DNA from: a virus
Direction: 5' to 3' (one strand)
DNA length: 59,379 nt
Virus record (IMG/VR): IMGVR_UViG_3300020420_000015
Span: 1-59,379 of that record
Shown here: piece after piece, positions 1 through 59,379 of the stretch
How positions within the stretch are numbered: position 1 is the first letter of the stretch
Layout: the number at the start of each line of letters is the position of its first letter
Position numbers and translations under genes: made by a program
The notes under the pieces: model-generated
Told to the model about the DNA's origin: nothing
Databases searched by the model: none
Seen by the model: the letters and a program-made list of their open reading frames with translations, nothing else

Positions 1-77
1 TGCAACACATGACCCGGAATTTCCACCCCGTTGTTTGTTGTCTTCTCATTTATTGTATCTACGAATAATGTTGACAT
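1..77 (-). CDS. Tail-fibre cassette protein, N-terminal fragment cut by the window edge
   Basis: This is the start of a leftward gene whose remainder lies outside the window. It encodes the first 25 residues (beginning MSTLFVDTINEKTTNNG). The DNA is identical to 58620-58696, the start of the complete 181-residue gene at 58151-58696. The identity stops at the ATG, and the next gene upstream differs between the two places. It is most likely the same locus seen twice because the contig ends overlap. Confidence 0.8.
   Translation of the reverse strand, partial: MSTLFVDTINEKTTNNGVEIPGHVL
1..77. repeat. End overlap, left copy (matches 58620-58696)
   Basis: The first 77 bases are identical to 58620-58696. 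Similarity resumes at 605-767 against 59217-59379. With the intervening adhesin gene different, this is best read as overlapping ends of a circular or permuted genome with allelic variation. Confidence 0.75.
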
Positions 78-80
78 GAT

Positions 81-617
81 TTAACCCACTAAAAACCCAC
101 TAAATGTCGGGTTGTATGCTGCCGATTGTGTATGTGCATAAACGTATTGATTTTCTACATATATCCGCACATAGTCACCAGAATTTAATGTAACACTAAC
201 TGAACAAGACAGATTTGGATAATGATTACCACCTGCTGCATACCCATAACCAGATGCGATTGTAGACCAATTACTACCACTATCTGTAGATTTTTCTATT
301 TTAACCCAACCTTGGTTATCTGCGGGTATCACAGAAGCCGCTGAATTACATCCAAATCCAGTAAATGAAAAATTATAAAACCCAGTTACAGGAACTTCAA
401 ACCTATTATTTGAAGTACTATAATGTGAGCCAACATTAGCAATAACAGTGTTAAAATTATAATGACCAGTTTGGGCAGCAGAAGTAGTTGATTCATATTG
501 TACAACAGAAAACGCTGGCCTAGTAGGAGTTGTAACCCTATCGCCACTGTCAATTACTAACGCATCTGTACTGCCAGCCGCTCTTCTAATCTTATCTACA
601 TTTAGTATCGAAGCCAT
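81..617 (-). CDS. C1q/TNF-like trimeric adhesin, tail-fibre cassette (allele 1)
   Basis: This 178-residue protein has a short N-terminal stem (MASILNVDKIRRAAG) followed by a beta-rich domain resembling bacterial and phage C1q-like jelly rolls. The pattern includes NVGSHYSTSNNRFEVPVTGFYNFSF, read here as two adjacent motifs, and it ends in GFLVG. Such domains usually form trimeric heads on fibres and bind the host surface. The stem matches the 174-residue protein at 58705-59229 but the head does not, although both sit between the same neighbours. A very similar head is fused to a different stem in the 281-residue protein at 1848-2693. The receptor-binding role is inferred from fold and context. 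Confidence 0.7.
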   Translation of the reverse strand: MASILNVDKIRRAAGSTDALVIDSGDRVTTPTRPAFSVVQYESTTSAAQTGHYNFNTVIANVGSHYSTSNNRFEVPVTGFYNFSFTGFGCNSAASVIPADNQGWVKIEKSTDSGSNWSTIASGYGYAAGGNHYPNLSCSVSVTLNSGDYVRIYVENQYVYAHTQSAAYNPTFSGFLVG

Positions 618-624
618 CTGTGCC

Positions 625-1353
625 TCACAGTATTGTCAAATTACCGTTGACGGTAATTGTAGTTGATGAACCTATAGTCAATGGACCAATCGCTAATGCA
701 TTTTTAGTTGATGCTATTGTAGTGTTCTCACTCACACTTTGTCCATTGGTGCGAAACACAGCGGTATCAACTGTGGTATTAGTGGTCTGAAACTGCGTAG
801 CTGTAATCTCAGCCGCAAATGTACCACCACTAGACTTGCTGACTGTATCTGTCACAGTAAAAGCACGGAAGGCACGGATGACTAACTCATCGTTTACCGT
901 TGCACCAGAACTTAGTGTGATTGTGTCACCATTGCTGGCGGTAAAGTCTGAACTATCAAGATGCACACCGTTTAGATATACGTCTACATCGTTACCAGAG
1001 AAGGCCAGTATCGCACCGTTAGCATCCGCACCTGTAAACGCGGTTTGGCTTGCTGTTGCTGTATACTTAAACAACTGCATTGCAAAGCTGGTAGGCTGGT
1101 CTACGGCACGACCAAAGAAGCGTACAGTAATTACATCGCCATTAGCTGGAGCGGCAGAAAAGGTTAGTGTTGTTCCTTGCGCGGTATATGCCTTACCTAT
1201 ACCCGGCTCTTGCACTACGTTACCGATTGTTACAATTAGTGCCTCACCGCTAACAACGCTTTGTGCCAGCGTAAACGCTGTTGCGCTTCCAGTGCCTGTA
1301 AAGGTCTGGAAGCTGATGTCACCTACATTTGGGTCAATGCCTATATATGCCAT
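625..1353 (-). CDS. Tail-fibre protein with an AYIG-type N-terminal domain
   Basis: This 242-residue virion protein begins MAYIGIDPNVGD and continues with a TGTGSATAFTL motif and a QEPG-G-YTAQGTTLTF block. The same domain recurs in the protein at 1848-2693 and in many phage fibres. A second copy of the block appears near residues 90-165 (TASQTAFTGAD through DELVIRAF), so the protein is an internal tandem duplication. The C-terminus is a small beta repeat. A second version of the C-terminal end begins at 59237 and runs off the right edge. The stop overlaps nothing; the start overlaps the upstream stop by one base. Confidence 0.65.
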   Translation of the reverse strand: MAYIGIDPNVGDISFQTFTGTGSATAFTLAQSVVSGEALIVTIGNVVQEPGIGKAYTAQGTTLTFSAAPANGDVITVRFFGRAVDQPTSFAMQLFKYTATASQTAFTGADANGAILAFSGNDVDVYLNGVHLDSSDFTASNGDTITLSSGATVNDELVIRAFRAFTVTDTVSKSSGGTFAAEITATQFQTTNTTVDTAVFRTNGQSVSENTTIASTKNALAIGPLTIGSSTTITVNGNLTIL

Positions 1354-1838
1354 TATCCTACTATTTCCATTAAAGTAATAAAGCTAGTCCAACGGTCACC
1401 TCTTTGACACTGTAGTGGATAACTGGTGCTATAGGACTTCGCCTGTGTTTTATAAGTAACTGCACTTGTAGTACTAGGACTATCTAATTGGCTGTGTGTG
1501 GCATACCCCCTGAAAGATATATCTCCACCTGTGTTCATGTAATTTTGATAGGTATCTGTTACCGCTGAAATATTTGTGCTTCCTCTTAAAATAACTATTG
1601 TCCCGCCGTATCTTTGAAAATAGATATGTTGATTTATCATCACAAAGATTTTGTTTGATGCCGAAGAAGGTGTAATTGATGCAGAAAGATTAGTGTCACT
1701 GAGGGTCGAAGTCGAGCCGTGAGACGAAGCCGTTGTTGTGCTACCTTGTACGACCTGTATAACAGTGCCAGTAGGCATAATCGCAGAGGTAATCGCACCA
1801 GTTGCCAAAGAGTTTGTTTTAATTTTGCTTAATGGCAT
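1353..1838 (-). CDS. Tail-fibre cassette protein, TGTVIQVVQ family
   Basis: This 161-residue beta-rich protein has an N-terminal stem MPLSKIKTNSLATGAITSA followed by MPTGTVIQVVQ. It shares a domain plan with the proteins at 2693-3292 and 58151-58696: a TVLQIQ-like strand, ITPSSASNKI, then LDSPSTTSAVTYK, and an LMEI C-terminal end. The three paralogues indicate duplication of a fibre cassette. It is probably a fibre head or shaft subunit. No enzyme motif is visible. Confidence 0.65.
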   Translation of the reverse strand: MPLSKIKTNSLATGAITSAIMPTGTVIQVVQGSTTTASSHGSTSTLSDTNLSASITPSSASNKIFVMINQHIYFQRYGGTIVILRGSTNISAVTDTYQNYMNTGGDISFRGYATHSQLDSPSTTSAVTYKTQAKSYSTSYPLQCQRGDRWTSFITLMEIVG

Positions 1839-1847
1839 TTCAAACTC

Positions 1848-2693
1848 CTATCCTACTAAAAATCCACTAAAACGAATGTCATAAGTCCCGCTATTATCTC
1901 CATAAAGATAACCGTTGGCGACATTTACGCGAATATAATCTCCAGACGTCAACTCTATAGTTCCTGAACAAGCCATATTAGGATAGCTGGTAGTACTATT
2001 AAAATAAGCATAACTATGAGTAAAAACTGTATAACTAGAGCCAGTATTTGTTGAGCGTTCAAGTTGAACTTTAACCGCCGATTGGGCGGCTACTTGACCG
2101 CCACCTGAATTACACCCTAAGGCAGAAAAATTAAAGTTATAAATGCCAGCGATAGGCACAACAAACCTATCGTTAGATATGTCAAAATGTGAACCAACAT
2201 TTGTGTGCACTGTATTAAAATTAATAACACCAGTAAAAGCTGATGTGCTAGATGAATCTTGAGCTACAAAAAAAGCTGGCCTTGCTGGCGTAAGTATGCG
2301 GCCAGTGCTATCAATCGTCATGGCTGTATTAGTGCCGCTACTGTCCTTTATCGTTGGAACATTCAAACTAGTAAACGTACCTGTGGTAGCGGACAATGCC
2401 TGATTAGGGTCATGCTCCAGCCGTGTTGTTACTTCTGCCTGACCGCGATAGATAACGTACACGTTACCTGTGCCAGAGGGCGGTGCTTCATCAAACGTCA
2501 GGGTAGTTCCTGTGGCTGTGTATGACTTACCAGAACCGGGTTCCTGTTGCACGTTGTCAACGAATACCTCAAGCTCTTCACCAGTGTTCACAGCGCGGTT
2601 AAGTGTGAACGCGGTCGCCGAACCTGTGCCGTTGAAGGACTGGCTCGTTGTCTTTGTCAGAGATTTGTTTGGTTGTGCGCCGATGTATGCCAT
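1848..2693 (-). CDS. Tail-fibre protein: AYIG stem fused to C1q-like head
   Basis: This 281-residue fusion has an AYIG domain at about residues 1-95 (MAYIGAQPNKS, then GTGSATAFTL and QEPGSGKSYTATGTTLTF). A linker follows (residues 95-140), then a C1q-like head (about 140-281) nearly parallel to that of the protein at 81-617, including NVGSHFDISNDRFVVPIAG and the final GFLVG. It shows how heads are shuffled between stems in this locus. Spacing to neighbours is tight, so the cassette is probably transcribed as one unit. Confidence 0.65.
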   Translation of the reverse strand: MAYIGAQPNKSLTKTTSQSFNGTGSATAFTLNRAVNTGEELEVFVDNVQQEPGSGKSYTATGTTLTFDEAPPSGTGNVYVIYRGQAEVTTRLEHDPNQALSATTGTFTSLNVPTIKDSSGTNTAMTIDSTGRILTPARPAFFVAQDSSSTSAFTGVINFNTVHTNVGSHFDISNDRFVVPIAGIYNFNFSALGCNSGGGQVAAQSAVKVQLERSTNTGSSYTVFTHSYAYFNSTTSYPNMACSGTIELTSGDYIRVNVANGYLYGDNSGTYDIRFSGFLVG

Positions 2694-3292
2694 TATACTG
2701 CTATCTCTGTTACGCTGATAAATGATGTGCCTCTTTCATATTGATAACCATCCGAATCTGATACAGTTCTATTAGTGTACCATGCATAATTTGTACCGCT
2801 TCCTTGATAAACCCCTACTTTATACGTCACTTGAGAAGTCGTTGAGGGTGTATCAAAGTAGCTGTAAATTACGTGTTCTGGCGTAGACCCTGCATTGGCA
2901 GCTTCATAAGTTAAAGATGTACCCATAAGAACACCTACTGCTCTGCCGCTAGCCGCTGGCGCACTTAACTTTGTTGAATCTCTATAAAAAAACCAAACTG
3001 AATTATATTTAGGAGAGTCCGCCGCCCACTCACCGTTTACCATTGCATCGATTCTTATAATGCTACTGGTTGATGTGGGAGTGATATTTACCGTTAAATG
3101 ACTAAATGCTACATCTGTTTGAGTTGCACAAGTAGTAGAGGTTGTGTCCGTGTACTGTGTGCGTTGTATTTGCAACACAGTGCCAGCAGGCATGGAAGCA
3201 GAGGTGATTGCACCGCTTGCTAACTGACTCGAACCTACAGAATTAGCGGGTAAAGAGGCTATTTGATTTGCGCCTATTGTACTTAATGCCAT
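2693..3292 (-). CDS. Tail-fibre cassette protein, TGTVLQIQ family paralogue
   Basis: This beta-rich protein is about 199 residues long. The ATG at 3292 overlaps the upstream stop (TGATG) and is preferred to a TTG one codon earlier. It has a stem rich in A, S and G (NQIASLPANSVGSSQLASG), then AGTVLQIQRTQYTD, NITPTSTSSIIRI and DTPSTTSQVTYKV, ending RGTSFISVTEIAV. It is a paralogue of the proteins at 1353-1838 and 58151-58696. A structural fibre role is inferred from family and position. Confidence 0.65.
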   Translation of the reverse strand: MALSTIGANQIASLPANSVGSSQLASGAITSASMPAGTVLQIQRTQYTDTTSTTCATQTDVAFSHLTVNITPTSTSSIIRIDAMVNGEWAADSPKYNSVWFFYRDSTKLSAPAASGRAVGVLMGTSLTYEAANAGSTPEHVIYSYFDTPSTTSQVTYKVGVYQGSGTNYAWYTNRTVSDSDGYQYERGTSFISVTEIAV

Positions 3293-3621
3293 CAAGTAAT
3301 CTCCAGTACAGACAGGGTAACATCAGCCGCTGATGCTTGACTTGCTGTTATTCTCAAGATGTCAGAAGCATTCATCACAATCTTTTGGTCGCCGCCAACT
3401 GCTACCAATGATGAACCAACAGGAACAATAGCTGATTTTACAATGTGAACATTGTCGCCATCGTTATTGATTAACTGTACATTTACCGTAATTGACACTG
3501 TTAATATATTGGCAATGTTCAAGCCGATGATTGTTGTTTCTGTCGCGCTGGGGCAGGTGTAAACATCTGCGTTGGATGTCCCTACTGCGGTGTCTGTAAA
3601 TGTTTTAAATGCGTTAGCCAT
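3292..3621 (-). CDS. Small virion protein, possible fibre-associated beta protein
   Basis: This 109-residue protein starts MANAFKTFTDTAVGTS and contains VYTCPSATETTIIGLNIAN and a C-terminal VTLSVLEIT. The sequence is almost all beta-strand and small residues, like the small structural proteins that precede fibres in marine phage genomes. No domain of known activity is visible. Position between fibre cassettes and small tail proteins suggests a virion component. Confidence 0.6.
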   Translation of the reverse strand: MANAFKTFTDTAVGTSNADVYTCPSATETTIIGLNIANILTVSITVNVQLINNDGDNVHIVKSAIVPVGSSLVAVGGDQKIVMNASDILRITASQASAADVTLSVLEIT

Positions 3622-3625
3622 TTTT

Positions 3626-4006
3626 CTATCCCAATGCTATTGCGAATGCCAATGCATTCGGGTCTTGTTCTGTAAAACCTTGCACCGCATTACTTGCATC
3701 CAAGAACACAGCCTTTTCTGCTGGCAACGTGCAGAAAATAGTGCGAGTTCCTGATGTCCAATTAACAGCGCTATCAGAGTTACTGGACTGCAATATTGTG
3801 GTACGGGCCAAGAGTGTGCCAGATGCAGTGTAGGTTCCAATGCCAATCTCAAAGTCAGTTCCGTCCGTGCAGGCATAATAGGTAGTGTTACTATTACCTA
3901 TTTGACTAAACGCCTCAAAACCAGTTACCGCACCAGCAAGCGTATAAGTGCCTGTTCCGGTGGTGGTAGTAGTTTCTTTTATTCTGTCTTTAAGAACAAG
4001 CGCCAT
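3626..4006 (-). CDS. Small virion protein of unknown role
   Basis: This 126-residue protein begins MALVLKDRIKETTTTTGTG and contains YTLAGAVTGFEAF, a TILQSSN motif and a C-terminal AIALG. I recognise it only as a small protein commonly seen beside phage tail genes. Its start overlaps the stop of the upstream gene by one base, indicating translational coupling. It is probably a minor structural protein; function is unknown. Confidence 0.6.
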   Translation of the reverse strand: MALVLKDRIKETTTTTGTGTYTLAGAVTGFEAFSQIGNSNTTYYACTDGTDFEIGIGTYTASGTLLARTTILQSSNSDSAVNWTSGTRTIFCTLPAEKAVFLDASNAVQGFTEQDPNALAFAIALG

Positions 4007-4479
4007 TACTTTAACTCAATTTCAAGATTCCCAGCGTTGATACGGAAGATATCGCCCGTAGCGATAGTCTTTGACGCATCTAATGCACCGATAAACAGGA
4101 CATTGCCGCCACTGCCTTCTGTCACCAAACTGGCGCTTGCATGAGTCGCTATAAATGCGTGTGTGACCGTATTGCTTGTTCCGCCTGATGCTGCAAACTC
4201 TATATTGTTAGTGTTTGTAGCTTTTTGTGCTTCAGTGGTATCTGACGTTACGGTCCAGTTTGCCGCTGTAACTTGCAATCGGGCATAGTTTGTGAAGGTG
4301 GCCTCTGTAATTACAGGAGCGTCTGTTTCACCAGAGGTATTATTAAAGTTAGATACCGCTGTTGCCAGCCCAACATATATGCTGTCACCGGGGGTTGAAA
4401 AGGAACCAGCGTTATTCTTGAACAAAAAGTTAAGTAACTTATTCTCAAGAAACGTGGTTGCCGCGTTACTCGTTGCCAT
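4006..4479 (-). CDS. Virion structural protein of the small beta-sandwich type
   Basis: This 157-residue protein begins MATSNAATTFLENKLLNFLF and has a beta-rich core containing IYVGLATAVSNFNN and GNVLFIGALDASKTIATGD. A similar domain plan (FKIALF and a late GTFAITIP strand) is seen in the 139-residue neighbour at 5164-5583, so the two may be distant paralogues. Such proteins often form tail or head surface structures. Function is inferred only from neighbourhood. Confidence 0.6.
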   Translation of the reverse strand: MATSNAATTFLENKLLNFLFKNNAGSFSTPGDSIYVGLATAVSNFNNTSGETDAPVITEATFTNYARLQVTAANWTVTSDTTEAQKATNTNNIEFAASGGTSNTVTHAFIATHASASLVTEGSGGNVLFIGALDASKTIATGDIFRINAGNLEIELK

Positions 4480-4489
4480 TTCTTACTCC

Positions 4490-5164
4490 TTATGTGCGAG
4501 GACGCTTTGGCAATCCCTGCCTATATGCGTCATCATTTTCTCTTGCCTCAGCAAGGTCTTTTAATCTTGTCATTGCCTCTTGGAAACGACCCTCATACAT
4601 GGATATAACATCCTGCTCACCCTTCATGTAAATATACGCCTCTATCAAAGAACCGTAAAGAAGGGCATTGGAAGCGTTTTTGCTTAACCATGTATACTCA
4701 CTGTTTGCGCCAGCAGTCAGGCTTGCTGGTCGATAGTAATAATGCAACTCCACAGTATATGCTTGGTCCGGCGTTGGACCCAGTATGAAGTTTGCCTGAA
4801 CCTGACCTGAAGATGTCGCGGTGGCATCAAAGAAAGCGTAATATTTAGGAACGCCTGTTGTTGCCCTGTTGGGATACGCCTCTCTAATAAAATTAACGTC
4901 TTTTTCTATTAAGAAGTTTTCACTGCTTGCAGTGGTTATGAATAAAGAAAACGGAGCGAGAAAGTCTGCTGGGGTAGAAAGATACTCGTTATTTTGAGTA
5001 AGTGCAGATGTGGCGTTCTTTCTAAAGTTTTCTAAATCTACGTTTGAAAAAATGCGGTCTTCAGCAGAGCGAATAAAAACAGGCAGGTTTGTTACAAAAC
5101 CTGTTTCGTCATTCTCAGTAAAATCTTGTATAGCCTGCTTTAGCTCTGAATACGAATAAGACAT
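4490..5164 (-). CDS. Probable head-tail adaptor-like virion protein
   Basis: This 224-residue protein has a helical N-terminus (MSYSYSELKQAIQDFTEND), a central beta region and a helical C-terminus rich in charged residues. The NAEDRI-like FIRSAEDRIF and the LHYYYRPASLT and SKNASNALLYGSLIEAY motifs are typical of a widespread podovirus protein that is often annotated as an adaptor or connector component. It resembles, at low level, the gp4-like protein at 7496-8173. The role is inferred; it shares a one-base overlap with the next gene. Confidence 0.55.
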   Translation of the reverse strand: MSYSYSELKQAIQDFTENDETGFVTNLPVFIRSAEDRIFSNVDLENFRKNATSALTQNNEYLSTPADFLAPFSLFITTASSENFLIEKDVNFIREAYPNRATTGVPKYYAFFDATATSSGQVQANFILGPTPDQAYTVELHYYYRPASLTAGANSEYTWLSKNASNALLYGSLIEAYIYMKGEQDVISMYEGRFQEAMTRLKDLAEARENDDAYRQGLPKRPRT

Positions 5165-5583
5165 TAATCAATCCTGACTACCGCTGTTCCTGACGCCGCT
5201 GCGGGTATTGTTATTGCAAAAGTACCAGATGATACTGTTTGGTCGCCGCCAAAAGCAAAAGCTGCCACTGCTTTGTTTGATTTGCTAGAGTTATAAATAA
5301 GTGCGCCATTTGCAGTAAATGAAGCGCTTGTCCAAGAGGGGTCATTAAAATCCACAAAAGCAGATGTTCCGTCTGTGGTTGGCGCAACTACGGTCAACGC
5401 AACCCCGCCAGCGCTATACCCTGAACCGGAAATCTCGTTAGATGTGGAGTAAGCGGTGGTAGAAGCTCCTAGACTCGCGCTGCTAGTAAACAGAGCAATC
5501 TTAAATGTATCTGATGTAAAATCATGTGTCGCTTCAAAAAGCTCTTTTTTAAAACTTGTACACATCGCTGTAGTTATAGCCAT
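5164..5583 (-). CDS. Small virion beta-sandwich protein
   Basis: This 139-residue protein starts MAITTAMCTSFKKELFEATHD, followed by FKIALFTSSASLG, SGYSAGGVALT and a C-terminal TFAITIPAAAS. The pattern is one I associate with minor structural proteins in phage tail regions. No catalytic residues are apparent. It lies between two other structural genes with one-base or short spacing, so it is likely part of the same late transcript. Confidence 0.6.
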   Translation of the reverse strand: MAITTAMCTSFKKELFEATHDFTSDTFKIALFTSSASLGASTTAYSTSNEISGSGYSAGGVALTVVAPTTDGTSAFVDFNDPSWTSASFTANGALIYNSSKSNKAVAAFAFGGDQTVSSGTFAITIPAAASGTAVVRID

Positions 5584-5595
5584 TTTAAAATCTCA

Positions 5596-6249
5596 TCATA
5601 CTATTGTTATATTTCCAACCATGGCGCTATGGTTAGTACACTGATACACCAAAGATGTATCACTTGGTTCGTGCGGGACAATAAACTGTGTCAGTCCAGT
5701 GGTGGAGTTATAATTTTCTGTCACCCCTGTTGTAAAGGCAGAACCGCCATTAGATGTTCTAATTTGCAAGGGATGGCTTGATACATTAGCTGTATTATCA
5801 ATTAAGTAGGTATGACCCTTGTAGAAAGTAAAGTTCGGGTTGTTGCCTGATGTCGCGCCGGGGCCAGTAAACGTATACGCCGAACTTCCGCTAGTGCCAG
5901 CGGTGTACTTTGTAACAGGCCCAGTAGTCTCATCATTCAATCGTATCCAATTACCGCCATGAGCAAAGTACAAACCCCCTGTAGCGTGAACATGAGCTAC
6001 AGCCCCATGATAAGTTGATGCGCTTGGTAAGTCACTTAAAGCAGCATAATAGAAAACAATCTTATTTGCGCCAGAGCTAACATCAAAGAGGCCATTAGCA
6101 TCTATGATATCAGTTAGCACACTGGAACTGTTTCCCAATGCCGCATAAATCTCATTGAAGTTATCGTTTATTTTATCCGCTCCAACACGAAGTGTATCGC
6201 CACTTCCATCATTTGCGCTTGAGCCAATTCCTACTGTTTGCTTTGCCAT
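5596..6249 (-). CDS. Virion protein with fibre-type N-terminus and cupredoxin-like C-terminal domain
   Basis: This 217-residue protein has an N-terminal domain (MAKQTVGIGSSANDGSGDTL, then INDNFNEIYAAL) typical of phage fibre attachment regions. The C-terminal ~90 residues look like a small blue-copper fold: a strand NFTFYKGHTYLIDN, then SSHPLQI, then YQCTNHSAMVGNITIV. The His, the CxxH and the following Met match the order of copper ligands in plastocyanin-like proteins, although the His-Met spacing is shorter. Metal binding is inferred, not shown. Similar domains occur in other marine phage structural proteins. Confidence 0.6.
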   Translation of the reverse strand: MAKQTVGIGSSANDGSGDTLRVGADKINDNFNEIYAALGNSSSVLTDIIDANGLFDVSSGANKIVFYYAALSDLPSASTYHGAVAHVHATGGLYFAHGGNWIRLNDETTGPVTKYTAGTSGSSAYTFTGPGATSGNNPNFTFYKGHTYLIDNTANVSSHPLQIRTSNGGSAFTTGVTENYNSTTGLTQFIVPHEPSDTSLVYQCTNHSAMVGNITIV

Positions 6250-6720
6250 TTACCCCTCGTCAAAGGTTTTGTTTGTAGAGTCAAGTGTAACACTTGTAGA
6301 GTCATAGGTCGATGCTGCGCCTATTGACATATTACCAGCACTACCCACACCAAATACCGCACTAAGCTGCAAGGAAACATTCTGTGCAGGAACGGGCGCT
6401 CCACTTGTTGTTACTTCGCCAACCCTTCCAATGCCAAATCCAACATTAACTTGCGTTAAAGTAGATACATCAAATGTCGGAAACGTAATTGTAACCGAAT
6501 CTGAGAATCTATCTGGCCTTGCATTGGACAATGATTGAGGGTCGTTAATTCTAATCCGCCCAAGAAAGTTTTGGGGGTGGTCTGGGTCAGCAACATCATT
6601 GCCGACCCTTAGACCAGTTTTAACGCCATTACGAAACTCAAAAACAAGGTCTGATAATTTATACCTAAACCCTGTTTTATCGCAAAAGCCAAACGCGTAT
6701 TTTCCTCTAGCTAACGGCAT
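6250..6720 (-). CDS. Conserved virion protein of unknown role
   Basis: This 156-residue protein begins MPLARGKYAFGFCDKTGFRY and contains DVADPDHPQNFLGR. This N-terminus is a recurring signature in marine phages and carries the only cysteine. The C-terminal half is beta-rich and repetitive (VGFGIGRVGEV, then LSAVFGVGSAG), suggesting a structural role. I recognise the family but not its function. It is separated from neighbours by only a few bases. Confidence 0.6.
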   Translation of the reverse strand: MPLARGKYAFGFCDKTGFRYKLSDLVFEFRNGVKTGLRVGNDVADPDHPQNFLGRIRINDPQSLSNARPDRFSDSVTITFPTFDVSTLTQVNVGFGIGRVGEVTTSGAPVPAQNVSLQLSAVFGVGSAGNMSIGAASTYDSTSVTLDSTNKTFDEG

Positions 6721-6723
6721 TTA

Positions 6724-7494
6724 TTATCCTGCGCGAGTAAATCGCTTGCCCTTTGTGGCCGCACCAGCGCCACGAACCATACCACCAGATTTGTACCCTA
6801 GTCCTTTTTTCATCATGCCGCCTGCTCCTTTTCTGCCGACCCGCCGAGAAACCTTAGTTGGCTTCTTCTTATTAGCTGCCTTCATTTGAGCAATTAACGC
6901 GTCCTTTTTTACCTTTGGCACAGCGGAACGAGCGTCTTTTACCGTCGCCGCCTTCTTAGGCGTTGGAGTGGTTTGAGCGCCAGTATTCTTGGCCTCATTA
7001 CGCATAGCGCTAGTTACTGCGCGTTGCTGTCCTTTGTCCTTAGACCTCATCATGTTCATTTGGGTTTTAGACATACGGGCGTATGGATTTTTAGTTTTAG
7101 TATTGCCCGGAACGCTTCCTGCTTTAGGCATTTTAATCTTTTGACCTATGCGAATTTGATTAGCATTTTTAATGCCGGGGTTAGCTGTAAGAAGGGCCTG
7201 TATCGAAGTGTTATTATCTTTTGCAATTTGAGATAAGGTCATGCCCTTCTTTACTTCTACAGGACCACCCTTATTCATCTTGCCAATACCATCTGCGGCA
7301 AAGAACGGAACCTTCTTGCCGTCTTTTTCCACCATCTTTAGTTTACCGCCACCCTTTTTACGAGTCATATTTCGGCCTGTGGTGCGCTCTGTATTCATTG
7401 GGTGCTTTGGATTTGCGTGACGAGGACGTGAAGGAGGAGCCTTTGGCAACTTCTTCTTTTTCTTTTCGCCCTTTGGATTGTATTTCATTGGCAT
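6724..7494 (-). CDS. Very basic protein with a LysM domain
   Basis: This 256-residue, lysine-rich protein carries a central LysM domain, roughly residues 77-125 (KKGMTLSQIAKDNNTSIQAL, then NPGIKNANQI and IGQKIKMP), the fold that binds N-acetylglucosamine chains of peptidoglycan. The flanks are low-complexity K, P, R and A sequence. It stands at the tail-side end of the cluster of small basic proteins. It may be a virion protein contacting the cell wall during entry or DNA; both are inference. Confidence 0.65.
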   Translation of the reverse strand: MPMKYNPKGEKKKKKLPKAPPSRPRHANPKHPMNTERTTGRNMTRKKGGGKLKMVEKDGKKVPFFAADGIGKMNKGGPVEVKKGMTLSQIAKDNNTSIQALLTANPGIKNANQIRIGQKIKMPKAGSVPGNTKTKNPYARMSKTQMNMMRSKDKGQQRAVTSAMRNEAKNTGAQTTPTPKKAATVKDARSAVPKVKKDALIAQMKAANKKKPTKVSRRVGRKGAGGMMKKGLGYKSGGMVRGAGAATKGKRFTRAG

Positions 7495-7495
7495 A

Positions 7496-8173
7496 TTAGC
7501 CTCCTAAGTAAAACGTGTCGTATGGCACGAACTTGATTGACGATGAGTCTGAGTCTTCCCCTGCGGCAAGCTCAAATTGAAACTCATACTCTTGTTTAAG
7601 CGGAGCCACACGCGCCGCCACTTCTGGCCTTTTCATAGCAATGTAATAGGCCAAACCTGACACCAGACACGGAATAAACCGTGGCGGTACATCTGCACTT
7701 GTTCCTATCCCAGACGAGACGCCAGAGATTCCACGAAGGCGGTAATACGAGAGAGTATATGTGCTATCGTCCGGAACAGGCCAGAGAGTAACATTGACAG
7801 CCGTTGCTTGACGGTCAACAAATATTTGAGAGGGACGTCCCTGAGTGTTCTTTGAAGATTGTTGAGCATACGTTGAAACGCTGATACGGTCCAAATTCGT
7901 ATCCACCTGACTCGTACCCGTGCCTGTTCTAATTTGATGTTCAATGAGGTCAATAGTGTCTGTAGGCATAGCATAAGTTGCTGTGCCTGACGTAAGAGAT
8001 AAAGTACCCCCGTCAATAGTCCAGAGATTAAGCCCACGGTTCTGCCACTCCAATGTTAATAGGTTAAGGCTACGCCTAACTGTTTTAAGGTCGTAGCCAG
8101 TTGTCATTTGAAGACCTGCACGTTCAAACGCTTCATCAAATAGTTCTGGTAGGTCTGGTGTTACTACAGACAT
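7496..8173 (-). CDS. P22 gp4-like tail accessory / head-to-tail adaptor
   Basis: This 225-residue protein starts MSVVTPDLPELFDEAFERAG and contains LKTVRRSLNLLTLEWQNRG and YAMPTDTIDLIEHQIR, with LWPVPDD and FIPCLVSGLAYYIA later. This is the pattern of the gp4-like adaptor family of P22-type podoviruses, which adds to the portal ring and starts the short tail. Length and architecture fit. Its presence, with no tape-measure gene, is the main reason to infer podovirus morphology. Confidence 0.7.
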   Translation of the reverse strand: MSVVTPDLPELFDEAFERAGLQMTTGYDLKTVRRSLNLLTLEWQNRGLNLWTIDGGTLSLTSGTATYAMPTDTIDLIEHQIRTGTGTSQVDTNLDRISVSTYAQQSSKNTQGRPSQIFVDRQATAVNVTLWPVPDDSTYTLSYYRLRGISGVSSGIGTSADVPPRFIPCLVSGLAYYIAMKRPEVAARVAPLKQEYEFQFELAAGEDSDSSSIKFVPYDTFYLGG

Positions 8174-8433
8174 TATTTGACCTTTCTGTGCGGCTTCACT
8201 TTAGCTCGTATTTTTTTAGGCTGTTTTGAGAATTGCTTACCAGCCTTAGTTGCTTTTCGTTTAGCACGGGTTGTTGCCGCGTACTCTTGGGGCGATAGGG
8301 ACTTGATGGCACTTGAAGGTAGATATCTCTCCCCGGTTGCTTTTGGACCCTGTGTCGATGGCTTCCCACTTTTAGTTCTCCATTTTTGTTTCGTCCAAGC
8401 CTTTAGACTTCTTTGCGATTTCTTTAACGCCAT
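8173..8433 (-). CDS. Small basic protein
   Basis: This 86-residue protein is extremely rich in lysine and arginine (for example RTKSGKPSTQGPKATGERYL and TTRAKRKATKAGKQF). It overlaps the next gene by one base. It belongs to the run of small basic proteins between the capsid and tail modules. Charge suggests DNA or RNA contact or packing in the virion, but no fold is recognised. Confidence 0.6.
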   Translation of the reverse strand: MALKKSQRSLKAWTKQKWRTKSGKPSTQGPKATGERYLPSSAIKSLSPQEYAATTRAKRKATKAGKQFSKQPKKIRAKVKPHRKVK

Positions 8434-8435
8434 AT

Positions 8436-8909
8436 TTATCCCCTTGTAGCAAAGTATATCACAGATAACAGAGCTATCACCATAAAGCCTAGCGCAAGAA
8501 AAGCTGTTACAGATGTCTCCACCATTTGTTCAAACTCCAATTTCTTTTTCATCTTTTCTTTTTTTGCCTGTTCTTCAGCCTCTTTTGCCTCTCTAATTCT
8601 TCTTGCTCTTTCATTTATTATACCAGCCCAAGTGCCATGGCCAAACCTCATGTCAATAAGGCTACGCATTTCATCTAAGTGTTCTTCTGCCAATTTTGCA
8701 TTAATGGTTTCCTCAGCTATAGACTTAACACTAAACGGGTCATTTGATGCATCACGCTTCGCTTTATTCGCCTCGTCCCGACCCTGTAACAATTTATCTA
8801 CATAGCCAGCTATCTGACCTATGTCGTTTGTTGTTGAGATGGCGGACTTAATACCATCAACAGCGCTTTTAACTAATGCGATTCCTGCGAGAGCTTCTGC
8901 GACAACCAT
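8436..8909 (-). CDS. Small membrane-anchored protein with coiled-coil
   Basis: This 157-residue protein has a hydrophobic alanine-rich N-terminus (VVAEALAGIALVKSAVDGI). A charged helical middle contains FGHGTWAGIINERARRIREA and EEAEEQAKKEK-type coiled-coil sequence. A single strong transmembrane segment lies near residues 135-155 (FLALGFMVIALLSVIYF). The FGHGTW motif recurs in a family of marine phage proteins of unknown role. It could be a virion membrane-active or lysis-related protein; the function is not assigned. Confidence 0.6.
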   Translation of the reverse strand: MVVAEALAGIALVKSAVDGIKSAISTTNDIGQIAGYVDKLLQGRDEANKAKRDASNDPFSVKSIAEETINAKLAEEHLDEMRSLIDMRFGHGTWAGIINERARRIREAKEAEEQAKKEKMKKKLEFEQMVETSVTAFLALGFMVIALLSVIYFATRG

Positions 8910-8924
8910 TTTTATGCAACCTCA

Positions 8925-9239
8925 TTATCTGGTTCGTTTAACTCTCCCTGTTCCCTTTTTATTAGACCGTCTAATCGCCTCTTTGCCCTGTTTAAATATT
9001 CTAGCGACTTCTGATTTCCCCATAACTTTGGCTCTTTGCTCGCCAACCGTTAGTATCTGTATCTTTCTAGCGTAGGGCTTATTAATCTTTTTAACCTTGG
9101 CCACAGTTGCCCTAGCATCAGCAGGTGTAGCAAACTTTATACCGACAGTATCTTTTGGATTCTCATCTGTATAAAGCCTGCGACCACTCCCCTTTGGCTT
9201 TTTACCTGTTCCTACTTTTGGGTCTGGTTTCTTTGCCAT
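8925..9239 (-). CDS. Small basic protein, conserved in marine phages
   Basis: This 104-residue basic protein contains the recurrent signature GTGKKPKGSGRRLYTDENP and the segment FATPADARATVAKVKKIN. The family is known to me from ocean phage genomes but has no assigned activity. It lies in the cluster of lysine-rich proteins. Its stop and the next gene's start are directly coupled. Confidence 0.65.
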   Translation of the reverse strand: MAKKPDPKVGTGKKPKGSGRRLYTDENPKDTVGIKFATPADARATVAKVKKINKPYARKIQILTVGEQRAKVMGKSEVARIFKQGKEAIRRSNKKGTGRVKRTR

Positions 9240-9481
9240 TAGTTTTTATAACCGCCCCCTGCTTTTTTATAAGCAGAGGCTAGCATTTGCGCTTTTCTTG
9301 CTGACCACTGTCCCGGAGCGCCGCCTTTTCCGCCTGCTTTAATCCTATTAAATATACGCTTTCTCATGCCCGGCTTTGTGTAGTTTCCAGCCTCGTTTAC
9401 TTTTGACTTTGTTTTACCTCCAGCTTTCATGGCTACTGGCTTCTTGCGCCCTTGAGCGCACCTCATTTTTGCCGCTCTCAT
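9239..9481 (-). CDS. Small basic protein, KAGGKGG-QWSARKAQ family
   Basis: This 80-residue protein starts at the ATG at 9481, which overlaps the upstream stop as ATGA; an ATG seven codons earlier is possible. It is lysine-rich with RIKAGGKGGAPGQWSARKAQ, a signature of a small phage/giant-virus family (DUF5872-like, from memory). The fold is helical and basic, suggesting nucleic-acid contact. Function is not established. Confidence 0.65.
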   Translation of the reverse strand: MRAAKMRCAQGRKKPVAMKAGGKTKSKVNEAGNYTKPGMRKRIFNRIKAGGKGGAPGQWSARKAQMLASAYKKAGGGYKN

Positions 9482-9672
9482 GCTCTTTCTCCTTGGCAAC
9501 AATCATGGATTACAGAACCACACTTAGAACACTGTTCATGCCCATGCACAAAAACAGTTACAAGCTTCTCATTGCAACGTGGACAGTTACCGCAATGAAC
9601 TCTTGTTCTGGCTGTACTGTCACTGGTTTTATAAACAGGAACAGCGTATCCATTTGAGCTACCAACATACAT
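9478..9672 (-). CDS. Zinc-ribbon protein
   Basis: This 64-residue protein carries two CxxC knuckles: CGNCPRC and CSKCGSVIHDCC. It also has a central FVHGHEQ, consistent with a zinc-ribbon of the rubredoxin or treble-clef kind. The basic neighbours and late position suggest a nucleic-acid or virion role. The ATGA overlap with the next gene implies coupled translation. Confidence 0.65.
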   Translation of the reverse strand: MYVGSSNGYAVPVYKTSDSTARTRVHCGNCPRCNEKLVTVFVHGHEQCSKCGSVIHDCCQGERA

Positions 9673-9929
9673 TATGATTTCCTATTTACTTTCTTTGCTG
9701 TTCTAGTCCTTGGAAAAGACCTATTAAGATTTCTAGCAACGACCCTTAGATTGCTTTTTCTATTATCTTTGGGGTTACCATTTTTATGAGCCACATCCTT
9801 CTTGTCACCCTTTTTGGCCTTACCTGCCGCAACCATTCTTCTTCGGGCTGTATTTCTGCTTACGCGACGTTTCTTTTGTTCTGTAGATGAGTGATATTTT
9901 TTGTACTCACCTTTGTAATTGCGTTTCAT
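9672..9929 (-). CDS. HNH-like small basic protein
   Basis: This 85-residue protein has a basic N-terminus (SRNTARRRMVAAGKAKKGD) followed by DVAHKNGNPKDNRKSNLRVV. The segment VAHKNGN...DNRKSNLRVV matches the core of phage HNH-like domains (H...N...N), but it lacks the preceding DH pair. It may be a degenerate or non-catalytic HNH protein. It overlaps the short gene at 9926-10078 by four bases. Confidence 0.6.
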   Translation of the reverse strand: MKRNYKGEYKKYHSSTEQKKRRVSRNTARRRMVAAGKAKKGDKKDVAHKNGNPKDNRKSNLRVVARNLNRSFPRTRTAKKVNRKS

Positions 9930-10078
9930 TTATGCACCTTTTGCACGGGGAAAACTGCTTTTACGCTAGCGCCTTTATGAGCCTTAAATCCACCCTTGGG
10001 ATTTTTCATTAACTTATACCCAGAGCCGTGCTTCATCCAATGAAATCCTTTTGGTGCTGTAACGCTTTTTCTTTCCAT
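9926..10078 (-). CDS. Very small basic protein
   Basis: This is a 50-residue open reading frame from an ATG at 10078 to a TGA at 9926. It begins MERKSVTAPKGFHWMKHG and continues GYKLMKNPKGGFKAHKG. The start overlaps the stop of the 111-residue gene as TAATG, and the stop overlaps the next start as ATGA. That tight coupling on both sides, plus lysine content like its neighbours, makes it a convincing gene. Confidence 0.6.
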   Translation of the reverse strand: MERKSVTAPKGFHWMKHGSGYKLMKNPKGGFKAHKGASVKAVFPVQKVHK

Positions 10079-10413
10079 TACCTAATAGTGCCTTTTGTTT
10101 TACCCTTAGATGCAATTCCGTCACGCCGCTTTTTCATGGCTCCGCCACCGTACATTCTTTGCATTTGCTGCATAGGGTCAGCCATCATTGGGTTTTTCTT
10201 TTGCTTTTGATTTTTAGCCAACATACCCGCTATGCCGCCTAAACCCATTCCACCCATTTTACTAAGAACATCTGATATTGGGCCTTTGCCTTTCATAATG
10301 CTGTACGCTGGAGAAACTGTTTCTAACAGCTTTCCCATGTTTGCTTTCATTGCAGGTTTTTTCTTTTTTCCATGTTTCACTTGCTTCTCCATAGAGGCTC
10401 TTGAGATTGGCAT
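10078..10413 (-). CDS. Small basic glycine/methionine-rich protein
   Basis: This 111-residue protein contains KHGKKKKPAMKANMGK, GGMGLGGIAGMLAKNQKQKK and a C-terminal basic GIASKGKTKGTIR. It has no recognised domain. The mix of basic ends and a flexible glycine/methionine middle is common in marine phage virion proteins next to capsid genes. It is coupled to both neighbours by overlapping codons. Confidence 0.6.
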   Translation of the reverse strand: MPISRASMEKQVKHGKKKKPAMKANMGKLLETVSPAYSIMKGKGPISDVLSKMGGMGLGGIAGMLAKNQKQKKNPMMADPMQQMQRMYGGGAMKKRRDGIASKGKTKGTIR

Positions 10414-10704
10414 TTAACACTTCCACCGTCTTCTAGCTTGACGCAAGCGGCTGTTTGGATTCTTTGCCGCTTTAGGAAACTTCTTCATTTGACCAGCAGA
10501 ACGAGCGCAGAAAGACTTACGTCTCTTTGCGTCCTTACTGCCCTTTTTAACTTTGCCAGTTACAGCAGTCTTTAGCTTACTTCCGGGATTTGCTTTTCTG
10601 TAAGCGGCAACACCTTTTTTGGTCATCCCCGCCCCGCTTTTAGTGGGACGGAAATTACCAGACTTGACAGATGTTTTTATAGGGGTTTCTTTTCTTCTAG
10701 GCAC
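10414..10704 (-). CDS. Basic protein of the DUF6321-like family
   Basis: This 96-residue basic protein contains PTKSGAGMTKKGVAAYRK, KKGSKDAKRRKSFCARSAGQ and RLRQARRRWKC. These motifs define a small family found in cyanophages and other marine phages (DUF6321, as far as I recall). Two cysteines are retained. Function unknown; it probably binds nucleic acid or packs in the head. Confidence 0.65.
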   Translation of the reverse strand: MPRRKETPIKTSVKSGNFRPTKSGAGMTKKGVAAYRKANPGSKLKTAVTGKVKKGSKDAKRRKSFCARSAGQMKKFPKAAKNPNSRLRQARRRWKC

Positions 10705-10714
10705 AGCCCATCCC

Positions 10715-10993
10715 CTATGACATAAACACCGTTACACTAGAACACGCAGTTAAATCCAGATAAACATCTGTTTCAAACAAAATGCCGTTGTCTGGAATGT
10801 TTACAGAGAATGTGCTAGATGTACCAAAAGCTACATCTAGTAGAGTGGTCCCACTGGAACCACCATCCTTTAAAACAACCTGCGGACTACCAGAGCCAGC
10901 CGTCACCACCTGTATTTGACGCACTCTTGCGCGTCCAGCATACACGGTGGCATCTGCTGTCTTGGTGACTGCAAATACATCGGACCTACTCAT
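10715..10993 (-). CDS. Small beta-rich virion protein, possible head decoration
   Basis: This 92-residue protein begins MSRSDVFAVTKTADATVYAG and is entirely beta-like, with VVLKDGGSSGTTLLDVAFG and a final SVTVFMS. Size and position next to the decoration-like gene at 11003-11485 and the major capsid protein suggest a capsid accessory protein. No specific family is recognised. Confidence 0.6.
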   Translation of the reverse strand: MSRSDVFAVTKTADATVYAGRARVRQIQVVTAGSGSPQVVLKDGGSSGTTLLDVAFGTSSTFSVNIPDNGILFETDVYLDLTACSSVTVFMS

Positions 10994-11002
10994 ATTAGCC
11001 TC

Positions 11003-11485
11003 CTACGAAGCGTCTGATGAGCTAGAAATACCCATAAACTTCATAACCACAGTTGTGTCTGCTCCGGGGTCACCGGACAGAACAATCTCAACCTCATCTG
11101 CTGTTTCTGTAGCGGCTGTTGTTGTGCCGCCAGACATACCCAACACACCATTACATGGGAAAAAGCCTTTGAAACCAGTTGAGTTTACTGCGGCGGCAAT
11201 GCCGTCAACAAATCCATCTGTGTCTGCGTCTGTGCCGATATCAACTAGGTTTACGTTGTTAGACGCTGCGCCTGTAACGGCGACCATAACAGCCAGAGGG
11301 ATAAAGTTTGATGGAATGCCAATAGCGGATTCTTTTCCTGTAGTAGCACCACTGGCAACTGTTACAGTAGCAGTGTAAACAGAAAGTGTCATCTCACTGG
11401 TAAGGTCACCAGTTGTCGCGCTTTTAATAACATTTTTGAAACCGTTTTCTGAGCGGACGGGACCGCTAAAAGTTGTATTAGCCAT
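11003..11485 (-). CDS. Head decoration-like protein
   Basis: This 160-residue beta-rich, acidic, threonine/valine-rich protein has ATVTVASGATTGKESAIGIP and TDADTDGFVDGIAAAV. It sits immediately downstream of the major capsid gene and past its terminator. Capsid-stabilising proteins often have this size, composition and place. Assignment is by context. Confidence 0.55.
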   Translation of the reverse strand: MANTTFSGPVRSENGFKNVIKSATTGDLTSEMTLSVYTATVTVASGATTGKESAIGIPSNFIPLAVMVAVTGAASNNVNLVDIGTDADTDGFVDGIAAAVNSTGFKGFFPCNGVLGMSGGTTTAATETADEVEIVLSGDPGADTTVVMKFMGISSSSDAS

Positions 11486-11540
11486 ATTAACTCCTTGTCG
11501 TGGCTAGTGTCAGCATAAGCTGTCAAGGTTATAAATCATT

Positions 11541-11573
11541 ATAACAAAAGAAAGGGCGACCCGAAAGCCGCCC
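11541..11573 (-). terminator. Rho-independent terminator after the major capsid gene
   Basis: On the minus strand GGGCGGC pairs with GTCGCCC (11567-11573 with 11554-11560, one G-U pair) around a six-base loop. A T-rich run follows (complement of 11541-11553). It lies directly downstream of the major capsid gene and would partly separate it from the decoration genes, letting capsid protein be made in excess. Confidence 0.75.
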
Positions 11574-11584
11574 CATCTAAAAGT

Positions 11585-11600
11585 TTATACCATAGTACAA
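11585..11600. promoter_or_regulatory. 16-bp dyad, TTGTAC-N4-GTACAA family
   Basis: TTATAC-CATA-GTACAA, one mismatch to the shared dyad. It lies immediately after the capsid gene stop and before the terminator. See the family-wide finding; function as an operator is inferred. Confidence 0.5.
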
Positions 11601-12506
11601 TTAAGCTCCGGGTGAGCCGTAAATGCCTAATGGGTCGGACACACCGAAGCTGTAACGCTCACGAGCTTTGTAGCGAACATTGCCTGTGTCAAAGTCACCA
11701 TCCATAGATGTTGACATTGGTGTACGGACAAAGTGCTTCATGCCGTTCGGCACATCGGTTGTCAGGAAGAACGCATCGTTGTCAGTCAGGTAGTGATTGA
11801 CACGGAAGCCTTCTGGAATCGAACCGTTTGACCGAATAGCGTTGATGTCGTTATCGGCTGTGCCGACACGCAAATCTGTCTGTAATAGACGAGTTGCAAC
11901 AAACATCAATGCTGGTGGAATAACCAACTTGCGTGGACGAGCGGCAATCAACAGGCCGCGCTCATCAACGAATGCGGCAATATTAATAACTGCTTCTTCC
12001 AAAGAAGTCTCGTTCAAGTCAGCATTTGTGCTTGGACGATTTGAGTTAGTTCCACCCTGTACAGTCGGGTGAGAAGCATTAAACAATGTTACCCCATCAC
12101 CTGATTGAAAGGTGGTGAAACCATTGTTTAGCAGCGCGGCGGCTTTTACCTGCTTGGTATATGCCATCGCACGGGCAAGAGACTTTGTATAACGTGCTGA
12201 AAGCGCATCGTACAAATTATCTTCCATTGCTTCTTCAGTTACAGAAAAGCCCATTGCCACAGTTTCGTGGTTGTAACGGGCTGTGAAGGATTCCTGTGCG
12301 CTGTCAAACGAAATCGCTGACCCCTCCGGTTTTACGGGAGCGGCTCCGAAACCAGACAGCTTTACTTCTTCCTCGAAGCTACGCTCTGATGTTTCAGTTT
12401 CATAGATTTCTGCGTGTTCATTTTCATACTTTTCGTATTCCAAACCGAACAGTGCGTTAAGACCCGGTAACAGTTCCTTCAGGAGTTGTGCGCGTGTAAT
12501 AGCCAT
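11601..12506 (-). CDS. Major capsid protein, HK97 fold, Mu gpT-like type
   Basis: This 301-residue protein starts MAITRAQLLKELLPGLNALF and contains HAEIYETETSERSFEEEV, GFSVTEEAMEDNLYDAL and NASHPTVQGGT. The segment ERGLLIAARPRKLVIPPALM followed by RLLQTDLRVGTADNDINA is a strong signature of the Mu-like major capsid family. An N-terminal E/Y-rich loop replaces a long cleaved region, so a separate scaffold is expected and is present at 13613-14548. It is flanked downstream by a terminator. Confidence 0.85.
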   Translation of the reverse strand: MAITRAQLLKELLPGLNALFGLEYEKYENEHAEIYETETSERSFEEEVKLSGFGAAPVKPEGSAISFDSAQESFTARYNHETVAMGFSVTEEAMEDNLYDALSARYTKSLARAMAYTKQVKAAALLNNGFTTFQSGDGVTLFNASHPTVQGGTNSNRPSTNADLNETSLEEAVINIAAFVDERGLLIAARPRKLVIPPALMFVATRLLQTDLRVGTADNDINAIRSNGSIPEGFRVNHYLTDNDAFFLTTDVPNGMKHFVRTPMSTSMDGDFDTGNVRYKARERYSFGVSDPLGIYGSPGA

Positions 12507-12516
12507 TTTCTACTCC

Positions 12517-13119
12517 TTACGCCGAACCAGTTGCAAGTGCATGCTGGTGGTAATTGAACTTACATACCAGAATGGGGAAAGACGTACCTTTCTCGTCACC
12601 TTGGTCACCACCAAGATAATCAATAACCCGAATTGGGTTTTGAGCATCTGTGCTGAGTTCGGAAATGTCCAACGCTACACGGCTAATTTTCAGTGAAGTG
12701 TTTGGAGCAGTTTGAACGAGAAGAGTGTTCTTGCCATAGATATCACCTGTGTTTGTCGGCGCACCATCCGCTTGGATAGTGAACAGAACATTCGGGTCAT
12801 CTACGACATACGCCATAATATCAGAAGCAGCAGTGCTTGCTGGATATAGCTGGCTGAACGTCTTTTGATTGGTGTTCGGGTCTGTGTACGAACACCCCAT
12901 GAAGATACCAACGATATCGATTTCAGTCGAATCATCGCCAGTAGCGGACTGCTTTTCGATTGTAGTGGCTGTGCCACCGTCAACTAGGTGAACAATATCG
13001 CCTGTGGCAATCGCAGTACCATAGCCAGAGGCTATTGGATACTGGCGGAAAACCTCAAGAGAACCACTGTCAAGACGACCAATCGGGCGCAGACCGAAGG
13101 GAGCGGCAGTTGAAGACAT
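12517..13119 (-). CDS. Virion structural protein beside the capsid gene
   Basis: This 200-residue protein starts MSSTAAPFGLRPIGRLDSG, with DIVGIFMGCSYTDPNT and VVDDPNVLFTIQADG. The N-terminal APFGLRPI signature is widespread in phage structural proteins encoded next to Mu-type or similar capsid proteins. It probably contributes to the head shell or its decoration. No enzymatic motif is visible. Confidence 0.7.
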   Translation of the reverse strand: MSSTAAPFGLRPIGRLDSGSLEVFRQYPIASGYGTAIATGDIVHLVDGGTATTIEKQSATGDDSTEIDIVGIFMGCSYTDPNTNQKTFSQLYPASTAASDIMAYVVDDPNVLFTIQADGAPTNTGDIYGKNTLLVQTAPNTSLKISRVALDISELSTDAQNPIRVIDYLGGDQGDEKGTSFPILVCKFNYHQHALATGSA

Positions 13120-13176
13120 TTGCTTATTCCTCTCTTCTATCTAGCCATTAACATAACGGTAAGCGCCTAATTAAAG

Positions 13177-13620
13177 TTACTTACCAAACGAAGTTTTCGT
13201 AGACCGTTCTGGTTGTAGAACAGGCATACGAGGGTCAGATTGACGTAGATAATTATTATCTACAGATTCTATCTGTTGTGCGTTCATCTCATCGTGTGCA
13301 TCACGACGAGATTCTGCAAATTCGGTCGAGTTCTCGCAAAGTAGCAAGCCTCCAACCTCAACATTACCTTCAAATCGAGAGTCGATATCAGGCAACACTT
13401 GTAATTCAGGATGGTCCTCTGCCTTAACTGGCGTCCAACCCTCACGAAATTTAGATGACACATTGGTGTTGTCAGCCTGCCCTAAAGTAGATGTGCGTAC
13501 CCAGCGGTATTCAACACCGTCGCGGGGTTCGGGGGTAGGTAACATGGTCGGTCTTTGCCAAGTTTTTTTACGAGCTTCGTTGTCACGAGACTTGTTTGAG
13601 CGTGGGGTTCTGTCAGACAT
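13177..13620 (-). CDS. Conserved head-region protein of unknown function
   Basis: This 147-residue hydrophilic protein begins MSDRTPRSNKSRDNEARKK, followed by WQRPTMLPTPEPRDG and YRWVRTSTLGQADNTNVSS. The KFREGWTPVKAEDHPEL segment is a known signature of a marine-phage protein encoded beside the scaffold. It overlaps the scaffold gene by eight bases. It may be a minor head protein. Confidence 0.65.
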   Translation of the reverse strand: MSDRTPRSNKSRDNEARKKTWQRPTMLPTPEPRDGVEYRWVRTSTLGQADNTNVSSKFREGWTPVKAEDHPELQVLPDIDSRFEGNVEVGGLLLCENSTEFAESRRDAHDEMNAQQIESVDNNYLRQSDPRMPVLQPERSTKTSFGK

Positions 13621-14548
13621 TAGATGCCTCCTTCAAGAGTTGCGCCGCATATTGTTCTGCCGTAAGGCCAAGGCGCTTGGCGAGAGCGACTTGTGTTGAG
13701 GTTAATTGCACTCTGCGTGGTTTTTTTCCACTCCGCTGTGCGGGGGCAACCACGGAACCAGTTTGACGAACAGGTGCTTCTTCCTCAATTATCTGTTCAC
13801 CAAACTTGTCTGGGAATCGTTGACGCATTGAAGCGTCAATACGATTATAATATTCATCTGCTTGCGTCTTTGGATTTAAGCCTTCTTTTACCAGCTTTTC
13901 ATGTAATCCAAATGCATAACCTGTCATTTCAGAGTCTTCACCAAACCAAGAGTTTTCAGATGCCCATGCTTTTGTTTTGGTATCTAGCTCAGGAATCTTT
14001 TGTTTTGTTGGCGGAGCCTCTTCCGGAACAGTCTCCTCTTTTGGTGGTGTATAAGAGTCAACCCTAAACTTTTCGTTTTGAAGACTGTTAAGCTTTGTAT
14101 TTGCATCTAACAGTTTATCTGGGTCACCACTCTCATAAGCCTCCTTATATTCTTTTTTGGCCTGCTCTATTTGGGCATCAACTCTACCCTTGGCCTGCTC
14201 TACTAAAACACCCTCGCCTTCTTGTATTGTTTTGCGAAGTTTTTTATTATCTTCATATAATTTTTTGGCATAACCGACTGCTTCTTCTTGCAGTCTTGCG
14301 GCCTCTTCTTTTGCCCGTCGCTCCTCGTGAAACTCATATTTTAATTGCTTAATGCGCTTTTGCACATTTTCGCTATAGTTTGAGATTTCATCATCTTCTG
14401 GAATTTGCGGTTCCGCATCTTCCGCACGGCGAGGCTTTCCTTTGTCTTGCTCAGGTGTGTCATCTATAATGTCCACCTCAAGCTCAACATTGTTTTCCAA
14501 TTCTACCTCAGTACCCTCTTCTAGCTTTTCTGCTGTATTCGTATTCAT
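13613..14548 (-). CDS. Scaffolding-like protein
   Basis: This 311-residue protein has an acidic N-terminal half (EEGTEVELENNVELEVDIID), then a long charged coiled-coil (about residues 60-165). The C-terminal helical domain contains RRVQLTSTQVALAKRLGL followed by EQYAAQLLKEASNV. Acidic plus coiled-coil plus a basic C-terminus is typical of phage internal scaffolds, and it sits between the portal module and capsid gene. No protease domain is seen. Confidence 0.75.
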   Translation of the reverse strand: MNTNTAEKLEEGTEVELENNVELEVDIIDDTPEQDKGKPRRAEDAEPQIPEDDEISNYSENVQKRIKQLKYEFHEERRAKEEAARLQEEAVGYAKKLYEDNKKLRKTIQEGEGVLVEQAKGRVDAQIEQAKKEYKEAYESGDPDKLLDANTKLNSLQNEKFRVDSYTPPKEETVPEEAPPTKQKIPELDTKTKAWASENSWFGEDSEMTGYAFGLHEKLVKEGLNPKTQADEYYNRIDASMRQRFPDKFGEQIIEEEAPVRQTGSVVAPAQRSGKKPRRVQLTSTQVALAKRLGLTAEQYAAQLLKEASNV

Positions 14549-14913
14549 GCTCTTGTGTATCCCCTTGGGTCTTCGACAACTGCTTCCACAGTGTCATCGT
14601 TAATAAGACGAAACTCCTGTTTTTCAATCTTAAATCTTGTGCCTGAATAAGACCGAAAAATAACGAAGTCACCTTCTTTGCAATACGGACCATTCGGAAA
14701 CTTATCTTTGTCCCCGTATGCGTCTGGCCCAGCTTTAACAACAAAGCCAATAACTGACGCGGTTTGTTCCGCTTGCTTTAAAGCATCAGGCATATAAATG
14801 CCTGCATCTGTCTTTTCTTTAACCTCAAGTGGTTGTATCAAGAGTTTATACCCAGTGGGTTCGGGTATTTTGGTTGCGACTTTTTGGTCGACTTCTTTTT
14901 TTGCAGAATACAT
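14545..14913 (-). CDS. GroES-like co-chaperonin
   Basis: This 122-residue protein resembles GroES. It has a beta strand GYKLLIQPLEVKEKTDAG, then a mobile-loop-like turn EKTDAGIYMPD, then IGFVVKAGPDAYGDKDKF and CKEGDFVIFRSYSGTRFKI, and it ends with RLINDDTVEAVV. The phage copy is longer than bacterial GroES (about 97 residues), with an N-terminal extension. It lies between portal and scaffold genes, consistent with helping the capsid protein fold with host GroEL, as T4 gp31 does. It overlaps the scaffold start by four bases. Confidence 0.75.
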   Translation of the reverse strand: MYSAKKEVDQKVATKIPEPTGYKLLIQPLEVKEKTDAGIYMPDALKQAEQTASVIGFVVKAGPDAYGDKDKFPNGPYCKEGDFVIFRSYSGTRFKIEKQEFRLINDDTVEAVVEDPRGYTRA

Positions 14914-15012
14914 CTGTTTTCCTTGCAGTGATTTAGGTTCACAGTACCTTGCAGGCTTTGCCTGAAAGTCTCCACTAACGAATATATAGCATATAAATGC
15001 TTTACGGAACCC

Positions 15013-15192
15013 CTACTCTTCTTCTAATCTTTTTTCCAAATCTAATATATCACGTTCAACTAGGGCTAAAGCCTCAACTTTACCGACAAGTCGAATATAT
15101 TCTTCATGGTCCTGACATCCACCACCAGCCATGTGGTCGGCTATGTCATTCATATAAATTCTAATTTTATCCCTTATCACTTCCAGCATCAT
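15013..15192 (-). CDS. Small helical protein
   Basis: This open reading frame is about 59 residues (starts ATGATG at 15192/15189) and begins after a GGAGA ribosome-binding site. It overlaps the portal stop by about 25 bases. The product starts MLEVIRDKIRIYMNDIADHM and ends ILDLEKRLEEE. Its middle contains GGGCQDHEEYIRLVGKVEAL, like a small family in marine phages next to portals. Function unknown. Confidence 0.65.
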   Translation of the reverse strand: MMLEVIRDKIRIYMNDIADHMAGGGCQDHEEYIRLVGKVEALALVERDILDLEKRLEEE

Positions 15193-17614
15193 CTATCTCC
15201 TCTGTGATTGTTTTGCCAAGCTCAATTCCATATCTCAGGTCTTCGCGCTGTCCCTCATAACGTGTTTTTGCCAAGTCCATTCCAAGTCTTGCACCCTCAC
15301 GCCGCTCTTCAGACTCAATGCGCTCTTCTTGAACCGCGATATTGGCCGCAGATTTATTCATATCTGATTGCAACTTAGCCAAATCAAGTTGCTGTTTGTG
15401 TTGGAACTCAGCTTCTTTAAGGGCAATTTCACGTTGTTGTATTTGTGTAAGCGGGTCTTGCTCCTGCTTTCTTGCCTCTTCTTCAGCCATTTCAGCTTGA
15501 TTTTGATTTAAAAGCTTTCCTGCCGCTTGTGCCGCAAGCCTAGAAATTTCTATCTCTATATCTTCTGGCAAAGGCTTGTCCTCACTAGGCATTCCCACAC
15601 CAAGATTTTTTTCTATTTCTTTTCTATACTGGAAAGCCACATGCTCAGTTATGTGTGCTGACAAAGCTGCCTGTATCGCTCCAGCAAAAGGTGACTGCCC
15701 TACAATCTCTTGTAGCTTGGGGTCCTGAGCGGCAGCAATGTGAACCTGTATGTGCGCCTCATGGTCCTGATATTTAAATGCCTTTACAGGCTCCTGTTTC
15801 AGAATAGCCATGTTTTCAGTAACAGGGTCTGAAGCCTTTACATCATCTGGTAGCTTTACGATTTGGTCTGCGTCTTTGATTCCAAGCACTTCGAGCATTT
15901 GACGATGCAGCTTACCCATGTCATAGAGATTCGGAGCCTGTTGAGCAAGTTGCATAGCCGCCTGATATTGCACGACTCTTTGTGACATGGTTGCGGCGTT
16001 GGGGTCGGAAACCGGGATAATATCAACCCTATCATCGAAATCCTCCTGACGATTAAAGTTTTCTTCTAACTGATAAGAATAGCTTGGCCCCATATAATCT
16101 TTTATTATTTTGCCCAGTATTCTAAGTTCTTTTTTGAGAGCCGCATGAAGGCGAGCCTGAACACCAGACATTACCTTCATGGAACGCTCCATTAACGCGA
16201 GCGTAGTTCCGACCGGAGCTTGCGGGTTGAGGTTTCCAACTTGTACATCAGCAACGGAGCCAATCCTTCTCCCCTCTTCCACGATATTTCCGAGAAGCTG
16301 GTATAATACTGATGATGGCTCCTTGTAAGGAAGGAATGCAATCGAGTCCCTAATTGCACCCCCCGGCACGTCCACGTCGCGGAATTCACCCGGCATGAGA
16401 GGCGAATCGTCACCTTTAATACGTAGTCCGCGAGCCTTAAGACCAGCGGGGAGATTAGAGAGTGTACCCGCATCAATAAGTTGGCGCAGAATACTTGTGG
16501 CACTTTTAGCAAGACCACCAATAAGATGAATAAGACCCGTTCCATAGAACCCAAGTCCCGGCAGGTATCTGTAGTGAACAAAGTGTTGTCTCTTACGCTT
16601 TTTAGAATCTTCCTCATACCAATTTCTCCTTATTGATAAAATGGTTAGGCTGGACTTGTCCACCGTCACCACATAAGGTCTTGCAATGCCATCAGCATCC
16701 TCAAATGGCTCTGGTAAATTTAAGTCAGCGTGAATCTCCAAAATCGTGTGTCTGTCATCATCCTCAAGAACGGCGGTTTCTCCATCAATCTCATCATACT
16801 TCTCTTGGATATCTGATTGGTCTGGCTCTGGGTCAGGTAACTCCACATCAGTATAAAAGCCATTAACCTGTAGCTCTATAATTTCATTTGCAGTCTTCTT
16901 CATCACATGTGTATATCGTGGCGCAGTCATAAGGTCTGACGCACCGTAAGAAACAACAAAATCTTCTGCTGGAACAAACATGGCGCAAGGACGCTCCATG
17001 ATTGGGTCATAGTAAACTTTTTTAAACGCAGAGCCTGCCAAAGGTAATCGAAACAGCATTTGTTCTGTTTCTTCTCGATATTCTGTCATCTCCTCTGTAA
17101 GAAGATAATTCATTTCTGTTTCTACACGGGTGGCCTGCTCCATTTTCTCTGGGTCACGCTTTCCCATAACTTTTGTACGCACTGGGCCAGCGGCAGGAAA
17201 CAATTCTCCCATAGCCTGTGCCTGAAAACGAACAACAGCCTCTGTCAACACTGGATGAAAAACACCAGCCGCGCCTGCCCAAGGCTGTGTGCGCTCTTCA
17301 ATCTTCATGCCAAGAAGGTCTAAGCCCTTGACGTAAGACCTAGCCCACTCTTTTCTAGACTCACGGTCAGCAACAAAATCATCAACTAATTCAGAAGCAA
17401 GAGAATCTAGCTCTCCTTCTTCCATATACTCAGCCAAGTTAGCATCATGCCCCGGCCCCATAATGGACTCAGCAACTTCACCCGTAAAATCAATAACCAT
17501 AGACTCATCTTCGGATTGAACGCTAACCATGTCTGGGTTTACTATTTCAACCTCAACTTCTGGAGCGTCTTCTATATCCAGATTTGCTGGACTCATTTGC
17601 TTTTCTACAGCCAT
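15167..17614 (-). CDS. Portal protein
   Basis: This 815-residue protein forms the portal vertex through which DNA enters and leaves the head. Features include WAGAAGVFHPVLTEAVVRFQ, the LPLAGSAFKKVYYDPIMERP region and LPGLGFYGTGLIHLIGGLAK, followed by LRQLIDAGTLSNLP. A long C-terminal alpha-helical, Q/E-rich tail (residues about 690-815) probably builds the crown or barrel. Size matches the large podovirus portals of this type. It sits between TerL and scaffold, as expected. Confidence 0.85.
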   Translation of the reverse strand: MAVEKQMSPANLDIEDAPEVEVEIVNPDMVSVQSEDESMVIDFTGEVAESIMGPGHDANLAEYMEEGELDSLASELVDDFVADRESRKEWARSYVKGLDLLGMKIEERTQPWAGAAGVFHPVLTEAVVRFQAQAMGELFPAAGPVRTKVMGKRDPEKMEQATRVETEMNYLLTEEMTEYREETEQMLFRLPLAGSAFKKVYYDPIMERPCAMFVPAEDFVVSYGASDLMTAPRYTHVMKKTANEIIELQVNGFYTDVELPDPEPDQSDIQEKYDEIDGETAVLEDDDRHTILEIHADLNLPEPFEDADGIARPYVVTVDKSSLTILSIRRNWYEEDSKKRKRQHFVHYRYLPGLGFYGTGLIHLIGGLAKSATSILRQLIDAGTLSNLPAGLKARGLRIKGDDSPLMPGEFRDVDVPGGAIRDSIAFLPYKEPSSVLYQLLGNIVEEGRRIGSVADVQVGNLNPQAPVGTTLALMERSMKVMSGVQARLHAALKKELRILGKIIKDYMGPSYSYQLEENFNRQEDFDDRVDIIPVSDPNAATMSQRVVQYQAAMQLAQQAPNLYDMGKLHRQMLEVLGIKDADQIVKLPDDVKASDPVTENMAILKQEPVKAFKYQDHEAHIQVHIAAAQDPKLQEIVGQSPFAGAIQAALSAHITEHVAFQYRKEIEKNLGVGMPSEDKPLPEDIEIEISRLAAQAAGKLLNQNQAEMAEEEARKQEQDPLTQIQQREIALKEAEFQHKQQLDLAKLQSDMNKSAANIAVQEERIESEERREGARLGMDLAKTRYEGQREDLRYGIELGKTITEEIDDAGSDKG

Positions 17615-17619
17615 GATAC

Positions 17620-17802
17620 TTATTCCTGTGAGTTTTCTAATTTTTGCATAATAACAGAATATCTACCGTGATGACAGTCTGAGAGGTCGCTTACAACAAA
17701 CCAACCTTTTTCTTCGTAAATTTTTATTTCGTGATGCCCAACATATCTGACAATAATTTTTTTAGTAATACTCCACGGGTCTTTTGTATTTTGGCTCGTC
17801 AT
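17620..17802 (-). CDS. Small protein between TerL and portal
   Basis: This frame gives about 60 residues if started at ATG 17802, and an ATG three codons upstream is also possible. It contains SITKKIIVRYVGHHEIKIYE, WFVVSDLSDCHHGRYSVIMQ and a tail of KLENSQE. It overlaps the end of TerL by about 40 bases in another frame. No domain is recognised, and the upstream ribosome-binding site is weak. It fills the TerL-portal gap. Confidence 0.5.
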   Translation of the reverse strand: MTSQNTKDPWSITKKIIVRYVGHHEIKIYEEKGWFVVSDLSDCHHGRYSVIMQKLENSQE

Positions 17803-19270
17803 CCCACTCATCCATAACGCTTCTTATCCATCCACCTTGACGGAATCTCAACAAAGCCTGAGTTGTGGAGTCAACCAAGTCATCATTTTCTCCCGTAGGG
17901 AATGCCGCACACTCTTCTATTACTTCTTCCGCCCATCTTGTATGTGGCGTCCACACAACGCCAGAGGCGAACAGGTCTGTTACGGCATTCACCCTAGCTA
18001 TTTTATCCTGCCCACGGGACGGTGTAAACTCAGTCACAGGTATTCCCATGGCCCTTAATTCAAAAATCAACGGGGAGCCTGCGGCCTTTGCTTCAACAAT
18101 CATCTGGTCAGGTTCAAACTCCCAGTATTTATCATAGGCGGCTCTTTTTAATTCTGGAAACTCTAGCTTTTCTTTATACGCATCCAGCAGAATTAAATTA
18201 GGAACGGTTTCCCCTTGGTCATTAGGGTGGTTAAATATACCCCATGTTGTACAAGCACTGTAGTCTGCCCGTTGTGTTTTTAAGAAGGCCGTATCCCAAC
18301 TTTGTATTATGGCCTCACACGGTGGCGGATTCTCATATTCCCACTCTTGCCACCATTCTCTTTTTATTAATGCACCCTCTTCAGCAGTTGGGTCTTGTTG
18401 ATATTGGGCTGACCATTTGGAAATCGGGAGTTCGGCCTTTAATGCCTCTAGCTGGTCTACAGGCCAAAACTCAGGCCAAAGCGGTTCACCGGACGGCATT
18501 ATTGCCGGAAGCTCAATTACTTCCCACTCATCCGCACCCTCTCTTTGCGTGGCTGACTTTACGATTTGACCAGTTAAATCTTTTACAGACCAACGGGTCA
18601 TAACAATAATTATTGCCCCTCCCGGCTGGAGTCTTTGTCTTGGTCCTGATGTATACCATTCGTATACCTTGTCGTAGACTTCCGTGTTGTAAGCCCCCAA
18701 TGCCGCCTCTTGTTCCGAATGGGGGTCATCAATAATGAGAACATCAGCACCTTTACCAGTGACCGCACCGCCAACACCAATCGCAAAGTAATCTCCTTTT
18801 TTGTTTGTGTTCCAACGACCAGCAGCCTTTGAATCTGCTGATAGAGATATTCCGGGAAACACCTCTTGAAAATCTTCTTGGTTGATTAGGTTTCTAACCT
18901 TACGACCAAAACCCACAGCAAGCTCTGCGGTGTGCGCTGTCTGAATAATTTTTTTCTCTGGGTATCTTCCTAAAAACCAAGCGGGAAATAAATATGATGC
19001 AAACTCTGACTTGGTATGTCGTGGGGGCATGTTAATAATCAGGCGCTTTAGCTCTCCATTTGCTACACGCTCAAATGCATTTGCCATGATTTGATGATGT
19101 CTTCCGTTTATAAATGCAGGCCATACCCTGTTTACAAACTGTAGGAAGTCACTTCTAGCGCCCTCACGAGACTTTGCTTCCTCAAGCTCGCTTAATAGCT
19201 CTAGTATCTCATTCTTCTTTTGCGGGGGAAGTTGAGCTATCTTTTGCTTTACTGCTGATAATGTACTCAT
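17762..19270 (-). CDS. terL: Terminase large subunit
   Basis: This 502-residue packaging motor and headful nuclease has a Walker A-like motif MPPRHTKS at residues 81-88, with a Walker B-like VLIIDDPHSEQEAA. A coupling motif region MTRWSVKDLTGQI follows. The C-terminal RNase H-like nuclease starts with QSWDTAFLKTQRADYS, with later acidic residues in GENDDLVDSTTQALLRF. It matches the Terminase_6C/TIGR01630 type. It overlaps its upstream neighbour by four bases. Unusually, its small subunit is about 2 kb away at 21390-21860. Confidence 0.9.
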   Translation of the reverse strand: MSTLSAVKQKIAQLPPQKKNEILELLSELEEAKSREGARSDFLQFVNRVWPAFINGRHHQIMANAFERVANGELKRLIINMPPRHTKSEFASYLFPAWFLGRYPEKKIIQTAHTAELAVGFGRKVRNLINQEDFQEVFPGISLSADSKAAGRWNTNKKGDYFAIGVGGAVTGKGADVLIIDDPHSEQEAALGAYNTEVYDKVYEWYTSGPRQRLQPGGAIIIVMTRWSVKDLTGQIVKSATQREGADEWEVIELPAIMPSGEPLWPEFWPVDQLEALKAELPISKWSAQYQQDPTAEEGALIKREWWQEWEYENPPPCEAIIQSWDTAFLKTQRADYSACTTWGIFNHPNDQGETVPNLILLDAYKEKLEFPELKRAAYDKYWEFEPDQMIVEAKAAGSPLIFELRAMGIPVTEFTPSRGQDKIARVNAVTDLFASGVVWTPHTRWAEEVIEECAAFPTGENDDLVDSTTQALLRFRQGGWIRSVMDEWDDEPKYKRPVEYY

Positions 19271-19506
19271 GTATCGCTAACACAACGATTTATCAAAACT
19301 GATTTTGCAAGCTCTAACAAAAACACCATATCCGGACCCTTGCCATGTGATGTGGCCATAAACAAGTTGCCTTCATCAGTCCACCCAACAACAAGTGCCT
19401 CTGTCATGGAAACCTCTTCACGAAGCACACCCAGCATTTCTTTTGGGTCTAAATCAGGGTCTTCATGTATAGAAGGGTTACCCGGAAATTGTATTATATT
19501 TGTCAT
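19267..19506 (-). CDS. Small acidic protein of unknown role
   Basis: This 79-residue protein starts at ATG 19506; a TTG two codons upstream is also in frame. It contains NIIQFPGNPSIHEDPDLDP and VGWTDEGNLFMATSHG, a pattern of a small family present beside phage terminase genes. Its stop overlaps the TerL start as ATGA, so translation is coupled. Role unknown. Confidence 0.65.
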   Translation of the reverse strand: MTNIIQFPGNPSIHEDPDLDPKEMLGVLREEVSMTEALVVGWTDEGNLFMATSHGKGPDMVFLLELAKSVLINRCVSDT

Positions 19507-19702
19507 CTTCAATTTCTTCCAGAATCTCTATTCTGTCTCGGTGTATTGATATTTTATCAAGTTCACCCTGAATAGCTTCAAGAATATCGGAATGCTCTCC
19601 TATTCCTGCTGGATTAGATAGATAAACATTTATGTTTGTTTTGTGCAACTGAATGTTGCCGTGTGCCTGAGCAATCAAAGCACGGATTATTTCTTCTTTC
19701 AT
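19478..19702 (-). CDS. Small helical protein of unknown role
   Basis: This 74-residue, mostly helical protein begins MKEEIIRALIAQAHGNIQLH and continues NINVYLSNPAGIGEHSDIL, then LDKISIHRDRIEILEEIED. It is the first gene of the leftward late block and overlaps the next gene by about 30 bases. No domain recognised. Similar small proteins accompany terminases in marine phages. Confidence 0.65.
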   Translation of the reverse strand: MKEEIIRALIAQAHGNIQLHKTNINVYLSNPAGIGEHSDILEAIQGELDKISIHRDRIEILEEIEDDKYNTISG

Positions 19703-19897
19703 ACTTAACTCCCTCTCCCTAGAAAATGACGGCGGGGGAGCAAACTAGTATTTGCTCAACCCCACCGGGGGTGTCGGGAGACGTTACACCCCAAGTAACT
19801 ATACAACACAGTTACCTGTTACACTAGACTCAGGTATATATCTATATTAATATATATATATATATAATATATATATCATATAAGGGAGAGACTGGTA
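19703..19897. promoter_or_regulatory. Divergent control region between late and early blocks
   Basis: This is a 195-base gap between the leftward late operon and rightward early genes. It contains a GAGCAAA/TTTGCTC hairpin (19738-19757, extended by GGGG/CCCC), a GGGGTGT/ACACCCC hairpin around 19768-19792 and a GTAAC/GTTAC pair. An almost pure TATATA tract runs at about 19838-19878. A GGGAGAGA ribosome-binding site precedes the 19898 ATG. I cannot place a convincing -35/-10 pair in the AT tract. Confidence 0.5.
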
Positions 19898-20110
19898 ATG
19901 AAAGAATTTGCTATTGCATTGAGCATTTGGACCCACACAGGCACAGAATGGGTTTTGGAAAGTCAAGACGTGTTAAAGGAAACATCCTATCAAGAACATT
20001 GCGAATTTTCATCTTATGAAGAGATGAAACATGAGGGTAGTGAAAATAGATATTTTAAAGTGATTGTTCAATGTTATCCTGTTTCTTGCTCTGAAAAGGA
20101 ACTATGCTAA
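19898..20110 (+). CDS. Small early protein
   Basis: This 70-residue protein starts MKEFAIALSIWTHTGTEWVL and ends VQCYPVSCSEKELC. A GGGAGAGA ribosome-binding site lies ten bases upstream of ATG 19898. It ends in a cysteine-rich tail. It looks like a distant relative of the next protein (both begin with a beta strand and contain paired cysteines), but no known family is recognised. Confidence 0.6.
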   Translation: MKEFAIALSIWTHTGTEWVLESQDVLKETSYQEHCEFSSYEEMKHEGSENRYFKVIVQCYPVSCSEKELC

Positions 20111-20359
20111 ATGTTTAAGGCCTTTATAGTAGCTTGTCACATAGCTAATCCTGCTGACTGCATACTCATAAGTGATGACCGTGGCCCTTATGACACTGAG
20201 GAAGAATGCAAAACTCGTATTGTAGAAATGATTGAAGACTCGATAGATGTATTCAGAATGATACAAGTTCCCATGATATTTAAGCTGACAAGCTGTGTAC
20301 ACCCAGACGATATGGAATTTACAAATGTCAACATTACTGACCAATATTCCAAACGCTAA
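20111..20359 (+). CDS. Small early protein with conserved cysteines
   Basis: This 82-residue protein starts MFKAFIVACHIANPADCILI, with CKTRIVEMIEDSIDVFRM and a C-terminal TSCVHPDDMEF. It begins one base after the preceding stop (TAAATG), so the two are co-translated. The four cysteines suggest a disulfide or metal site. The family is not recognised by me. Confidence 0.6.
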   Translation: MFKAFIVACHIANPADCILISDDRGPYDTEEECKTRIVEMIEDSIDVFRMIQVPMIFKLTSCVHPDDMEFTNVNITDQYSKR

Positions 20360-20960
20360 AGTTTATGTTCGCAAAGAGTATCTTATGGACCACCAAGAGG
20401 GGCATGGTGAGTTCATAGAGGGCCATTGGGTAACAGCAAAGTCCATTCCCGGCAGAGCTTTCTACTTTGAGACATACCTGCCGCAATATGGCGCTTTATA
20501 TGATAAATTACCGATTAGTGCCTTTTTATCAGAGCCAAAAACCCCAGAACCAGACCTGTCCCTGCCAAATCTGCAATTCTGGAACTGCATGGACTATGGC
20601 GTTACGTCTATTTACAAGCAGTTTATCGGGTCTATGGACTTTGAAGTCCGAACCAGAGACTCTGGTAATTTTTACGGCACATATATCTGCACATTAGACA
20701 ACTACCATGCACAGGCAGATGAAATAGACTACTCAACGTCCGAAATTCCCGAAGAACACAAGTCATTTAACCTGATAGAGCTAGAAAACGGGCAATATGC
20801 ACTGTACCCAAACAACAGAATGCGGGTATATGACAACTCTCTAACCCCAGAAAACCCGTTAATGCCCGATTTTAAGGTATCCACCGACTATTATCAGGTA
20901 GAATCAGGCAACAAATACCGCCTAGGGGACACAGAAGAGTATTTTTACGAAAAAAATTAG
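20325..20960 (+). CDS. Conserved marine-phage early protein of unknown function
   Basis: This protein is about 211 residues from ATG 20325; the frame is open upstream to 20295. It starts MSTLLTNIPNAKVYVRKEYL and contains SIPGRAFYFETYLPQYGALY, YDKLPISAF, LDNYHAQADEIDYS and the segment YALYPNNRM. I recognise this as a recurring family in marine phages with no assigned activity. The aromatic-rich, beta-type sequence suggests a soluble fold. It ends at the start of a terminator-like region. Confidence 0.65.
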   Translation: MSTLLTNIPNAKVYVRKEYLMDHQEGHGEFIEGHWVTAKSIPGRAFYFETYLPQYGALYDKLPISAFLSEPKTPEPDLSLPNLQFWNCMDYGVTSIYKQFIGSMDFEVRTRDSGNFYGTYICTLDNYHAQADEIDYSTSEIPEEHKSFNLIELENGQYALYPNNRMRVYDNSLTPENPLMPDFKVSTDYYQVESGNKYRLGDTEEYFYEKN

Positions 20961-20965
20961 TACGA

Positions 20966-21015
20966 GGGTTAGGATTCCTACCCCTATTTTCCCGAAAAAC
21001 ACCCGGGGGGAAAAT
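20966..21015 (+). terminator. Terminator-like hairpins at a convergent junction
   Basis: Two hairpins lie between the converging genes ending at 20960 and 21054. GGGT-t-AGG pairs with CCTACCC (20966-20983), followed by CTATTTT. ATTTTCCC (20986-20993) then pairs with GGGAAAAT (21008-21015). The first, with its short T run, is the better rightward terminator. Confidence 0.55.
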
Positions 21016-21022
21016 AAACTAT

Positions 21023-21038
21023 TTGTATCATGGTACAA
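21023..21038. promoter_or_regulatory. 16-bp dyad, TTGTAC-N4-GTACAA family
   Basis: TTGTAT-CATG-GTACAA, one mismatch. It lies at the convergent gene end next to terminator-like hairpins, so it could also act as an RNA hairpin; operator function here is uncertain. Confidence 0.4.
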
Positions 21039-21053
21039 ATTAGGGGGTGGGGG

Positions 21054-21365
21054 TCATTGTATAGTGGGTTTAGTGGTATATTCCCAGTAATCCCATATCT
21101 CACGCCTTCTCTTCTCCACGATAAATAGAAGTATATTCCTCTCTATTTCGCTCAGAGACGCCCAAGCATCTCTTTCGGCGGGTGTCATACTACATATCAG
21201 ACAAATGCTCTCAGTGGGGCTTAAAACGCCAACAAACCTACAATCATGCTGGCATGGAAGGTCTATGTTTTTTCTTTTGTCATCGGATGTGTAAATCATC
21301 ATGTAGTCCGCGTGGGCGGGGCCAGCCCGACAAACGGGTGTGGGGGTAGGGTGGGGTCCGTACAT
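21054..21365 (-). CDS. Small cysteine-containing protein after TerS
   Basis: This 103-residue protein begins MYGPHPTPTPVCRAGPAHAD and contains LPCQHDCRFVGVLSPTE and SICLICSMTPAERDAWASL, ending with a helical tail. The CxxxxC and CxxC pairs could bind zinc. It follows TerS in the same direction with 24 bases between, so it is probably co-transcribed. The family is not recognised. Confidence 0.55.
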   Translation of the reverse strand: MYGPHPTPTPVCRAGPAHADYMMIYTSDDKRKNIDLPCQHDCRFVGVLSPTESICLICSMTPAERDAWASLSEIERNILLFIVEKRRREIWDYWEYTTKPTIQ

Positions 21366-21389
21366 ACGCCAAAGTTTGCGTGGGTAGGG

Positions 21390-21860
21390 TCACTCGCCCA
21401 TCAGCAACGCCAAACGCCTCTGCAAATCGGCCTCAATCTCAGACGCTGACCTGTTTGAATTTTCATCTGTCACCACATTATCTGAAAACATACCTATGGA
21501 CCTTCCCAACTGGGTGAGGGCTGAGACCCGTGACGTATCACTGCCAGACACTGCCTCTTCCTTGAGCCTATCAGTCACCCATATTCTCAGGCGGTCCTCG
21601 TCTGTCCGCTTTCGTGCGGTGATTTCCTCAGTTATGGACTTTATCCTCTGTGCAACCTTGGTGTTCTCTGTTGCCAGCTTCGAGGCATTAGCCCATACAG
21701 TGCTTGGTTTTGTGCCTTCCTTAACATCGTAAGCCTGACGGTAGGCTTCTGTCAGTGTTTCACCTTGTGCAACCATCTGGCAAAAGTGTTCCTGCTTGGC
21801 TGTAAGTTTATCACCTGCATCTGTCACTATTGATAGGTGAGGGTGTTTATCTTTTGGCAT
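21390..21860 (-). CDS. terS: Terminase small subunit
   Basis: This 156-residue protein recognises phage DNA for packaging. The N-terminal half is a helix-turn-helix of the Terminase_2 kind: LTAKQEHFCQMVAQGETLTE, then AYRQAYDVKEG and VWANASKLATE. The C-terminal half is helical and acidic (LQRRLALLMGE end). It is transcribed leftward by an apparent own promoter (about 21925-21960) bearing a dyad operator. It is unusually separated from TerL by about 1.7 kb of opposite-strand genes and control sequence. Confidence 0.8.
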   Translation of the reverse strand: MPKDKHPHLSIVTDAGDKLTAKQEHFCQMVAQGETLTEAYRQAYDVKEGTKPSTVWANASKLATENTKVAQRIKSITEEITARKRTDEDRLRIWVTDRLKEEAVSGSDTSRVSALTQLGRSIGMFSDNVVTDENSNRSASEIEADLQRRLALLMGE

Positions 21861-21915
21861 GTTCTATTCCCTTTGTTCTGCCACCATGCGCTATCGCTTG
21901 GTCGGGCTTTCACAT

Positions 21916-21931
21916 TCGTACTATGGAACAA
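21916..21931. promoter_or_regulatory. 16-bp dyad overlapping the predicted TerS transcription start
   Basis: TCGTAC-TATG-GAACAA, two mismatches. It lies directly downstream of the TATAAT at 21932-21937 (minus strand), so it covers the expected start of transcription, a classical repressor position. Confidence 0.5.
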
Positions 21932-21960
21932 ATTATACCAGACCCCATGCAGTTGACGCT
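21932..21960 (-). promoter_or_regulatory. Predicted promoter for TerS
   Basis: On the minus strand an extended -10, TGGTATAAT, spans 21932-21940, with no strong -35 at 17 bp. It drives TerS 70 bases away. The dyad at 21916-21931 is adjacent. Confidence 0.5.
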
Positions 21961-22235
21961 ACCCATATGCCTTTTAAAGGCGATTTAAAGCCCCGTGAGT
22001 GCCTATCTCTATTTTTGCTCATAATCATACACGGGTATGTCGAGAAACGCCTGTACGGGCAAATAAGGTATTTTGAGCATAAAAATTCGCAGTTTCCCGT
22101 ACAATAATTTGGGGCCATTAAACGTCTATAAATTAAATAAAGAAAATAACTCAAAAGACTTGAATAATACTCAGAATAGTGTATTTAGAGGGTATATTCT
22201 TTTTTTTCAAATTTTGGAGGCCATCGCTACACTTA

Positions 22236-22316
22236 CCGGACACGCCCACGGGGGCAGGGGCTAGCAACCCCGACCATACTGGACCACCACCTATTTACCG
22301 CTTCGATAGCGTCCGG
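22236..22316 (+). ncRNA. Cloverleaf-like leader RNA element
   Basis: CCGGAC (22236-22241) pairs with GTCCGG (22311-22316). Between them lie GCCC/GGGC (22244-22255), a GGGG-CTAGCAA-CCCC stem with a seven-base loop like an anticodon loop (U33-like T, then AGC), a CCA/TGG pair, and CGC-TTCGATA-GCG with a T-loop-like TTCGA. It is not a normal tRNA: the D-arm loop is too short and the T stem has only three pairs. It could be a tRNA-like regulatory element or decayed tRNA. Confidence 0.35.
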
Positions 22317-22397
22317 CTTATGCGCAAAATGGGGGTGTAGACTGAGGCAGACATGTTTTGCTGTAACGTATCGGTTTAGAGTACGCCTTGCTTATAT

Positions 22398-22448
22398 CCT
22401 GTCGCTGGCATTGGTAGCCAGTTATGAAGAGACACCAAACGAAACAGG
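22398..22448 (+). ncRNA. Hammerhead-like RNA, degenerate or variant (type III layout)
   Basis: CCTGT (22398-22402) pairs with ACAGG (22444-22448). A cleavage-site C follows at 22403. A hairpin GCTGGC/GCCAGT (22404-22422) stands where stem I should be, then TGAAGA (22425-22430), then GAAAC (22441-22445). The loop TTGGT (22411-22415) can pair with ACCAA (22434-22438). The usual core CUGANGA reads AUGAAGA, so the essential C3 is replaced by A and one extra base is present; stem II is at most one pair. The closing strand overlaps the ribosome-binding site AGGAGA of the next gene. Confidence 0.4.
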
Positions 22449-22457
22449 AGACGTTTT

Positions 22458-22631
22458 ATGTATAAAGTAATAGCTGAAGCACACAATATGAGTGCAGATA
22501 GTACATGTAGAACACTGCAAGATGCTAAGAATGCTTGCGGTGTTATGCTTGAGAAGTTGGGTTATCAGAAAAAAGATATCCACATCATCACGCCTGAAGG
22601 CAAAAAATTATACCTCGTTCCTCAAAAATAG
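22458..22631 (+). CDS. Small early protein downstream of hammerhead-like leader
   Basis: This 57-residue gene runs from ATG 22458 to TAG 22631, after AGGAGA at 22447-22452. It starts MYKVIAEAHNMSADSTCRTL and ends EGKKLYLVPQK. Its layout resembles small alpha/beta proteins, but no family is recognised. It is the first gene after the long structured leader and next to another short gene at 22641. Confidence 0.6.
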   Translation: MYKVIAEAHNMSADSTCRTLQDAKNACGVMLEKLGYQKKDIHIITPEGKKLYLVPQK

Positions 22632-22640
22632 GAGAATACA

Positions 22641-22820
22641 TTGGTTGAATATTTCCACATTTATGTAAATGGCGGCCTCACATATGTGGGGCTGGTTTTA
22701 TCTCAGGCCGTACAGGTCATGGATAAATTAAAGGCTGATGGCAACAAGCCAGTTATGAAGTCTTATATGCTGGACCCTGTCGTGCTTGCGGCAATGTCAC
22801 AATCGTATGATGACAACTAA
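22641..22820 (+). CDS. Small early protein with a TTG start
   Basis: This 59-residue gene starts with TTG at 22641, six bases after GGAGA (22631-22635), and ends TAA at 22820. The product starts MVEYFHIYVNGGLTYVGLVL and ends with LAAMSQSYDDN. The stop is directly followed by a hammerhead ribozyme. Family unknown. Confidence 0.6.
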   Translation: MVEYFHIYVNGGLTYVGLVLSQAVQVMDKLKADGNKPVMKSYMLDPVVLAAMSQSYDDN

Positions 22821-22890
22821 GCTACCTGATGATGGGCGCGTAGGACACGCCCGAAACACCGCGCCTTGCGGTGTCGTAGCGTCCTGCTAC
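22821..22890 (+). ncRNA. Hammerhead ribozyme A, type I layout
   Basis: Stem I GCTAC (22821-22825) pairs with GTAGC (22876-22880). The core CTGATGA is at 22826-22832, followed by one extra T. Stem II is GGGCG (22834-22838)/CGCCC (22848-22852). GAA is at 22853-22855. Stem III is ACACCGC (22856-22862)/GCGGTGT (22868-22874), with the cleavage-site C at 22875. Loop II AGGAC (22842-22846) can pair with GTCCT at 22881-22885. The self-cleaved downstream mRNA would start about 40 bases before the ATG at 22916. Confidence 0.85.
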
Positions 22891-22915
22891 ATTCCCTACA
22901 ATTTTGGAGACAAAA

Positions 22916-23587
22916 ATGCAAAACGTAACAAAAATTTTAGACATGGACACACTTAACACAATCAATGCCAATGAGAAAAAAATTGGCAAGCTTAACGGTA
23001 AGGCTTCCGCGATTACAGAAGAACGCCAGAAGCTAAAAATGACTAGCTACTGTCTGCTAGTGTCCGGCATGGCAGGGGCTAAGTTGGATAAAGGTAATTT
23101 TAAGTCTGCCGACAGGACCAACCTGAAGGGTGATTTAATGGACGCTGGCGGCCTGACAGATAGCATGGCCGAAAAGTACATCAAAAATGTCGCTGGTGCT
23201 AAAAATAAGCTTAAGGACCACGGCATTAACTCAGATAACATCACACCAGCTGGTGTTGCTGAAATCTTCGAGGACCAAGGTATTACCTCAGAAGCCAAGC
23301 TTATAAAGTTAATCTCTGGTGACAGTGCAAAGTCTAAGGTAGAGCAATTAGTTGACAAGGTTGCTGGCAAGCGTTCGCGCAAGAAAGATAAAGACGGCAA
23401 CAGTGTAGACGGTGATGCTTGGTTGGGTGGTTTGACAGATGAAGATTTATCTGAATTCCACAACAAACTGGCAGATGCTTTAAGGCTTCGCGGTGAAATA
23501 AAGAAAGCCTCTCAGGCGGCTGGTGATAAGGCTCAGGCTGAGATTGAACAAGTCAATGCAATGTGTGAGCAATTAGGCGCGGCATAG
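22916..23587 (+). CDS. Early protein of unknown function
   Basis: This protein of about 223 residues starts at ATG 22916, with GGAGA upstream; an in-frame TTG four codons earlier is less likely. It is alpha-helical with a charged middle. The region KVAGKRSRKKDKDGNSVDGD joins an N-terminal helical part (ILDMDTLNTINANEKKIGKL) and a C-terminal helical part. The segment AGGLTDSMAEKYIKNVAGAK may be a small helix-hairpin module. It is flanked on both sides by hammerhead ribozymes and lies upstream of the MoxR/VWA genes, so it may act with them. Confidence 0.7.
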   Translation: MQNVTKILDMDTLNTINANEKKIGKLNGKASAITEERQKLKMTSYCLLVSGMAGAKLDKGNFKSADRTNLKGDLMDAGGLTDSMAEKYIKNVAGAKNKLKDHGINSDNITPAGVAEIFEDQGITSEAKLIKLISGDSAKSKVEQLVDKVAGKRSRKKDKDGNSVDGDAWLGGLTDEDLSEFHNKLADALRLRGEIKKASQAAGDKAQAEIEQVNAMCEQLGAA

Positions 23588-23654
23588 CTACCTGACGAGC
23601 CAGCTTAGGACACTGGCGAAACTACCCCACGGGGTAGTCGTAGCGTCCTGCTAC
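23587..23654 (+). ncRNA. Hammerhead ribozyme B, type I layout
   Basis: Stem I GCTAC (23587-23591; the first G is the last base of the preceding stop codon) pairs with GTAGC (23640-23644). The core CTGACGA is at 23592-23598. Stem II is GCCAG (23599-23603)/CTGGC (23613-23617). GAA is at 23618-23620. Stem III is ACTACCC(C) (23621-23628)/GGGGTAGT (23631-23638), with the cleavage-site C at 23639. Loop AGGAC (23607-23611) can pair with GTCCT (23645-23649). Stems II and III differ from ribozyme A but remain paired, which is covariation. Confidence 0.88.
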
Positions 23655-23678
23655 ATTCAACAACTTATGGAGAAAGTC

Positions 23679-23888
23679 ATGAAAACTTTTGTTCATTTTG
23701 TCGGTATGAGGACTGATGCTGAATACTTAGCCGCAGTCAGAGTTTACGGCAAACCTGATTTCATCCATCTGTATCATGACCGCAGAATGTATGGGGATAT
23801 TGATGCAGATAGGGATATTGTGGTGCTTGGTTCAAAAGGCAGGGATTTACCCTGTGAATATTCAGACCAAGACCATGAGAGACATTAA
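23679..23888 (+). CDS. Small early protein, conserved in marine phages
   Basis: This 69-residue gene starts ATG 23679 after GGAGA, about 40 bases after the predicted ribozyme cleavage. The product begins MKTFVHFVGMRTDAEYLAAV and continues VYGKPDFIHLYHDRRMYGDI and DRDIVVLGSKGRD. I recognise this pattern (MKTxVHFVG...KPDFIHR) as a small conserved phage family with unknown function. Confidence 0.65.
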   Translation: MKTFVHFVGMRTDAEYLAAVRVYGKPDFIHLYHDRRMYGDIDADRDIVVLGSKGRDLPCEYSDQDHERH

Positions 23889-23910
23889 CAAAAGCATGGG
23901 AGATTTTTAC

Positions 23911-24156
23911 ATGCAGAAACATAGAAGAGACCTACTGTCAGGGTTTTATGGCAGATTTTTCACTGGCTTTTTTACAAAGCTAGACGGTACTGAACGGCCT
24001 GTCTGGGGTGTCATTAAGAATGACCCCAACGTGCCGGACCACTTGTGTGTCGTTTATGACATGCGGTTGAAGCAGTACAGGCGTTTCAATATTGAACTGC
24101 CTTTTAATATTCGTTCAGGTAAAGACTTTATCTGTGCGGCTCATACCAACGCATAA
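23911..24156 (+). CDS. WYL_2-like small beta-barrel protein
   Basis: This 81-residue protein starts ATG 23911, with GGGAGA eight bases upstream; the frame is open further upstream. It contains GFYGRFFTGFFTKLDGTERP, VWGVIKNDPNVPDHLCVVYD and RLKQYRRFNIELPFNI. This strand pattern resembles the WYL_2/DUF2693-like SH3-type barrels often found in marine phages; the match is moderate. Role unknown; it is coupled to the MoxR gene. Confidence 0.55.
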   Translation: MQKHRRDLLSGFYGRFFTGFFTKLDGTERPVWGVIKNDPNVPDHLCVVYDMRLKQYRRFNIELPFNIRSGKDFICAAHTNA

Positions 24157-24168
24157 CGGGAGAAAAAA

Positions 24169-25215
24169 ATGCGTATATCTCAAACTGTTCCTATAATTCA
24201 GAAGGCTATAGAAAGCCAGCTTAATTTTCGTATTTCAAACGGTGGGCGTGATGCTCAACGGCTTATCCCATACTTGCAGGGCAAGGCAGGGCTAGGCAAA
24301 ACCACCTCAATAATCAGCGTATGTGAGGCCAATGATAACTGGTCTTATTTCATTTTATCGCTGGCCCAGTTTGATGCTGGTGAACTTATGGGCGTTATTG
24401 CGATGGACGGTGATAATGCTAAACGTCTGAAGCCACATTGGCTGGTGCATGTTGAACAGCTAGCATCCGATAGTGATGTGGTGGTTCTGTTCTGCGATGA
24501 ATTGGCCCAAGCCCCCGTGGCGAATATGAACGTGGCCCGTCAGTTAATTAACGAGTTACGATGTGGTGATTTTATGTTGCCGGATAATGTCGTTATCGTT
24601 GCGGCTGGCAATCGTGTATCGGACAGGGCTGGGGCAAACAATATCCCAACACATATGAAAGACTGCCTGATGTTTTTGGACGTTGAGGCAGATTTAGATG
24701 ACGCTGTTGGGTATTTGTCAAGCAAAGGTATAAGCCCCGTCATTACTGGGTTTATGCGGTTCCGGCCTGAGTTGCTTAACAAGGTGGACCGTGACGCAGA
24801 CGCTAATCCATCACCCCGTTCTTATGAGAGACTTGATACAGTGCTTTCATGGGGCTTGCCAGAACCTGTTGAAAAAGAGGCAGTTGCTGGCATTTTGGGC
24901 AGGGGTGTATGTGCTGAGTTTTACGGTTACAAGCCTATATTCGACAGTGCCATCACTGTTGATGAGGTGCTTGCTAATCCTACATCAGCACCCGTGCCGG
25001 AAGAACCAGCAGTCTGCTACGCTGTAACATCTGCACTGGCCCACGCCATGACAGATAAAAATGTCGGGGCCATTACCCAGTATCTTGCCCGTTTTGTGCA
25101 TAAAGAATTTTATGTGCTGGCAATGAAAGATGCTTTCAAGCGTACACCTTCACTGAAACAAACACCCGAATTTAGGGCGTTTCTATTAGAGCATGGCGCA
25201 GAACTCATGCTCTAA
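24169..25215 (+). CDS. MoxR-type AAA+ ATPase
   Basis: This 348-residue ATPase has a Walker A motif GKAGLGKTT at residues 38-46, Walker B VVLFCDE at 105-111, sensor-1-like VVIVAAGNR at 141-149, and an arginine-rich SPRSYERLDTVLSW region. MoxR ATPases act as chaperones or motors with VWA-domain partners. The next gene encodes such a partner, forming the classical pair. It starts at ATG 24169 after GGGAGAAAA. No peptidase or nuclease domain is fused to it. Confidence 0.8.
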   Translation: MRISQTVPIIQKAIESQLNFRISNGGRDAQRLIPYLQGKAGLGKTTSIISVCEANDNWSYFILSLAQFDAGELMGVIAMDGDNAKRLKPHWLVHVEQLASDSDVVVLFCDELAQAPVANMNVARQLINELRCGDFMLPDNVVIVAAGNRVSDRAGANNIPTHMKDCLMFLDVEADLDDAVGYLSSKGISPVITGFMRFRPELLNKVDRDADANPSPRSYERLDTVLSWGLPEPVEKEAVAGILGRGVCAEFYGYKPIFDSAITVDEVLANPTSAPVPEEPAVCYAVTSALAHAMTDKNVGAITQYLARFVHKEFYVLAMKDAFKRTPSLKQTPEFRAFLLEHGAELML

Positions 25216-25221
25216 GACATG

Positions 25222-25243
25222 GGGGCAGGCATGGTCCTGCCCC
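25222..25243 (+). other. Stable intergenic hairpin between the MoxR and VWA genes
   Basis: GGGGCAGG pairs perfectly with CCTGCCCC (25222-25229/25236-25243), loop CATGGT. There is no T run after it, so it is more likely an RNA-processing or stability element than a terminator. Confidence 0.5.
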
Positions 25244-25246
25244 AAT

Positions 25247-25262
25247 TCATACCATAGTACAA
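25247..25262. promoter_or_regulatory. 16-bp dyad upstream of the VWA gene
   Basis: TCATAC-CATA-GTACAA, two mismatches. It lies 16-31 bases before the ATG at 25278, just upstream of the ribosome-binding site GGAGA. Confidence 0.45.
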
Positions 25263-25277
25263 ATCGGAGACACAGAT

Positions 25278-26432
25278 ATGGATGCAAATACCAAAATTTC
25301 ACGGGCCAAGACACGGCTCTTATTGGACCAGCCTTTCTGGGGTACGTTCACAATGGGTACGCCATTCTATGCTGATGACAAGGTGGACACTGCTTGCACC
25401 AACGGTCAACACATTAAATGGAACCCGTCTTTTGTTGATACCTTAGAGCCAACCAATACTATTTTCTTGGTTGCTCACGAAATAGGCCACATAGTCTTTC
25501 AGCATTGTAACCCCATTAAAGAAATCGATGGCAAGCCTGTGGACCCTGAGGTTCACAATATGGCACTGGATTATGTGCTTAATGCTATTCTCATAGATGG
25601 CAATGTAGGTGAAATGCCGGAAGGTGGTTTATACGAGCCTAGATATCACGGCTGGCCTTGGATTAAAGTTTACCGTGAATTAATTGCAATGGATAAAGAT
25701 GAACGCCCAAAGTCTCAGCCTTGGGGTGGCAATGTCGGCAATCCTGAGGACGATAACGGTAAGCCCTTGCAGGGCAGTCAGCTTGAACAGCACAACATGG
25801 ATATCGAAAGGCGTGTGTTCATGGCGGCAGAGGCCGCTAAGTCTGCTGGTAAATTACCAGCTGGTATTGATGACCTCGTCACAAAAATGAGACGTTCACG
25901 GGTAGATTGGCGTGATGTCTTTAATCGGTTTATCGGTGGTGAACAGCCGGACGATTACACTTGGCGCAGACCACAGAAAAGAATGTGGTTCCAGCATGGC
26001 GTGTACATGCCTTCAGTAGATAAGGTTGGTGTCGGGGATATTGTCGTTGCTGTAGATAGTTCAGGCTCAACTGGCGGACATCATCGGGAATATTTCTTTG
26101 GTGTTCTTAATCAGGTCATAGAAGACCACAATCCAACTTCTGTTACAATCATTACTTGTGATGCTGAGGTGCAAACAGTCAGGCGTTACGAGCAGGGTGA
26201 CATTGTAGAAGACATGGACGTTAAGGGTGATGGTGGCACGAGAGTAGAACCAGTGTTCAGATATGTCAGTGAAGAAAACATTAAGTGCAATGCTCTTGTT
26301 TATCTCACAGACATGGGCATCTGGGATTTTCCAGACAATAAGCCTGATTACCCCGTTCTGTGGGTATCAACTGACCCCGACTGTGCGGACGCACCTTTTG
26401 GGGAAACAACACGCATACAGGTGGCGGCATAA
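25278..26432 (+). CDS. Zincin-like metallopeptidase plus VWA-domain protein
   Basis: This 384-residue protein has an N-terminal DUF2201-like metallopeptidase fold with HEIGH at residues 67-71 and a helix HNMALDYVLN (93-102). A C-terminal VWA-like domain begins at residue 253 with VVAVDSSGSTGG. Its D260, S262 and S264 form the MIDAS metal site. VWA-zincin proteins of this layout pair with MoxR ATPases, as the preceding gene does. Phage copies probably remodel or cleave a target protein, but the target is unknown. The stop codon lies in the loop of a hairpin. Confidence 0.8.
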   Translation: MDANTKISRAKTRLLLDQPFWGTFTMGTPFYADDKVDTACTNGQHIKWNPSFVDTLEPTNTIFLVAHEIGHIVFQHCNPIKEIDGKPVDPEVHNMALDYVLNAILIDGNVGEMPEGGLYEPRYHGWPWIKVYRELIAMDKDERPKSQPWGGNVGNPEDDNGKPLQGSQLEQHNMDIERRVFMAAEAAKSAGKLPAGIDDLVTKMRRSRVDWRDVFNRFIGGEQPDDYTWRRPQKRMWFQHGVYMPSVDKVGVGDIVVAVDSSGSTGGHHREYFFGVLNQVIEDHNPTSVTIITCDAEVQTVRRYEQGDIVEDMDVKGDGGTRVEPVFRYVSEENIKCNALVYLTDMGIWDFPDNKPDYPVLWVSTDPDCADAPFGETTRIQVAA

Positions 26433-26443
26433 TGCCGCTACCT
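26419..26443 (+). other. Hairpin that holds the VWA stop codon in its loop
   Basis: AGGTGGCGGCA pairs with TGCCGCTACCT (eleven pairs, one G-U) with the TAA stop codon 26430-26432 as the apical loop. It does not have a downstream T run. Likely a stability or processing hairpin for the operon mRNA. Confidence 0.45.
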
Positions 26444-26466
26444 ACCTTCAATAACAGGAGACAAAA

Positions 26467-27300
26467 ATGAAAGATGAAATTAGAGATAAGAGTGTCGCAC
26501 AATATAAATACTTGAAATTTTGTTTGCGGCAAATCCGGCTCACAATGGATAATCACAGGGAAATGTGTGACATTAAATTGTTAGCTGATGTAATAAAAGG
26601 CGGTAAATATGATTGGCAAAATGGCGGTGTACTGACCCGTGATGAGCGCAAAGAATTGCAATCTGAGTTTGATAGAAAGGCAGGGCAATATTGCGCTTTT
26701 GAAAAGACGGTTGCTATATACATCAGTCAACTAGCCGACAGTGTAAGTTCAATTAGAAGAAGCTTCAAGGCTCATCAGACATACAATCCTATCAAGCAAG
26801 TCAAAAAAACCTCATTAGATAGGGCCAGAGAAGTGCTTGACAATGGATTTAAAAGAACCAGCACCGCTGTAGTCTGTAATGGGCCGGAAGCTGAACAGTT
26901 GGAAATAGAAGGCGATACTGATTACAGCAGGGTCAACTATGTAAACATACCTGTCCACTGGGTCAGTTCAGTATATAACAAGGGCTTGGGGCTAGTGCAT
27001 TCACCCAAGGGATTGAGGTTTATTGCGAGAGCAATTCCGGCAGATATCCCGTGGGTAAATGATGAAAACATGAATTGCTACAAGGCCGTCAGCATAGGCA
27101 GTCACGATAAAAAATGTTTTGTAGAAGAGGGCTGGATAGTGACGCATCAGGCATCTGTAATTAATGATGTTCAGCCCCTAGTCCATCCGGCAGACAGGAA
27201 GACTGTAACGCCCCATGCCTTCAATGAAAATCTACAGAAGGCTGTTAAGCTTATGAAGTCACGCACCTATAAACACCTTACAAAAATGCTGGACAAATAA
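26467..27300 (+). CDS. Early protein of unknown function
   Basis: This 277-residue protein starts at ATG 26467 after GGAGACAAAA. The N-terminal half is helical (KYLKFCLRQIRLTMDN, then KTVAIYISQLADSVSSIRRS), and the C-terminal part is beta-rich with NIPVHWVSSVYNKGLG and EEGWIVTHQASVINDVQPL. I recognise no known domain. It directly follows the MoxR/VWA genes, and its stop is immediately before the start of the next gene, so it may be part of the same functional unit. Confidence 0.6.
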   Translation: MKDEIRDKSVAQYKYLKFCLRQIRLTMDNHREMCDIKLLADVIKGGKYDWQNGGVLTRDERKELQSEFDRKAGQYCAFEKTVAIYISQLADSVSSIRRSFKAHQTYNPIKQVKKTSLDRAREVLDNGFKRTSTAVVCNGPEAEQLEIEGDTDYSRVNYVNIPVHWVSSVYNKGLGLVHSPKGLRFIARAIPADIPWVNDENMNCYKAVSIGSHDKKCFVEEGWIVTHQASVINDVQPLVHPADRKTVTPHAFNENLQKAVKLMKSRTYKHLTKMLDK

Positions 27301-27301
27301 A

Positions 27302-27688
27302 ATGATTAAGCACGGCACTGTAAGGGCTGATGGAAAAATGTTTTGGGGATACCACAAGCATGCCAAAAATGGCGAGGAGTGGTGTACCCCATCTGCATTT
27401 ATCAGGCGTAAATCAAAATCTAGAGCGAGGCAATGGATGAACCGCAGACGCAGAACCCATTGGCTTAATAAATATAAACAGCACCACGGGTGTTGTTATT
27501 GTGGTTATGATGATAACGGTATAGCCTTGCAGTTTCATCATACAGGTGACAAAGCATTTAATGTTTCTGACGCACGTTCATACTCACTAAGAAAACTTTT
27601 TAGTGAAATTAGAAAGTGTTTAGTTATCTGCTCTAATTGTCACGCAATCGAAACAACCAGACTACAACAGGCAAGAGGTAAATTATGA
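27302..27688 (+). CDS. HNH-type endonuclease-like protein
   Basis: This 128-residue protein begins with a basic region (RRKSKSRARQWMNRRRRTHW). A zinc-finger HNH core follows: HGCCYCGYDDNG, then ALQFHHTGDK, then VICSNCHAIETTRL. The CxxC...HH...CxxCH layout resembles phage homing or HNH nucleases with a bound zinc. Its start almost overlaps the previous stop. It could be a free-standing nuclease or a replication/repair factor. Confidence 0.7.
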   Translation: MIKHGTVRADGKMFWGYHKHAKNGEEWCTPSAFIRRKSKSRARQWMNRRRRTHWLNKYKQHHGCCYCGYDDNGIALQFHHTGDKAFNVSDARSYSLRKLFSEIRKCLVICSNCHAIETTRLQQARGKL

Positions 27689-27993
27689 CTAAGGATAATA
27701 AAATTTGTACTACCGTACAAAATAAAGTTAATTGCATCGGCCAAACACAACAGGAAATCAATGATGCAAATCATGTGGTAACGATTATCTGGGGTGTGGA
27801 GGGCATTAAAAAAGAGACATTTGGTTTTAGTGACATTGTGTCTTATCATGCCTTTTTATTGGGGGTCGATGCCGCATGCGGATGGATGAAATATGAGGTA
27901 GAGGCAGAGCCTTATTATCATGCCGAACCTTTTGATGCTGACCATCCCAAAACACTAAACTTGACTATGGAGGATGAGCCTAATGATGATTAG
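27685..27993 (+). CDS. Small early protein
   Basis: This 102-residue protein starts ATG 27685, overlapping the preceding stop (ATGA), after AGAGGT. It contains VVTIIWGVEGIKKETFGFSD and ends TLNLTMEDEPNDD. Its start region carries a perfect 16-bp dyad at 27705-27720, which is coding here. No domain recognised. Confidence 0.6.
   Translation: MTKDNKICTTVQNKVNCIGQTQQEINDANHVVTIIWGVEGIKKETFGFSDIVSYHAFLLGVDAACGWMKYEVEAEPYYHAEPFDADHPKTLNLTMEDEPNDD
27705..27720. promoter_or_regulatory. 16-bp dyad (perfect) within the start of a coding region
   Basis: TTGTAC-TACC-GTACAA, fully palindromic arms. It lies 20 bases inside the 27685 gene, which is unusual for an operator and might instead be a chance or dual-use site. 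Confidence 0.45.
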
Positions 27994-28231
27994 CTGGCAC
28001 ACGGCCCCAAGGCATAAATATAAGGGGTATGTTTACAAACCTGACGTAGATGAATACGATGATGGAAACAGAAAGGCTTCTCATAACGTATACGCTGAGG
28101 GTAAAGAAAACTTTATGCATACATTGCCAGAGTTTTATATTCACGCATCACCGTATAGTTTTTTAAGCTTCGAGCAGTTTAAAAATCACGTTGATAAACA
28201 TCTAACAGATAATCGGGAGTTTAGACCATGA
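27983..28231 (+). CDS. Small early protein
   Basis: This 82-residue protein starts at ATG 27983, overlapping the previous gene by 11 bases, with AGGATGAG upstream. It starts MMISWHTAPRHKYKGYVYKP and has ASHNVYAEGKENFMHTLPEF. No domain recognised. Overlaps at both ends suggest translational coupling through the operon end. Confidence 0.6.
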   Translation: MMISWHTAPRHKYKGYVYKPDVDEYDDGNRKASHNVYAEGKENFMHTLPEFYIHASPYSFLSFEQFKNHVDKHLTDNREFRP

Positions 28232-28395
28232 GAGATTATTTTCTATTTTGGCTAGGCGTTCTGTGCTGTACGTCTGGCATGTCATACATTGAACAGCCAG
28301 AAAATAGTGTACTGGTAGGCATAGCTATTATATACTCAGGCATGGCGGCCTTTGTCTGGGCTGGTGTTAATATGGTAAAAAGGGGTGACGAATGA
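28228..28395 (+). CDS. Small two-segment membrane protein
   Basis: This 55-residue gene runs ATG 28228 to TGA 28395 after a CGGGAG site. It has two hydrophobic stretches: FLFWLGVLCCTSGMSYI and LVGIAIIYSGMAAFVWAGV. It ends KRGDE. Small membrane proteins of this kind in early operons often alter host membranes; the role is unknown. It overlaps both neighbours by four bases. Confidence 0.55.
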   Translation: MRDYFLFWLGVLCCTSGMSYIEQPENSVLVGIAIIYSGMAAFVWAGVNMVKRGDE

Positions 28396-28595
28396 ATATA
28401 GAAAAAGCTAAACAAGCTTATCTTGATGAATGCCATAAAATAGGCAAAGTTCCTCAGCATGTCACCTACATGACCTATGACCAGTACAGTGAAAAATACA
28501 CACTGGGCAATGAAAGTGATGGTGATTTTGTGGATATGTACCCGAACGGGTCAGTCACAGCTATGCACTGGAATTTAAAAAATAACAACAGTTAG
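28392..28595 (+). CDS. Small early protein, last in the operon
   Basis: This 67-residue protein begins MNIEKAKQAYLDECHKIGKV and ends TAMHWNLKNNNS. The mixed hydrophilic sequence has no recognised domain. Its stop is followed immediately by a structured RNA and a strong terminator, which closes the operon. Confidence 0.6.
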   Translation: MNIEKAKQAYLDECHKIGKVPQHVTYMTYDQYSEKYTLGNESDGDFVDMYPNGSVTAMHWNLKNNNS

Positions 28596-28596
28596 G

Positions 28597-28690
28597 CTAG
28601 CGGGGGTTTGTTGACAGTGTTGAGGAACGCTGGAAAAAATATTCTGTTGGCCCTGCTAGTCTGACATCTCCACGACAGAATATATCCTCA
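28597..28690 (+). ncRNA. Pseudoknotted structured RNA candidate before the terminator
   Basis: Three helices can form. CTAGCGGGG (28597-28605) pairs with CCCTGCTAG (28651-28659; nine pairs, one G-U). TGAGGA (28621-28626) pairs with TCCTCA (28685-28690). ATATTCTGT (28639-28647) pairs with ACAGAATAT (28675-28683). The first helix's right strand lies in the loop of the third, so this is a pseudoknot. It starts directly after the 28595 stop and ends just before the terminator. Confidence 0.5.
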
Positions 28691-28692
28691 TA

Positions 28693-28733
28693 GGCGGTGA
28701 GCGTTCTAGACACGCGCTCACCGCCTTTTTTTT
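28693..28733 (+). terminator. Strong rho-independent terminator of the early operon
   Basis: GGCGGTGAGCG (28693-28703) pairs perfectly with CGCTCACCGCC (28715-28725), loop of eleven bases, followed by eight T (28726-28733). It terminates rightward transcription from the 19.9-28.6 kb early block. Confidence 0.9.
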
Positions 28734-28955
28734 GCTTTTTTGTACTAGGGTATGAGTTTTATGCGAGCCGTGCCCGGGGCAGGCCAGAATATTTTTTTTT
28801 CGTGCTATAGTACAAATCAACTACTATCACGCATTTCGTGGGGAGTTCTTTCTTCGTGGGGAGTTCTAAAAAATAGGGGGCTGACGGCATGCAGTCCATC
28901 AACCCCCTTAGTCGGGAGGACTTGTAGTGTTTGGAGATTATCTCACATAAAATAA
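28734..28955. promoter_or_regulatory. Control region with dyads and TTCGTGGGGAGTTC repeats
   Basis: No gene is visible in about 220 bases. Two dyads lie at 28740-28755 (TTGTAC-TAGG-GTATGA) and 28800-28815 (TCGTGC-TATA-GTACAA). Two copies of TTCGTGGGGAGTTC lie at 28836-28849 and 28854-28867; a third is at 29281-29294. A short run of T (28791-28800) and a CCCC-rich segment follow. The density of repeated elements suggests a regulatory or replication region. Confidence 0.5.
28836..28867. repeat. Tandem copies of a 14-bp repeat
   Basis: TTCGTGGGGAGTTC occurs at 28836-28849 and again at 28854-28867, 18 bases apart. A third exact copy occurs at 29281-29294. On the minus strand it reads GAACTCCCCACGAA and precedes AT-rich, promoter-like sequence. 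Confidence 0.7.
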
Positions 28956-29258
28956 TTAGTCAACATCAAAGCACTCTACAGATGCCGCCATATACCCACA
29001 CTTGTCTAAATAACTATCCCAATGATGAGGTGTTTCCATTAGCCTTGCAGTTTTAACTAAATCCATCATCAGTGCGTGGTCTATCGGGGTTATTTTTTCA
29101 TCATCCTTTAGTTTGTCTTTGAGGTAAACGGTCCAGAAATTAGCTATCCTAGCCCAGTTTTCTTCTGGTGAGCCATAATGCGCTCCCCTTGCATCTATTA
29201 CATCTCCTGCCTCAGACAGTAATAATTTTCCTTTTCTTGTTGCAGCAGGTTTATCCAT
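28956..29258 (-). CDS. DUF6378-like protein, possible nucleotide-metabolism factor
   Basis: This 100-residue protein starts at ATG 29258; the frame is open upstream to 29312. It starts MDKPAATRKGKLLLSEAGDV and contains HYGSPEENWARIANFWTVYL and HALMMDLVKTARLMETPHH. The pattern YGSPEENWARIA...MMDLVKTARL is that of the DUF6378-like family found beside phage nucleotide genes, with a MazG-like helical layout. No activity is established. A dyad and a TTCGTGGGGAGTTC repeat lie at its start. Confidence 0.65.
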   Translation of the reverse strand: MDKPAATRKGKLLLSEAGDVIDARGAHYGSPEENWARIANFWTVYLKDKLKDDEKITPIDHALMMDLVKTARLMETPHHWDSYLDKCGYMAASVECFDVD

Positions 29259-29262
29259 ATTT

Positions 29263-29278
29263 TTGTATCCTAGTATAA
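29263..29278. promoter_or_regulatory. 16-bp dyad at the DUF6378-like gene start
   Basis: TTGTAT-CCTA-GTATAA, two mismatches. On the minus strand it lies four bases upstream of the ATG at 29258 and contains the AGGA ribosome-binding site; TATACT in the dyad could also be the -10. Confidence 0.45.
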
Positions 29279-29280
29279 AT

Positions 29281-29294
29281 TTCGTGGGGAGTTC
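29281..29294. repeat. Third copy of the TTCGTGGGGAGTTC repeat
   Basis: An exact copy, directly 5-prime (minus strand) of the dyad at 29263-29278 and overlapping the primase-helicase stop. GAACTCCCCACGAA plus TATACT 17 bases later could form an unusual promoter. Confidence 0.6.
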
Positions 29295-31056
29295 AAAACG
29301 GAACGTCATCAAAGTTACGCACTGCCGGAACTATCGGAAAGTTATCTTCCTGTTCCTCTGAATAAGTAGACGTTACCTGATTAAAAAATAAATCGGCAAC
29401 ACCCTGCTTGCCTACCCAACTAAATCTGCATTTCCATATGTGAACTTCGCTAAGTGATGAGCCTACTGGGTCGGGCCTATGCACTGATAATCCGATATCT
29501 GCTTTAGCAAACCATGCGGCACTGCCTGATATGTCATAACCTTTTGGTGCTGGAACTTTGCCGTCCTGCCCACGGAGCATTTTTGTTGGGTGGGCAACAA
29601 ACCAGAGATGTATTCCATGAGACTGAGCGAACACCCTCAAGGTGGTTAGCATCTCACTAATCCAATCTGTTTCAGATATATCGCCATTCTTTTGTATATA
29701 ATTGTATGGGTCAATGATTGCGCCCCTGATACCGTGACGCATAACTGCTATCTTCAATCTATCTACAATATCGTGAATGGTCGCCATAGAACCATCATTC
29801 TGATACAGAAAGCTAAAATGACTTTGCACGAAATCCTTCCCTCTATCTAACTCATGTTTGGTTAGACGAGGTGTAACACCGTCAAAGAATGGTTTTCTAA
29901 AATGCTTGCTAATTAATTTAGCTATGTGTAGGCGTGGCTCATTTTCAAAAGAGCAAACAGCAAACTTCCAACCTCGCTCTTCTGCTAGGTTCACCATTAT
30001 CTGGTCAATAAACTCTGATTTGCCTGATGAAGGATGGCCTGTAACAACGGTCAACTGACCCTCTACAATGGTATAAAGTTCATCCACATTTGGATAGCCT
30101 GTCGATTCCCCTCTACCCATTCCCTTGTCGTAAATCTCGTCCACTTGCTCGTAGAAATGTTTTGCATCATATAGTCCTGCTACAGGATATGGCCTTGATT
30201 TGTAGATAACTCTATCTACTTCTTTCTTGCCTTTTTTAACCAAGACATCGTTTGCGTCTTTACATCCATCAGGCCACTCTACAATCCAACATTTATCTTT
30301 CCCTATTCTCCTTGCAATCTCCTCGCCCATAGCCTGACCAGCACCATCGTCATCTGTGCAGATGATTATTTTTTTTGCGGCATCTATTATGTTCTTTGCA
30401 TCCCACAAGAACTTAAACTTGTTATCCTCTTTTGGGTCTATCTTGCCATCTATAACCTTCATGACGGCCCCATTAGGAACGGATACTGCGTTCTCATATC
30501 CGCATTGCACCAGAGAAATAGCGTCCATTTCCCCTTCACAAATATACAAGTCCTCTCCGATAACTACATTTTCAATATTAAAAAATGATGCTGGTGAGCC
30601 GTTACAAGAAAATCCCTTATCCTCTACTGACCGTATCTTTGCGGCATACATCCTGCCTTGATTTGTATAGGGAAAGACTACACAGTCTGACTGCTTTTGC
30701 AGTGCTGATATGAAATGTTTCCCTGATTTTAAACCTGTCTCACGAGCCGTTTCTTCTGATATCCCACGCTTCTCTAGCCAAGATAAAGTTGCTTCATTCA
30801 AGTCATCCCAATCATGTTTTACGGCAAGTGTCACTTTATTCCTCCTAACATTTGGCATCTGCCGCTCTTGCAAAGAAACGCCACCAGATGCTTCGCAGTG
30901 CCAGCAATTATACACAATGCTGTCACCTTCGACTTTTATAGACAGGGTTTTCTGACCCTTTTTTTTGCGCTGATGAGAGCAAAATGGGCATACAATTTTA
31001 TGTTGCCCACTACCTCTCCGGAGGGCTTCCCCTCGGATTACTACTTCAGTTTCCAT
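29293..31056 (-). CDS. T7 gp4-like primase-helicase
   Basis: This 587-residue replicative enzyme has an N-terminal zinc-binding domain with C23, C26, C51 and C54, then a TOPRIM primase core with LYICEGEMDAISLVQ and IICTDDDGAGQAMGEEIARR. A DnaB/RecA-type helicase domain has Walker A GHPSSGKSE near residue 340 and later FVAHPTKMLRGQDGKV. The length is like T7 gp4. It ends NFDDVPF, resembling an SSB C-terminal tip. It is transcribed leftward from a promoter at 31081-31109. Confidence 0.85.
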   Translation of the reverse strand: METEVVIRGEALRRGSGQHKIVCPFCSHQRKKKGQKTLSIKVEGDSIVYNCWHCEASGGVSLQERQMPNVRRNKVTLAVKHDWDDLNEATLSWLEKRGISEETARETGLKSGKHFISALQKQSDCVVFPYTNQGRMYAAKIRSVEDKGFSCNGSPASFFNIENVVIGEDLYICEGEMDAISLVQCGYENAVSVPNGAVMKVIDGKIDPKEDNKFKFLWDAKNIIDAAKKIIICTDDDGAGQAMGEEIARRIGKDKCWIVEWPDGCKDANDVLVKKGKKEVDRVIYKSRPYPVAGLYDAKHFYEQVDEIYDKGMGRGESTGYPNVDELYTIVEGQLTVVTGHPSSGKSEFIDQIMVNLAEERGWKFAVCSFENEPRLHIAKLISKHFRKPFFDGVTPRLTKHELDRGKDFVQSHFSFLYQNDGSMATIHDIVDRLKIAVMRHGIRGAIIDPYNYIQKNGDISETDWISEMLTTLRVFAQSHGIHLWFVAHPTKMLRGQDGKVPAPKGYDISGSAAWFAKADIGLSVHRPDPVGSSLSEVHIWKCRFSWVGKQGVADLFFNQVTSTYSEEQEDNFPIVPAVRNFDDVPF

Positions 31057-31080
31057 TTAGTTTTCTCCACGACTAGCATC

Positions 31081-31109
31081 ACGATATTGCCATGCCAATG
31101 AAGTGTCAA
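31081..31109 (-). promoter_or_regulatory. Predicted sigma70-type promoter for primase-helicase
   Basis: On the minus strand TTGACA (31104-31109) is followed by a 17-base spacer and TATCGT (31081-31086). It points to the primase-helicase gene 25 bases downstream. Confidence 0.6.
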
Positions 31110-31137
31110 TAGATAATTTGAGTCAGTGGTGGGTAGG

Positions 31138-31200
31138 GTTATAATATTTATAGTTATATATATTTATATATTTATATATAATTTGTATTAGAGTATTAAT
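31138..31200. other. AT-rich tract with a weak dyad, possible origin element
   Basis: The sequence is almost pure A and T (31140-31185), next to the primase-helicase promoter and ending in a degenerate dyad TTGTAT-TAGA-GTATTA (31183-31198). An AT-rich easily melted tract beside the primase gene is compatible with an origin of replication, but nothing here proves it. Confidence 0.35.
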
Positions 31201-31504
31201 ATTTATCTATAAGGTCTTTAAGCTTTCTTCCTTCGTAACGGGCAATCGCTGATTTAGAATTTAGGATGTGTAAAAAATTACCCCTCATCTTTGACGAACA
31301 TATATCGGCTAAATCACACACCGTTTGGAAGTCTTCTGTTTCTAGCCACTGCTCAACTGCAAACCTGTCTTTTTCGTCATTCAGGTAGGCATCTGAGATA
31401 GCTTGGGATATCACCGCTCTCCAAAGCCGACACTCTGATAATTGTTCTTGGGTTTTCCCTATCAAGCCCCCAGTAAATATTCTTCTGCTTAACTTGCCTG
31501 TCAT
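31196..31504 (-). CDS. Small conserved phage protein
   Basis: This 102-residue protein starts ATG 31504, with AAGGAA upstream, inside the end of the RusA-like gene (128-base overlap in another frame). The product has ECRLWRAVISQAISDAYLND and FQTVCDLADICSSKMRGNF, which resembles a small phage family of unknown function. No later start is plausible. Its overlap with RusA is unusual. Confidence 0.6.
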   Translation of the reverse strand: MTGKLSRRIFTGGLIGKTQEQLSECRLWRAVISQAISDAYLNDEKDRFAVEQWLETEDFQTVCDLADICSSKMRGNFLHILNSKSAIARYEGRKLKDLIDKY

Positions 31505-31772
31505 TTTTGTAAATAGTTCCTTGCATTAAATCTAAAATCAGGCTCTCGTCTAAGTCTGGTCTGCGTGAGGAGTAATAAATTAGCATCTCAACCTTTACAT
31601 CGTTATCAAAAAGCTCGTCAAGGGTTTGACACTGGGCAAGAAATTTAACTGCATAGTTTCTGGCCTTATCCGATTTAATGGACGCAGGACGCCCTCTTAT
31701 CATAACTATTTTTCTGCTATTGGCCTTAGAGGCTGGCTCACCCAGTATTTGGAATAAATGTTGTTTCACCAT
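31377..31772 (-). CDS. RusA-like Holliday junction resolvase
   Basis: This 131-residue protein starts ATG 31772 after AGGAAA; the frame is open upstream. It has a GEPASKANSRKIVMIRGRPA start and the RusA-like core YYSSRRPDLDESLILDLMQG, followed by IYKNDRQVKQKNIY. Conserved acidic residues in RRPDLDES and KNDRQV match the RusA family, which resolves Holliday junctions and branched DNA. The C-terminus extends past the usual end and overlaps the next gene by 128 bases. Confidence 0.7.
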   Translation of the reverse strand: MVKQHLFQILGEPASKANSRKIVMIRGRPASIKSDKARNYAVKFLAQCQTLDELFDNDVKVEMLIYYSSRRPDLDESLILDLMQGTIYKNDRQVKQKNIYWGLDRENPRTIIRVSALESGDIPSYLRCLPE

Positions 31773-31785
31773 GTTATTTTTCCTA

Positions 31786-31814
31786 TTGACCTTTTTTTGA
31801 GCCTTTGATAATAA
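31786..31814 (+). promoter_or_regulatory. Predicted sigma70-type promoter for early block two
   Basis: TTGACC (31786-31791), a 17-base spacer and TAATAA (31809-31814) precede the ATG at 31837 with GGAAGGAC between. It drives the rightward recombination block and diverges from the RusA-like gene. Confidence 0.6.
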
Positions 31815-31836
31815 TGATTTTCGGAAGGACATTATC

Positions 31837-32712
31837 ATGCAGATTACTAATAATTATAATTTACCTCAGTCTTTTGTTGATTTTGCCAGAAATGACAAAT
31901 ATAGCAAGGGAAATGCCGATATTTCGGTTACCACACTGATAGACAGCCCTAGAGTGCGTCTTATGCGTGACCATCACCACGAGGACCGCGTAGTGGATGT
32001 CGTGGATAACGTCTGGGCATTGTTTGGCACTGCCGTACACCATGTTTTAGAAAGTTCTACCCCTACAGAGGATGTTGTTTTAGAAGAGCGTCTGTTCTGT
32101 GATGTTGATGGGTGGGTTCTTTCGGGTGCTATCGACCATCAATCTATTTACGGGAATACAGTTGAAATAACAGATTATAAAGTTACCAGTGTCTGGTCTG
32201 TAATTCATGGCAAGATAGATTGGGAGCGTCAACTAAATGTATATGCTTACCTTGTTCAAAAGAATAAAGGAAAGAGAGTAACTAAGCTTTCTATTTGTGC
32301 CGTGCTAAGGGATTGGAATAAGCGTGACGCACAGACTAAGCCAGATTATCCACAAGCACCCGTGGTAATAGTCGACATTCCTAAATGGACTGAAATGGAA
32401 AGAATTAATTATATTCATGGGCGCATCAGCGCACATCAAGAAGCACAGATTATTTATGATATGGAAGCTTCTTTCCCGACTTGTTCAGATGAGGACAGAT
32501 GGAAACGTGATGACGCTTGGGCTGTAAAGAAAAAAGGATTAAAGAGGGCTATGCGTGTGTTCTCAACACATGATGAAGCCAATAGTTTTGCGACAGAACA
32601 AAGCGTTCCTGTCGAAATAGAACATCGTATTGGAGAGCCGATACGCTGTAAAGGCAACTATTGTGGAGTTGCTGATTTTTGCTCACAGTTTAAAAAGGAG
32701 ATTAGTGAATGA
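31837..32712 (+). CDS. RecB/Cas4-like PD-(D/E)XK exonuclease
   Basis: This 291-residue nuclease has GTAVHHVLES near residue 68, then LSGAIDHQSI, ITDYKVTSVWSV and ERQLNVYAYLVQ. These are the spaced motifs of RecB/Cas4-type exonucleases, with the catalytic D...(D/E)XK in GAIDH and TDYK and the QxxxY in RQLNVYAY. The C-terminal RCKGNYCGVADFCSQF has three cysteines like a Cas4 Fe-S cluster, but no N-terminal fourth cysteine is visible. It pairs with the annealing protein that follows, and the two overlap by four bases. Confidence 0.75.
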   Translation: MQITNNYNLPQSFVDFARNDKYSKGNADISVTTLIDSPRVRLMRDHHHEDRVVDVVDNVWALFGTAVHHVLESSTPTEDVVLEERLFCDVDGWVLSGAIDHQSIYGNTVEITDYKVTSVWSVIHGKIDWERQLNVYAYLVQKNKGKRVTKLSICAVLRDWNKRDAQTKPDYPQAPVVIVDIPKWTEMERINYIHGRISAHQEAQIIYDMEASFPTCSDEDRWKRDDAWAVKKKGLKRAMRVFSTHDEANSFATEQSVPVEIEHRIGEPIRCKGNYCGVADFCSQFKKEISE

Positions 32713-33350
32713 GCAAAGTATGGGAGACTTTATCTGGCATTGATGTGTCAGAACATACCGAAAAGAAAGGTAAATTAGTTTACCTGTCTTGGGCTTGGGC
32801 TTGGGCGATAGTGAAAAAACATTATCCCGATGCAATATTTAAAAAACATTTGTACGATGGTCCAAATGGCCCCCGTCCTTATATGTTTGATGAATCTGGG
32901 TACGCCTTTACTTGTGTAACTGTCACTATTGGTGACCAATCACAAACAGAGGTTTTGCCTGTTTTAAATCACTCAAACAATGCTGTTCAAAATCCAAACA
33001 GCTTTCAAGTAAACACATCTCTTCAAAGGTGTCTTGCCAAATGCTGTGCAATGCACGGCTTAGGTCATTACATTTATGCTGGTGAGGACTTGCCGGAAGG
33101 AACAGAGCCTACGTTTAGCATTGAAAGCACTGACGGTAAGTTAGAAGAAGTTGAAGGCCTCAAGAGAGTGGCCGCTGTTTTTTCAACATTCATACCTGAG
33201 TGCCAGAACATAGAAGACTTGCGTTCATTTTGGTCGATTAATAAACAGGCAAGAGAGGCCTTAGAAAAGGGTGACAAGAAGCTGTACCAATCAGTTCTTG
33301 ATGAGTTTATGCAACACAGTAAGACGTTAGAAGAAGGGAAAGCGGCATGA
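32709..33350 (+). CDS. Single-strand annealing protein of the DUF1071 type
   Basis: This 213-residue protein starts MSKVWETLSGIDVSEHTEKK and continues YLSWAWAWAIVKKHYPDAIF, NSFQVNTSLQRCLAKCCAMH and GLGHYIYAGEDLP. These are signatures of the DUF1071 family, part of the Rad52-like phage recombinases that anneal complementary single strands. It works with the preceding exonuclease. The four-base overlap at both ends suggests one translation unit. Confidence 0.75.
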   Translation: MSKVWETLSGIDVSEHTEKKGKLVYLSWAWAWAIVKKHYPDAIFKKHLYDGPNGPRPYMFDESGYAFTCVTVTIGDQSQTEVLPVLNHSNNAVQNPNSFQVNTSLQRCLAKCCAMHGLGHYIYAGEDLPEGTEPTFSIESTDGKLEEVEGLKRVAAVFSTFIPECQNIEDLRSFWSINKQAREALEKGDKKLYQSVLDEFMQHSKTLEEGKAA

Positions 33351-33643
33351 CTGAATATCCACCATCAGGTGCGTTGTTTACAAATCAACGCAAACAAAAG
33401 GAATCGCAACCAGACTATACAGGCACACTTGAGTTGTCTGATGAAGTTGTGAATGACCTTGTTGAACAAATTAGCAGGGGTGTAACAAAGCCAAAACTCA
33501 GTTTGGCTGGTTGGAAAAAAGTCGCTCAAAAAAGCGGCGCTACATTCTTATCTTTGCGTGGCAACAAGTTTGAGGAAAAGCTAAATAACGCCAGTAATCA
33601 GGCTCCTGTTAGCACTCAATCTAATGAACCAATTCCGTTCTAA
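33347..33643 (+). CDS. Small protein with an SSB-like C-terminal tip
   Basis: This 98-residue protein begins MTEYPPSGALFTNQRKQKES and contains PKLSLAGWKKVAQKSGATFL. It ends NEPIPF, like the acidic IPF tail by which bacterial SSB binds partners. It belongs to a small phage family found beside annealing proteins. A role in single-stranded DNA handling is inferred. The start overlaps the previous stop by four bases. Confidence 0.6.
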   Translation: MTEYPPSGALFTNQRKQKESQPDYTGTLELSDEVVNDLVEQISRGVTKPKLSLAGWKKVAQKSGATFLSLRGNKFEEKLNNASNQAPVSTQSNEPIPF

Positions 33644-33905
33644 AAGAGAGCGGTCACAGAAATACCTAAAGACTTTGCGTGGCAAGCCATGTTTAGTTTG
33701 TGGGTATGGCGGAGAGGCACATCATATCATGTTTGCGGAACCAAATGCCATGAGCATGAAGGTGGGAGACAACTGGTGTGTTCCTCTCTGCCACTCTTGT
33801 CACATGAAACTACATGCTTTTGGTGATGAGAGAACTTGGTGGGATTTACAAGGTATTGACCCACTAAAATGGGCTAAATGTAATTGGGAGAAGTTCAATG
33901 GATGA
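33624..33905 (+). CDS. HNH protein, DUF968-like
   Basis: This 93-residue protein begins MNQFRSKRERSQKYLKTLRG, followed by KPCLVCGYGGEAHHIMFAEP and NWCVPLCHSCHMKLHAFGDE. The CxxC...HH...CHxCH pattern is the zinc-bound HNH fold, with a DUF968-like arrangement common in phage recombination modules. It overlaps the previous gene by about 20 bases and the next by eight. Confidence 0.7.
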   Translation: MNQFRSKRERSQKYLKTLRGKPCLVCGYGGEAHHIMFAEPNAMSMKVGDNWCVPLCHSCHMKLHAFGDERTWWDLQGIDPLKWAKCNWEKFNG

Positions 33906-34068
33906 AAGCCTTTGCATAGCTTATGAGTTGAAGCATCAGATTGAAAATTTACCTGATGAGGTTAAACGAAGCAAAATTGTAGATGGAGCGGAGACTGCTC
34001 ACGATATGCTGTCAAAGGTGGCAATCGTTGTTCATGCCCTTGAAGCACATGAGAAGGATATAAAATGA
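33898..34068 (+). CDS. Small helical protein
   Basis: This 56-residue open reading frame runs from ATG 33898 to TGA 34068. It begins MDESLCIAYELKHQIENLPD, continues KIVDGAETAHDMLSKVAIV and ends ALEAHEKDIK. It overlaps the HNH gene by eight bases and the next start by four (ATGA), so coupling supports it. It is helical; function unknown. Confidence 0.6.
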   Translation: MDESLCIAYELKHQIENLPDEVKRSKIVDGAETAHDMLSKVAIVVHALEAHEKDIK

Positions 34069-34301
34069 GTGAGAAAAAAATTCCTTTGGGAATGACGGTT
34101 GAGGAGTTTGAAGAGCATCTAAAGATGATGAATGATAGGGTCATAAACTTTAAAGAGTATGGCGGCTCCATAGTGGGTACAAAGCTGGACCGAAGATACA
34201 GCAATCAAAAGAGTAATAGAGGTAACGTGGGTAATTTCTTGCGAACTGTAAAAGTTAGAAAAGATAGGCAGGGAAGGGTTCATAAAGGTAAGTACGGGTG
34301 A
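34065..34301 (+). CDS. Small early protein
   Basis: This 78-residue protein starts MSEKKIPLGMTVEEFEEHLK and contains INFKEYGGSIVGTKLDRRYS, then a basic C-terminus KVRKDRQGRVHKGKYG. It is chained to its neighbours by overlapping codons. No domain recognised. Confidence 0.55.
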   Translation: MSEKKIPLGMTVEEFEEHLKMMNDRVINFKEYGGSIVGTKLDRRYSNQKSNRGNVGNFLRTVKVRKDRQGRVHKGKYG

Positions 34302-34507
34302 TGGGAAGCAAGTTAAAAAATTCTTATAACATCTTAACGGTCTTGGAATATTCCAAAACATACAAGGTGGTGAGGGGAAACTCTAAAGAACATGCAGTGA
34401 AGCGTTTAGAAAAAAAGCTTTACAAGCAAAGTGGTTTTGAAAAACGAGGCATGTACTTGGGTGACATACATATTTTATCTGTAAAAGAAAACAAGGAGAA
34501 GGGCTAA
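34301..34507 (+). CDS. Small basic early protein
   Basis: This 68-residue protein starts ATG about 34301, overlapping the previous stop. It begins MGSKLKNSYNILTVLEYSKT and contains YKVVRGNSKEHAVKRLEKKL. The layout (beta, alpha, beta) resembles small nucleic-acid-binding folds, but no family is assigned. Confidence 0.55.
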   Translation: MGSKLKNSYNILTVLEYSKTYKVVRGNSKEHAVKRLEKKLYKQSGFEKRGMYLGDIHILSVKENKEKG

Positions 34508-34508
34508 G

Positions 34509-34739
34509 ATGAATGAAGAAGAGGACTTGTGTTACTTTCCAACACAGGGATTATGCTCCCTAAAGGAAAAGTTAGATGAAAGTTACTTTCCTAAAAATCA
34601 AAAAAATATTTTTAGGCAAGAACTTGTTACATATGAAATGACTGATATCGGGGTAAAGAGGACAACCCATGTCAGAAATTTCTCTGGTGTAACTCATTAC
34701 GACAGCAGAACATCAGAATTTTTAAAAGGGAGTGCGTAG
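34509..34739 (+). CDS. Small early protein
   Basis: This 76-residue protein starts MNEEEDLCYFPTQGLCSLKE and contains RQELVTYEMTDIGVKRTTHV and a final RTSEFLKGSA. The start follows GGAGAAGGGCTAAG. No domain recognised; it lies in the recombination block between the small proteins and the 160-residue protein. Confidence 0.55.
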   Translation: MNEEEDLCYFPTQGLCSLKEKLDESYFPKNQKNIFRQELVTYEMTDIGVKRTTHVRNFSGVTHYDSRTSEFLKGSA

Positions 34740-34741
34740 TT

Positions 34742-35224
34742 ATGTCAAATGATATTGAGCCAAAAGAAGCTGCCTTTCATTTTGAGGCAGTTAAAACATC
34801 AATGTCCCAAAGTAAAGCTGGTACGATACTTAGGCTAGCCATACACCCCAACGAAGTGCCAGCCAATCTACACACAGATTGGGTAGGCTCTCGATACATG
34901 GTTGCCATGGTAAAGCTAAACGAACAAGACGAGCCAGAGATATCTGTTGAGCAACGTGAGGTTGATAAGTTAATTGCCAGTGCTGGCATGTTGTGTAGAA
35001 ACCCCAGCTTTGTTGAGTTTCTTCACGAAAAGAACATAACAACGTATGACCCAACAGGGAAATTTCCAACACTTACCCCAGATGAAAATGGTGTTGCGGA
35101 AGCGTTACGAAACTATCTGGGGATAACCAGCAGAAGTGACTTTAGAAATAATTCACAGGCTCGTGAACAATTTAAAAATCTTTCACAGGAGTTTTCAAGA
35201 TGGAAGCAAGGGAAAGCACAATGA
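34742..35224 (+). CDS. Conserved phage protein of unknown function
   Basis: This 160-residue protein contains KAGTILRLAIHPNEVPANLH, GSRYMVAMVKLNEQDEP and SAGMLCRNPSFVEFLHE, then EALRNYLGITSRSDFRNN. I know this pattern as a recurring family in recombination or replication regions of phages, but it has no known activity. The last helix QFKNLSQEFSRWKQ is followed by the AlpA-like gene at once. Confidence 0.6.
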   Translation: MSNDIEPKEAAFHFEAVKTSMSQSKAGTILRLAIHPNEVPANLHTDWVGSRYMVAMVKLNEQDEPEISVEQREVDKLIASAGMLCRNPSFVEFLHEKNITTYDPTGKFPTLTPDENGVAEALRNYLGITSRSDFRNNSQAREQFKNLSQEFSRWKQGKAQ

Positions 35225-35403
35225 CAAATGATTTTATCGACCCAAAAGAAGCGGCTGAAATGCTGACGATAAACACCAAACAACTCCATTATATAATGGA
35301 GACAGACGAAACATTTCCAAAGCCAATATTTCTTTCCAAGAGAATAAAGAGATGGAAGAAGGACGATATTTCTGGTTGGCTAGACTCTAAAACGCCAAAA
35401 TAA
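35221..35403 (+). CDS. AlpA/excisionase-like HTH protein
   Basis: This 60-residue protein starts ATG 35221 (MTNDFIDPKEAAEMLTINTK), overlapping the preceding stop as ATGA. It has a winged-helix layout KEAAEMLTINTKQLHYIM and FPKPIFLSKRIKRWKKDDIS of the MerR/AlpA type. Such proteins are small transcription regulators or excisionases; with no integrase present, regulation is more likely. It lies next to a perfect dyad at 35404-35419, a possible autoregulatory site. Confidence 0.7.
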   Translation: MTNDFIDPKEAAEMLTINTKQLHYIMETDETFPKPIFLSKRIKRWKKDDISGWLDSKTPK

Positions 35404-35419
35404 TTGTACTGTAGTACAA
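35404..35419. promoter_or_regulatory. Perfect 16-bp dyad abutting the ATG of the next gene
   Basis: TTGTAC-TGTA-GTACAA, directly followed by the ATG of 35420. Upstream, TTGGCT and AATAAT with a 17-base spacer (about 35380-35408) could be a promoter whose start would fall inside the dyad, giving a near-leaderless mRNA. No ribosome-binding site is visible. Confidence 0.55.
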
Positions 35420-35770
35420 ATGAAATTTAATAGCGATTTCAAATATGATTTAGAGGTTGGGCAAGTAGAAGAAAAGCGGCTTGCCCAACTTTTGTCTGGG
35501 GCTACAATAGAAGTTAAAAGAGACTTCTTGGCTCACAAAACTGGCAATGTTTTTGTTGAGTATGAGAGCAGAGGAAGGCCTTCTGGTATATCAACAACTC
35601 AGGCACAATACTGGGCTTTTATGCTGGAAGGTGACACAATCGTCATAATCAAGACAGAAAGGCTAAAAGATAAATGTCGTGCGGAGTTCCAATCTGGCAG
35701 AACAACATCAGGTGGCGATAGCGACACAAGTAAAGGCGTATTGTTGCCAGTATCTCAACTTACTTTATAA
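35420..35770 (+). CDS. PD-(D/E)XK nuclease-like protein
   Basis: This 116-residue protein starts ATG 35420, without a ribosome-binding site and next to a dyad. It has the core EKRLAQLLSGATIEVKRDFL, then TGNVFVEYESRGRPSGISTT and QAQYWAFMLEGDTIVIIKTE. The E-V-K triad and the QAxYW region match small phage PD-(D/E)XK nuclease-like proteins. Its stop overlaps the end of the opposite-strand giant gene by 11 bases, the meeting point of early and late transcription. Confidence 0.65.
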   Translation: MKFNSDFKYDLEVGQVEEKRLAQLLSGATIEVKRDFLAHKTGNVFVEYESRGRPSGISTTQAQYWAFMLEGDTIVIIKTERLKDKCRAEFQSGRTTSGGDSDTSKGVLLPVSQLTL

Positions 35771-38700
35771 GACCAGCATCTCTCATTATCTTGTTGGCAT
35801 CTTTTACAACAGCACTTATGCGCTCGTTGATGTTTTTAATTAAGACTCTTTTCTGATTTTCTGGCACTACAGGAGAACGATTTATCTTGTTCTTCTGTCG
35901 AAGTAACTTGTTTCTAAAGTTGTTTAAGGCTCTTATTTGTCCAGCTACAGAAAGTTCTTCTCTGTATTTTGACATAACTTCTCTAACACGAGCCTCGTCA
36001 CCGCCCTGTCTTGCAAACTTTAATTCTTCTACTGCTCTATACACATCATCTCTTAGTTGCATAAATGCGCTGGTGTCTTCTTGTGTTGATGGAGATATAT
36101 AAAGCCTTCTGATGAACGGTATCTCCTTAACAACATCACCCTCAAAATCACCTCTCAAAGCATCTACGATGTTTTTAGGAAGTTCTGCGGTTCTCAAGGC
36201 AAAAGCACCAGCACCACCTGTAAAATAATTACCCCAGTATTCCAATATGTTTGGAGACACATCAATAAGGCCCGGAGTTATCTCTGTGCCGCCTATTGAA
36301 TTTAAAGCATTACTGATTGTTTTTGCTGTAGTGCTGGTGTTTGCCCAATACTTTTGAGAGTCAGGTCTTTGCACACCGAAAGGAGAGCCTTCTTTGTATA
36401 TTGGTACTCCTTTAAAGTTTCTGTTTGCCAACAATTCAACAAACGGGTCTCCCACTTCTGGTGACACAAGTGTTGCATAATCCACAGGCTCACTAAAATC
36501 ATTTATGCCGCCAAATGGACTAATTGCATCTAGGAATGTACCCATCGCTGAGTTGAACGCTTGTCCGCTGGAATACTCACCTCTTGAATATCTACTTAAA
36601 ACACGACCAAAATTAGTCGCCATGTTTAATCCATACGCCAGTGGTATTTTTATAAACTTTTCATCACCCGCTACGCCAAATGTAGGAATTATTATGTTAT
36701 GCTCTAAGTGATAGTCTATGAGTTCATCGTAGTCTTTTTGACCGTCATCATCCTCATCACCAGATATTGCGGCATTGAACTGGTCCATCAGTATGCCAGA
36801 CAGCAACAGGCCAGCCCATATCTTTCTTACATTTTTAGACCTGACTGCGGCATTCATTAGGGCAAAGGAGCCTTGCAGGGATGCGTTGTAGAAAAGGTAC
36901 AGCGCATTCATTAACTTTTTCTCTTCGCCAGCTTTGGCAAAGTTTACTGTTACATTTCTTGCGGCTTGAGCTGCCCTTGCTTCAGGGATTCCTCTGTCTA
37001 TTAAGGCTTGGAACGTGGCAACACGGACACCGTTTTCAATGGCTGTGTTATAGTCATCAAGAAACTTTAGCAACTTGTTAAAGCCAATCTTATTTAGGCC
37101 CAGTTTATTTTTTATACCTGTCCCAGTTATATCGTCTAGAAGACCTTTTAGATTACGCATCTGGTCTTCAACGCTATCTACTTGGTTGGTAGAGTTTTTA
37201 CCCCCTGCCTTAACAAATCTTTCAAATGCATCTGTCCAATCTGTTCGCCCATACTTTTCAAAATCATCTGCTCTTAGCTTGCCAAGTATACCTCTTACAG
37301 CAGGCAGTGCATTTTTCATTACTTCTTTGGTCATCGGAGGCTGGTTTTCATACTGAGCCACGTTCACACCAGCAGTCTCCAAGTCACGGAAGAAGTTTGG
37401 AATGGTAAATGATGGGTTGTATGTTGTGTTGATGCTAGACAAGAACCTGTTAAATTTACCTAGCTTGTCAACGACCCAACCACCTCTGCTTATACCATCA
37501 CCGTAAGCACCCTTCATGGCACGGGCAATTCTATCGTCAAATATTAGAACATTAACACGCTCTTTCTGACCGCCTATCTTTACTCTTAATATATTATTTT
37601 CTAACTCTGGGTCATACTCAGTTAGAACCTCTGCAATGCCTGTTGTGTTGATGTCCTTGTCCTGTACAAGATTTAGAAACGACTGACCAACTAGATTTCT
37701 CTCTGCATCAACTATCGTTCTTTGATTTTGGTTCATCACATTAGCAATGATATTTTCTGCATATTGTGTGCCTCTACCCTGTCTTATTCTAGGGTCTTGT
37801 GCAATTCGACCACCGTACAAATTTTGATAGCGTCTGGATGTAATTCTTGGAAGATTGCTAGCATCCTGCTCTATCTCTTCATCAACATCTAAAAGGCCAC
37901 GCAAAGGAACGTAGAAATCAAACTCGTACTCGCTAACCATTAAGCCGCCTCTGCGGCGCTCTTCGTTAGTGCTTTCTATGACCTTTGAAACAATGCCTGC
38001 TATTCTGTTGAAGGTTGCTCTGGATTCTAAATCTAACGTGTCCACCCAATCAATGATTGCTTTGGCTTCTTCGTTTGACATACCAGAACCCATGCCACGA
38101 TTAAATTTATCTTGCACATATCTGTTACGTTCTATGGCATGTTTGGCGTATAGAAATGCCTCCACAGCGGCAAGCTGGTCTGTGTATGTTTCTTTTGCCC
38201 TTGCGTCTCTAAAGAAGCCAGAGATGACATCTAAAGTTTTATACTGAGCATCTGACAAAGATACATCTCGTATGTTTTCACCAATAGGCTCAAACAAATT
38301 CTCTCTGTTTTCGTCTAGCTTTGCACCTATCAGACCTTGAGAAAGCTCCTCACGCATGTACACATCCAGAGCATCACTAACCTTGTAGCCATCTGCCCTT
38401 AATTCATCCATTAACTTTCCTACCGGAAGCATGGCATCTTGAAATTTGGTTAGAAATCTCTCTGACCTAGCGCGAATTACTTCAGACTTCTCATCACCAA
38501 CAAATTTACCAAGAAATTTACTCAACACGTTTGCAGTGTTGTTGTAAGTTACACGGTCTATAAACTCTTCAACCTCTGCGGTTGCCTGAGCAATAGGCGG
38601 CTGTGCTGTTTTAGGAACATCTACGACTTGTGCTTGAGAAAATCTTCTTACGCTTTCTCTTCTAACGAGCGTTTCAAGTCTTTCTGAGAATTCATCGAGT

Positions 38701-41700
38701 TCTCTCCTGAAAGCACTTGGAGCAATCGAGAGGTCTTCTGCGCCATAGATTGGCCTCTGTTCAACTGTACGTTCATCGCTCTCTGCGCGGCTTCTAACAA
38801 TTTCGACTTGTCTTTCATATCCACCTTCCTCTAATATTTTTTTGTAAGCACCATTTGAAAACAAAGTTGCAAAGTCAGGAACATCTGCAATATCAACATC
38901 TGTTATAAGACCTTGTTTTAATAAATCTGTCGCTGAAAGACCTGAGCCACCTTCACTTCTTCTTCTCTCAACTATGGCCTTTGACACACTCCAAACAGTT
39001 TCCTGTATTTCTGATGGACTCCATTGGTCGCCAGTTATTTGACTAGCGGCCTCTGCGGCCTGCCTAACTTTTGCCGAAAACCCAATATATCCACTACTTT
39101 TTATGCCTAATTCACCAATCTCATCTCTGATTGCCTTTCTTTTAGACTCTGAAAATCTATCTTTGTCTATCAGTGCATAATTAGCCATCCATGTGTCATT
39201 GGTGACTTCATCTACAGCGCCAAGAAGATTTAACATAAATGAATTTACTTTAGGTCCGGATATTCTAAGGCTCATCTCAGTGCCTTCTGGGGCAGAAAGC
39301 GCTCTAATTGAATTATTTATCCAAGCTGGCAACACTGATTCAGTGCCTTTGTCGCCTTGCACTGACTCTCCCATTATTCTCATAATGCTTTGTTGGTCTT
39401 TTGGTCGGCCTGATTTATTCCAATTAACCCATATGTTAAGCGTGTTAATTGCGTTTGACTCAACTGATGTTTGTGGAGATGTTGCGGCTAGTAACGCTGT
39501 AAATCTTCTTGCGTCATACAGGCCAAAGAAATCTTGTATTGCTTGTGCGGAGTTTCTGTACCAACCCTTCTTTGCTCTGCCAGCAACAGCAACAGAACCC
39601 ATCTCCTCTGCGCTTGGAATTTCTGTAAATATGTTTACGATTGCTTGAATGCGGTCATTGACATGATGTTTCATGCCAGTTTCTGTTAGCTCTATCTCAT
39701 CTTCGAGCATGTACGGCAGAATATCTGCATATCCCCCGGGCAGGTTTCTTCTGGATTCTTTAACCTCGGACGATTTTTTGCCTACTGGACTTACAGATAA
39801 CCTGTTAAATACTGCCGCCGCCATACCATAATCAGCTTTAGCAAAATATCCCACATACCCAGCGTCCTTTATCATCTTCTCCGTTTGTGTAACAACAAAC
39901 TGATTTATGTAAAGTTCTGGGTTGTTAATATTTTCTATTGATATCTCTCTGACCTTATCTGTAACCATAGCCTCGGCCTTTGCCTTGAAGCCATCTGGGT
40001 CTTCTATAAAGTCATACAGTCCATCTACAGGTATAAAAGTTTCATAGGCATTTTCGCCAGCAAGCCATTCTTTTCTATAGCCCTCTGGGTAACCTACATT
40101 TAATCCGTAGTAACTTCTTGCTTGGAAATCATTGGGGAAGCTGACACGACGAGTATACTCTTCCCCCTTTGCATTGTAGTTAGTGCCTTGTCTCTCTGGC
40201 TCGACTACATCTATAGCACCTTCTTTAGAATAATGTACAAGTCTTGTTAGGCCTTTTTCATCAGTTCTGGGTTTTGTGACTTCAAAATCACTTTCTTCGC
40301 TCTCTGAAACCTCGCCTCCAACGCCCGCTTGTCCATCTCTAATTCTTGTGCCTGCTCTGGTGTTTGGCCCGACAGTTCCTGACGGATAATTTCGTCTGCT
40401 TTCTCTTGAATTTTTGACATCGCTATTTGACTCCATGTCTGGAGCAACGCCTTCTTCAACAACAAAATCTGGCAAAAGAGTTATCTTTTGTTCAGCATAA
40501 ACTGTGTCAGATGGATTTGCTCTGTTCTGTTCTCCCATCGGCCCGAAGTTGACCCAAGAGTTTTGACCTCTTGTTTCTGTAGTCATGGCACGAGCCGCAA
40601 GAGGAGTATACATTCTTACATGCGCTTGCCAAGCATTTTCTTCACCACGGGCAGTGAAGGTGCTTCCCTCAAGCCCGTGACCAAAATAATCATGAACAAT
40701 ACGGAAGACATCATTAACACGCATATCAACGCCATCAACGACTTCATTGGCTCTTTTTAGTAATGGATTTGCGGCTTCGTCTGCTTCTGTTATTGCTTCT
40801 TGACCAAACCCATCATCCGTTGGAAATACCCATAGATGATTGTTGTCCCTTATGTCTATCAGGACATCTCTGCTTCCATTTGGATAAGGGTTCTCTTGGT
40901 CCAATCTTATAAATTCAATTTGTACCCCAGTATCTTTTACAAATTGCCATTGAGCCAAAGTCTCTTCTGCCATTGCGTTGTAAGCGGCACGAGTTTCTGG
41001 GTCAGTTGAGTTGTCCTTTGCCTCTTCAAAAGCTGTGGCAATGCGACCAGCTAAGTCTTTATCTACTTCAACGTAAACTGACTGCCTGCGGTTAGGCATG
41101 TCTACAGACTGTAAATATCTTGTTTTTGCATCTACGACCTGTGGTATTGGCCCGATAAGATTAGACGGTAAATTATCAAGGCGGCGTATAGAATATCTAA
41201 ATCCAGACTTTGCAGAAAATTTAGGATTTCTTGCCAATACAAGAGGGCCAACTTGAACAACAAAATCTGCCGCAATCACAGGCTGTGTTGTCATTCTGTC
41301 ATAAAAGTAGGAGTGACGCTCAGGGTCCATCCCAACTTGAACAACATCTGGGTCATTCATCATTTGTTGTGCAAAGGCAAATGCCTCGTCTGGAGACATT
41401 TTTACATATTTACCTTGCATTGTAGCGATGGTGCTTTTTTCTTTTCCGGTTGCAATTTTTTCTGCCGCCCGTTCTGACATCCCAAAAAGCGCATCTGTTA
41501 TAACCGCTGTGGAATCATAGCCCAAAGCTTCGCCAGCCATAAGATTTTCAGGTATAGCAACAGTGGCGTCCACAAACTTACCATCAACTTGCACTCTGCC
41601 AGAGCCTTCGCGGAACTCAAGATTCTCTAGTTTTTTAATGTTAGGCTTGTGATATGAAACAATCCATGTGCCGTTATCCCTATAAGATGGTATGTCAAGC

Positions 41701-44700
41701 CTTATTCTTACGATATCCCCATCACTCAATATTTGTGACGGCACTCCAACTAAAGTTGACTTTTGGACTTTCTTTTCTCCGGTTCTTGGGTCTGTTGCAG
41801 TGCCAGATATGGAATCCACCATGTTCTCGTATGATTCAGGGGCAGGAACCGTTTCATATGGTATAATTGGCTTAAACTCGTTTACCAGCTTATCGTATCG
41901 CTCGTAATTAATTTCACCTTCAGATAATTTGTTTGCCGCATCTTTGAGTTCAGGTATGCGCTTGGTTACATCCTTAAACGATTGCTCTATCCGCTCTATA
42001 TTGCCACGCTCAGGAATTAAAAATCCTGCACGGACACCAGCAGTAGAGTAACGAGTTTCATTTAATGCCTGTCTTGCCAGATTAATGTTTCTATTTCTGC
42101 GTCCAATCTTTCCAGATTTTATGCCTTCAAATATTTCTGCGGCCTGATTAAATCCAGCTTCTTTATGGGCTGTAAATATAGATTTAAAGAAGTTTACTAT
42201 TCTGCCAAATAAAGTTTTTGGCTTGCCGCCAAGGCGTAGTTTGCCTTCAGCGTATGCACGGAACATTTCTGCAACAGCTTCTTCTTGCTGAAGCTCTGGG
42301 TCCGCATCAGGGTACATGTATTCCGCACGGTCAAGAAAAGTATATTCACGCTCTCTCTTAGCGCCCTTTATGTCCTTTACATACTTTCTTTTCTCTGCGG
42401 CTTTTACAAGTATCTGATATTCCTGCTCCGTAAGAAGGCCTAAATTTTTTATTGCGTGAATGACCTCATGGTTCATAACTGCGGCTAGTCTTTGTTCTAG
42501 CTCTGCGTCACTCATGTTGGGGTCGTATAGGTCCATAGCAAGAGTGATAATTCTCTTGCCGTCCTCTGTTTGCTCAAATGTTCCCTCTGCAAGAGATAAG
42601 TTGTCAGCAGGGATTACATTAGTGGTTACTAACTCTACATCTGTTAGCCCCATCTTAAATAATAGTTTACGAAGGGCGTTGGCTACACGTTGTTTTTTTC
42701 TGCTGTACTCAGGTGTGGGCTGTGTGGCTTCTTCGGCGGCTTTTCTAGCATCGTTTGCCCTTAATTGAAGCGCAGAGTTTTGCTCTGACGGGGGTGGCGA
42801 TATATCTTTTCTGGCATCTATAGCCCTTGAATACCCGTCCACTTTTTCTTGTGCGGTTTCTAATTCACGCTGTTGCTCTGGCGTTTGCACACCTTGCTTT
42901 TTTATTTTATCTAATTTTTTTTCCGCATCCAGCTTTTGCTTTTGTAGCTCAAGAAGATTGTCTTCTCTTTGCTTTGCAGCAACTTCCTCTGGGCTTGGAG
43001 GTGTTGGTTCTTTAGCTGGGTTTACAACTTTAAATTCAGTTGGGCTTATAGGTGTTATGACACCTCTTTTTGTAAGGTCTTCTATAATGCCTGTGGCTAT
43101 ATTGTCCCTTACTTTTAAAGCTTCTTTTAATTTCTTTTTGCTTACCGCACCGTCTTTTCTTACGGCAACACCGCTTTCAACTGCAAGTATTGCCGCCTCT
43201 CTTGACTTGGATACTTCCTGTTCAAATTCTTTTTGCTCTTTTAATTCTTCTTTTTCCTCTGCCGTTAGCTTTTTGTCTGCTGTAGCAGGGTTGAGTTTGG
43301 CATTAGCCCTGTTATATGCCTCAATACCAAGAACAGATTCTATTTCTGATAACGGTGCTGGTTTATCTATGTCAGGTTGACCATTTCTTTGGCGGTTCAT
43401 GCGAATAACCTGAGCCTCAGCATCCGGCAACTCATCTAGCTCTACTTCAAACCTACCAGCCAAGGCTTCTTTAGCGGCCTGAATGCCCACTTGCCGCTCT
43501 TTATCTGGATTTAACCCAAGGCCCAGAATATTTTCTTTTACCTGTTTTCTTTTTTCAAGGGTTTCGCTTGGTGTGTCTGGTTGGTCTGCTAACTCTGGAG
43601 ACGGGAGAGCAAGTCTTGGTGCTTCTATAGCTAATTGACCTTCTGGAATCTCATTTCCATCTGCGTCAAACCTTCTGCCATCCATAGAAGCTCTACCACG
43701 AGCCGCCATTTCTGCGGCCTCTACACCTTCTTCTTGCTGGTCCGCAACCAGTTGTGCCTGTCCTTTAAGAAACTTTTTAACTCTTCTCCCGGCTATTGTT
43801 TCCAACAGGAAGTTGAATGTAGCACCAGCACCACCACCATAAATTGCATCATCTTTGTATGCACTTGCCGCAATTTCAAGGTCAGGATTGTAAAATCCTT
43901 TTTCCGTAAGGTCTTGAAGAACAGCGGCCGTAACTTCTTGGCCACCTTCCGCAAGGCCAGCAACGCCAGCAGACTTGAGCCTACCTCTGATTGTTTTTAC
44001 TGCTTCTTGTTTTGCGTCTTTTGGAACTTTCTTTAAGATATTTGCTAATGCACCAAATACCCTGCCAACAGGCAACGCTTCAGTAGCGCCAATAGCCCCA
44101 CCTGTGAGAATTGCAAGTTGTTTTGAGTCAACATCTTTGCCCTCTTCTAGTGCGCGACCAATACGCTCGTATTGATTTTGTGCGCCAAGAGAAACACCCA
44201 TCGCACCAGCGGCGGCAGTTCCAGCTAATCTAGTTGCAGTTACGCCAGCACCAGCGGCTGATGCTAGCTTCATGCCCCCAGCGGCAGGCACAAGAAACGA
44301 TGCAAGAGAACCAATGGCTTGACCAGACTTGCTCATAATATTGTCATCCGGTGTGCCAACAACGTACTCAACACCAGATTGAAGTGCATCTGTTATGCTT
44401 TGTCCTGCCCGTTCTAAACCTGATTGGTCGCCGGGAAGAATCGCCTCTGTCAATGAGGCTAGACCGCCCGGAATCTGGGCAAAACTATTACCAAAGCCAT
44501 ACGCTGTTCCCTGTATAAGGTCGCCTATGCCACCAACAGTATCTTCTTCTATAAGTTCTGGTTTTTCTGTTTGAAGAAAGCCCTCTCTTCTAGCCATTTC
44601 GGCTAGAATTTTGGTCTTTTCCTCTGGTGTGGGGTCTGACCCAGCAATGCTAACAGGATAGACCTTGCCTGTGTTCGGGCTTGTTGCATAAATAGTACCC

Positions 44701-44702
44701 AT
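35760..44702 (-). CDS. Giant polyvalent virion protein (2980 residues)
   Basis: This protein is like the polyvalent proteins that phages inject. Residues about 50-310 are glycine/alanine-rich and hydrophobic. Residues about 500-570 resemble a small winged helix. A zincin site HEVIH is at 745-749, with EEAVAEMF about 55 residues later. The middle region (about 1100-1700) contains LVHYSKEGAIDVVEPE and VHDYFGHGLEGSTFTARG, resembling ADP-ribosyltransferase-type effector domains. ATSPQTSVESNA plus SGPKVNSFMLNLL resembles the DNA-glycosylase-like HhH modules of such proteins. The C-terminus is helical. It converges with the early block and overlaps it by 11 bases. Confidence 0.7.
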   Translation of the reverse strand: MGTIYATSPNTGKVYPVSIAGSDPTPEEKTKILAEMARREGFLQTEKPELIEEDTVGGIGDLIQGTAYGFGNSFAQIPGGLASLTEAILPGDQSGLERAGQSITDALQSGVEYVVGTPDDNIMSKSGQAIGSLASFLVPAAGGMKLASAAGAGVTATRLAGTAAAGAMGVSLGAQNQYERIGRALEEGKDVDSKQLAILTGGAIGATEALPVGRVFGALANILKKVPKDAKQEAVKTIRGRLKSAGVAGLAEGGQEVTAAVLQDLTEKGFYNPDLEIAASAYKDDAIYGGGAGATFNFLLETIAGRRVKKFLKGQAQLVADQQEEGVEAAEMAARGRASMDGRRFDADGNEIPEGQLAIEAPRLALPSPELADQPDTPSETLEKRKQVKENILGLGLNPDKERQVGIQAAKEALAGRFEVELDELPDAEAQVIRMNRQRNGQPDIDKPAPLSEIESVLGIEAYNRANAKLNPATADKKLTAEEKEELKEQKEFEQEVSKSREAAILAVESGVAVRKDGAVSKKKLKEALKVRDNIATGIIEDLTKRGVITPISPTEFKVVNPAKEPTPPSPEEVAAKQREDNLLELQKQKLDAEKKLDKIKKQGVQTPEQQRELETAQEKVDGYSRAIDARKDISPPPSEQNSALQLRANDARKAAEEATQPTPEYSRKKQRVANALRKLLFKMGLTDVELVTTNVIPADNLSLAEGTFEQTEDGKRIITLAMDLYDPNMSDAELEQRLAAVMNHEVIHAIKNLGLLTEQEYQILVKAAEKRKYVKDIKGAKREREYTFLDRAEYMYPDADPELQQEEAVAEMFRAYAEGKLRLGGKPKTLFGRIVNFFKSIFTAHKEAGFNQAAEIFEGIKSGKIGRRNRNINLARQALNETRYSTAGVRAGFLIPERGNIERIEQSFKDVTKRIPELKDAANKLSEGEINYERYDKLVNEFKPIIPYETVPAPESYENMVDSISGTATDPRTGEKKVQKSTLVGVPSQILSDGDIVRIRLDIPSYRDNGTWIVSYHKPNIKKLENLEFREGSGRVQVDGKFVDATVAIPENLMAGEALGYDSTAVITDALFGMSERAAEKIATGKEKSTIATMQGKYVKMSPDEAFAFAQQMMNDPDVVQVGMDPERHSYFYDRMTTQPVIAADFVVQVGPLVLARNPKFSAKSGFRYSIRRLDNLPSNLIGPIPQVVDAKTRYLQSVDMPNRRQSVYVEVDKDLAGRIATAFEEAKDNSTDPETRAAYNAMAEETLAQWQFVKDTGVQIEFIRLDQENPYPNGSRDVLIDIRDNNHLWVFPTDDGFGQEAITEADEAANPLLKRANEVVDGVDMRVNDVFRIVHDYFGHGLEGSTFTARGEENAWQAHVRMYTPLAARAMTTETRGQNSWVNFGPMGEQNRANPSDTVYAEQKITLLPDFVVEEGVAPDMESNSDVKNSRESRRNYPSGTVGPNTRAGTRIRDGQAGVGGEVSESEESDFEVTKPRTDEKGLTRLVHYSKEGAIDVVEPERQGTNYNAKGEEYTRRVSFPNDFQARSYYGLNVGYPEGYRKEWLAGENAYETFIPVDGLYDFIEDPDGFKAKAEAMVTDKVREISIENINNPELYINQFVVTQTEKMIKDAGYVGYFAKADYGMAAAVFNRLSVSPVGKKSSEVKESRRNLPGGYADILPYMLEDEIELTETGMKHHVNDRIQAIVNIFTEIPSAEEMGSVAVAGRAKKGWYRNSAQAIQDFFGLYDARRFTALLAATSPQTSVESNAINTLNIWVNWNKSGRPKDQQSIMRIMGESVQGDKGTESVLPAWINNSIRALSAPEGTEMSLRISGPKVNSFMLNLLGAVDEVTNDTWMANYALIDKDRFSESKRKAIRDEIGELGIKSSGYIGFSAKVRQAAEAASQITGDQWSPSEIQETVWSVSKAIVERRRSEGGSGLSATDLLKQGLITDVDIADVPDFATLFSNGAYKKILEEGGYERQVEIVRSRAESDERTVEQRPIYGAEDLSIAPSAFRRELDEFSERLETLVRRESVRRFSQAQVVDVPKTAQPPIAQATAEVEEFIDRVTYNNTANVLSKFLGKFVGDEKSEVIRARSERFLTKFQDAMLPVGKLMDELRADGYKVSDALDVYMREELSQGLIGAKLDENRENLFEPIGENIRDVSLSDAQYKTLDVISGFFRDARAKETYTDQLAAVEAFLYAKHAIERNRYVQDKFNRGMGSGMSNEEAKAIIDWVDTLDLESRATFNRIAGIVSKVIESTNEERRRGGLMVSEYEFDFYVPLRGLLDVDEEIEQDASNLPRITSRRYQNLYGGRIAQDPRIRQGRGTQYAENIIANVMNQNQRTIVDAERNLVGQSFLNLVQDKDINTTGIAEVLTEYDPELENNILRVKIGGQKERVNVLIFDDRIARAMKGAYGDGISRGGWVVDKLGKFNRFLSSINTTYNPSFTIPNFFRDLETAGVNVAQYENQPPMTKEVMKNALPAVRGILGKLRADDFEKYGRTDWTDAFERFVKAGGKNSTNQVDSVEDQMRNLKGLLDDITGTGIKNKLGLNKIGFNKLLKFLDDYNTAIENGVRVATFQALIDRGIPEARAAQAARNVTVNFAKAGEEKKLMNALYLFYNASLQGSFALMNAAVRSKNVRKIWAGLLLSGILMDQFNAAISGDEDDDGQKDYDELIDYHLEHNIIIPTFGVAGDEKFIKIPLAYGLNMATNFGRVLSRYSRGEYSSGQAFNSAMGTFLDAISPFGGINDFSEPVDYATLVSPEVGDPFVELLANRNFKGVPIYKEGSPFGVQRPDSQKYWANTSTTAKTISNALNSIGGTEITPGLIDVSPNILEYWGNYFTGGAGAFALRTAELPKNIVDALRGDFEGDVVKEIPFIRRLYISPSTQEDTSAFMQLRDDVYRAVEELKFARQGGDEARVREVMSKYREELSVAGQIRALNNFRNKLLRQKNKINRSPVVPENQKRVLIKNINERISAVVKDANKIMRDAGLIK

Positions 44703-44711
44703 AACTCAACC

Positions 44712-46826
44712 TTATACGGCTATCTTGTCTAGGCCTACCATTCGCCTGAGAGTAAGTTCTTCCATTTGATACTGCTTTAATTTCTCAGGGTCTAGTGGCA
44801 TTCCATTTTGGTCCACCCCAGAAGCAATCATTTTAGATACTGTGTTAAGCCTTGATATGACATTAGAGGCTGTTAAATCTTTATCACTGGCCTTTGCTAA
44901 TTTTGCTCTAGCGTTTATTAAATCAATAACGCCCTCGTTGTAGCGGTCTTGAGCTTCTCTGTAAGCTTTTAGACCAGCCGCACCGCCCTCACCTATTGCA
45001 CCAAGCAATGTGGGGTTGTCGGATGACATTATAGCTAAACCAGCCTGAGCAATAGCAAGCCACTTATCAGATTCTCTGTCTGCTTTTTGTGACTTCATTA
45101 GGTCAATGATTTCTTGCTCTAAAGTATTTACAGATTCTGTATCTTTAGTGTAATTGAACTCTTGTTCTTTTTGTTTGTTTTCTGCGTCTGTGCCAGTTTG
45201 TTGATTACCAGTGGCCTCATTTGCAGCTTCTGCTGCTCTGTCTTCTGCCAATTTTCTTGCGGCTTTTGCATCTTCTATGCGAGAGTCTTCTGTCCTAGCT
45301 ATATTGCGCCCCTTTGTAGTATCGCCCGGTTCTAGAACCACTGGTGGCCTGTTCGGGTCTGGAGCTTCGCGTTTAGGGTCATTTCTTCCGCCCGAACCTT
45401 TGGGGTCTGTTTCTACACGGTTTGGAGCCTGTCTTCGTCTTCTGCCCTCTGCATCAAATGGCCCATCTGACAACTGACTCTCTAGATAATCTTGTTGCGG
45501 TGTAGGACTTGAGCCGCTTGTCGCTGCCATTGCAGCCATAAGACCTGCTTTTTGGTCCTCTTGGGTTAAGTCTGATGCAGTTACACCCCTGTCTATTAAC
45601 TCTTGCGGCAAAAGAGCATCTGCAATTTTGTCTTCATCGTCAAACTGCGCCGCATTTATTGCAGTGTTTATCATCTCTTGAGAAAATGGTTGTTTGCCTT
45701 GCTCAAAACCAATGATGGCAGGTATAATTTCTGCGCCACGTTCAGCGAGATTTATAGGCTCATCTGGGTCTATGCCTGTTTTCTGAGAAAGAAACTCTAT
45801 ATAATTTTCTGTCGGATTATTATCTGAAGGTGGGGCGTATCTATTTGCCAAGCCCCTTAATGTGTTTATGCCGTATTGATTGCCATATGTCATCAAAAGC
45901 CTTTGTATAGCTCTAAGACCAGCCGCATCAGATACAAATTTAGCATATCCTTTATCTTGACCTGATTCACCAAAAAATCCAGCACCCGGCCTAATATTTC
46001 CGGGGTTGTTTAGCCTCATGCCAAGAGTGTCACGAGGAAGCCCGTTTTGAGCGCGTATTAAACCACCGTCGTATTTTTCATCCAACACTTTGTCGGCTGT
46101 CCCCACAAATATATTAGTGCCTTTCTTGTAGACCATACGTCTACCATCTTTACCTTTTCTAACCTCAAACTGATTAGATGACAGCTTCTTGCCGTGGTCT
46201 GTTTTGGAGAACAGTGCATCAACCAAACCACCTTCTTCATAGGGTATAACAGCAGGCATAGGCACAGGGCCACCCTTAACAGGCATTCTTCGGCTTGGGC
46301 TTTCAAAGGGAAGGTCAGCCCCCATGTTTGAAAATATTGGAAAAGGACGCCCAATGGCTGGCCTTATACGCTGGTCTATATTTAGGCCAAATCTAGGTGA
46401 CTCATCAAAATCTACCCCAAAACGTGATTCAGCCATGTCCTCGACTTCATCAAGAAAAGGGTCTACCTCTTGTGAGCTAATGCTTTTTTGAATGTCATTT
46501 CCAAACTGCATCAAGCCACCAGACCTCATGGCCTCTGGCATTGCAGAGCCTACAGCATTTTGTACCATGGTACTTTTCGGGGCCATGGCCTCTGACATAC
46601 CAGCAATACCAGACTGCGGCACACCAGCGGCGGCGATTGCCTCCTCAGCTACCGTAGGCTGTTGCGCGGCCTGACGTTTTGCAAAGTCATCTCTCATGCG
46701 CTTACGGCGCTGTATCTCACTAAGAACAAGAAACTGCGGAGCATTGCCAGAAGGCATTTGCATTTCATTAATAAGCTGGTCTTCAGAAAAGTTTTTAAGC
46801 TGGTCCTGAATATCAATAATGTTCAT
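44712..46826 (-). CDS. Internal virion protein with lysozyme-like domain
   Basis: This 704-residue protein has an N-terminal disordered A/P-rich region and a middle lysozyme-like domain: LRLNNPGNIRPG-type MRLNNPGNIRPGAGFFGE, then GYAKFVSDAAGLRAIQRLL and LANRYAPPSDNNPTENYIEF. NNPGNIR...Y...NYI is the pattern of phage muramidase-like virion domains that drill the cell wall during entry. It has a helical charged C-terminus (DLINARAKLAKASDKD). It precedes the giant protein and follows the other internal proteins. Confidence 0.75.
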   Translation of the reverse strand: MNIIDIQDQLKNFSEDQLINEMQMPSGNAPQFLVLSEIQRRKRMRDDFAKRQAAQQPTVAEEAIAAAGVPQSGIAGMSEAMAPKSTMVQNAVGSAMPEAMRSGGLMQFGNDIQKSISSQEVDPFLDEVEDMAESRFGVDFDESPRFGLNIDQRIRPAIGRPFPIFSNMGADLPFESPSRRMPVKGGPVPMPAVIPYEEGGLVDALFSKTDHGKKLSSNQFEVRKGKDGRRMVYKKGTNIFVGTADKVLDEKYDGGLIRAQNGLPRDTLGMRLNNPGNIRPGAGFFGESGQDKGYAKFVSDAAGLRAIQRLLMTYGNQYGINTLRGLANRYAPPSDNNPTENYIEFLSQKTGIDPDEPINLAERGAEIIPAIIGFEQGKQPFSQEMINTAINAAQFDDEDKIADALLPQELIDRGVTASDLTQEDQKAGLMAAMAATSGSSPTPQQDYLESQLSDGPFDAEGRRRRQAPNRVETDPKGSGGRNDPKREAPDPNRPPVVLEPGDTTKGRNIARTEDSRIEDAKAARKLAEDRAAEAANEATGNQQTGTDAENKQKEQEFNYTKDTESVNTLEQEIIDLMKSQKADRESDKWLAIAQAGLAIMSSDNPTLLGAIGEGGAAGLKAYREAQDRYNEGVIDLINARAKLAKASDKDLTASNVISRLNTVSKMIASGVDQNGMPLDPEKLKQYQMEELTLRRMVGLDKIAV

Positions 46827-47746
46827 AGCCCTGTTATTCCTTTATACAACCCTAAAGCCGAAACCCCCGTTCCAAGAAGTTGCTGTACAGGATTATAAGT
46901 GCCAAATTTAGTCGTTTCCGTAGATGGCTGTACTGGGACACCTCTAAGTATAGATGAAAGGAATTGTAACTGCTCTCTTGGGTAATCCCTTTGGCGTACA
47001 AAATCTTCATAACTTATATCAAGCCCAGCTTGCTCCTGCCTTTGTATGTCCTTGCCTATTTGCTCTAAAAGCTGTGCGGCCTGAACATCACCATCTCTAG
47101 CCGCCTGCCCTAATCTGGCTAATTGTGCGCCCTGCGCTCCAGCCATCTCTCCAGCGCCAAGTCCTATTCTTTCTGCATCTGCCATCGCTTGTCTATCAGC
47201 GGTAAGTTGTGCTGATGCCTGTTCAAATGCTTTCTGTTGCCCTTGAGCCTGTATCTCTGCAAGCTGGCGCGAAAGTTCGTTTTGAGCCATGCCTTGCGCG
47301 ATTGCTTGACGGGAGCCTCCGAATGCCCCAGCTTGAACTGCCTGAGCCGCCCTAGCGGCGTTTTGGTCTTGAAAATCTTGAATGGCCTTTGCTTTTTGAA
47401 CATCTACTACCTGTTGCATATATGGAGTCGTTCTTGCACGAATGGCATCTGGGCCAAACGCCTCTGCCTCATAGCCCATGCCTTGCTGTGCGCGGCCTAT
47501 AGCATCTCTGGTCGCGGCTTGTGCGTCACCTATGCCTGCAATCGGTCCTAGATTTCTAATTTGTCTTTGCGCTTCTAAAACATCTGGGGTAACGCCAGCT
47601 AGTCTTTGACCTTTGTATGGGTCATAATCTAGCTTTGACTCTGCCTCTGTGCGTTGCAACAGACGCTCGAAGTACGGCCTTACATATTTTGGAAGATTAG
47701 ACTGAACAACCGTTTGTTCTTGTGGTTGCTTAGAACCTTTACCCAT
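46823..47746 (-). CDS. Internal virion protein, alanine/glutamine-rich helical
   Basis: This 307-residue protein is dominated by helical AQ-rich sequence (QDFQDQNAARAAQAVQAGAF, then GGSRQAIAQGMAQNELSRQL) and ends with FLSSILRGVPVQPSTETTKF. These patterns recur in ejection or internal-core proteins of podoviruses. It overlaps the lysozyme-domain gene by four bases. Role in DNA injection is inferred. Confidence 0.65.
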   Translation of the reverse strand: MGKGSKQPQEQTVVQSNLPKYVRPYFERLLQRTEAESKLDYDPYKGQRLAGVTPDVLEAQRQIRNLGPIAGIGDAQAATRDAIGRAQQGMGYEAEAFGPDAIRARTTPYMQQVVDVQKAKAIQDFQDQNAARAAQAVQAGAFGGSRQAIAQGMAQNELSRQLAEIQAQGQQKAFEQASAQLTADRQAMADAERIGLGAGEMAGAQGAQLARLGQAARDGDVQAAQLLEQIGKDIQRQEQAGLDISYEDFVRQRDYPREQLQFLSSILRGVPVQPSTETTKFGTYNPVQQLLGTGVSALGLYKGITGL

Positions 47747-48170
47747 TTCCTAACTCCATTCTATAAGCAATGTACTCTGGCTCCCAGCCATACTTTCCTA
47801 ACCAACGCTTCCAAGCTTTTCTTCCGTAGCTTTCTAAATGACTACATCCGCACTCTTTAGCGTATCCTTCAAGGGTTTTCTGCGCCATCGGCAACCATTC
47901 ACCCATTCTGCTTCCCCCAAGCCAATCCATAGCCAATGCTTTCCTACTTGGATATTGGATTATTCTTGTTGTTATAGCGGCAATAACATTCATACCTTCT
48001 TTTTCATCATCAATTATTAACCACAATCCATACATGCCGCTCTCAACGTCTTTATAAACATCGTCAATATGAAACTTGCCTTTTGATGTTTCTACTGACT
48101 TAATTAAAACTTTTGCTACGTCTCCCCAGACGATACCCAGAGCCTCTCTGGGAACTGCTGTAATCATCAT
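47739..48170 (-). CDS. GNAT-like small protein in the internal virion module
   Basis: This 143-residue protein has MMITAVPREALGIVWGDVAK, a central GMYGLWLIIDDEKEGMNVIA and a C-terminal ESYGRKAWKRWLGKYGWEPE, the last typical of an acetyltransferase-like fold. Similar small proteins sit before internal core proteins in podoviruses (like T7 gp13). No acetyl-CoA motif is clear, so it may be structural. It overlaps its neighbours by a few bases. Confidence 0.55.
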   Translation of the reverse strand: MMITAVPREALGIVWGDVAKVLIKSVETSKGKFHIDDVYKDVESGMYGLWLIIDDEKEGMNVIAAITTRIIQYPSRKALAMDWLGGSRMGEWLPMAQKTLEGYAKECGCSHLESYGRKAWKRWLGKYGWEPEYIAYRMELGNG

Positions 48171-49180
48171 GCTGGTAGCATCATTCCTTTCGGCACTTGG
48201 TCAGGCTGTTCTGTCATACCAGTTCGCATCGTGCGAACTCTGTCCATCATTTCATATAAAGCTTTCGAGCCTGCGTCAGTCGAGCCGTTGCCCAACCCGC
48301 TAACCACATCCGCAGGTACAATAAACTCTCCATCGGATAGCACCACATCTTGCTCTCCTTCTAAGCTTGCGGGAATCATGTCGTCCATACCGTCTCCAAT
48401 GCCACTTACCTTACCTTCTGTGACATCTGAATCCATATCAAATTGACCGGATTGCACCCTTTTTACCAAGTCACGGAGAGCATCTTCTCCGTATCTTGCC
48501 ATAAATCTTCCCAACACAAGTTCTGGGTTAGATGACCTACCCTGTATTGCCTCTACAGCATCTGATATAAGCTCTTTATCATTAGGCTGTTCGGACATAT
48601 CCATGTCTCCACCCTCTTGATATTTAAGAGCCGCTAGACCACCCTCATTAAAGAACCTAAACTCAGGGTCTATGCCGCCCCTAAATCCGGGTGGCAAATC
48701 TCTTTGGATTCTTATTGGAGCATCCGCTTCTGGAATATCTCCGCCTTCATCAAACTCTGAATCAAATGCCCCTGCTTGGGGCTGGCCAAGTGCCATTAAG
48801 CCCGGAGCAGCTATACCAGCAGTCTGACCTAGATTTCCAGTAAGTGCGCCCATTGCCCCTTGTGCGCCACCTATTCCACTTCCAGCACCGCTTGACATAA
48901 AGTCAGTAAAGTTTGCGGCATTTTGCGCTGTTCCAGCAGGCAGTCCAGTTGCAACGCTTGAGGCCGCATCTCCAGCGCCACCTAAACCACCAAGAGCCTT
49001 ACCGCCCATGTAGGACATCAGGCCAGTACCGATAGCTGTTCCTAAATCATCGCCTTGCACCAGAGAGCCTAAGCCTGAGCCAAGAGCGCCAGCAAGAAGA
49101 GTTTTTCCAGCTAAAGCGCCTCCAAGCATGCCAGCGCCAGCTAATGCAGAGCCTCCTAGTCCAAACAAAAGTGGTAACAT
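48167..49180 (-). CDS. Glycine-rich internal virion protein
   Basis: This 337-residue protein has a glycine/alanine-rich hydrophobic N-terminus (GGSALAGAGMLGGALAGKTL). The C-terminal domain has SNPELVLGRFMARYGEDALR, LSDGEFIVPADVVSGLGNG and GSKALYEMMDRVR. The SDGEFIVPADVVSGLG motif is a known signature in marine phage structural proteins. It probably forms part of the injected core or membrane channel. Confidence 0.65.
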   Translation of the reverse strand: MLPLLFGLGGSALAGAGMLGGALAGKTLLAGALGSGLGSLVQGDDLGTAIGTGLMSYMGGKALGGLGGAGDAASSVATGLPAGTAQNAANFTDFMSSGAGSGIGGAQGAMGALTGNLGQTAGIAAPGLMALGQPQAGAFDSEFDEGGDIPEADAPIRIQRDLPPGFRGGIDPEFRFFNEGGLAALKYQEGGDMDMSEQPNDKELISDAVEAIQGRSSNPELVLGRFMARYGEDALRDLVKRVQSGQFDMDSDVTEGKVSGIGDGMDDMIPASLEGEQDVVLSDGEFIVPADVVSGLGNGSTDAGSKALYEMMDRVRTMRTGMTEQPDQVPKGMMLPA

Positions 49181-49190
49181 AGTTTACTCC

Positions 49191-49601
49191 TTATAGCCCT
49201 GCGTATTCTGTCTTTGCATCGTATGATGGGCAAGCTTTTTCTGCGAAGTCTCTATGCCCATAAACTTCTGCCTCTGAATGTCTGTCAAGTATATCTTTGA
49301 TGAGTGTGACAAGGGAATCCTTCTGCTCCTCGGTTCGTGTGTCTTTAGGATTTCCCTCAGCGTCAGCCCCACCAACATAGCAGATGCCGATACTGTCGCT
49401 ATTATGGCCCCTACAGTGAGCGCCATTAATAGATTCATCACGGCCCGCATGAACAGAACCGTCAAGTTCCACAACCCAGTGATATCCAATATCGCTCCAG
49501 CCCCTCTCTTCAGTGTGCCAGCGCTTTATTTCTGATGTCTTTACATCGCGCCCCTCTGGGGTATCAGCGCAATGTACTATTATTTTTTTAATCTCCCGCA
49601 T
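49191..49601 (-). CDS. N-acetylmuramoyl-L-alanine amidase (endolysin)
   Basis: This 136-residue protein starts at ATG 49601, while an ATG seven codons upstream is also possible. It contains IIVHCADTPEGRDV, WSDIGYHWVVELDGSVHAG and NGAHCRGHNSDSIGICYVGG, then VYGHRDFAEKACPSYD. The H, H and C ligands of T7-lysozyme-like amidases are all present (HCAD...YGHRDF...KACPS). It cuts the amide bond of peptidoglycan at lysis. It is near holin genes and overlaps the phosphoesterase stop by 14 bases. Confidence 0.85.
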   Translation of the reverse strand: MREIKKIIVHCADTPEGRDVKTSEIKRWHTEERGWSDIGYHWVVELDGSVHAGRDESINGAHCRGHNSDSIGICYVGGADAEGNPKDTRTEEQKDSLVTLIKDILDRHSEAEVYGHRDFAEKACPSYDAKTEYAGL

Positions 49602-50595
49602 ATCCGTCACCATAGCGTTCAATAAGGTTGTTAATAGGTATCCAAGTTCTTTCGTCTATTTTACCATCTTTTATTCTGATGTCGTAGACCCCGTATGACC
49701 ATCCAGTCAATGTATGTTTAGCATACTCTTCTAAATGCCCCTCCGGTAGGCTTGTACCTAAGTTTATCACATTTATTAGCTGGTTGCCCATCTTAGGATA
49801 CGTTTTATCTACTCTTTTGTGGGTATGGCCAAAAACAACGTCATGTAGACAATCTCTTGATATTTGATTTTCAGAATACATACCGCCGTATGCCTTACCC
49901 ATTGCATTTAGAGGGGTGTGTGTAAATCCAACATCTCCTATAAAATAAAATTCTCCATAAGGAGAGTAAGTCCAATCGTAATCCTCTAGTGTGGCAAACA
50001 ATATCTGGTCTAGCAGCTCAACAATCTCTGGATTTTTGTTGGTGTAAGACCATATTCTGTCCTCATGATTGCCCAGAGTAACATGCTTTTCAACCTTGTA
50101 GCCGCCCAAGCCTCTATGAAAAGACCTGATGGCCTGCTGAAAACTACGCATATCCTCCTTGAAAGATGGTTTTTGGCGACCCTTTACCGTGTCATTAGAA
50201 TCAAATCTATTTAATGACTCTACGCTAGCAAAATCACCTATCTGAATTATTTTGTCTACTTTGTTTTCTTTTGCGTACCTGCCCATAGCAAAGAATCTTT
50301 TTTTATCGGGCAGTCTTGGGCTATCGTGACAGTCACCTATAGCCAAAACATGTTTTGTTTCGTCTGGTCTAGATTTTCTCTGTTGTATTCTATAGACAGG
50401 CTTCAAAACTACTGTTGATTCTACCACGTTTGGCTTGGACAAAAGACCTCTACGTTTTGCTATGCGAAGCCTAGACATAAAGGTTGTATATGTTAAACCT
50501 AAATCTTTAGCGGCCTTGGTTGCATTACAAAAATGCTTATGGAAAGCAATTACTATTTCGTTTGCTTTTTCTTCACTTAAATGTGGTCTTGACAT
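49588..50595 (-). CDS. Metallophosphoesterase with N-terminal HTH
   Basis: This 335-residue protein starts ATG 50595 with GAGGCG upstream. Residues 1-50 form an HTH-like region (HLSEEKANEIVIAFHKHFCN, then AAKDLGLTYTTFMSRLRIAK). The rest is a calcineurin-type phosphoesterase with GDCHDSP, QIGDFAS, LGNHEDR, GFTHTP and GHTHKR. Such enzymes cut phosphodiesters or phosphates; the substrate is unknown. The HTH fusion suggests nucleic-acid contact. It lies inside the lysis module. Confidence 0.8.
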   Translation of the reverse strand: MSRPHLSEEKANEIVIAFHKHFCNATKAAKDLGLTYTTFMSRLRIAKRRGLLSKPNVVESTVVLKPVYRIQQRKSRPDETKHVLAIGDCHDSPRLPDKKRFFAMGRYAKENKVDKIIQIGDFASVESLNRFDSNDTVKGRQKPSFKEDMRSFQQAIRSFHRGLGGYKVEKHVTLGNHEDRIWSYTNKNPEIVELLDQILFATLEDYDWTYSPYGEFYFIGDVGFTHTPLNAMGKAYGGMYSENQISRDCLHDVVFGHTHKRVDKTYPKMGNQLINVINLGTSLPEGHLEEYAKHTLTGWSYGVYDIRIKDGKIDERTWIPINNLIERYGDGYAGD

Positions 50596-50641
50596 AATAC
50601 GCCTCAATTAAAGCATTATGCGAATTATATCATTTACCAGC

Positions 50642-51037
50642 CTATTTTGTAACCTTTTTAACCTTTTCAAAGGTTCTGAGTCCGCCTAAGCCAAGCATTC
50701 CCAGCAAAACAGTCATTAGAGAATCCATATCAAATGTAGGTAGCTCTGATATTTCTACTCCAAGATAGGAACACACAAACATGGTCACAGGCGCTAAAAC
50801 AAAGTGCCAAGCCATAGCAAACGACAGACACCAGCCAAGAAAGGGTCGCCAGCCAGCCACAAAGATGGACTTATGTTGTGCTTCTGCTTTATTTATTTCT
50901 AACTGACCCATGATTTGCTCTTGCATATGCCGCTCTGACATAGTGGCAATTTCGTGAGCCAACTTTGCTTTTTGGTCTTTGTCTTCAATAAATTTGTCTA
51001 GTAGTCCTGTTACCGGACCTATAAGCGCCTGTATCAC
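50642..51037 (-). CDS. Holin, three-membrane-segment type
   Basis: This 131-residue protein begins with a helical charged region (LDKFIEDKDQKAKLAHEIAT). Two to three hydrophobic stretches follow: FVAGWRPFLGWCLSFAMAW, FVLAPVTMFVCSYL and MTVLLGMLGLGGLRTF. This matches the 3TM holin family. It would open the membrane for the amidase at the end of infection. A short gene for a small peptide lies upstream. Confidence 0.75.
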   Translation of the reverse strand: MIQALIGPVTGLLDKFIEDKDQKAKLAHEIATMSERHMQEQIMGQLEINKAEAQHKSIFVAGWRPFLGWCLSFAMAWHFVLAPVTMFVCSYLGVEISELPTFDMDSLMTVLLGMLGLGGLRTFEKVKKVTK

Positions 51038-51046
51038 TCTTATCTC

Positions 51047-51142
51047 CTACATACACAAATCGTCATATTTAATTGTGTGAAGCCTATGACCGGACAAATC
51101 CCCATGTCTTACTCTCCACAATTTTAACAGCCATTTAATCAT
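51047..51142 (-). CDS. 31-residue peptide between the holin genes
   Basis: This frame runs ATG 51142 to TAG 51047 after GGAAGAAG. The peptide starts MIKWLLKLWRVRHGD and contains HRLHTIKYDDL. It has a short amphipathic helix, like toxin or membrane-active peptides. It overlaps the previous gene by eight bases. Low complexity of evidence; it is reported because coupling and a ribosome-binding site are present. Confidence 0.4.
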   Translation of the reverse strand: MIKWLLKLWRVRHGDLSGHRLHTIKYDDLCM

Positions 51143-51350
51143 TTCTTCTTCCTTTAGACTCTTGACCCATCCATATGCCAAATATACCTGTCATAACACC
51201 CATTATAACAGATACAAACGCGCTTTGTTGCATGGTTGGGTCTTCTAAATTCATAAACCATTCTGCACAACGCCAAGACATAGCTATACTGCAAATCATT
51301 GTTAGGCGAGCAACTGCGTTATATTCGATTATTTTTTTTATATAGTCCAT
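51135..51350 (-). CDS. Second holin-like small membrane protein
   Basis: This 71-residue protein has two hydrophobic segments (VARLTMICSIAMSWRCAEWF and FVSVIMGVMTGIFGIWMG) and a charged C-terminus ESKGRRND, the plan of class II holins. Its ATG directly abuts a perfect dyad at 51351-51366, so its expression is probably controlled separately from the other lysis genes. Confidence 0.65.
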   Translation of the reverse strand: MDYIKKIIEYNAVARLTMICSIAMSWRCAEWFMNLEDPTMQQSAFVSVIMGVMTGIFGIWMGQESKGRRND

Positions 51351-51366
51351 TTGTACTACGGTACAA
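51351..51366. promoter_or_regulatory. Perfect 16-bp dyad abutting the holin-like ATG
   Basis: TTGTAC-TACG-GTACAA; on the minus strand its last base is immediately followed by ATG at 51350. It overlaps the 3-prime end of the preceding gene. It repeats the arrangement at 35404-35419. Confidence 0.55.
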
Positions 51367-51586
51367 TTTTTACCGTCCCTGAATCATTGTACAGCGCACC
51401 GGACTCAAGCCCTGTTGCGGATGTAGGCAATGCAGTTAAAGTAATTGTTGTCGCCCGTATGTCTCCAGCAGTTCTTTCCTGCTCGATAAATATCTCTAAT
51501 GCTCTAAGCAAATCTTGCATATAGGTCAGAGAATATTCTGATGTTGGCTCAGGTAATCTAGGTGCTGGTAAATTGGTTAATGCCAT
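51356..51586 (-). CDS. Small virion-associated protein
   Basis: This 76-residue protein begins MALTNLPAPRLPEPTSEYSL and contains YMQDLLRALEIFIEQERTAG, followed by the beta-type TITLTALPTSATGLESG and YNDSGTVKIVP. This is a common small protein encoded beside tail hub genes in marine phages. Its start overlaps the upstream stop by one base. Confidence 0.65.
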   Translation of the reverse strand: MALTNLPAPRLPEPTSEYSLTYMQDLLRALEIFIEQERTAGDIRATTITLTALPTSATGLESGALYNDSGTVKIVP

Positions 51587-53496
51587 TATCTTCTTCCATC
51601 AGGCCTAATATTTACCCTTGGTGAACCTAGCTTCCATTTTGTACCCAAGGCGGCTGACTCAACTCGAACAGAGAATGAGCGCCCTCTTGTCCTTAGATTT
51701 AATTGTTCTGTAAATGTTTCTACAGGAGATGACGCAGTTCTAACAGCAGTGCCAGACGAAGTATTAGAATATGCAGCCCCCGGCTCTGTCCTAGATTTTA
51801 ATGTAAATGTCGCTTGTGGGCTTGCTAAAGAAGTTGAGCCTACAAATGTTAAGTCAGGTATTACCTTTGTCACCAAGCTAAAATTATCACCATCCTGTAT
51901 GTCCATTGGCGCTGACTCAATATAAGAATTCATAGCAGAGCCGTCATCATCATACTCGTATTCATGATTGTATAAATACGCACCCTGTGCCGCTATCGGG
52001 TATGCTCTGGTCCCTCTATCCAGCCAAGCAGAGCGGCTAAGAGTTCCGTAATACCATATGGTGTCTTTGTAATTATATATAACGTATCTGTCGTTTTCTC
52101 CGTCACCGCCATTGGCTACTGAATTTGTATCAGAGCAATATAGCCATATGACTTCAGAGAACTCTGAATTTACACCACCGTACACTTTGTCTGTTTGGCT
52201 CAAATTAAAATCTGCAAACACATGGTCTTTTACAGTGCATTCTAGTTGCTGTGTTTGCCCTGAGTAAACATAGAAATTATCTATACCCATCCAGTACACA
52301 ACGTCTTCAGTGGCAACGGCGGCGTTTGGACCCATGATGGTAATGTTTGATGCCAACTGCTGTAAGCCAAATGTAAACGGCGGTCCGATAAACCTCATTG
52401 AGTGAAGTGATGTATCTGTCCAGACCAAAATCTCACGCTTTGTCTCAACAGCCTGAACAAACTCCGAGCCAGAACCTAAAATTAAATCGCCAGCAGTATT
52501 AGATGTTGATGGAAACCAATCCACTGCGTTTTCTTGAGATGAAAATCTAATTAATAAAGGGTCTTGCGTTCCATTGCCCTGAGCCGCAGATGAACTTGAG
52601 TTAATAGCATCACAACCAAAAGCTATAACGTGTCTATCTTGGTCAGACACAAGCACCTGTTTAGCCACCGTGGGAACAGATTTGGCCCCAGCCTTTGTTG
52701 AAACCTCTACCGCTCTGGCGCTAAGACCGCCGGATTTATCCCAATAGTACAAATTAGAATCTCTGGCGTTTATAATAAGGTCTTCGCCAAAATTATCGTG
52801 CGACCATAGCCTTATCTCTGTAGATGTCGTAAGGGCAGAAGCCAAGCCCCAGCCTCCTGACCCCCATGTTCCAGCACCCCAACCCGTGCCACCAACCTGC
52901 GAGTTTAATCCCGCATTTATCTGATACGCACCAACAACAGAACTGCCTCCGTTACCAGAATCTGATGAGTTTGCAGTTACTGCATTTCCAGTAGTTGGGT
53001 CTTTGGCTGTTATTACATAAACACCAGAGCTTGTTACTGAATCAACCTGATACTCTTGATTCAGCACATCGGCGGTAATAAGACCGCCAAGAGTTGCAGC
53101 CCCGCTAAATGTAACAAAATCATTTATGTTAGCGCCATGATTTGTGTCTGACACTGTTATTGAAGACGACCCATTGCTTGCGCTAAAGGTAACATCACCA
53201 GCGGCTGTTGTGTCCCTAAGTGGCGTAATATCATTGAACGCCCCGCCCTCCTCAATATAATATTTTAAATGTGTGCCTAGACCAAGAAAGTTAGAGCCGT
53301 CCAGCGCTATCCAGTTATGTAAAGCACGACAAACGCCCTGAAAAGTATTTGCAGAATACTTTAACCAGCCACCAATTTTTTCTGGGTAGCCAAGGCGAAA
53401 TCTAATTTTATCACCATCAACCCAACCTCCCTCGTTTGAGTAAGGGGTAACATCTTTGTTAATGCCAGCTTTAAATTGTAGTTTTTGTAACGGCAT
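51586..53496 (-). CDS. Large tail hub-like protein
   Basis: This 636-residue protein begins MPLQKLQFKAGINKDVTPYS, then GGWVDGDKIRFRLGYPEKIG, a signature of a large tail-structure family in podoviruses of proteobacteria. The rest contains repeating beta segments such as FGEDLIINARDSNLYYWDK and VIAFGCDAINSSSSAAQG. The plan resembles P22 gp10-like or T7 gp12-like nozzle proteins. It probably forms the tail tube below the adaptor ring. Confidence 0.7.
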   Translation of the reverse strand: MPLQKLQFKAGINKDVTPYSNEGGWVDGDKIRFRLGYPEKIGGWLKYSANTFQGVCRALHNWIALDGSNFLGLGTHLKYYIEEGGAFNDITPLRDTTAAGDVTFSASNGSSSITVSDTNHGANINDFVTFSGAATLGGLITADVLNQEYQVDSVTSSGVYVITAKDPTTGNAVTANSSDSGNGGSSVVGAYQINAGLNSQVGGTGWGAGTWGSGGWGLASALTTSTEIRLWSHDNFGEDLIINARDSNLYYWDKSGGLSARAVEVSTKAGAKSVPTVAKQVLVSDQDRHVIAFGCDAINSSSSAAQGNGTQDPLLIRFSSQENAVDWFPSTSNTAGDLILGSGSEFVQAVETKREILVWTDTSLHSMRFIGPPFTFGLQQLASNITIMGPNAAVATEDVVYWMGIDNFYVYSGQTQQLECTVKDHVFADFNLSQTDKVYGGVNSEFSEVIWLYCSDTNSVANGGDGENDRYVIYNYKDTIWYYGTLSRSAWLDRGTRAYPIAAQGAYLYNHEYEYDDDGSAMNSYIESAPMDIQDGDNFSLVTKVIPDLTFVGSTSLASPQATFTLKSRTEPGAAYSNTSSGTAVRTASSPVETFTEQLNLRTRGRSFSVRVESAALGTKWKLGSPRVNIRPDGRR

Positions 53497-53503
53497 GACA
53501 CAC

Positions 53504-54244
53504 CTACGATGGTTGTGTTATGGATGCTGAGCTACTTGCGGTAAAAGTTCCGCCCAAAACGAGAGCGCCCTTACTCCAACTGGGTGGATTAGTGGCTTTA
53601 AATCCAAACCACTTATAGCCAGCGCTGTTTGCGGCACTTACATTATCTGTGGCCCATGTAATAATAGCATAATTGTAAGTGTTAGATGTATTGGTAATGG
53701 AATTTATAGTTCCATCAGCGTTCCAAGAAATACTGTATCCTCTTGCCCCACCAGTACTTCCGTTATACCCAGCATTCCATGCAGCCACAACATTAGTTAC
53801 AGTGCTGCTAGTTGTACCACCGTACAAAACCACATTGTTATTGTATGCTGTTACGTCTTCGTTTTGTGAAATTGTGATGCTTGCGCTAGTAATAAAGCCG
53901 CTTCCTGCATGAAACACAGGTTGCCAAGCCACAGCATTTGCACCATTAGAAATGGTAGAGGGGGCGGCTGTGCTGCTTTGTGAGGTAACTCCAAATCCAG
54001 AAGTGTAGCCCCCCGCCGCAAATTGATAAGCCATCCAAACTCTTAAGTCCCTCGATGAGGTTCCTGCTGAAGAGTAGAAGTCTTTAAGGCTAAGCTCCCC
54101 GGACTGTGGGACGGTACTGTTGACAGCATTGTCAGACACACTACCCCCGCCTCGATAGTATTCTTTAAGGCCATGAGGTGCAGAGCCACCAAAATTTGTA
54201 GCCAGTTGGCTTAATTTAATTTCACCGGAATCAGGTAGTGCCAT
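53504..54244 (-). CDS. Tail-fibre-like protein
   Basis: This 246-residue protein begins MALPDSGEIKLSQLATNFGG, followed by GLKEYYRGGG and SGELSLKDFYSSAG, the repeated LSxxDFYS-type motif seen in many phage fibres. The rest is beta-rich with carbohydrate-binding-like strands (VWMAYQFAAGGYTSGFGV). It is a structural fibre component by family and position. A perfect dyad occurs by chance in its coding region (53812-53827). Confidence 0.65.
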   Translation of the reverse strand: MALPDSGEIKLSQLATNFGGSAPHGLKEYYRGGGSVSDNAVNSTVPQSGELSLKDFYSSAGTSSRDLRVWMAYQFAAGGYTSGFGVTSQSSTAAPSTISNGANAVAWQPVFHAGSGFITSASITISQNEDVTAYNNNVVLYGGTTSSTVTNVVAAWNAGYNGSTGGARGYSISWNADGTINSITNTSNTYNYAIITWATDNVSAANSAGYKWFGFKATNPPSWSKGALVLGGTFTASSSASITQPS

Positions 54245-54246
54245 AA

Positions 54247-55221
54247 TTAAATAGTTCCCTCAGCGGTAATGTCATCCGCAGAAACAATTTCACCTGTAGT
54301 TTTTATTTTAGCCACTCCTGTGCCATTGTAACTAAAAACTAACTCATTACTAACCACACTTAAAGTCCAGCTACCAAGCGTAAATGTACTGCCACTAATC
54401 GGTACAGTAGAAAAACTTAAATTGCCGGAGCCGTCTGTTTGTAAGTACTGACCATTTGTGCCGTCTGCTTGCGGATAAGATAAGCCGTCAAGAACAACCG
54501 AGCCTGTGCCATTAGGAGTGACACTGATATTTCCATTTGTACCATCGGCTATGGCAATAGTCCCAGAGTTGGTCCCACTGTTTGTGCTTAGTGTTAGGTC
54601 GCCTGTGCCGTTTGTTGTTATTGTAGCATCTGCATTGTTATCCCCAACCCTAACTGTGTCAGCGTCAAGTTGAACATCACCTGTTCCGTTTGGAGATATT
54701 ACCACATTGCCATTGCTGGTTGATGTAATGCTGTTGCCATTTACATCTAAGTTTGCTGATAGCTGTGGACTTGCATCATTAACCAAGTCTGTTGGCGGTG
54801 TTAGTGATTTAAATTTACCGCTAGAAGCGCCCCCACCATCTCCAGTTACAGCTTGAGTTGCCCCAGACGCAATCTCCACGCCATTAGATGTAGAGTATGT
54901 GTTACCTTTATAAATTATTCTACAGGCCGCATCGGTTTCGTTTCTAATTGTGTAAAACTTTTTCTGGTCTGTTGGAGTTACCCTAAGTTCAAATGTAGAC
55001 CCCGGTGTTCCAGAAAGAACCAAAACAGTCTTTTGACCATCTGAAACAGAGCCATCGTTTGTTGTTAGGTCTTGGCTACCAGTTATGGTTATGGCCGCCT
55101 GCCCATGCAGAGCCGCGTCAATGATGTCAAAGTTGGTATTGGTTGTTGTACCCCAAGTACCCGCTTGGTCACCAGTACCCGGTTTCTCAATCCCTGTATT
55201 AGTTGTATAGGTACTTGCCAT
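54247..55221 (-). CDS. Tail-fibre-like beta-helix protein
   Basis: This 324-residue protein starts MASTYTTNTGIEKPGTGDQA and GTWGTTTNTNFDIIDAALHG, typical of phage fibre/baseplate attachments. A repetitive mid-region follows, with VVISPNGTGDVQLDADT, TITTNGTGDLTLST and ISVTPNGTGSVVLDG, consistent with triple-stranded beta-helix shafts. It probably carries a receptor-binding tip downstream. Confidence 0.65.
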   Translation of the reverse strand: MASTYTTNTGIEKPGTGDQAGTWGTTTNTNFDIIDAALHGQAAITITGSQDLTTNDGSVSDGQKTVLVLSGTPGSTFELRVTPTDQKKFYTIRNETDAACRIIYKGNTYSTSNGVEIASGATQAVTGDGGGASSGKFKSLTPPTDLVNDASPQLSANLDVNGNSITSTSNGNVVISPNGTGDVQLDADTVRVGDNNADATITTNGTGDLTLSTNSGTNSGTIAIADGTNGNISVTPNGTGSVVLDGLSYPQADGTNGQYLQTDGSGNLSFSTVPISGSTFTLGSWTLSVVSNELVFSYNGTGVAKIKTTGEIVSADDITAEGTI

Positions 55222-55944
55222 TTATACCACCTTATTAGTCCATGTTTCTACTGATGTATTCGCGTCTATCTCTGTCCAGCTTCCGCTACCAGTGCTTGTT
55301 ATCTCTGTCCAGCTTTCTGGGCTTCCATTAGAATCCACCTGTACCCACAGTATATCACCATTTGCTGTTTTTAAGAACACACTGTTCATTTCTTGTGAGG
55401 CAAACTTTAAAAGACCACCCAGAGATTTAGTAATATCAAACTGCGAGTCCATACTAGACTCGCCAAATGTCAACAGTCCGCCTAAAGAAGTTTGTTCAAA
55501 ATTTATATCTTTTTCTGAAACCAAATAAAGCACAGTCAAGGCGTTTACTGTCTGTATAAAATTAGAGCTTATCTCGGCCACGCCTGACGCAACTAAAGAT
55601 GCCGCACTGGTTTGTGTAAAGTTAGCGTCAAGAGTTGCTTCTAGAGAAGCTATTATATTTGACGTTCCTGTTTGGTTAAATTGAGAACTAATTTGCGCTG
55701 GAGTTTGGTGAACCAGAGTTTGAGTTGATGTCTGCGTAAAATTAGCAGACATATCAGCTTCTGTTATTAGCAATCCTGCGGCAGCAGCCGCCTGTTTAAA
55801 TATAGATGTAATTTCAGCAGATGCTGGGGATATGAAGTTTTGTGAAGTCTCTTGTGTAAAATTAGCGTCAAGGTCTACACTGCCAAGAAATACTATTCCT
55901 TGACTTGAAAAACTATCTACAGAAAATCCCTGAACGCCAAACAT
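55222..55944 (-). CDS. Repeat protein of the tail module
   Basis: This 240-residue protein consists of about eight degenerate repeats of 22-30 residues. Each has an ANFTQTS- or SSFNQT-like turn (DANFTQETSQNF, SANFTQTSTQTL, DANFTQTSAASL, SSNFIQTVNAL) followed by a hydrophobic strand and AEIS-type bend. It ends with an aromatic W-rich tail. Such arrays make fibre shafts. It overlaps the small gene at 55944-56123 by one base. Confidence 0.65.
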   Translation of the reverse strand: MFGVQGFSVDSFSSQGIVFLGSVDLDANFTQETSQNFISPASAEITSIFKQAAAAAGLLITEADMSANFTQTSTQTLVHQTPAQISSQFNQTGTSNIIASLEATLDANFTQTSAASLVASGVAEISSNFIQTVNALTVLYLVSEKDINFEQTSLGGLLTFGESSMDSQFDITKSLGGLLKFASQEMNSVFLKTANGDILWVQVDSNGSPESWTEITSTGSGSWTEIDANTSVETWTNKVV

Positions 55945-56123
55945 CAGTCTGCGTCCTGTATCGTGTTACCTTCAGCTACCCACTCAAGAATGGCTGCGTA
56001 GTCTGTGTTTTCAGGATTAATAGGCACAGATAAGACCCTATTACTGTCAACAATAGTTACTTGATAACTGCACAATTCATTTGTTCTTGGGTCTACATTC
56101 TTCTTTACTGTACTAATAATCAT
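55944..56123 (-). CDS. Small tail-module protein
   Basis: This 59-residue open reading frame is from ATG 56123 to TGA 55944. It begins MIISTVKKNVDPRTNELCSY and ends AILEWVAEGNTIQDAD. The final WVAEGNTI-type segment is a known signature of small proteins in fibre regions. Its stop overlaps the next gene's start (TGATG), so it is probably translated with it. Confidence 0.65.
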   Translation of the reverse strand: MIISTVKKNVDPRTNELCSYQVTIVDSNRVLSVPINPENTDYAAILEWVAEGNTIQDAD

Positions 56124-56132
56124 AATTCATTC

Positions 56133-57239
56133 CTATAACTCTGCTGTTAAAGCAATTTTAGCACTTACATTACCAGTTCTGAAAAAACCTGAATGACCTG
56201 CTGTACCGCTTATCTCAGTTTGATTATAAAATTCTATAGCTGCCCTTTGAGAAATGCTTAATGTTACTGAATTAAATCCGTCAGAGGTATTATTTCTATA
56301 AAACAAATAATAATTTGTGCCAGTTGTTGCATCAAGAGTTGGTCCAGTTCTCATTTCTGTTGGTAACTTTAATGAACCATAAACATTTATACTATTATAC
56401 ATTGAACCCATACCAAACGTAGATGGAGCTGCTTCAGAGCCATCTGCAATTACAGTATAGTACCTCTGACACCTAGCCAATTCATCCCCAAATGACCTAT
56501 GTTCAAATGGTGTGGCCTGTTCGCCTACTTCAAGCTGTACGCCCGTGAGATAGAAGTTGTTGCTTGTGCTATCAAAAAAGTTCTGTTGCCCCACATATCT
56601 ATTAGCATTTCCTGAATCTTGCCAAGCAGTAGCTAATGTGCCGCTAGTATAATCAGTTCCAGCAAACAAACCCCACTGAACCGCTATTGTGTAATTGTTA
56701 TCATTGTCTAACGCAGTGGTAGTATCACCTGAAAATGTGACAGAGTGTTTTTCCCATGTGTTTGCGGCACTTACTGTATAACTTTGACTTTGAGTTCTTA
56801 CTGGTGATGTAAAATGCCACAATTCGCAAATATGCACTCCTGTTTTTGGAGACTTTACCCAAAATGAAAGTGTAACAGACTCTGCGCTTGATGTTCCATA
56901 TTTAAGCTGTTGAAGGTTTTGCCCTTCTAATATTTGACGCAATACAATAATTTCACTTGCACTGATTGAAGTGTCTGCCGTGGTAACATCAACCAACAGG
57001 CTATTTGCAAACCCTTGTCCAGTTGGTGTATCCGTAGATTGTTGTAGGTTAGCCACCGCACTAGCCGCACTCGTATAAACATTGAAACGGTCAACAAAAT
57101 ATATGGAATAACCATTGGATGTTGTTTGGTTTCCGCGTTGATGTATTTTCATCGCACCATTGATAATCAGATTTTTGCCCGTGATACCGCCAGCATCAGC
57201 CGAACCAGCTAGGTCTGCAAATTCCCTTGCTCTACTCAT
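56133..57239 (-). CDS. Tail fibre with carbohydrate-binding-like domain
   Basis: This 368-residue protein begins MSRAREFADLAGSADAGG, followed by NLIINGAMKIHQRGNQTTSN, typical of phage fibre NLIINGxM domains. The middle has VTLSFWVKSPKTGVHICELW and NFFDSTSNNFYLTGVQLEVG, with EQATPFEHRSFGDELARCQR. This is a galactose-binding-like or CBM-type fold widespread in phage receptor-binding proteins. It forms the main host-contact candidate outside the variable cassettes. Confidence 0.7.
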   Translation of the reverse strand: MSRAREFADLAGSADAGGITGKNLIINGAMKIHQRGNQTTSNGYSIYFVDRFNVYTSAASAVANLQQSTDTPTGQGFANSLLVDVTTADTSISASEIIVLRQILEGQNLQQLKYGTSSAESVTLSFWVKSPKTGVHICELWHFTSPVRTQSQSYTVSAANTWEKHSVTFSGDTTTALDNDNNYTIAVQWGLFAGTDYTSGTLATAWQDSGNANRYVGQQNFFDSTSNNFYLTGVQLEVGEQATPFEHRSFGDELARCQRYYTVIADGSEAAPSTFGMGSMYNSINVYGSLKLPTEMRTGPTLDATTGTNYYLFYRNNTSDGFNSVTLSISQRAAIEFYNQTEISGTAGHSGFFRTGNVSAKIALTAEL

Positions 57240-57242
57240 GTG

Positions 57243-57641
57243 CTACTCCGGTTTATCAGGCCACACCACATCGTCAAGTGATGTGTAGGTTTTAGTTATG
57301 TCCCTTAATTGCTGTCTATAAACCGCCCTCTCTAAAGGCATATCTAAATCTGATGATGCCCACCAATCTGTTTCAGCAATAAGTCTATTTCGTTCTTCAC
57401 GCAGTAATTTTATAGGCTCTTTGTCATTAAGGTCGGCTAGTTTTATTTTAACCGTACCCCATGTTATTCCCGCCTTTTCCCAATCATCTGGGTCATCGGA
57501 TAGAATGGCTAAATCATTAGCATCTACGCCTGTTACAAGACGAAAGCCTGCGTTAAAGCTAATCGCGTCTGTAGGCTCACCGTGTAATACGAACCGACAG
57601 TTTGGGTCTAGTGCTAAGATTGCTTCTGATACTGATGCCAT
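57243..57641 (-). CDS. Tail assembly chaperone-like protein
   Basis: This 132-residue protein contains LREERNRLIAETDWWASSDL, MPLERAVYRQQLRDITKTYT and SLDDVVWPDKPE. This signature belongs to Phage_TAC-like tail-fibre assembly chaperones of marine and other phages. It would help fold or trimerise the fibres encoded next to it. Confidence 0.7.
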   Translation of the reverse strand: MASVSEAILALDPNCRFVLHGEPTDAISFNAGFRLVTGVDANDLAILSDDPDDWEKAGITWGTVKIKLADLNDKEPIKLLREERNRLIAETDWWASSDLDMPLERAVYRQQLRDITKTYTSLDDVVWPDKPE

Positions 57642-57644
57642 GAC

Positions 57645-58154
57645 TTATCCTACCAGTTGTCCGCGAAAATATGCGTATCTGTAAGCAGCATTAGCGTAAG
57701 CATCAGTCCCGTTATCCGACTTTGCGTAAATAGAAATATAGTCATTAACGGCTAGTGTGGCGTAGACACAATACTCTCCGTTTGTGCCGTATGCGCCACC
57801 TGACGGCTCTACTCTCAATTCAAACTCATTGAGACTGCTTCCATTTTTGTAAAATCTAAACCGATAAACGGTGGAACTAGTATTAGCAATTGATGCTACT
57901 GCAAAACTATAAGTCCCAGCGACAGGTACAGTAAATCTACCTGTCGATGTGTTGTAGTGACCTCCTACATTTACAAGAGCGGTGCTAAAAGACGTAAGTT
58001 CAACATAGCTAGTTGTTAAAGAAATAGTGCTATCGGCAACAGCCATAAAAATTGGTTTTACGGGCTGAAGCACTCTACCGCCGCTATCAACCGTTAGCGC
58101 ACTGTTCGAGTTCGTTGGGTCTTGGATTTCGGTGACTTTTAATATGCTAGTCAT
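57645..58154 (-). CDS. C1q-like adhesin, tail-fibre cassette
   Basis: This 169-residue protein has an N-terminal stem MTSILKVTEIQDPTNSNSAL, then a C1q-like head with VNVGGHYNTSTGRFTVPVAG, TYSFAVASIANTSSTVYRF and a C-terminal YFRGQLVG. It resembles the heads at 81-617 and 1848-2693. It overlaps the next gene's start by four bases. It probably binds a receptor. Confidence 0.7.
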   Translation of the reverse strand: MTSILKVTEIQDPTNSNSALTVDSGGRVLQPVKPIFMAVADSTISLTTSYVELTSFSTALVNVGGHYNTSTGRFTVPVAGTYSFAVASIANTSSTVYRFRFYKNGSSLNEFELRVEPSGGAYGTNGEYCVYATLAVNDYISIYAKSDNGTDAYANAAYRYAYFRGQLVG

Positions 58155-58696
58155 GCACCAATCTCCATTAAAGTCATTGTTGAAATGGGGGTTCCAAAGT
58201 AAGTGGTTGCATCAGTGTCGTTATGAGTTCTATTAACATAAACAGTATACGATGTGCTATAACCGCCAATGTCTATACTGTATTGAACAGCACTGGTTGT
58301 AGAAGGAGAGTCTAAATATTCAACTGCCCCTGCTATCATATCATATTGTGCGTCACCAGCGGAGTACTGAGAATATGAATAGGTAACTCGTTTTCTGTTA
58401 GAACCGCGTTGATTGCTTAACGCATCGTCAATAGGGGTTCCGTCTCTTAAAATTCTTCCTCTAAATGAAAAGTATTGTGATGCCAAACATAAAGAAGCCT
58501 TTACTAAAATTTTACTGTTAGTTGATTTGGGTGTGATATTACACCTCAGTCCTGTAACTTCAGCAAAATTAGGGCCGATAGCAGTTGAGAAACTGTCCTT
58601 AAAAACTGTCTGTTGTATCTGCAACACATGACCCGGAATTTCCACCCCGTTGTTTGTTGTCTTCTCATTTATTGTATCTACGAATAATGTTGACAT
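58151..58696 (-). CDS. Tail-fibre cassette protein, GHVLQIQ family
   Basis: This 181-residue protein begins MSTLFVDTINEKTTNNGVEI and GHVLQIQQTVFKDSFS, and contains NITPKSTNSKI, LDSPSTTSAVQYSIDIGG and a C-terminal LMEIGA. It is the complete form of the fragment at 1-77 and a paralogue of the proteins at 1353-1838 and 2693-3292. It ends in a shared LMEI C-terminal strand. Confidence 0.7.
   Translation of the reverse strand: MSTLFVDTINEKTTNNGVEIPGHVLQIQQTVFKDSFSTAIGPNFAEVTGLRCNITPKSTNSKILVKASLCLASQYFSFRGRILRDGTPIDDALSNQRGSNRKRVTYSYSQYSAGDAQYDMIAGAVEYLDSPSTTSAVQYSIDIGGYSTSYTVYVNRTHNDTDATTYFGTPISTMTLMEIGA
58620..58696. repeat. End overlap, right copy (matches 1-77)
   Basis: Identical to bases 1-77. 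The offset between copies is 58,619 bases, which gives the likely genome unit length if the overlap represents closure. Confidence 0.75.
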
Positions 58697-58704
58697 TGTT
58701 TTCT

Positions 58705-59229
58705 CTAAGTTGCGTGAACAAGATGTCCCCAGAAAATTGACTGCCTATTTGAGGAGTCATGAATAGTGCAATTTTCTTCAGATTGAAAATATGCCTCTAC
58801 ATAATCAGATGAACCGTTCATCTGTAGCAAGCCTGTGGGCATGGGATATTCACCATTTGTAAAAGTATCTGATGCAGTTTGAAACTGGTTCATCAAGGCC
58901 GTTTCATCTCCCGCACCGTTTTTTCTTATATTAAAGGCAACAAGAGTTACAGTGCTATTTGATATTCTGACTGTGCCGCCGAATAAATACCAACCCGCAA
59001 CCTGTGGCGTGTATCTATGATTAGATGAATCCCAATAACTACCAGTATCAAGCACCACATTTTCCCATGTTATCTTCGCAAAGGCTGATGCTGTATAACT
59101 TTGGTCTGTATCAGTAGCATTTACTTGAAAGGCTACAGCTTTAGGTATAACAAGACCACTGCTATTAATTGTTATAGCACTTGTACCTGCCGCAGTTCTT
59201 ATCTGGTCTACATTTAATATAGAAGCCAT
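58705..59229 (-). CDS. C1q/TNF-like adhesin (allele 2 of the 81-617 locus)
   Basis: This 174-residue protein has the stem MASILNVDQIRTAAG, matching the 81-617 protein, but then a different head with KITWENVVLDTGSYWDSSN, YTPQVAGWYLFGGTVRI and GHLVHAT at the end. The left neighbour start and right neighbour end are the same as for 81-617. This suggests the head was swapped by recombination at the shared stem or at the flanking genes. Confidence 0.7.
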   Translation of the reverse strand: MASILNVDQIRTAAGTSAITINSSGLVIPKAVAFQVNATDTDQSYTASAFAKITWENVVLDTGSYWDSSNHRYTPQVAGWYLFGGTVRISNSTVTLVAFNIRKNGAGDETALMNQFQTASDTFTNGEYPMPTGLLQMNGSSDYVEAYFQSEENCTIHDSSNRQSIFWGHLVHAT

Positions 59230-59236
59230 CTGTGCC

Positions 59237-59379
59237 TCACAGTATTGTCAGATTACCGTTGACGGTAATTGTAGTTGATGAACCTATAGTCAATGGACCA
59301 ATTGCCAATGCATTTTTAGTTGAGGCTATTGTAGTATTTTCACTTACACTTTGTCCATTAGTGCGGAACACAGCCGTGT
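59237..59379 (-). CDS. AYIG-type tail-fibre protein, C-terminal fragment cut by the window edge
   Basis: This is the last ~47 residues of a leftward gene like 625-1353, with the same ending GNLTIL. The DNA is close to 625-767 but has about ten scattered differences, mostly synonymous. It is thus not an exact copy and represents a second strain or allele of the same gene. Confidence 0.65.
   Translation of the reverse strand, partial: TAVFRTNGQSVSENTTIASTKNALAIGPLTIGSSTTITVNGNLTIL

Follow-up and report, generated by a model that had tools for sequence, protein, structure and literature searches.

Early mRNA of phage T7 is cut between the early genes by RNase III, which yields stable messages with structured ends. 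The locus described here resembles that system in its predicted defined cuts between early phage genes and predicted structured ends, but in T7 the cutting is done by a host protein, whereas the phage RNA considered here would cut itself, leaving a 5′-OH and a 2′,3′-cyclic phosphate. Hammerhead ribozymes are clustered in prophages and phages, and the main text of their 2011 description proposed that they divide long transcripts of phages into mRNAs the length of a gene (Perreault et al. 2011, PMC3088659). The same text reports that tandem bacterial hammerheads self-cleave in vitro, an Agrobacterium set doing so also in E. coli, and describes hammerheads that, like those analyzed here, flank phage genes singly or in tandem and carry a pseudoknot between the stem II loop and the stem I region. 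Phage hammerheads, their pseudoknots, and the mRNA-processing idea are already known (PMC3088659). The name of the phage family from which the present copies come was not found there, nor was any account of a third strand for stem I, of a product hairpin, or of hammerhead types being exchanged at an orthologous junction. The product hairpin and the type exchange look new against a literature search that was thin on subscription papers. An engineered system that is similar in outcome is RiboJ, in which the sTRSV hammerhead is joined to a 23-nt hairpin; it cuts itself just 5′ of the ribosome site and leaves the hairpin at the new 5′ end (PMC6206723). RiboJ raises mRNA approximately twofold and protein two- to tenfold, and the terminal hairpin has been suggested as one cause (PMC6206723). 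The predicted structures and positions described below likewise put a 5′ hairpin after the cut and upstream of the ribosome site. The RiboJ hairpin is appended, however, whereas the phage hairpin reuses strands of the ribozyme, and covariation links its partner strand to stem I.

The window, meaning the whole stretch of DNA that was analyzed, comprises the 59,379 bases of an IMG/VR virus record from a marine dsDNA phage. Early genes are on the + strand from approximately 22.4 kb on, and terminase, portal, and other structural genes are on the − strand. The features of the early region are as follows.

22398–22448, + strand: degenerate type III hammerhead, recognized by eye, with the core CTGANGA replaced by TATGAAGA, 10 nt 5′ of the gene at 22458
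22821–22890, + strand: hammerhead ribozyme A, including its pseudoknot and product hairpin; predicted cut after C22875, with gene A starting 40 nt on, at 22916
22916–23587, + strand: gene A, 223 aa, a conserved neighbor between hammerheads A and B
23585–23587, + strand: TAG stop of gene A, its final G being the first base of B stem I
23587–23644, + strand: hammerhead ribozyme B, type I (stem I open), from direct reading, scan, covariation, and MFE fold
23587–23591 and 23640–23644: stem I of B, GCTAC and GTAGC
23592–23598: core CTGACGA of B
23599–23603 and 23613–23617: stem II of B, GCCAG and CTGGC
23607–23611, + strand: pseudoknot strand AGGAC in loop II of B, partner 23645–23649, from covariation
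23618–23620: GAA of B
23621–23627 and 23632–23638: stem III of B, ACTACCC and GGGTAGT
23639, + strand: C17 of B; cleavage predicted 3′ of C23639 from the hammerhead consensus, the predicted 3′ product starting at 23640
23640–23654, + strand: product hairpin of B, GTAGC-(GTCCT)-GCTAC, at the 5′ end of the predicted 3′ cleavage product
23645–23649, + strand: GTCCT of B, the 3′ pseudoknot strand and also the loop of the product hairpin
23650–23654, + strand: third copy of the stem I strand of B, the 3′ arm of the product hairpin
23669–23681, + strand: Shine-Dalgarno GGAG (23669) and ATG (23679) of the next gene, 39 nt past the B cut
23679–23888, + strand: small gene 3′ of B, 69 aa
24169: MoxR-like ATPase gene, which follows the 69-aa gene
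25278: DUF2201 metallopeptidase/VWA gene, which follows the ATPase gene

By every sequence and structure criterion testable, B is a hammerhead. Its core was read directly as C3 U4 G5 A6 N7 G8 A9, G12 A13 A14, A15.1-U16.1, and an H17 that is not G, all invariant in the alignment described below. B, a type I element, shares with RF00163 (Hammerhead_1) and RF00008 (Hammerhead_3) the conserved core, A15.1-U16.1, cleavage after H17, and three stems. An initial annotation had placed a hammerhead at 23587 to 23654; it is an intact type I element, with all parts where that annotation had put them. The accompanying statement that A and B have the same core layout holds nearly: stem II of B adjoins the core directly at 10.1-11.1 (G23599-C23617), but in A one extra T (22833) separates A9 of the core from stem II. 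Most relatives have one extra base at this point, usually T, as A does and B does not, and by this base most copies here differ from RF00163 and RF00008.

A structural motif scan of the window returned exactly two matches, A and B. The same scan gave no match per window in 30 Markov shuffles and none in the reversed sequence of all loci (1.18 Mb), and chance origin of the motif was rejected on these zero counts. For RNA truncated after the 3′ strand of stem I, MFE folding gave precisely the hammerhead for B (−21.4 kcal/mol) and, for A, the hammerhead plus an additional small helix in loop II (−25.7 kcal/mol). Rfam was rejected as an identifier: there was no gathering match in the window, where A and B were both missed, or in 8 related loci, and the single weak match in an E-value scan of the window (RF00008, 17.6 bits) was sub-threshold and in the wrong register. 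Current Rfam models thus miss a whole phage lineage of hammerheads.

Relatives were collected by pattern scans of viral contigs and one scan of genome contigs, which gave 45 distinct type I elements; 7 further loci were found later. The first gene A search had found only one close relative, and the family was obtained through DNA patterns and the terminase. The type I-bearing phages have in common gene A, the MoxR-like ATPase, the DUF2201/VWA gene, terminase, and portal. Orthologs of gene A are present in related phages, and searches of PHROGs and Pfam gave no family match for it. A DNA search for related isolates found none. By protein, the nearest named isolate is the distantly related Roseobacter phage CRP-7 (36% for the ATPase), and terminase identities of 52 to 58% lead to Pelagibacter phages HTVC023P and HTVC027P, phage 023Pt_psg01, and phage DSL-LC04, in all four of which the scan found no hammerhead in 25 kb around the terminase. 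Over 385 alphaproteobacterial genomes, model R1 matched only Caulobacter copies, and RF00163 had no match above the cut-off; of 30 loci taken from the latter search, the motif scan was positive in one, which is doubtful. Pseudoknotted type I hammerheads in bacterial genomes are located at 4235 and 5637 of L042 (Caulobacter sp. D5) and at −4492 of L041 (Dichloromethanomonas). Two further pattern matches, L027 and L043, look like chance matches. Two elements (L016, 3725–3817, and L038, 3996–4088) have a long stem III insertion of approximately 32 nt that may contain a hairpin of its own, with core and third strand intact.

An alignment of 39 sequences (A1) was scored against the active fold, with shuffles and slid partners as controls. 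In total, 94.9% of cells were paired, and two-sided changes were present in 18/22 pairs; the covariation score was 0.451, compared with 0.132 for shuffled sequences and at most 0.103 for slid partners. Pairing was complete in stem I (100%), reached 96.9% in stem II, and ranged from 82.9 to 96.6% in stem III, with two-sided changes in all three stems. These sequence counts overstate the number of independent events, because many of the sequences share descent. From A and B, the initial annotation had argued that stems II and III differ in sequence while remaining paired and that the RNA structure is selected. The first point is borne out by the two copies and again by the alignment, and covariation across many related phages argues for the second. 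Relatives lacking paired stems, which that annotation had named as contrary evidence, were looked for and did not turn up. Its hammerhead interpretation is supported, as judged from the sequences.

Two pairings extend beyond those named in the initial annotation. In the first, loop II pairs with the bases immediately 3′ of stem I, forming a pseudoknot of the kind reported in the main text of Perreault et al. (PMC3088659). The two strands change together among relatives (AGGAC/GTCCT, GAGAC/GTCTC, and GAGGCA/TGCCTT); 96.4% of cells in the AGGAC/GTCCT pairing are paired, with two-sided changes in 5/5 pairs. In the second, the bases that follow the pseudoknot strand are a further copy of the stem I 5′ strand, and thus the 3′ strand of stem I has two alternative partners, the 5′ strand ahead of the cut or this third strand once the cut is made. 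The initial annotation was right that the downstream GTCCTGCTAC is conserved but missed the reason, which is that the strand for the pseudoknot and the third copy of the stem I strand both come from it. Because the hairpin formed with the third strand competes with stem I, it would form on the cleaved 3′ product. The product hairpin of B has a predicted energy of −6.5 kcal/mol (z, −3.7). In the alignment, 99.5% of its cells are paired and 5/5 pairs covary, with changes on both sides. Each aligned sequence had been ended at its best third strand, and a separate control was therefore run without that choice: 41/45 elements had 5/5 hairpin pairs, versus 5.5% for shuffled downstream sequence. The third strand was also present in 7/7 of the later elements, which were found with a pattern that left it unspecified. 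The four exceptions are two copies in Caulobacter sp. D5, one in Dichloromethanomonas, and one of five in the viral contig G004 (4/5 pairs). Both Caulobacter sp. D5 copies (L042/L035) lack the third strand, which indicates that it is dispensable for the ribozyme.

The third strand follows stem I through its variation. For each of the stem I variants GCTAC, GCTAT, GCTGC, GTCAC, and ACCGC, the third strand matches, and where the third strand is unlike the first, wobble pairing is still possible (GCTAT, GCTGT, GTTAC); pairing rather than identity is therefore kept. This bears on the idea of the hammerheads as mobile or selfish cassettes of small size, in which the third strand is the remnant of a target-site or cassette duplication. 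Near-identical modules do occur at several junctions of one phage (three in L033, five in G004), and copy number differs among relatives. A duplication remnant would nevertheless sit poorly with third strands that match their stem I variants or differ by wobbles that preserve pairing, with start-codon spacing that is the same across all phage copies whose start codon is detectable, and with the lack of any other duplicated sequence around the element, and we regard such an origin as quite improbable. The five type I hammerheads of G004 (IMGVR_UViG_3300006916_000359; loci L017 and L019) lie on a 24.7-kb contig, and both their stem I and their pseudoknot have diverged in sequence. Neither gene A nor the ATPase turned up in the stretches L017 and L019.

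The elements keep a fixed position relative to genes. A start codon with a ribosome site is located 35 to 47 nt past the cut in 42/45 elements, and among the 41 elements with an upstream open reading frame, the upstream stop ends no more than 2 nt from the first base of stem I in 29. Often, as in B, the G of TAG is that first base. Stop codons also abut or sit inside intergenic hairpins that have no hammerhead (L008 and L011), and the overlap of stop and stem I may therefore reflect compactness only. Translation coupling through the overlapping stop codon is disfavored, since ribozyme-free hairpins overlap stops in the same manner.

Taking these results together, we consider it likely that A and B are constitutive self-cleaving sites that split early polycistronic mRNA into hairpin-protected pieces. 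The fold, covariation, alternative pairings, product hairpin, spacing, and persistence at an orthologous junction were read from sequence; from them we infer that the RNA cleaves itself while being transcribed, that the third strand captures the product, and that both mRNAs are stabilized. Stems I to III, the core, and the loop II pseudoknot would fold as the polycistronic transcript is made, with self-cutting taking place after C23639. This would leave the upstream mRNA ending in the stem III hairpin and one base bearing a 2′,3′-cyclic phosphate. The downstream mRNA would start with a 5′-OH, and its first 15 bases would refold to GTAGC-GTCCT-GCTAC, since the third stem I copy takes the place of the strand lost with the ribozyme. 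Since this refolding removes the partners of both stem I and the pseudoknot, cleavage would be effectively irreversible. The downstream mRNA would thereby gain a blunt, structured 5′ end approximately 25 to 30 nt ahead of its ribosome site. In E. coli, a 5′ hairpin and a 5′-OH stabilize mRNA, and they may do likewise in the hosts here; a 5′-terminal stem-loop can reportedly have this effect in E. coli (Emory et al. 1992; Bouvet and Belasco 1992). RppH, through which the 5′-end-dependent RNase E route is opened, favors 5′ ends that are single stranded (PMC3997798). The likeliest use of the elements would be constitutive operon processing that needs no host nuclease and gives each message protected ends and a stability of its own, separate from the others. 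Because the anatomy predicts both the product ends and a noncatalytic role for one strand, the function is testable by simple mutations that spare the ribozyme.

The main rival explanation starts from the same alternative pairing. The third strand could serve as a switch rather than a cap: in the uncut RNA, the hairpin would mask the 3′ strand of stem I and that of the pseudoknot, and cutting would occur only shortly after transcription or on a trigger, such as ribosomes finishing the upstream gene. Both structures are formed by the same bases, and the pseudoknot-free minimum-energy fold, which is the hammerhead without the third strand, is no longer the hammerhead when that strand is included, but an energy model without pseudoknots cannot fairly weigh the active fold. 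The overlap of the upstream stop codon with stem I in most copies would suit a ribosome-driven trigger but is matched at the hammerhead-free hairpins of L008 and L011, where it may be compactness. In addition, hammerheads of types II and III at the same junction would have no such competitor. A switch appears unlikely.

It could also be that the ribozymes serve to release a specific RNA between A and B, either the gene A mRNA or a circle made by end ligation. A and B flank gene A, 0.76 kb apart, and double cleavage would therefore yield a discrete gene A mRNA; hammerheads can also ligate. Many relatives have a single hammerhead, however, and the product hairpin should impede ligation of the 5′-OH end. 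According to the main text on similar bacterial arrays, circular products were sought there and not detected (PMC3088659). Release of a specific RNA is likewise quite improbable and would be surprising.

The constitutive-processing reading is informed by the junction directly before gene A. To avoid selection on type I, loci were chosen through the terminase, and 24 of those fetched, some of them near-duplicates, covered gene A. Directly before gene A, a type I hammerhead was present in 4/24 loci, a type III hammerhead in 9/24 (eight by scan and L070 by eye), and no hammerhead in 11/24; a hammerhead is therefore not essential to this phage family. Four of the 11 (L097, L107, L115, and L116) have type III elements nearby. 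In one phage type (L004/L028/L079), a type III element precedes gene A and a type I element precedes the ATPase. In four loci (L008, L011, L058, and L089), a hairpin or terminator-like structure was seen by eye where junction two has no hammerhead. Roseobacter phage CRP-7 (L039, MK613349) has a type II hammerhead at 571 to 622, before gp02, a possible counterpart of gene A. In this phage, which infects Rhodobacteraceae bacterium FZCC0042, the element is predicted to produce a 5′ end at record position 594. The annotated start of gp02 (619) falls within the ribozyme core CTGATGA, and the in-frame ATG at 658, which has an AAGGA site, is the more likely start.

The exchange of types would leave the outcome for the downstream mRNA unchanged. 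In types II and III, the 3′ product begins with a hairpin because stem I is closed. A type I element, with its open stem I, would yield a product with a loose 5′ end, were it not for the third strand, which restores the hairpin. An end-forming function is preferred mainly because all types share this 5′ hairpin outcome. The chances are about even, in our judgment, that the phage family selects an RNA "cut-and-cap" module rather than one ribozyme sequence: topologies would interchange at one early junction, with the downstream mRNA always headed by a hairpin and the upstream mRNA often ending near one, and the type I third strand would have evolved for strand-exchange capture, irreversible cleavage, and a 5′ cap. 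Such a module would be a natural counterpart of RiboJ and suggests a compact natural design for uniform, hairpin-capped mRNAs.

Within one type III subfamily, 35/50 distinct foldable elements have a hairpin just 5′ of the cut that is stronger than in shuffles, and start codons are located 65 to 76 nt past the cut. This subfamily, represented in 62 viral contig stretches (loci L093, L097, L105, L107, L111, L115-L117, and further loci), has a conserved U10.1-U11.1 mismatch at the base of stem II. The type III element at 22398–22448 of the window has the layout CCTGT-C-GCTGGC-attggta-GCCAGT-TATGAAGA-GACACCAAAC-GAA-ACAGG. Related type III copies, at −7842 of L058 and before gene A in L070, have an intact CTGATGA core, and the window element is probably inactive. 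Elsewhere in the window, the − strand at 35760–44702 encodes a protein of 2980 aa; close to its C terminus is an LPD38 (large polyvalent protein) domain.
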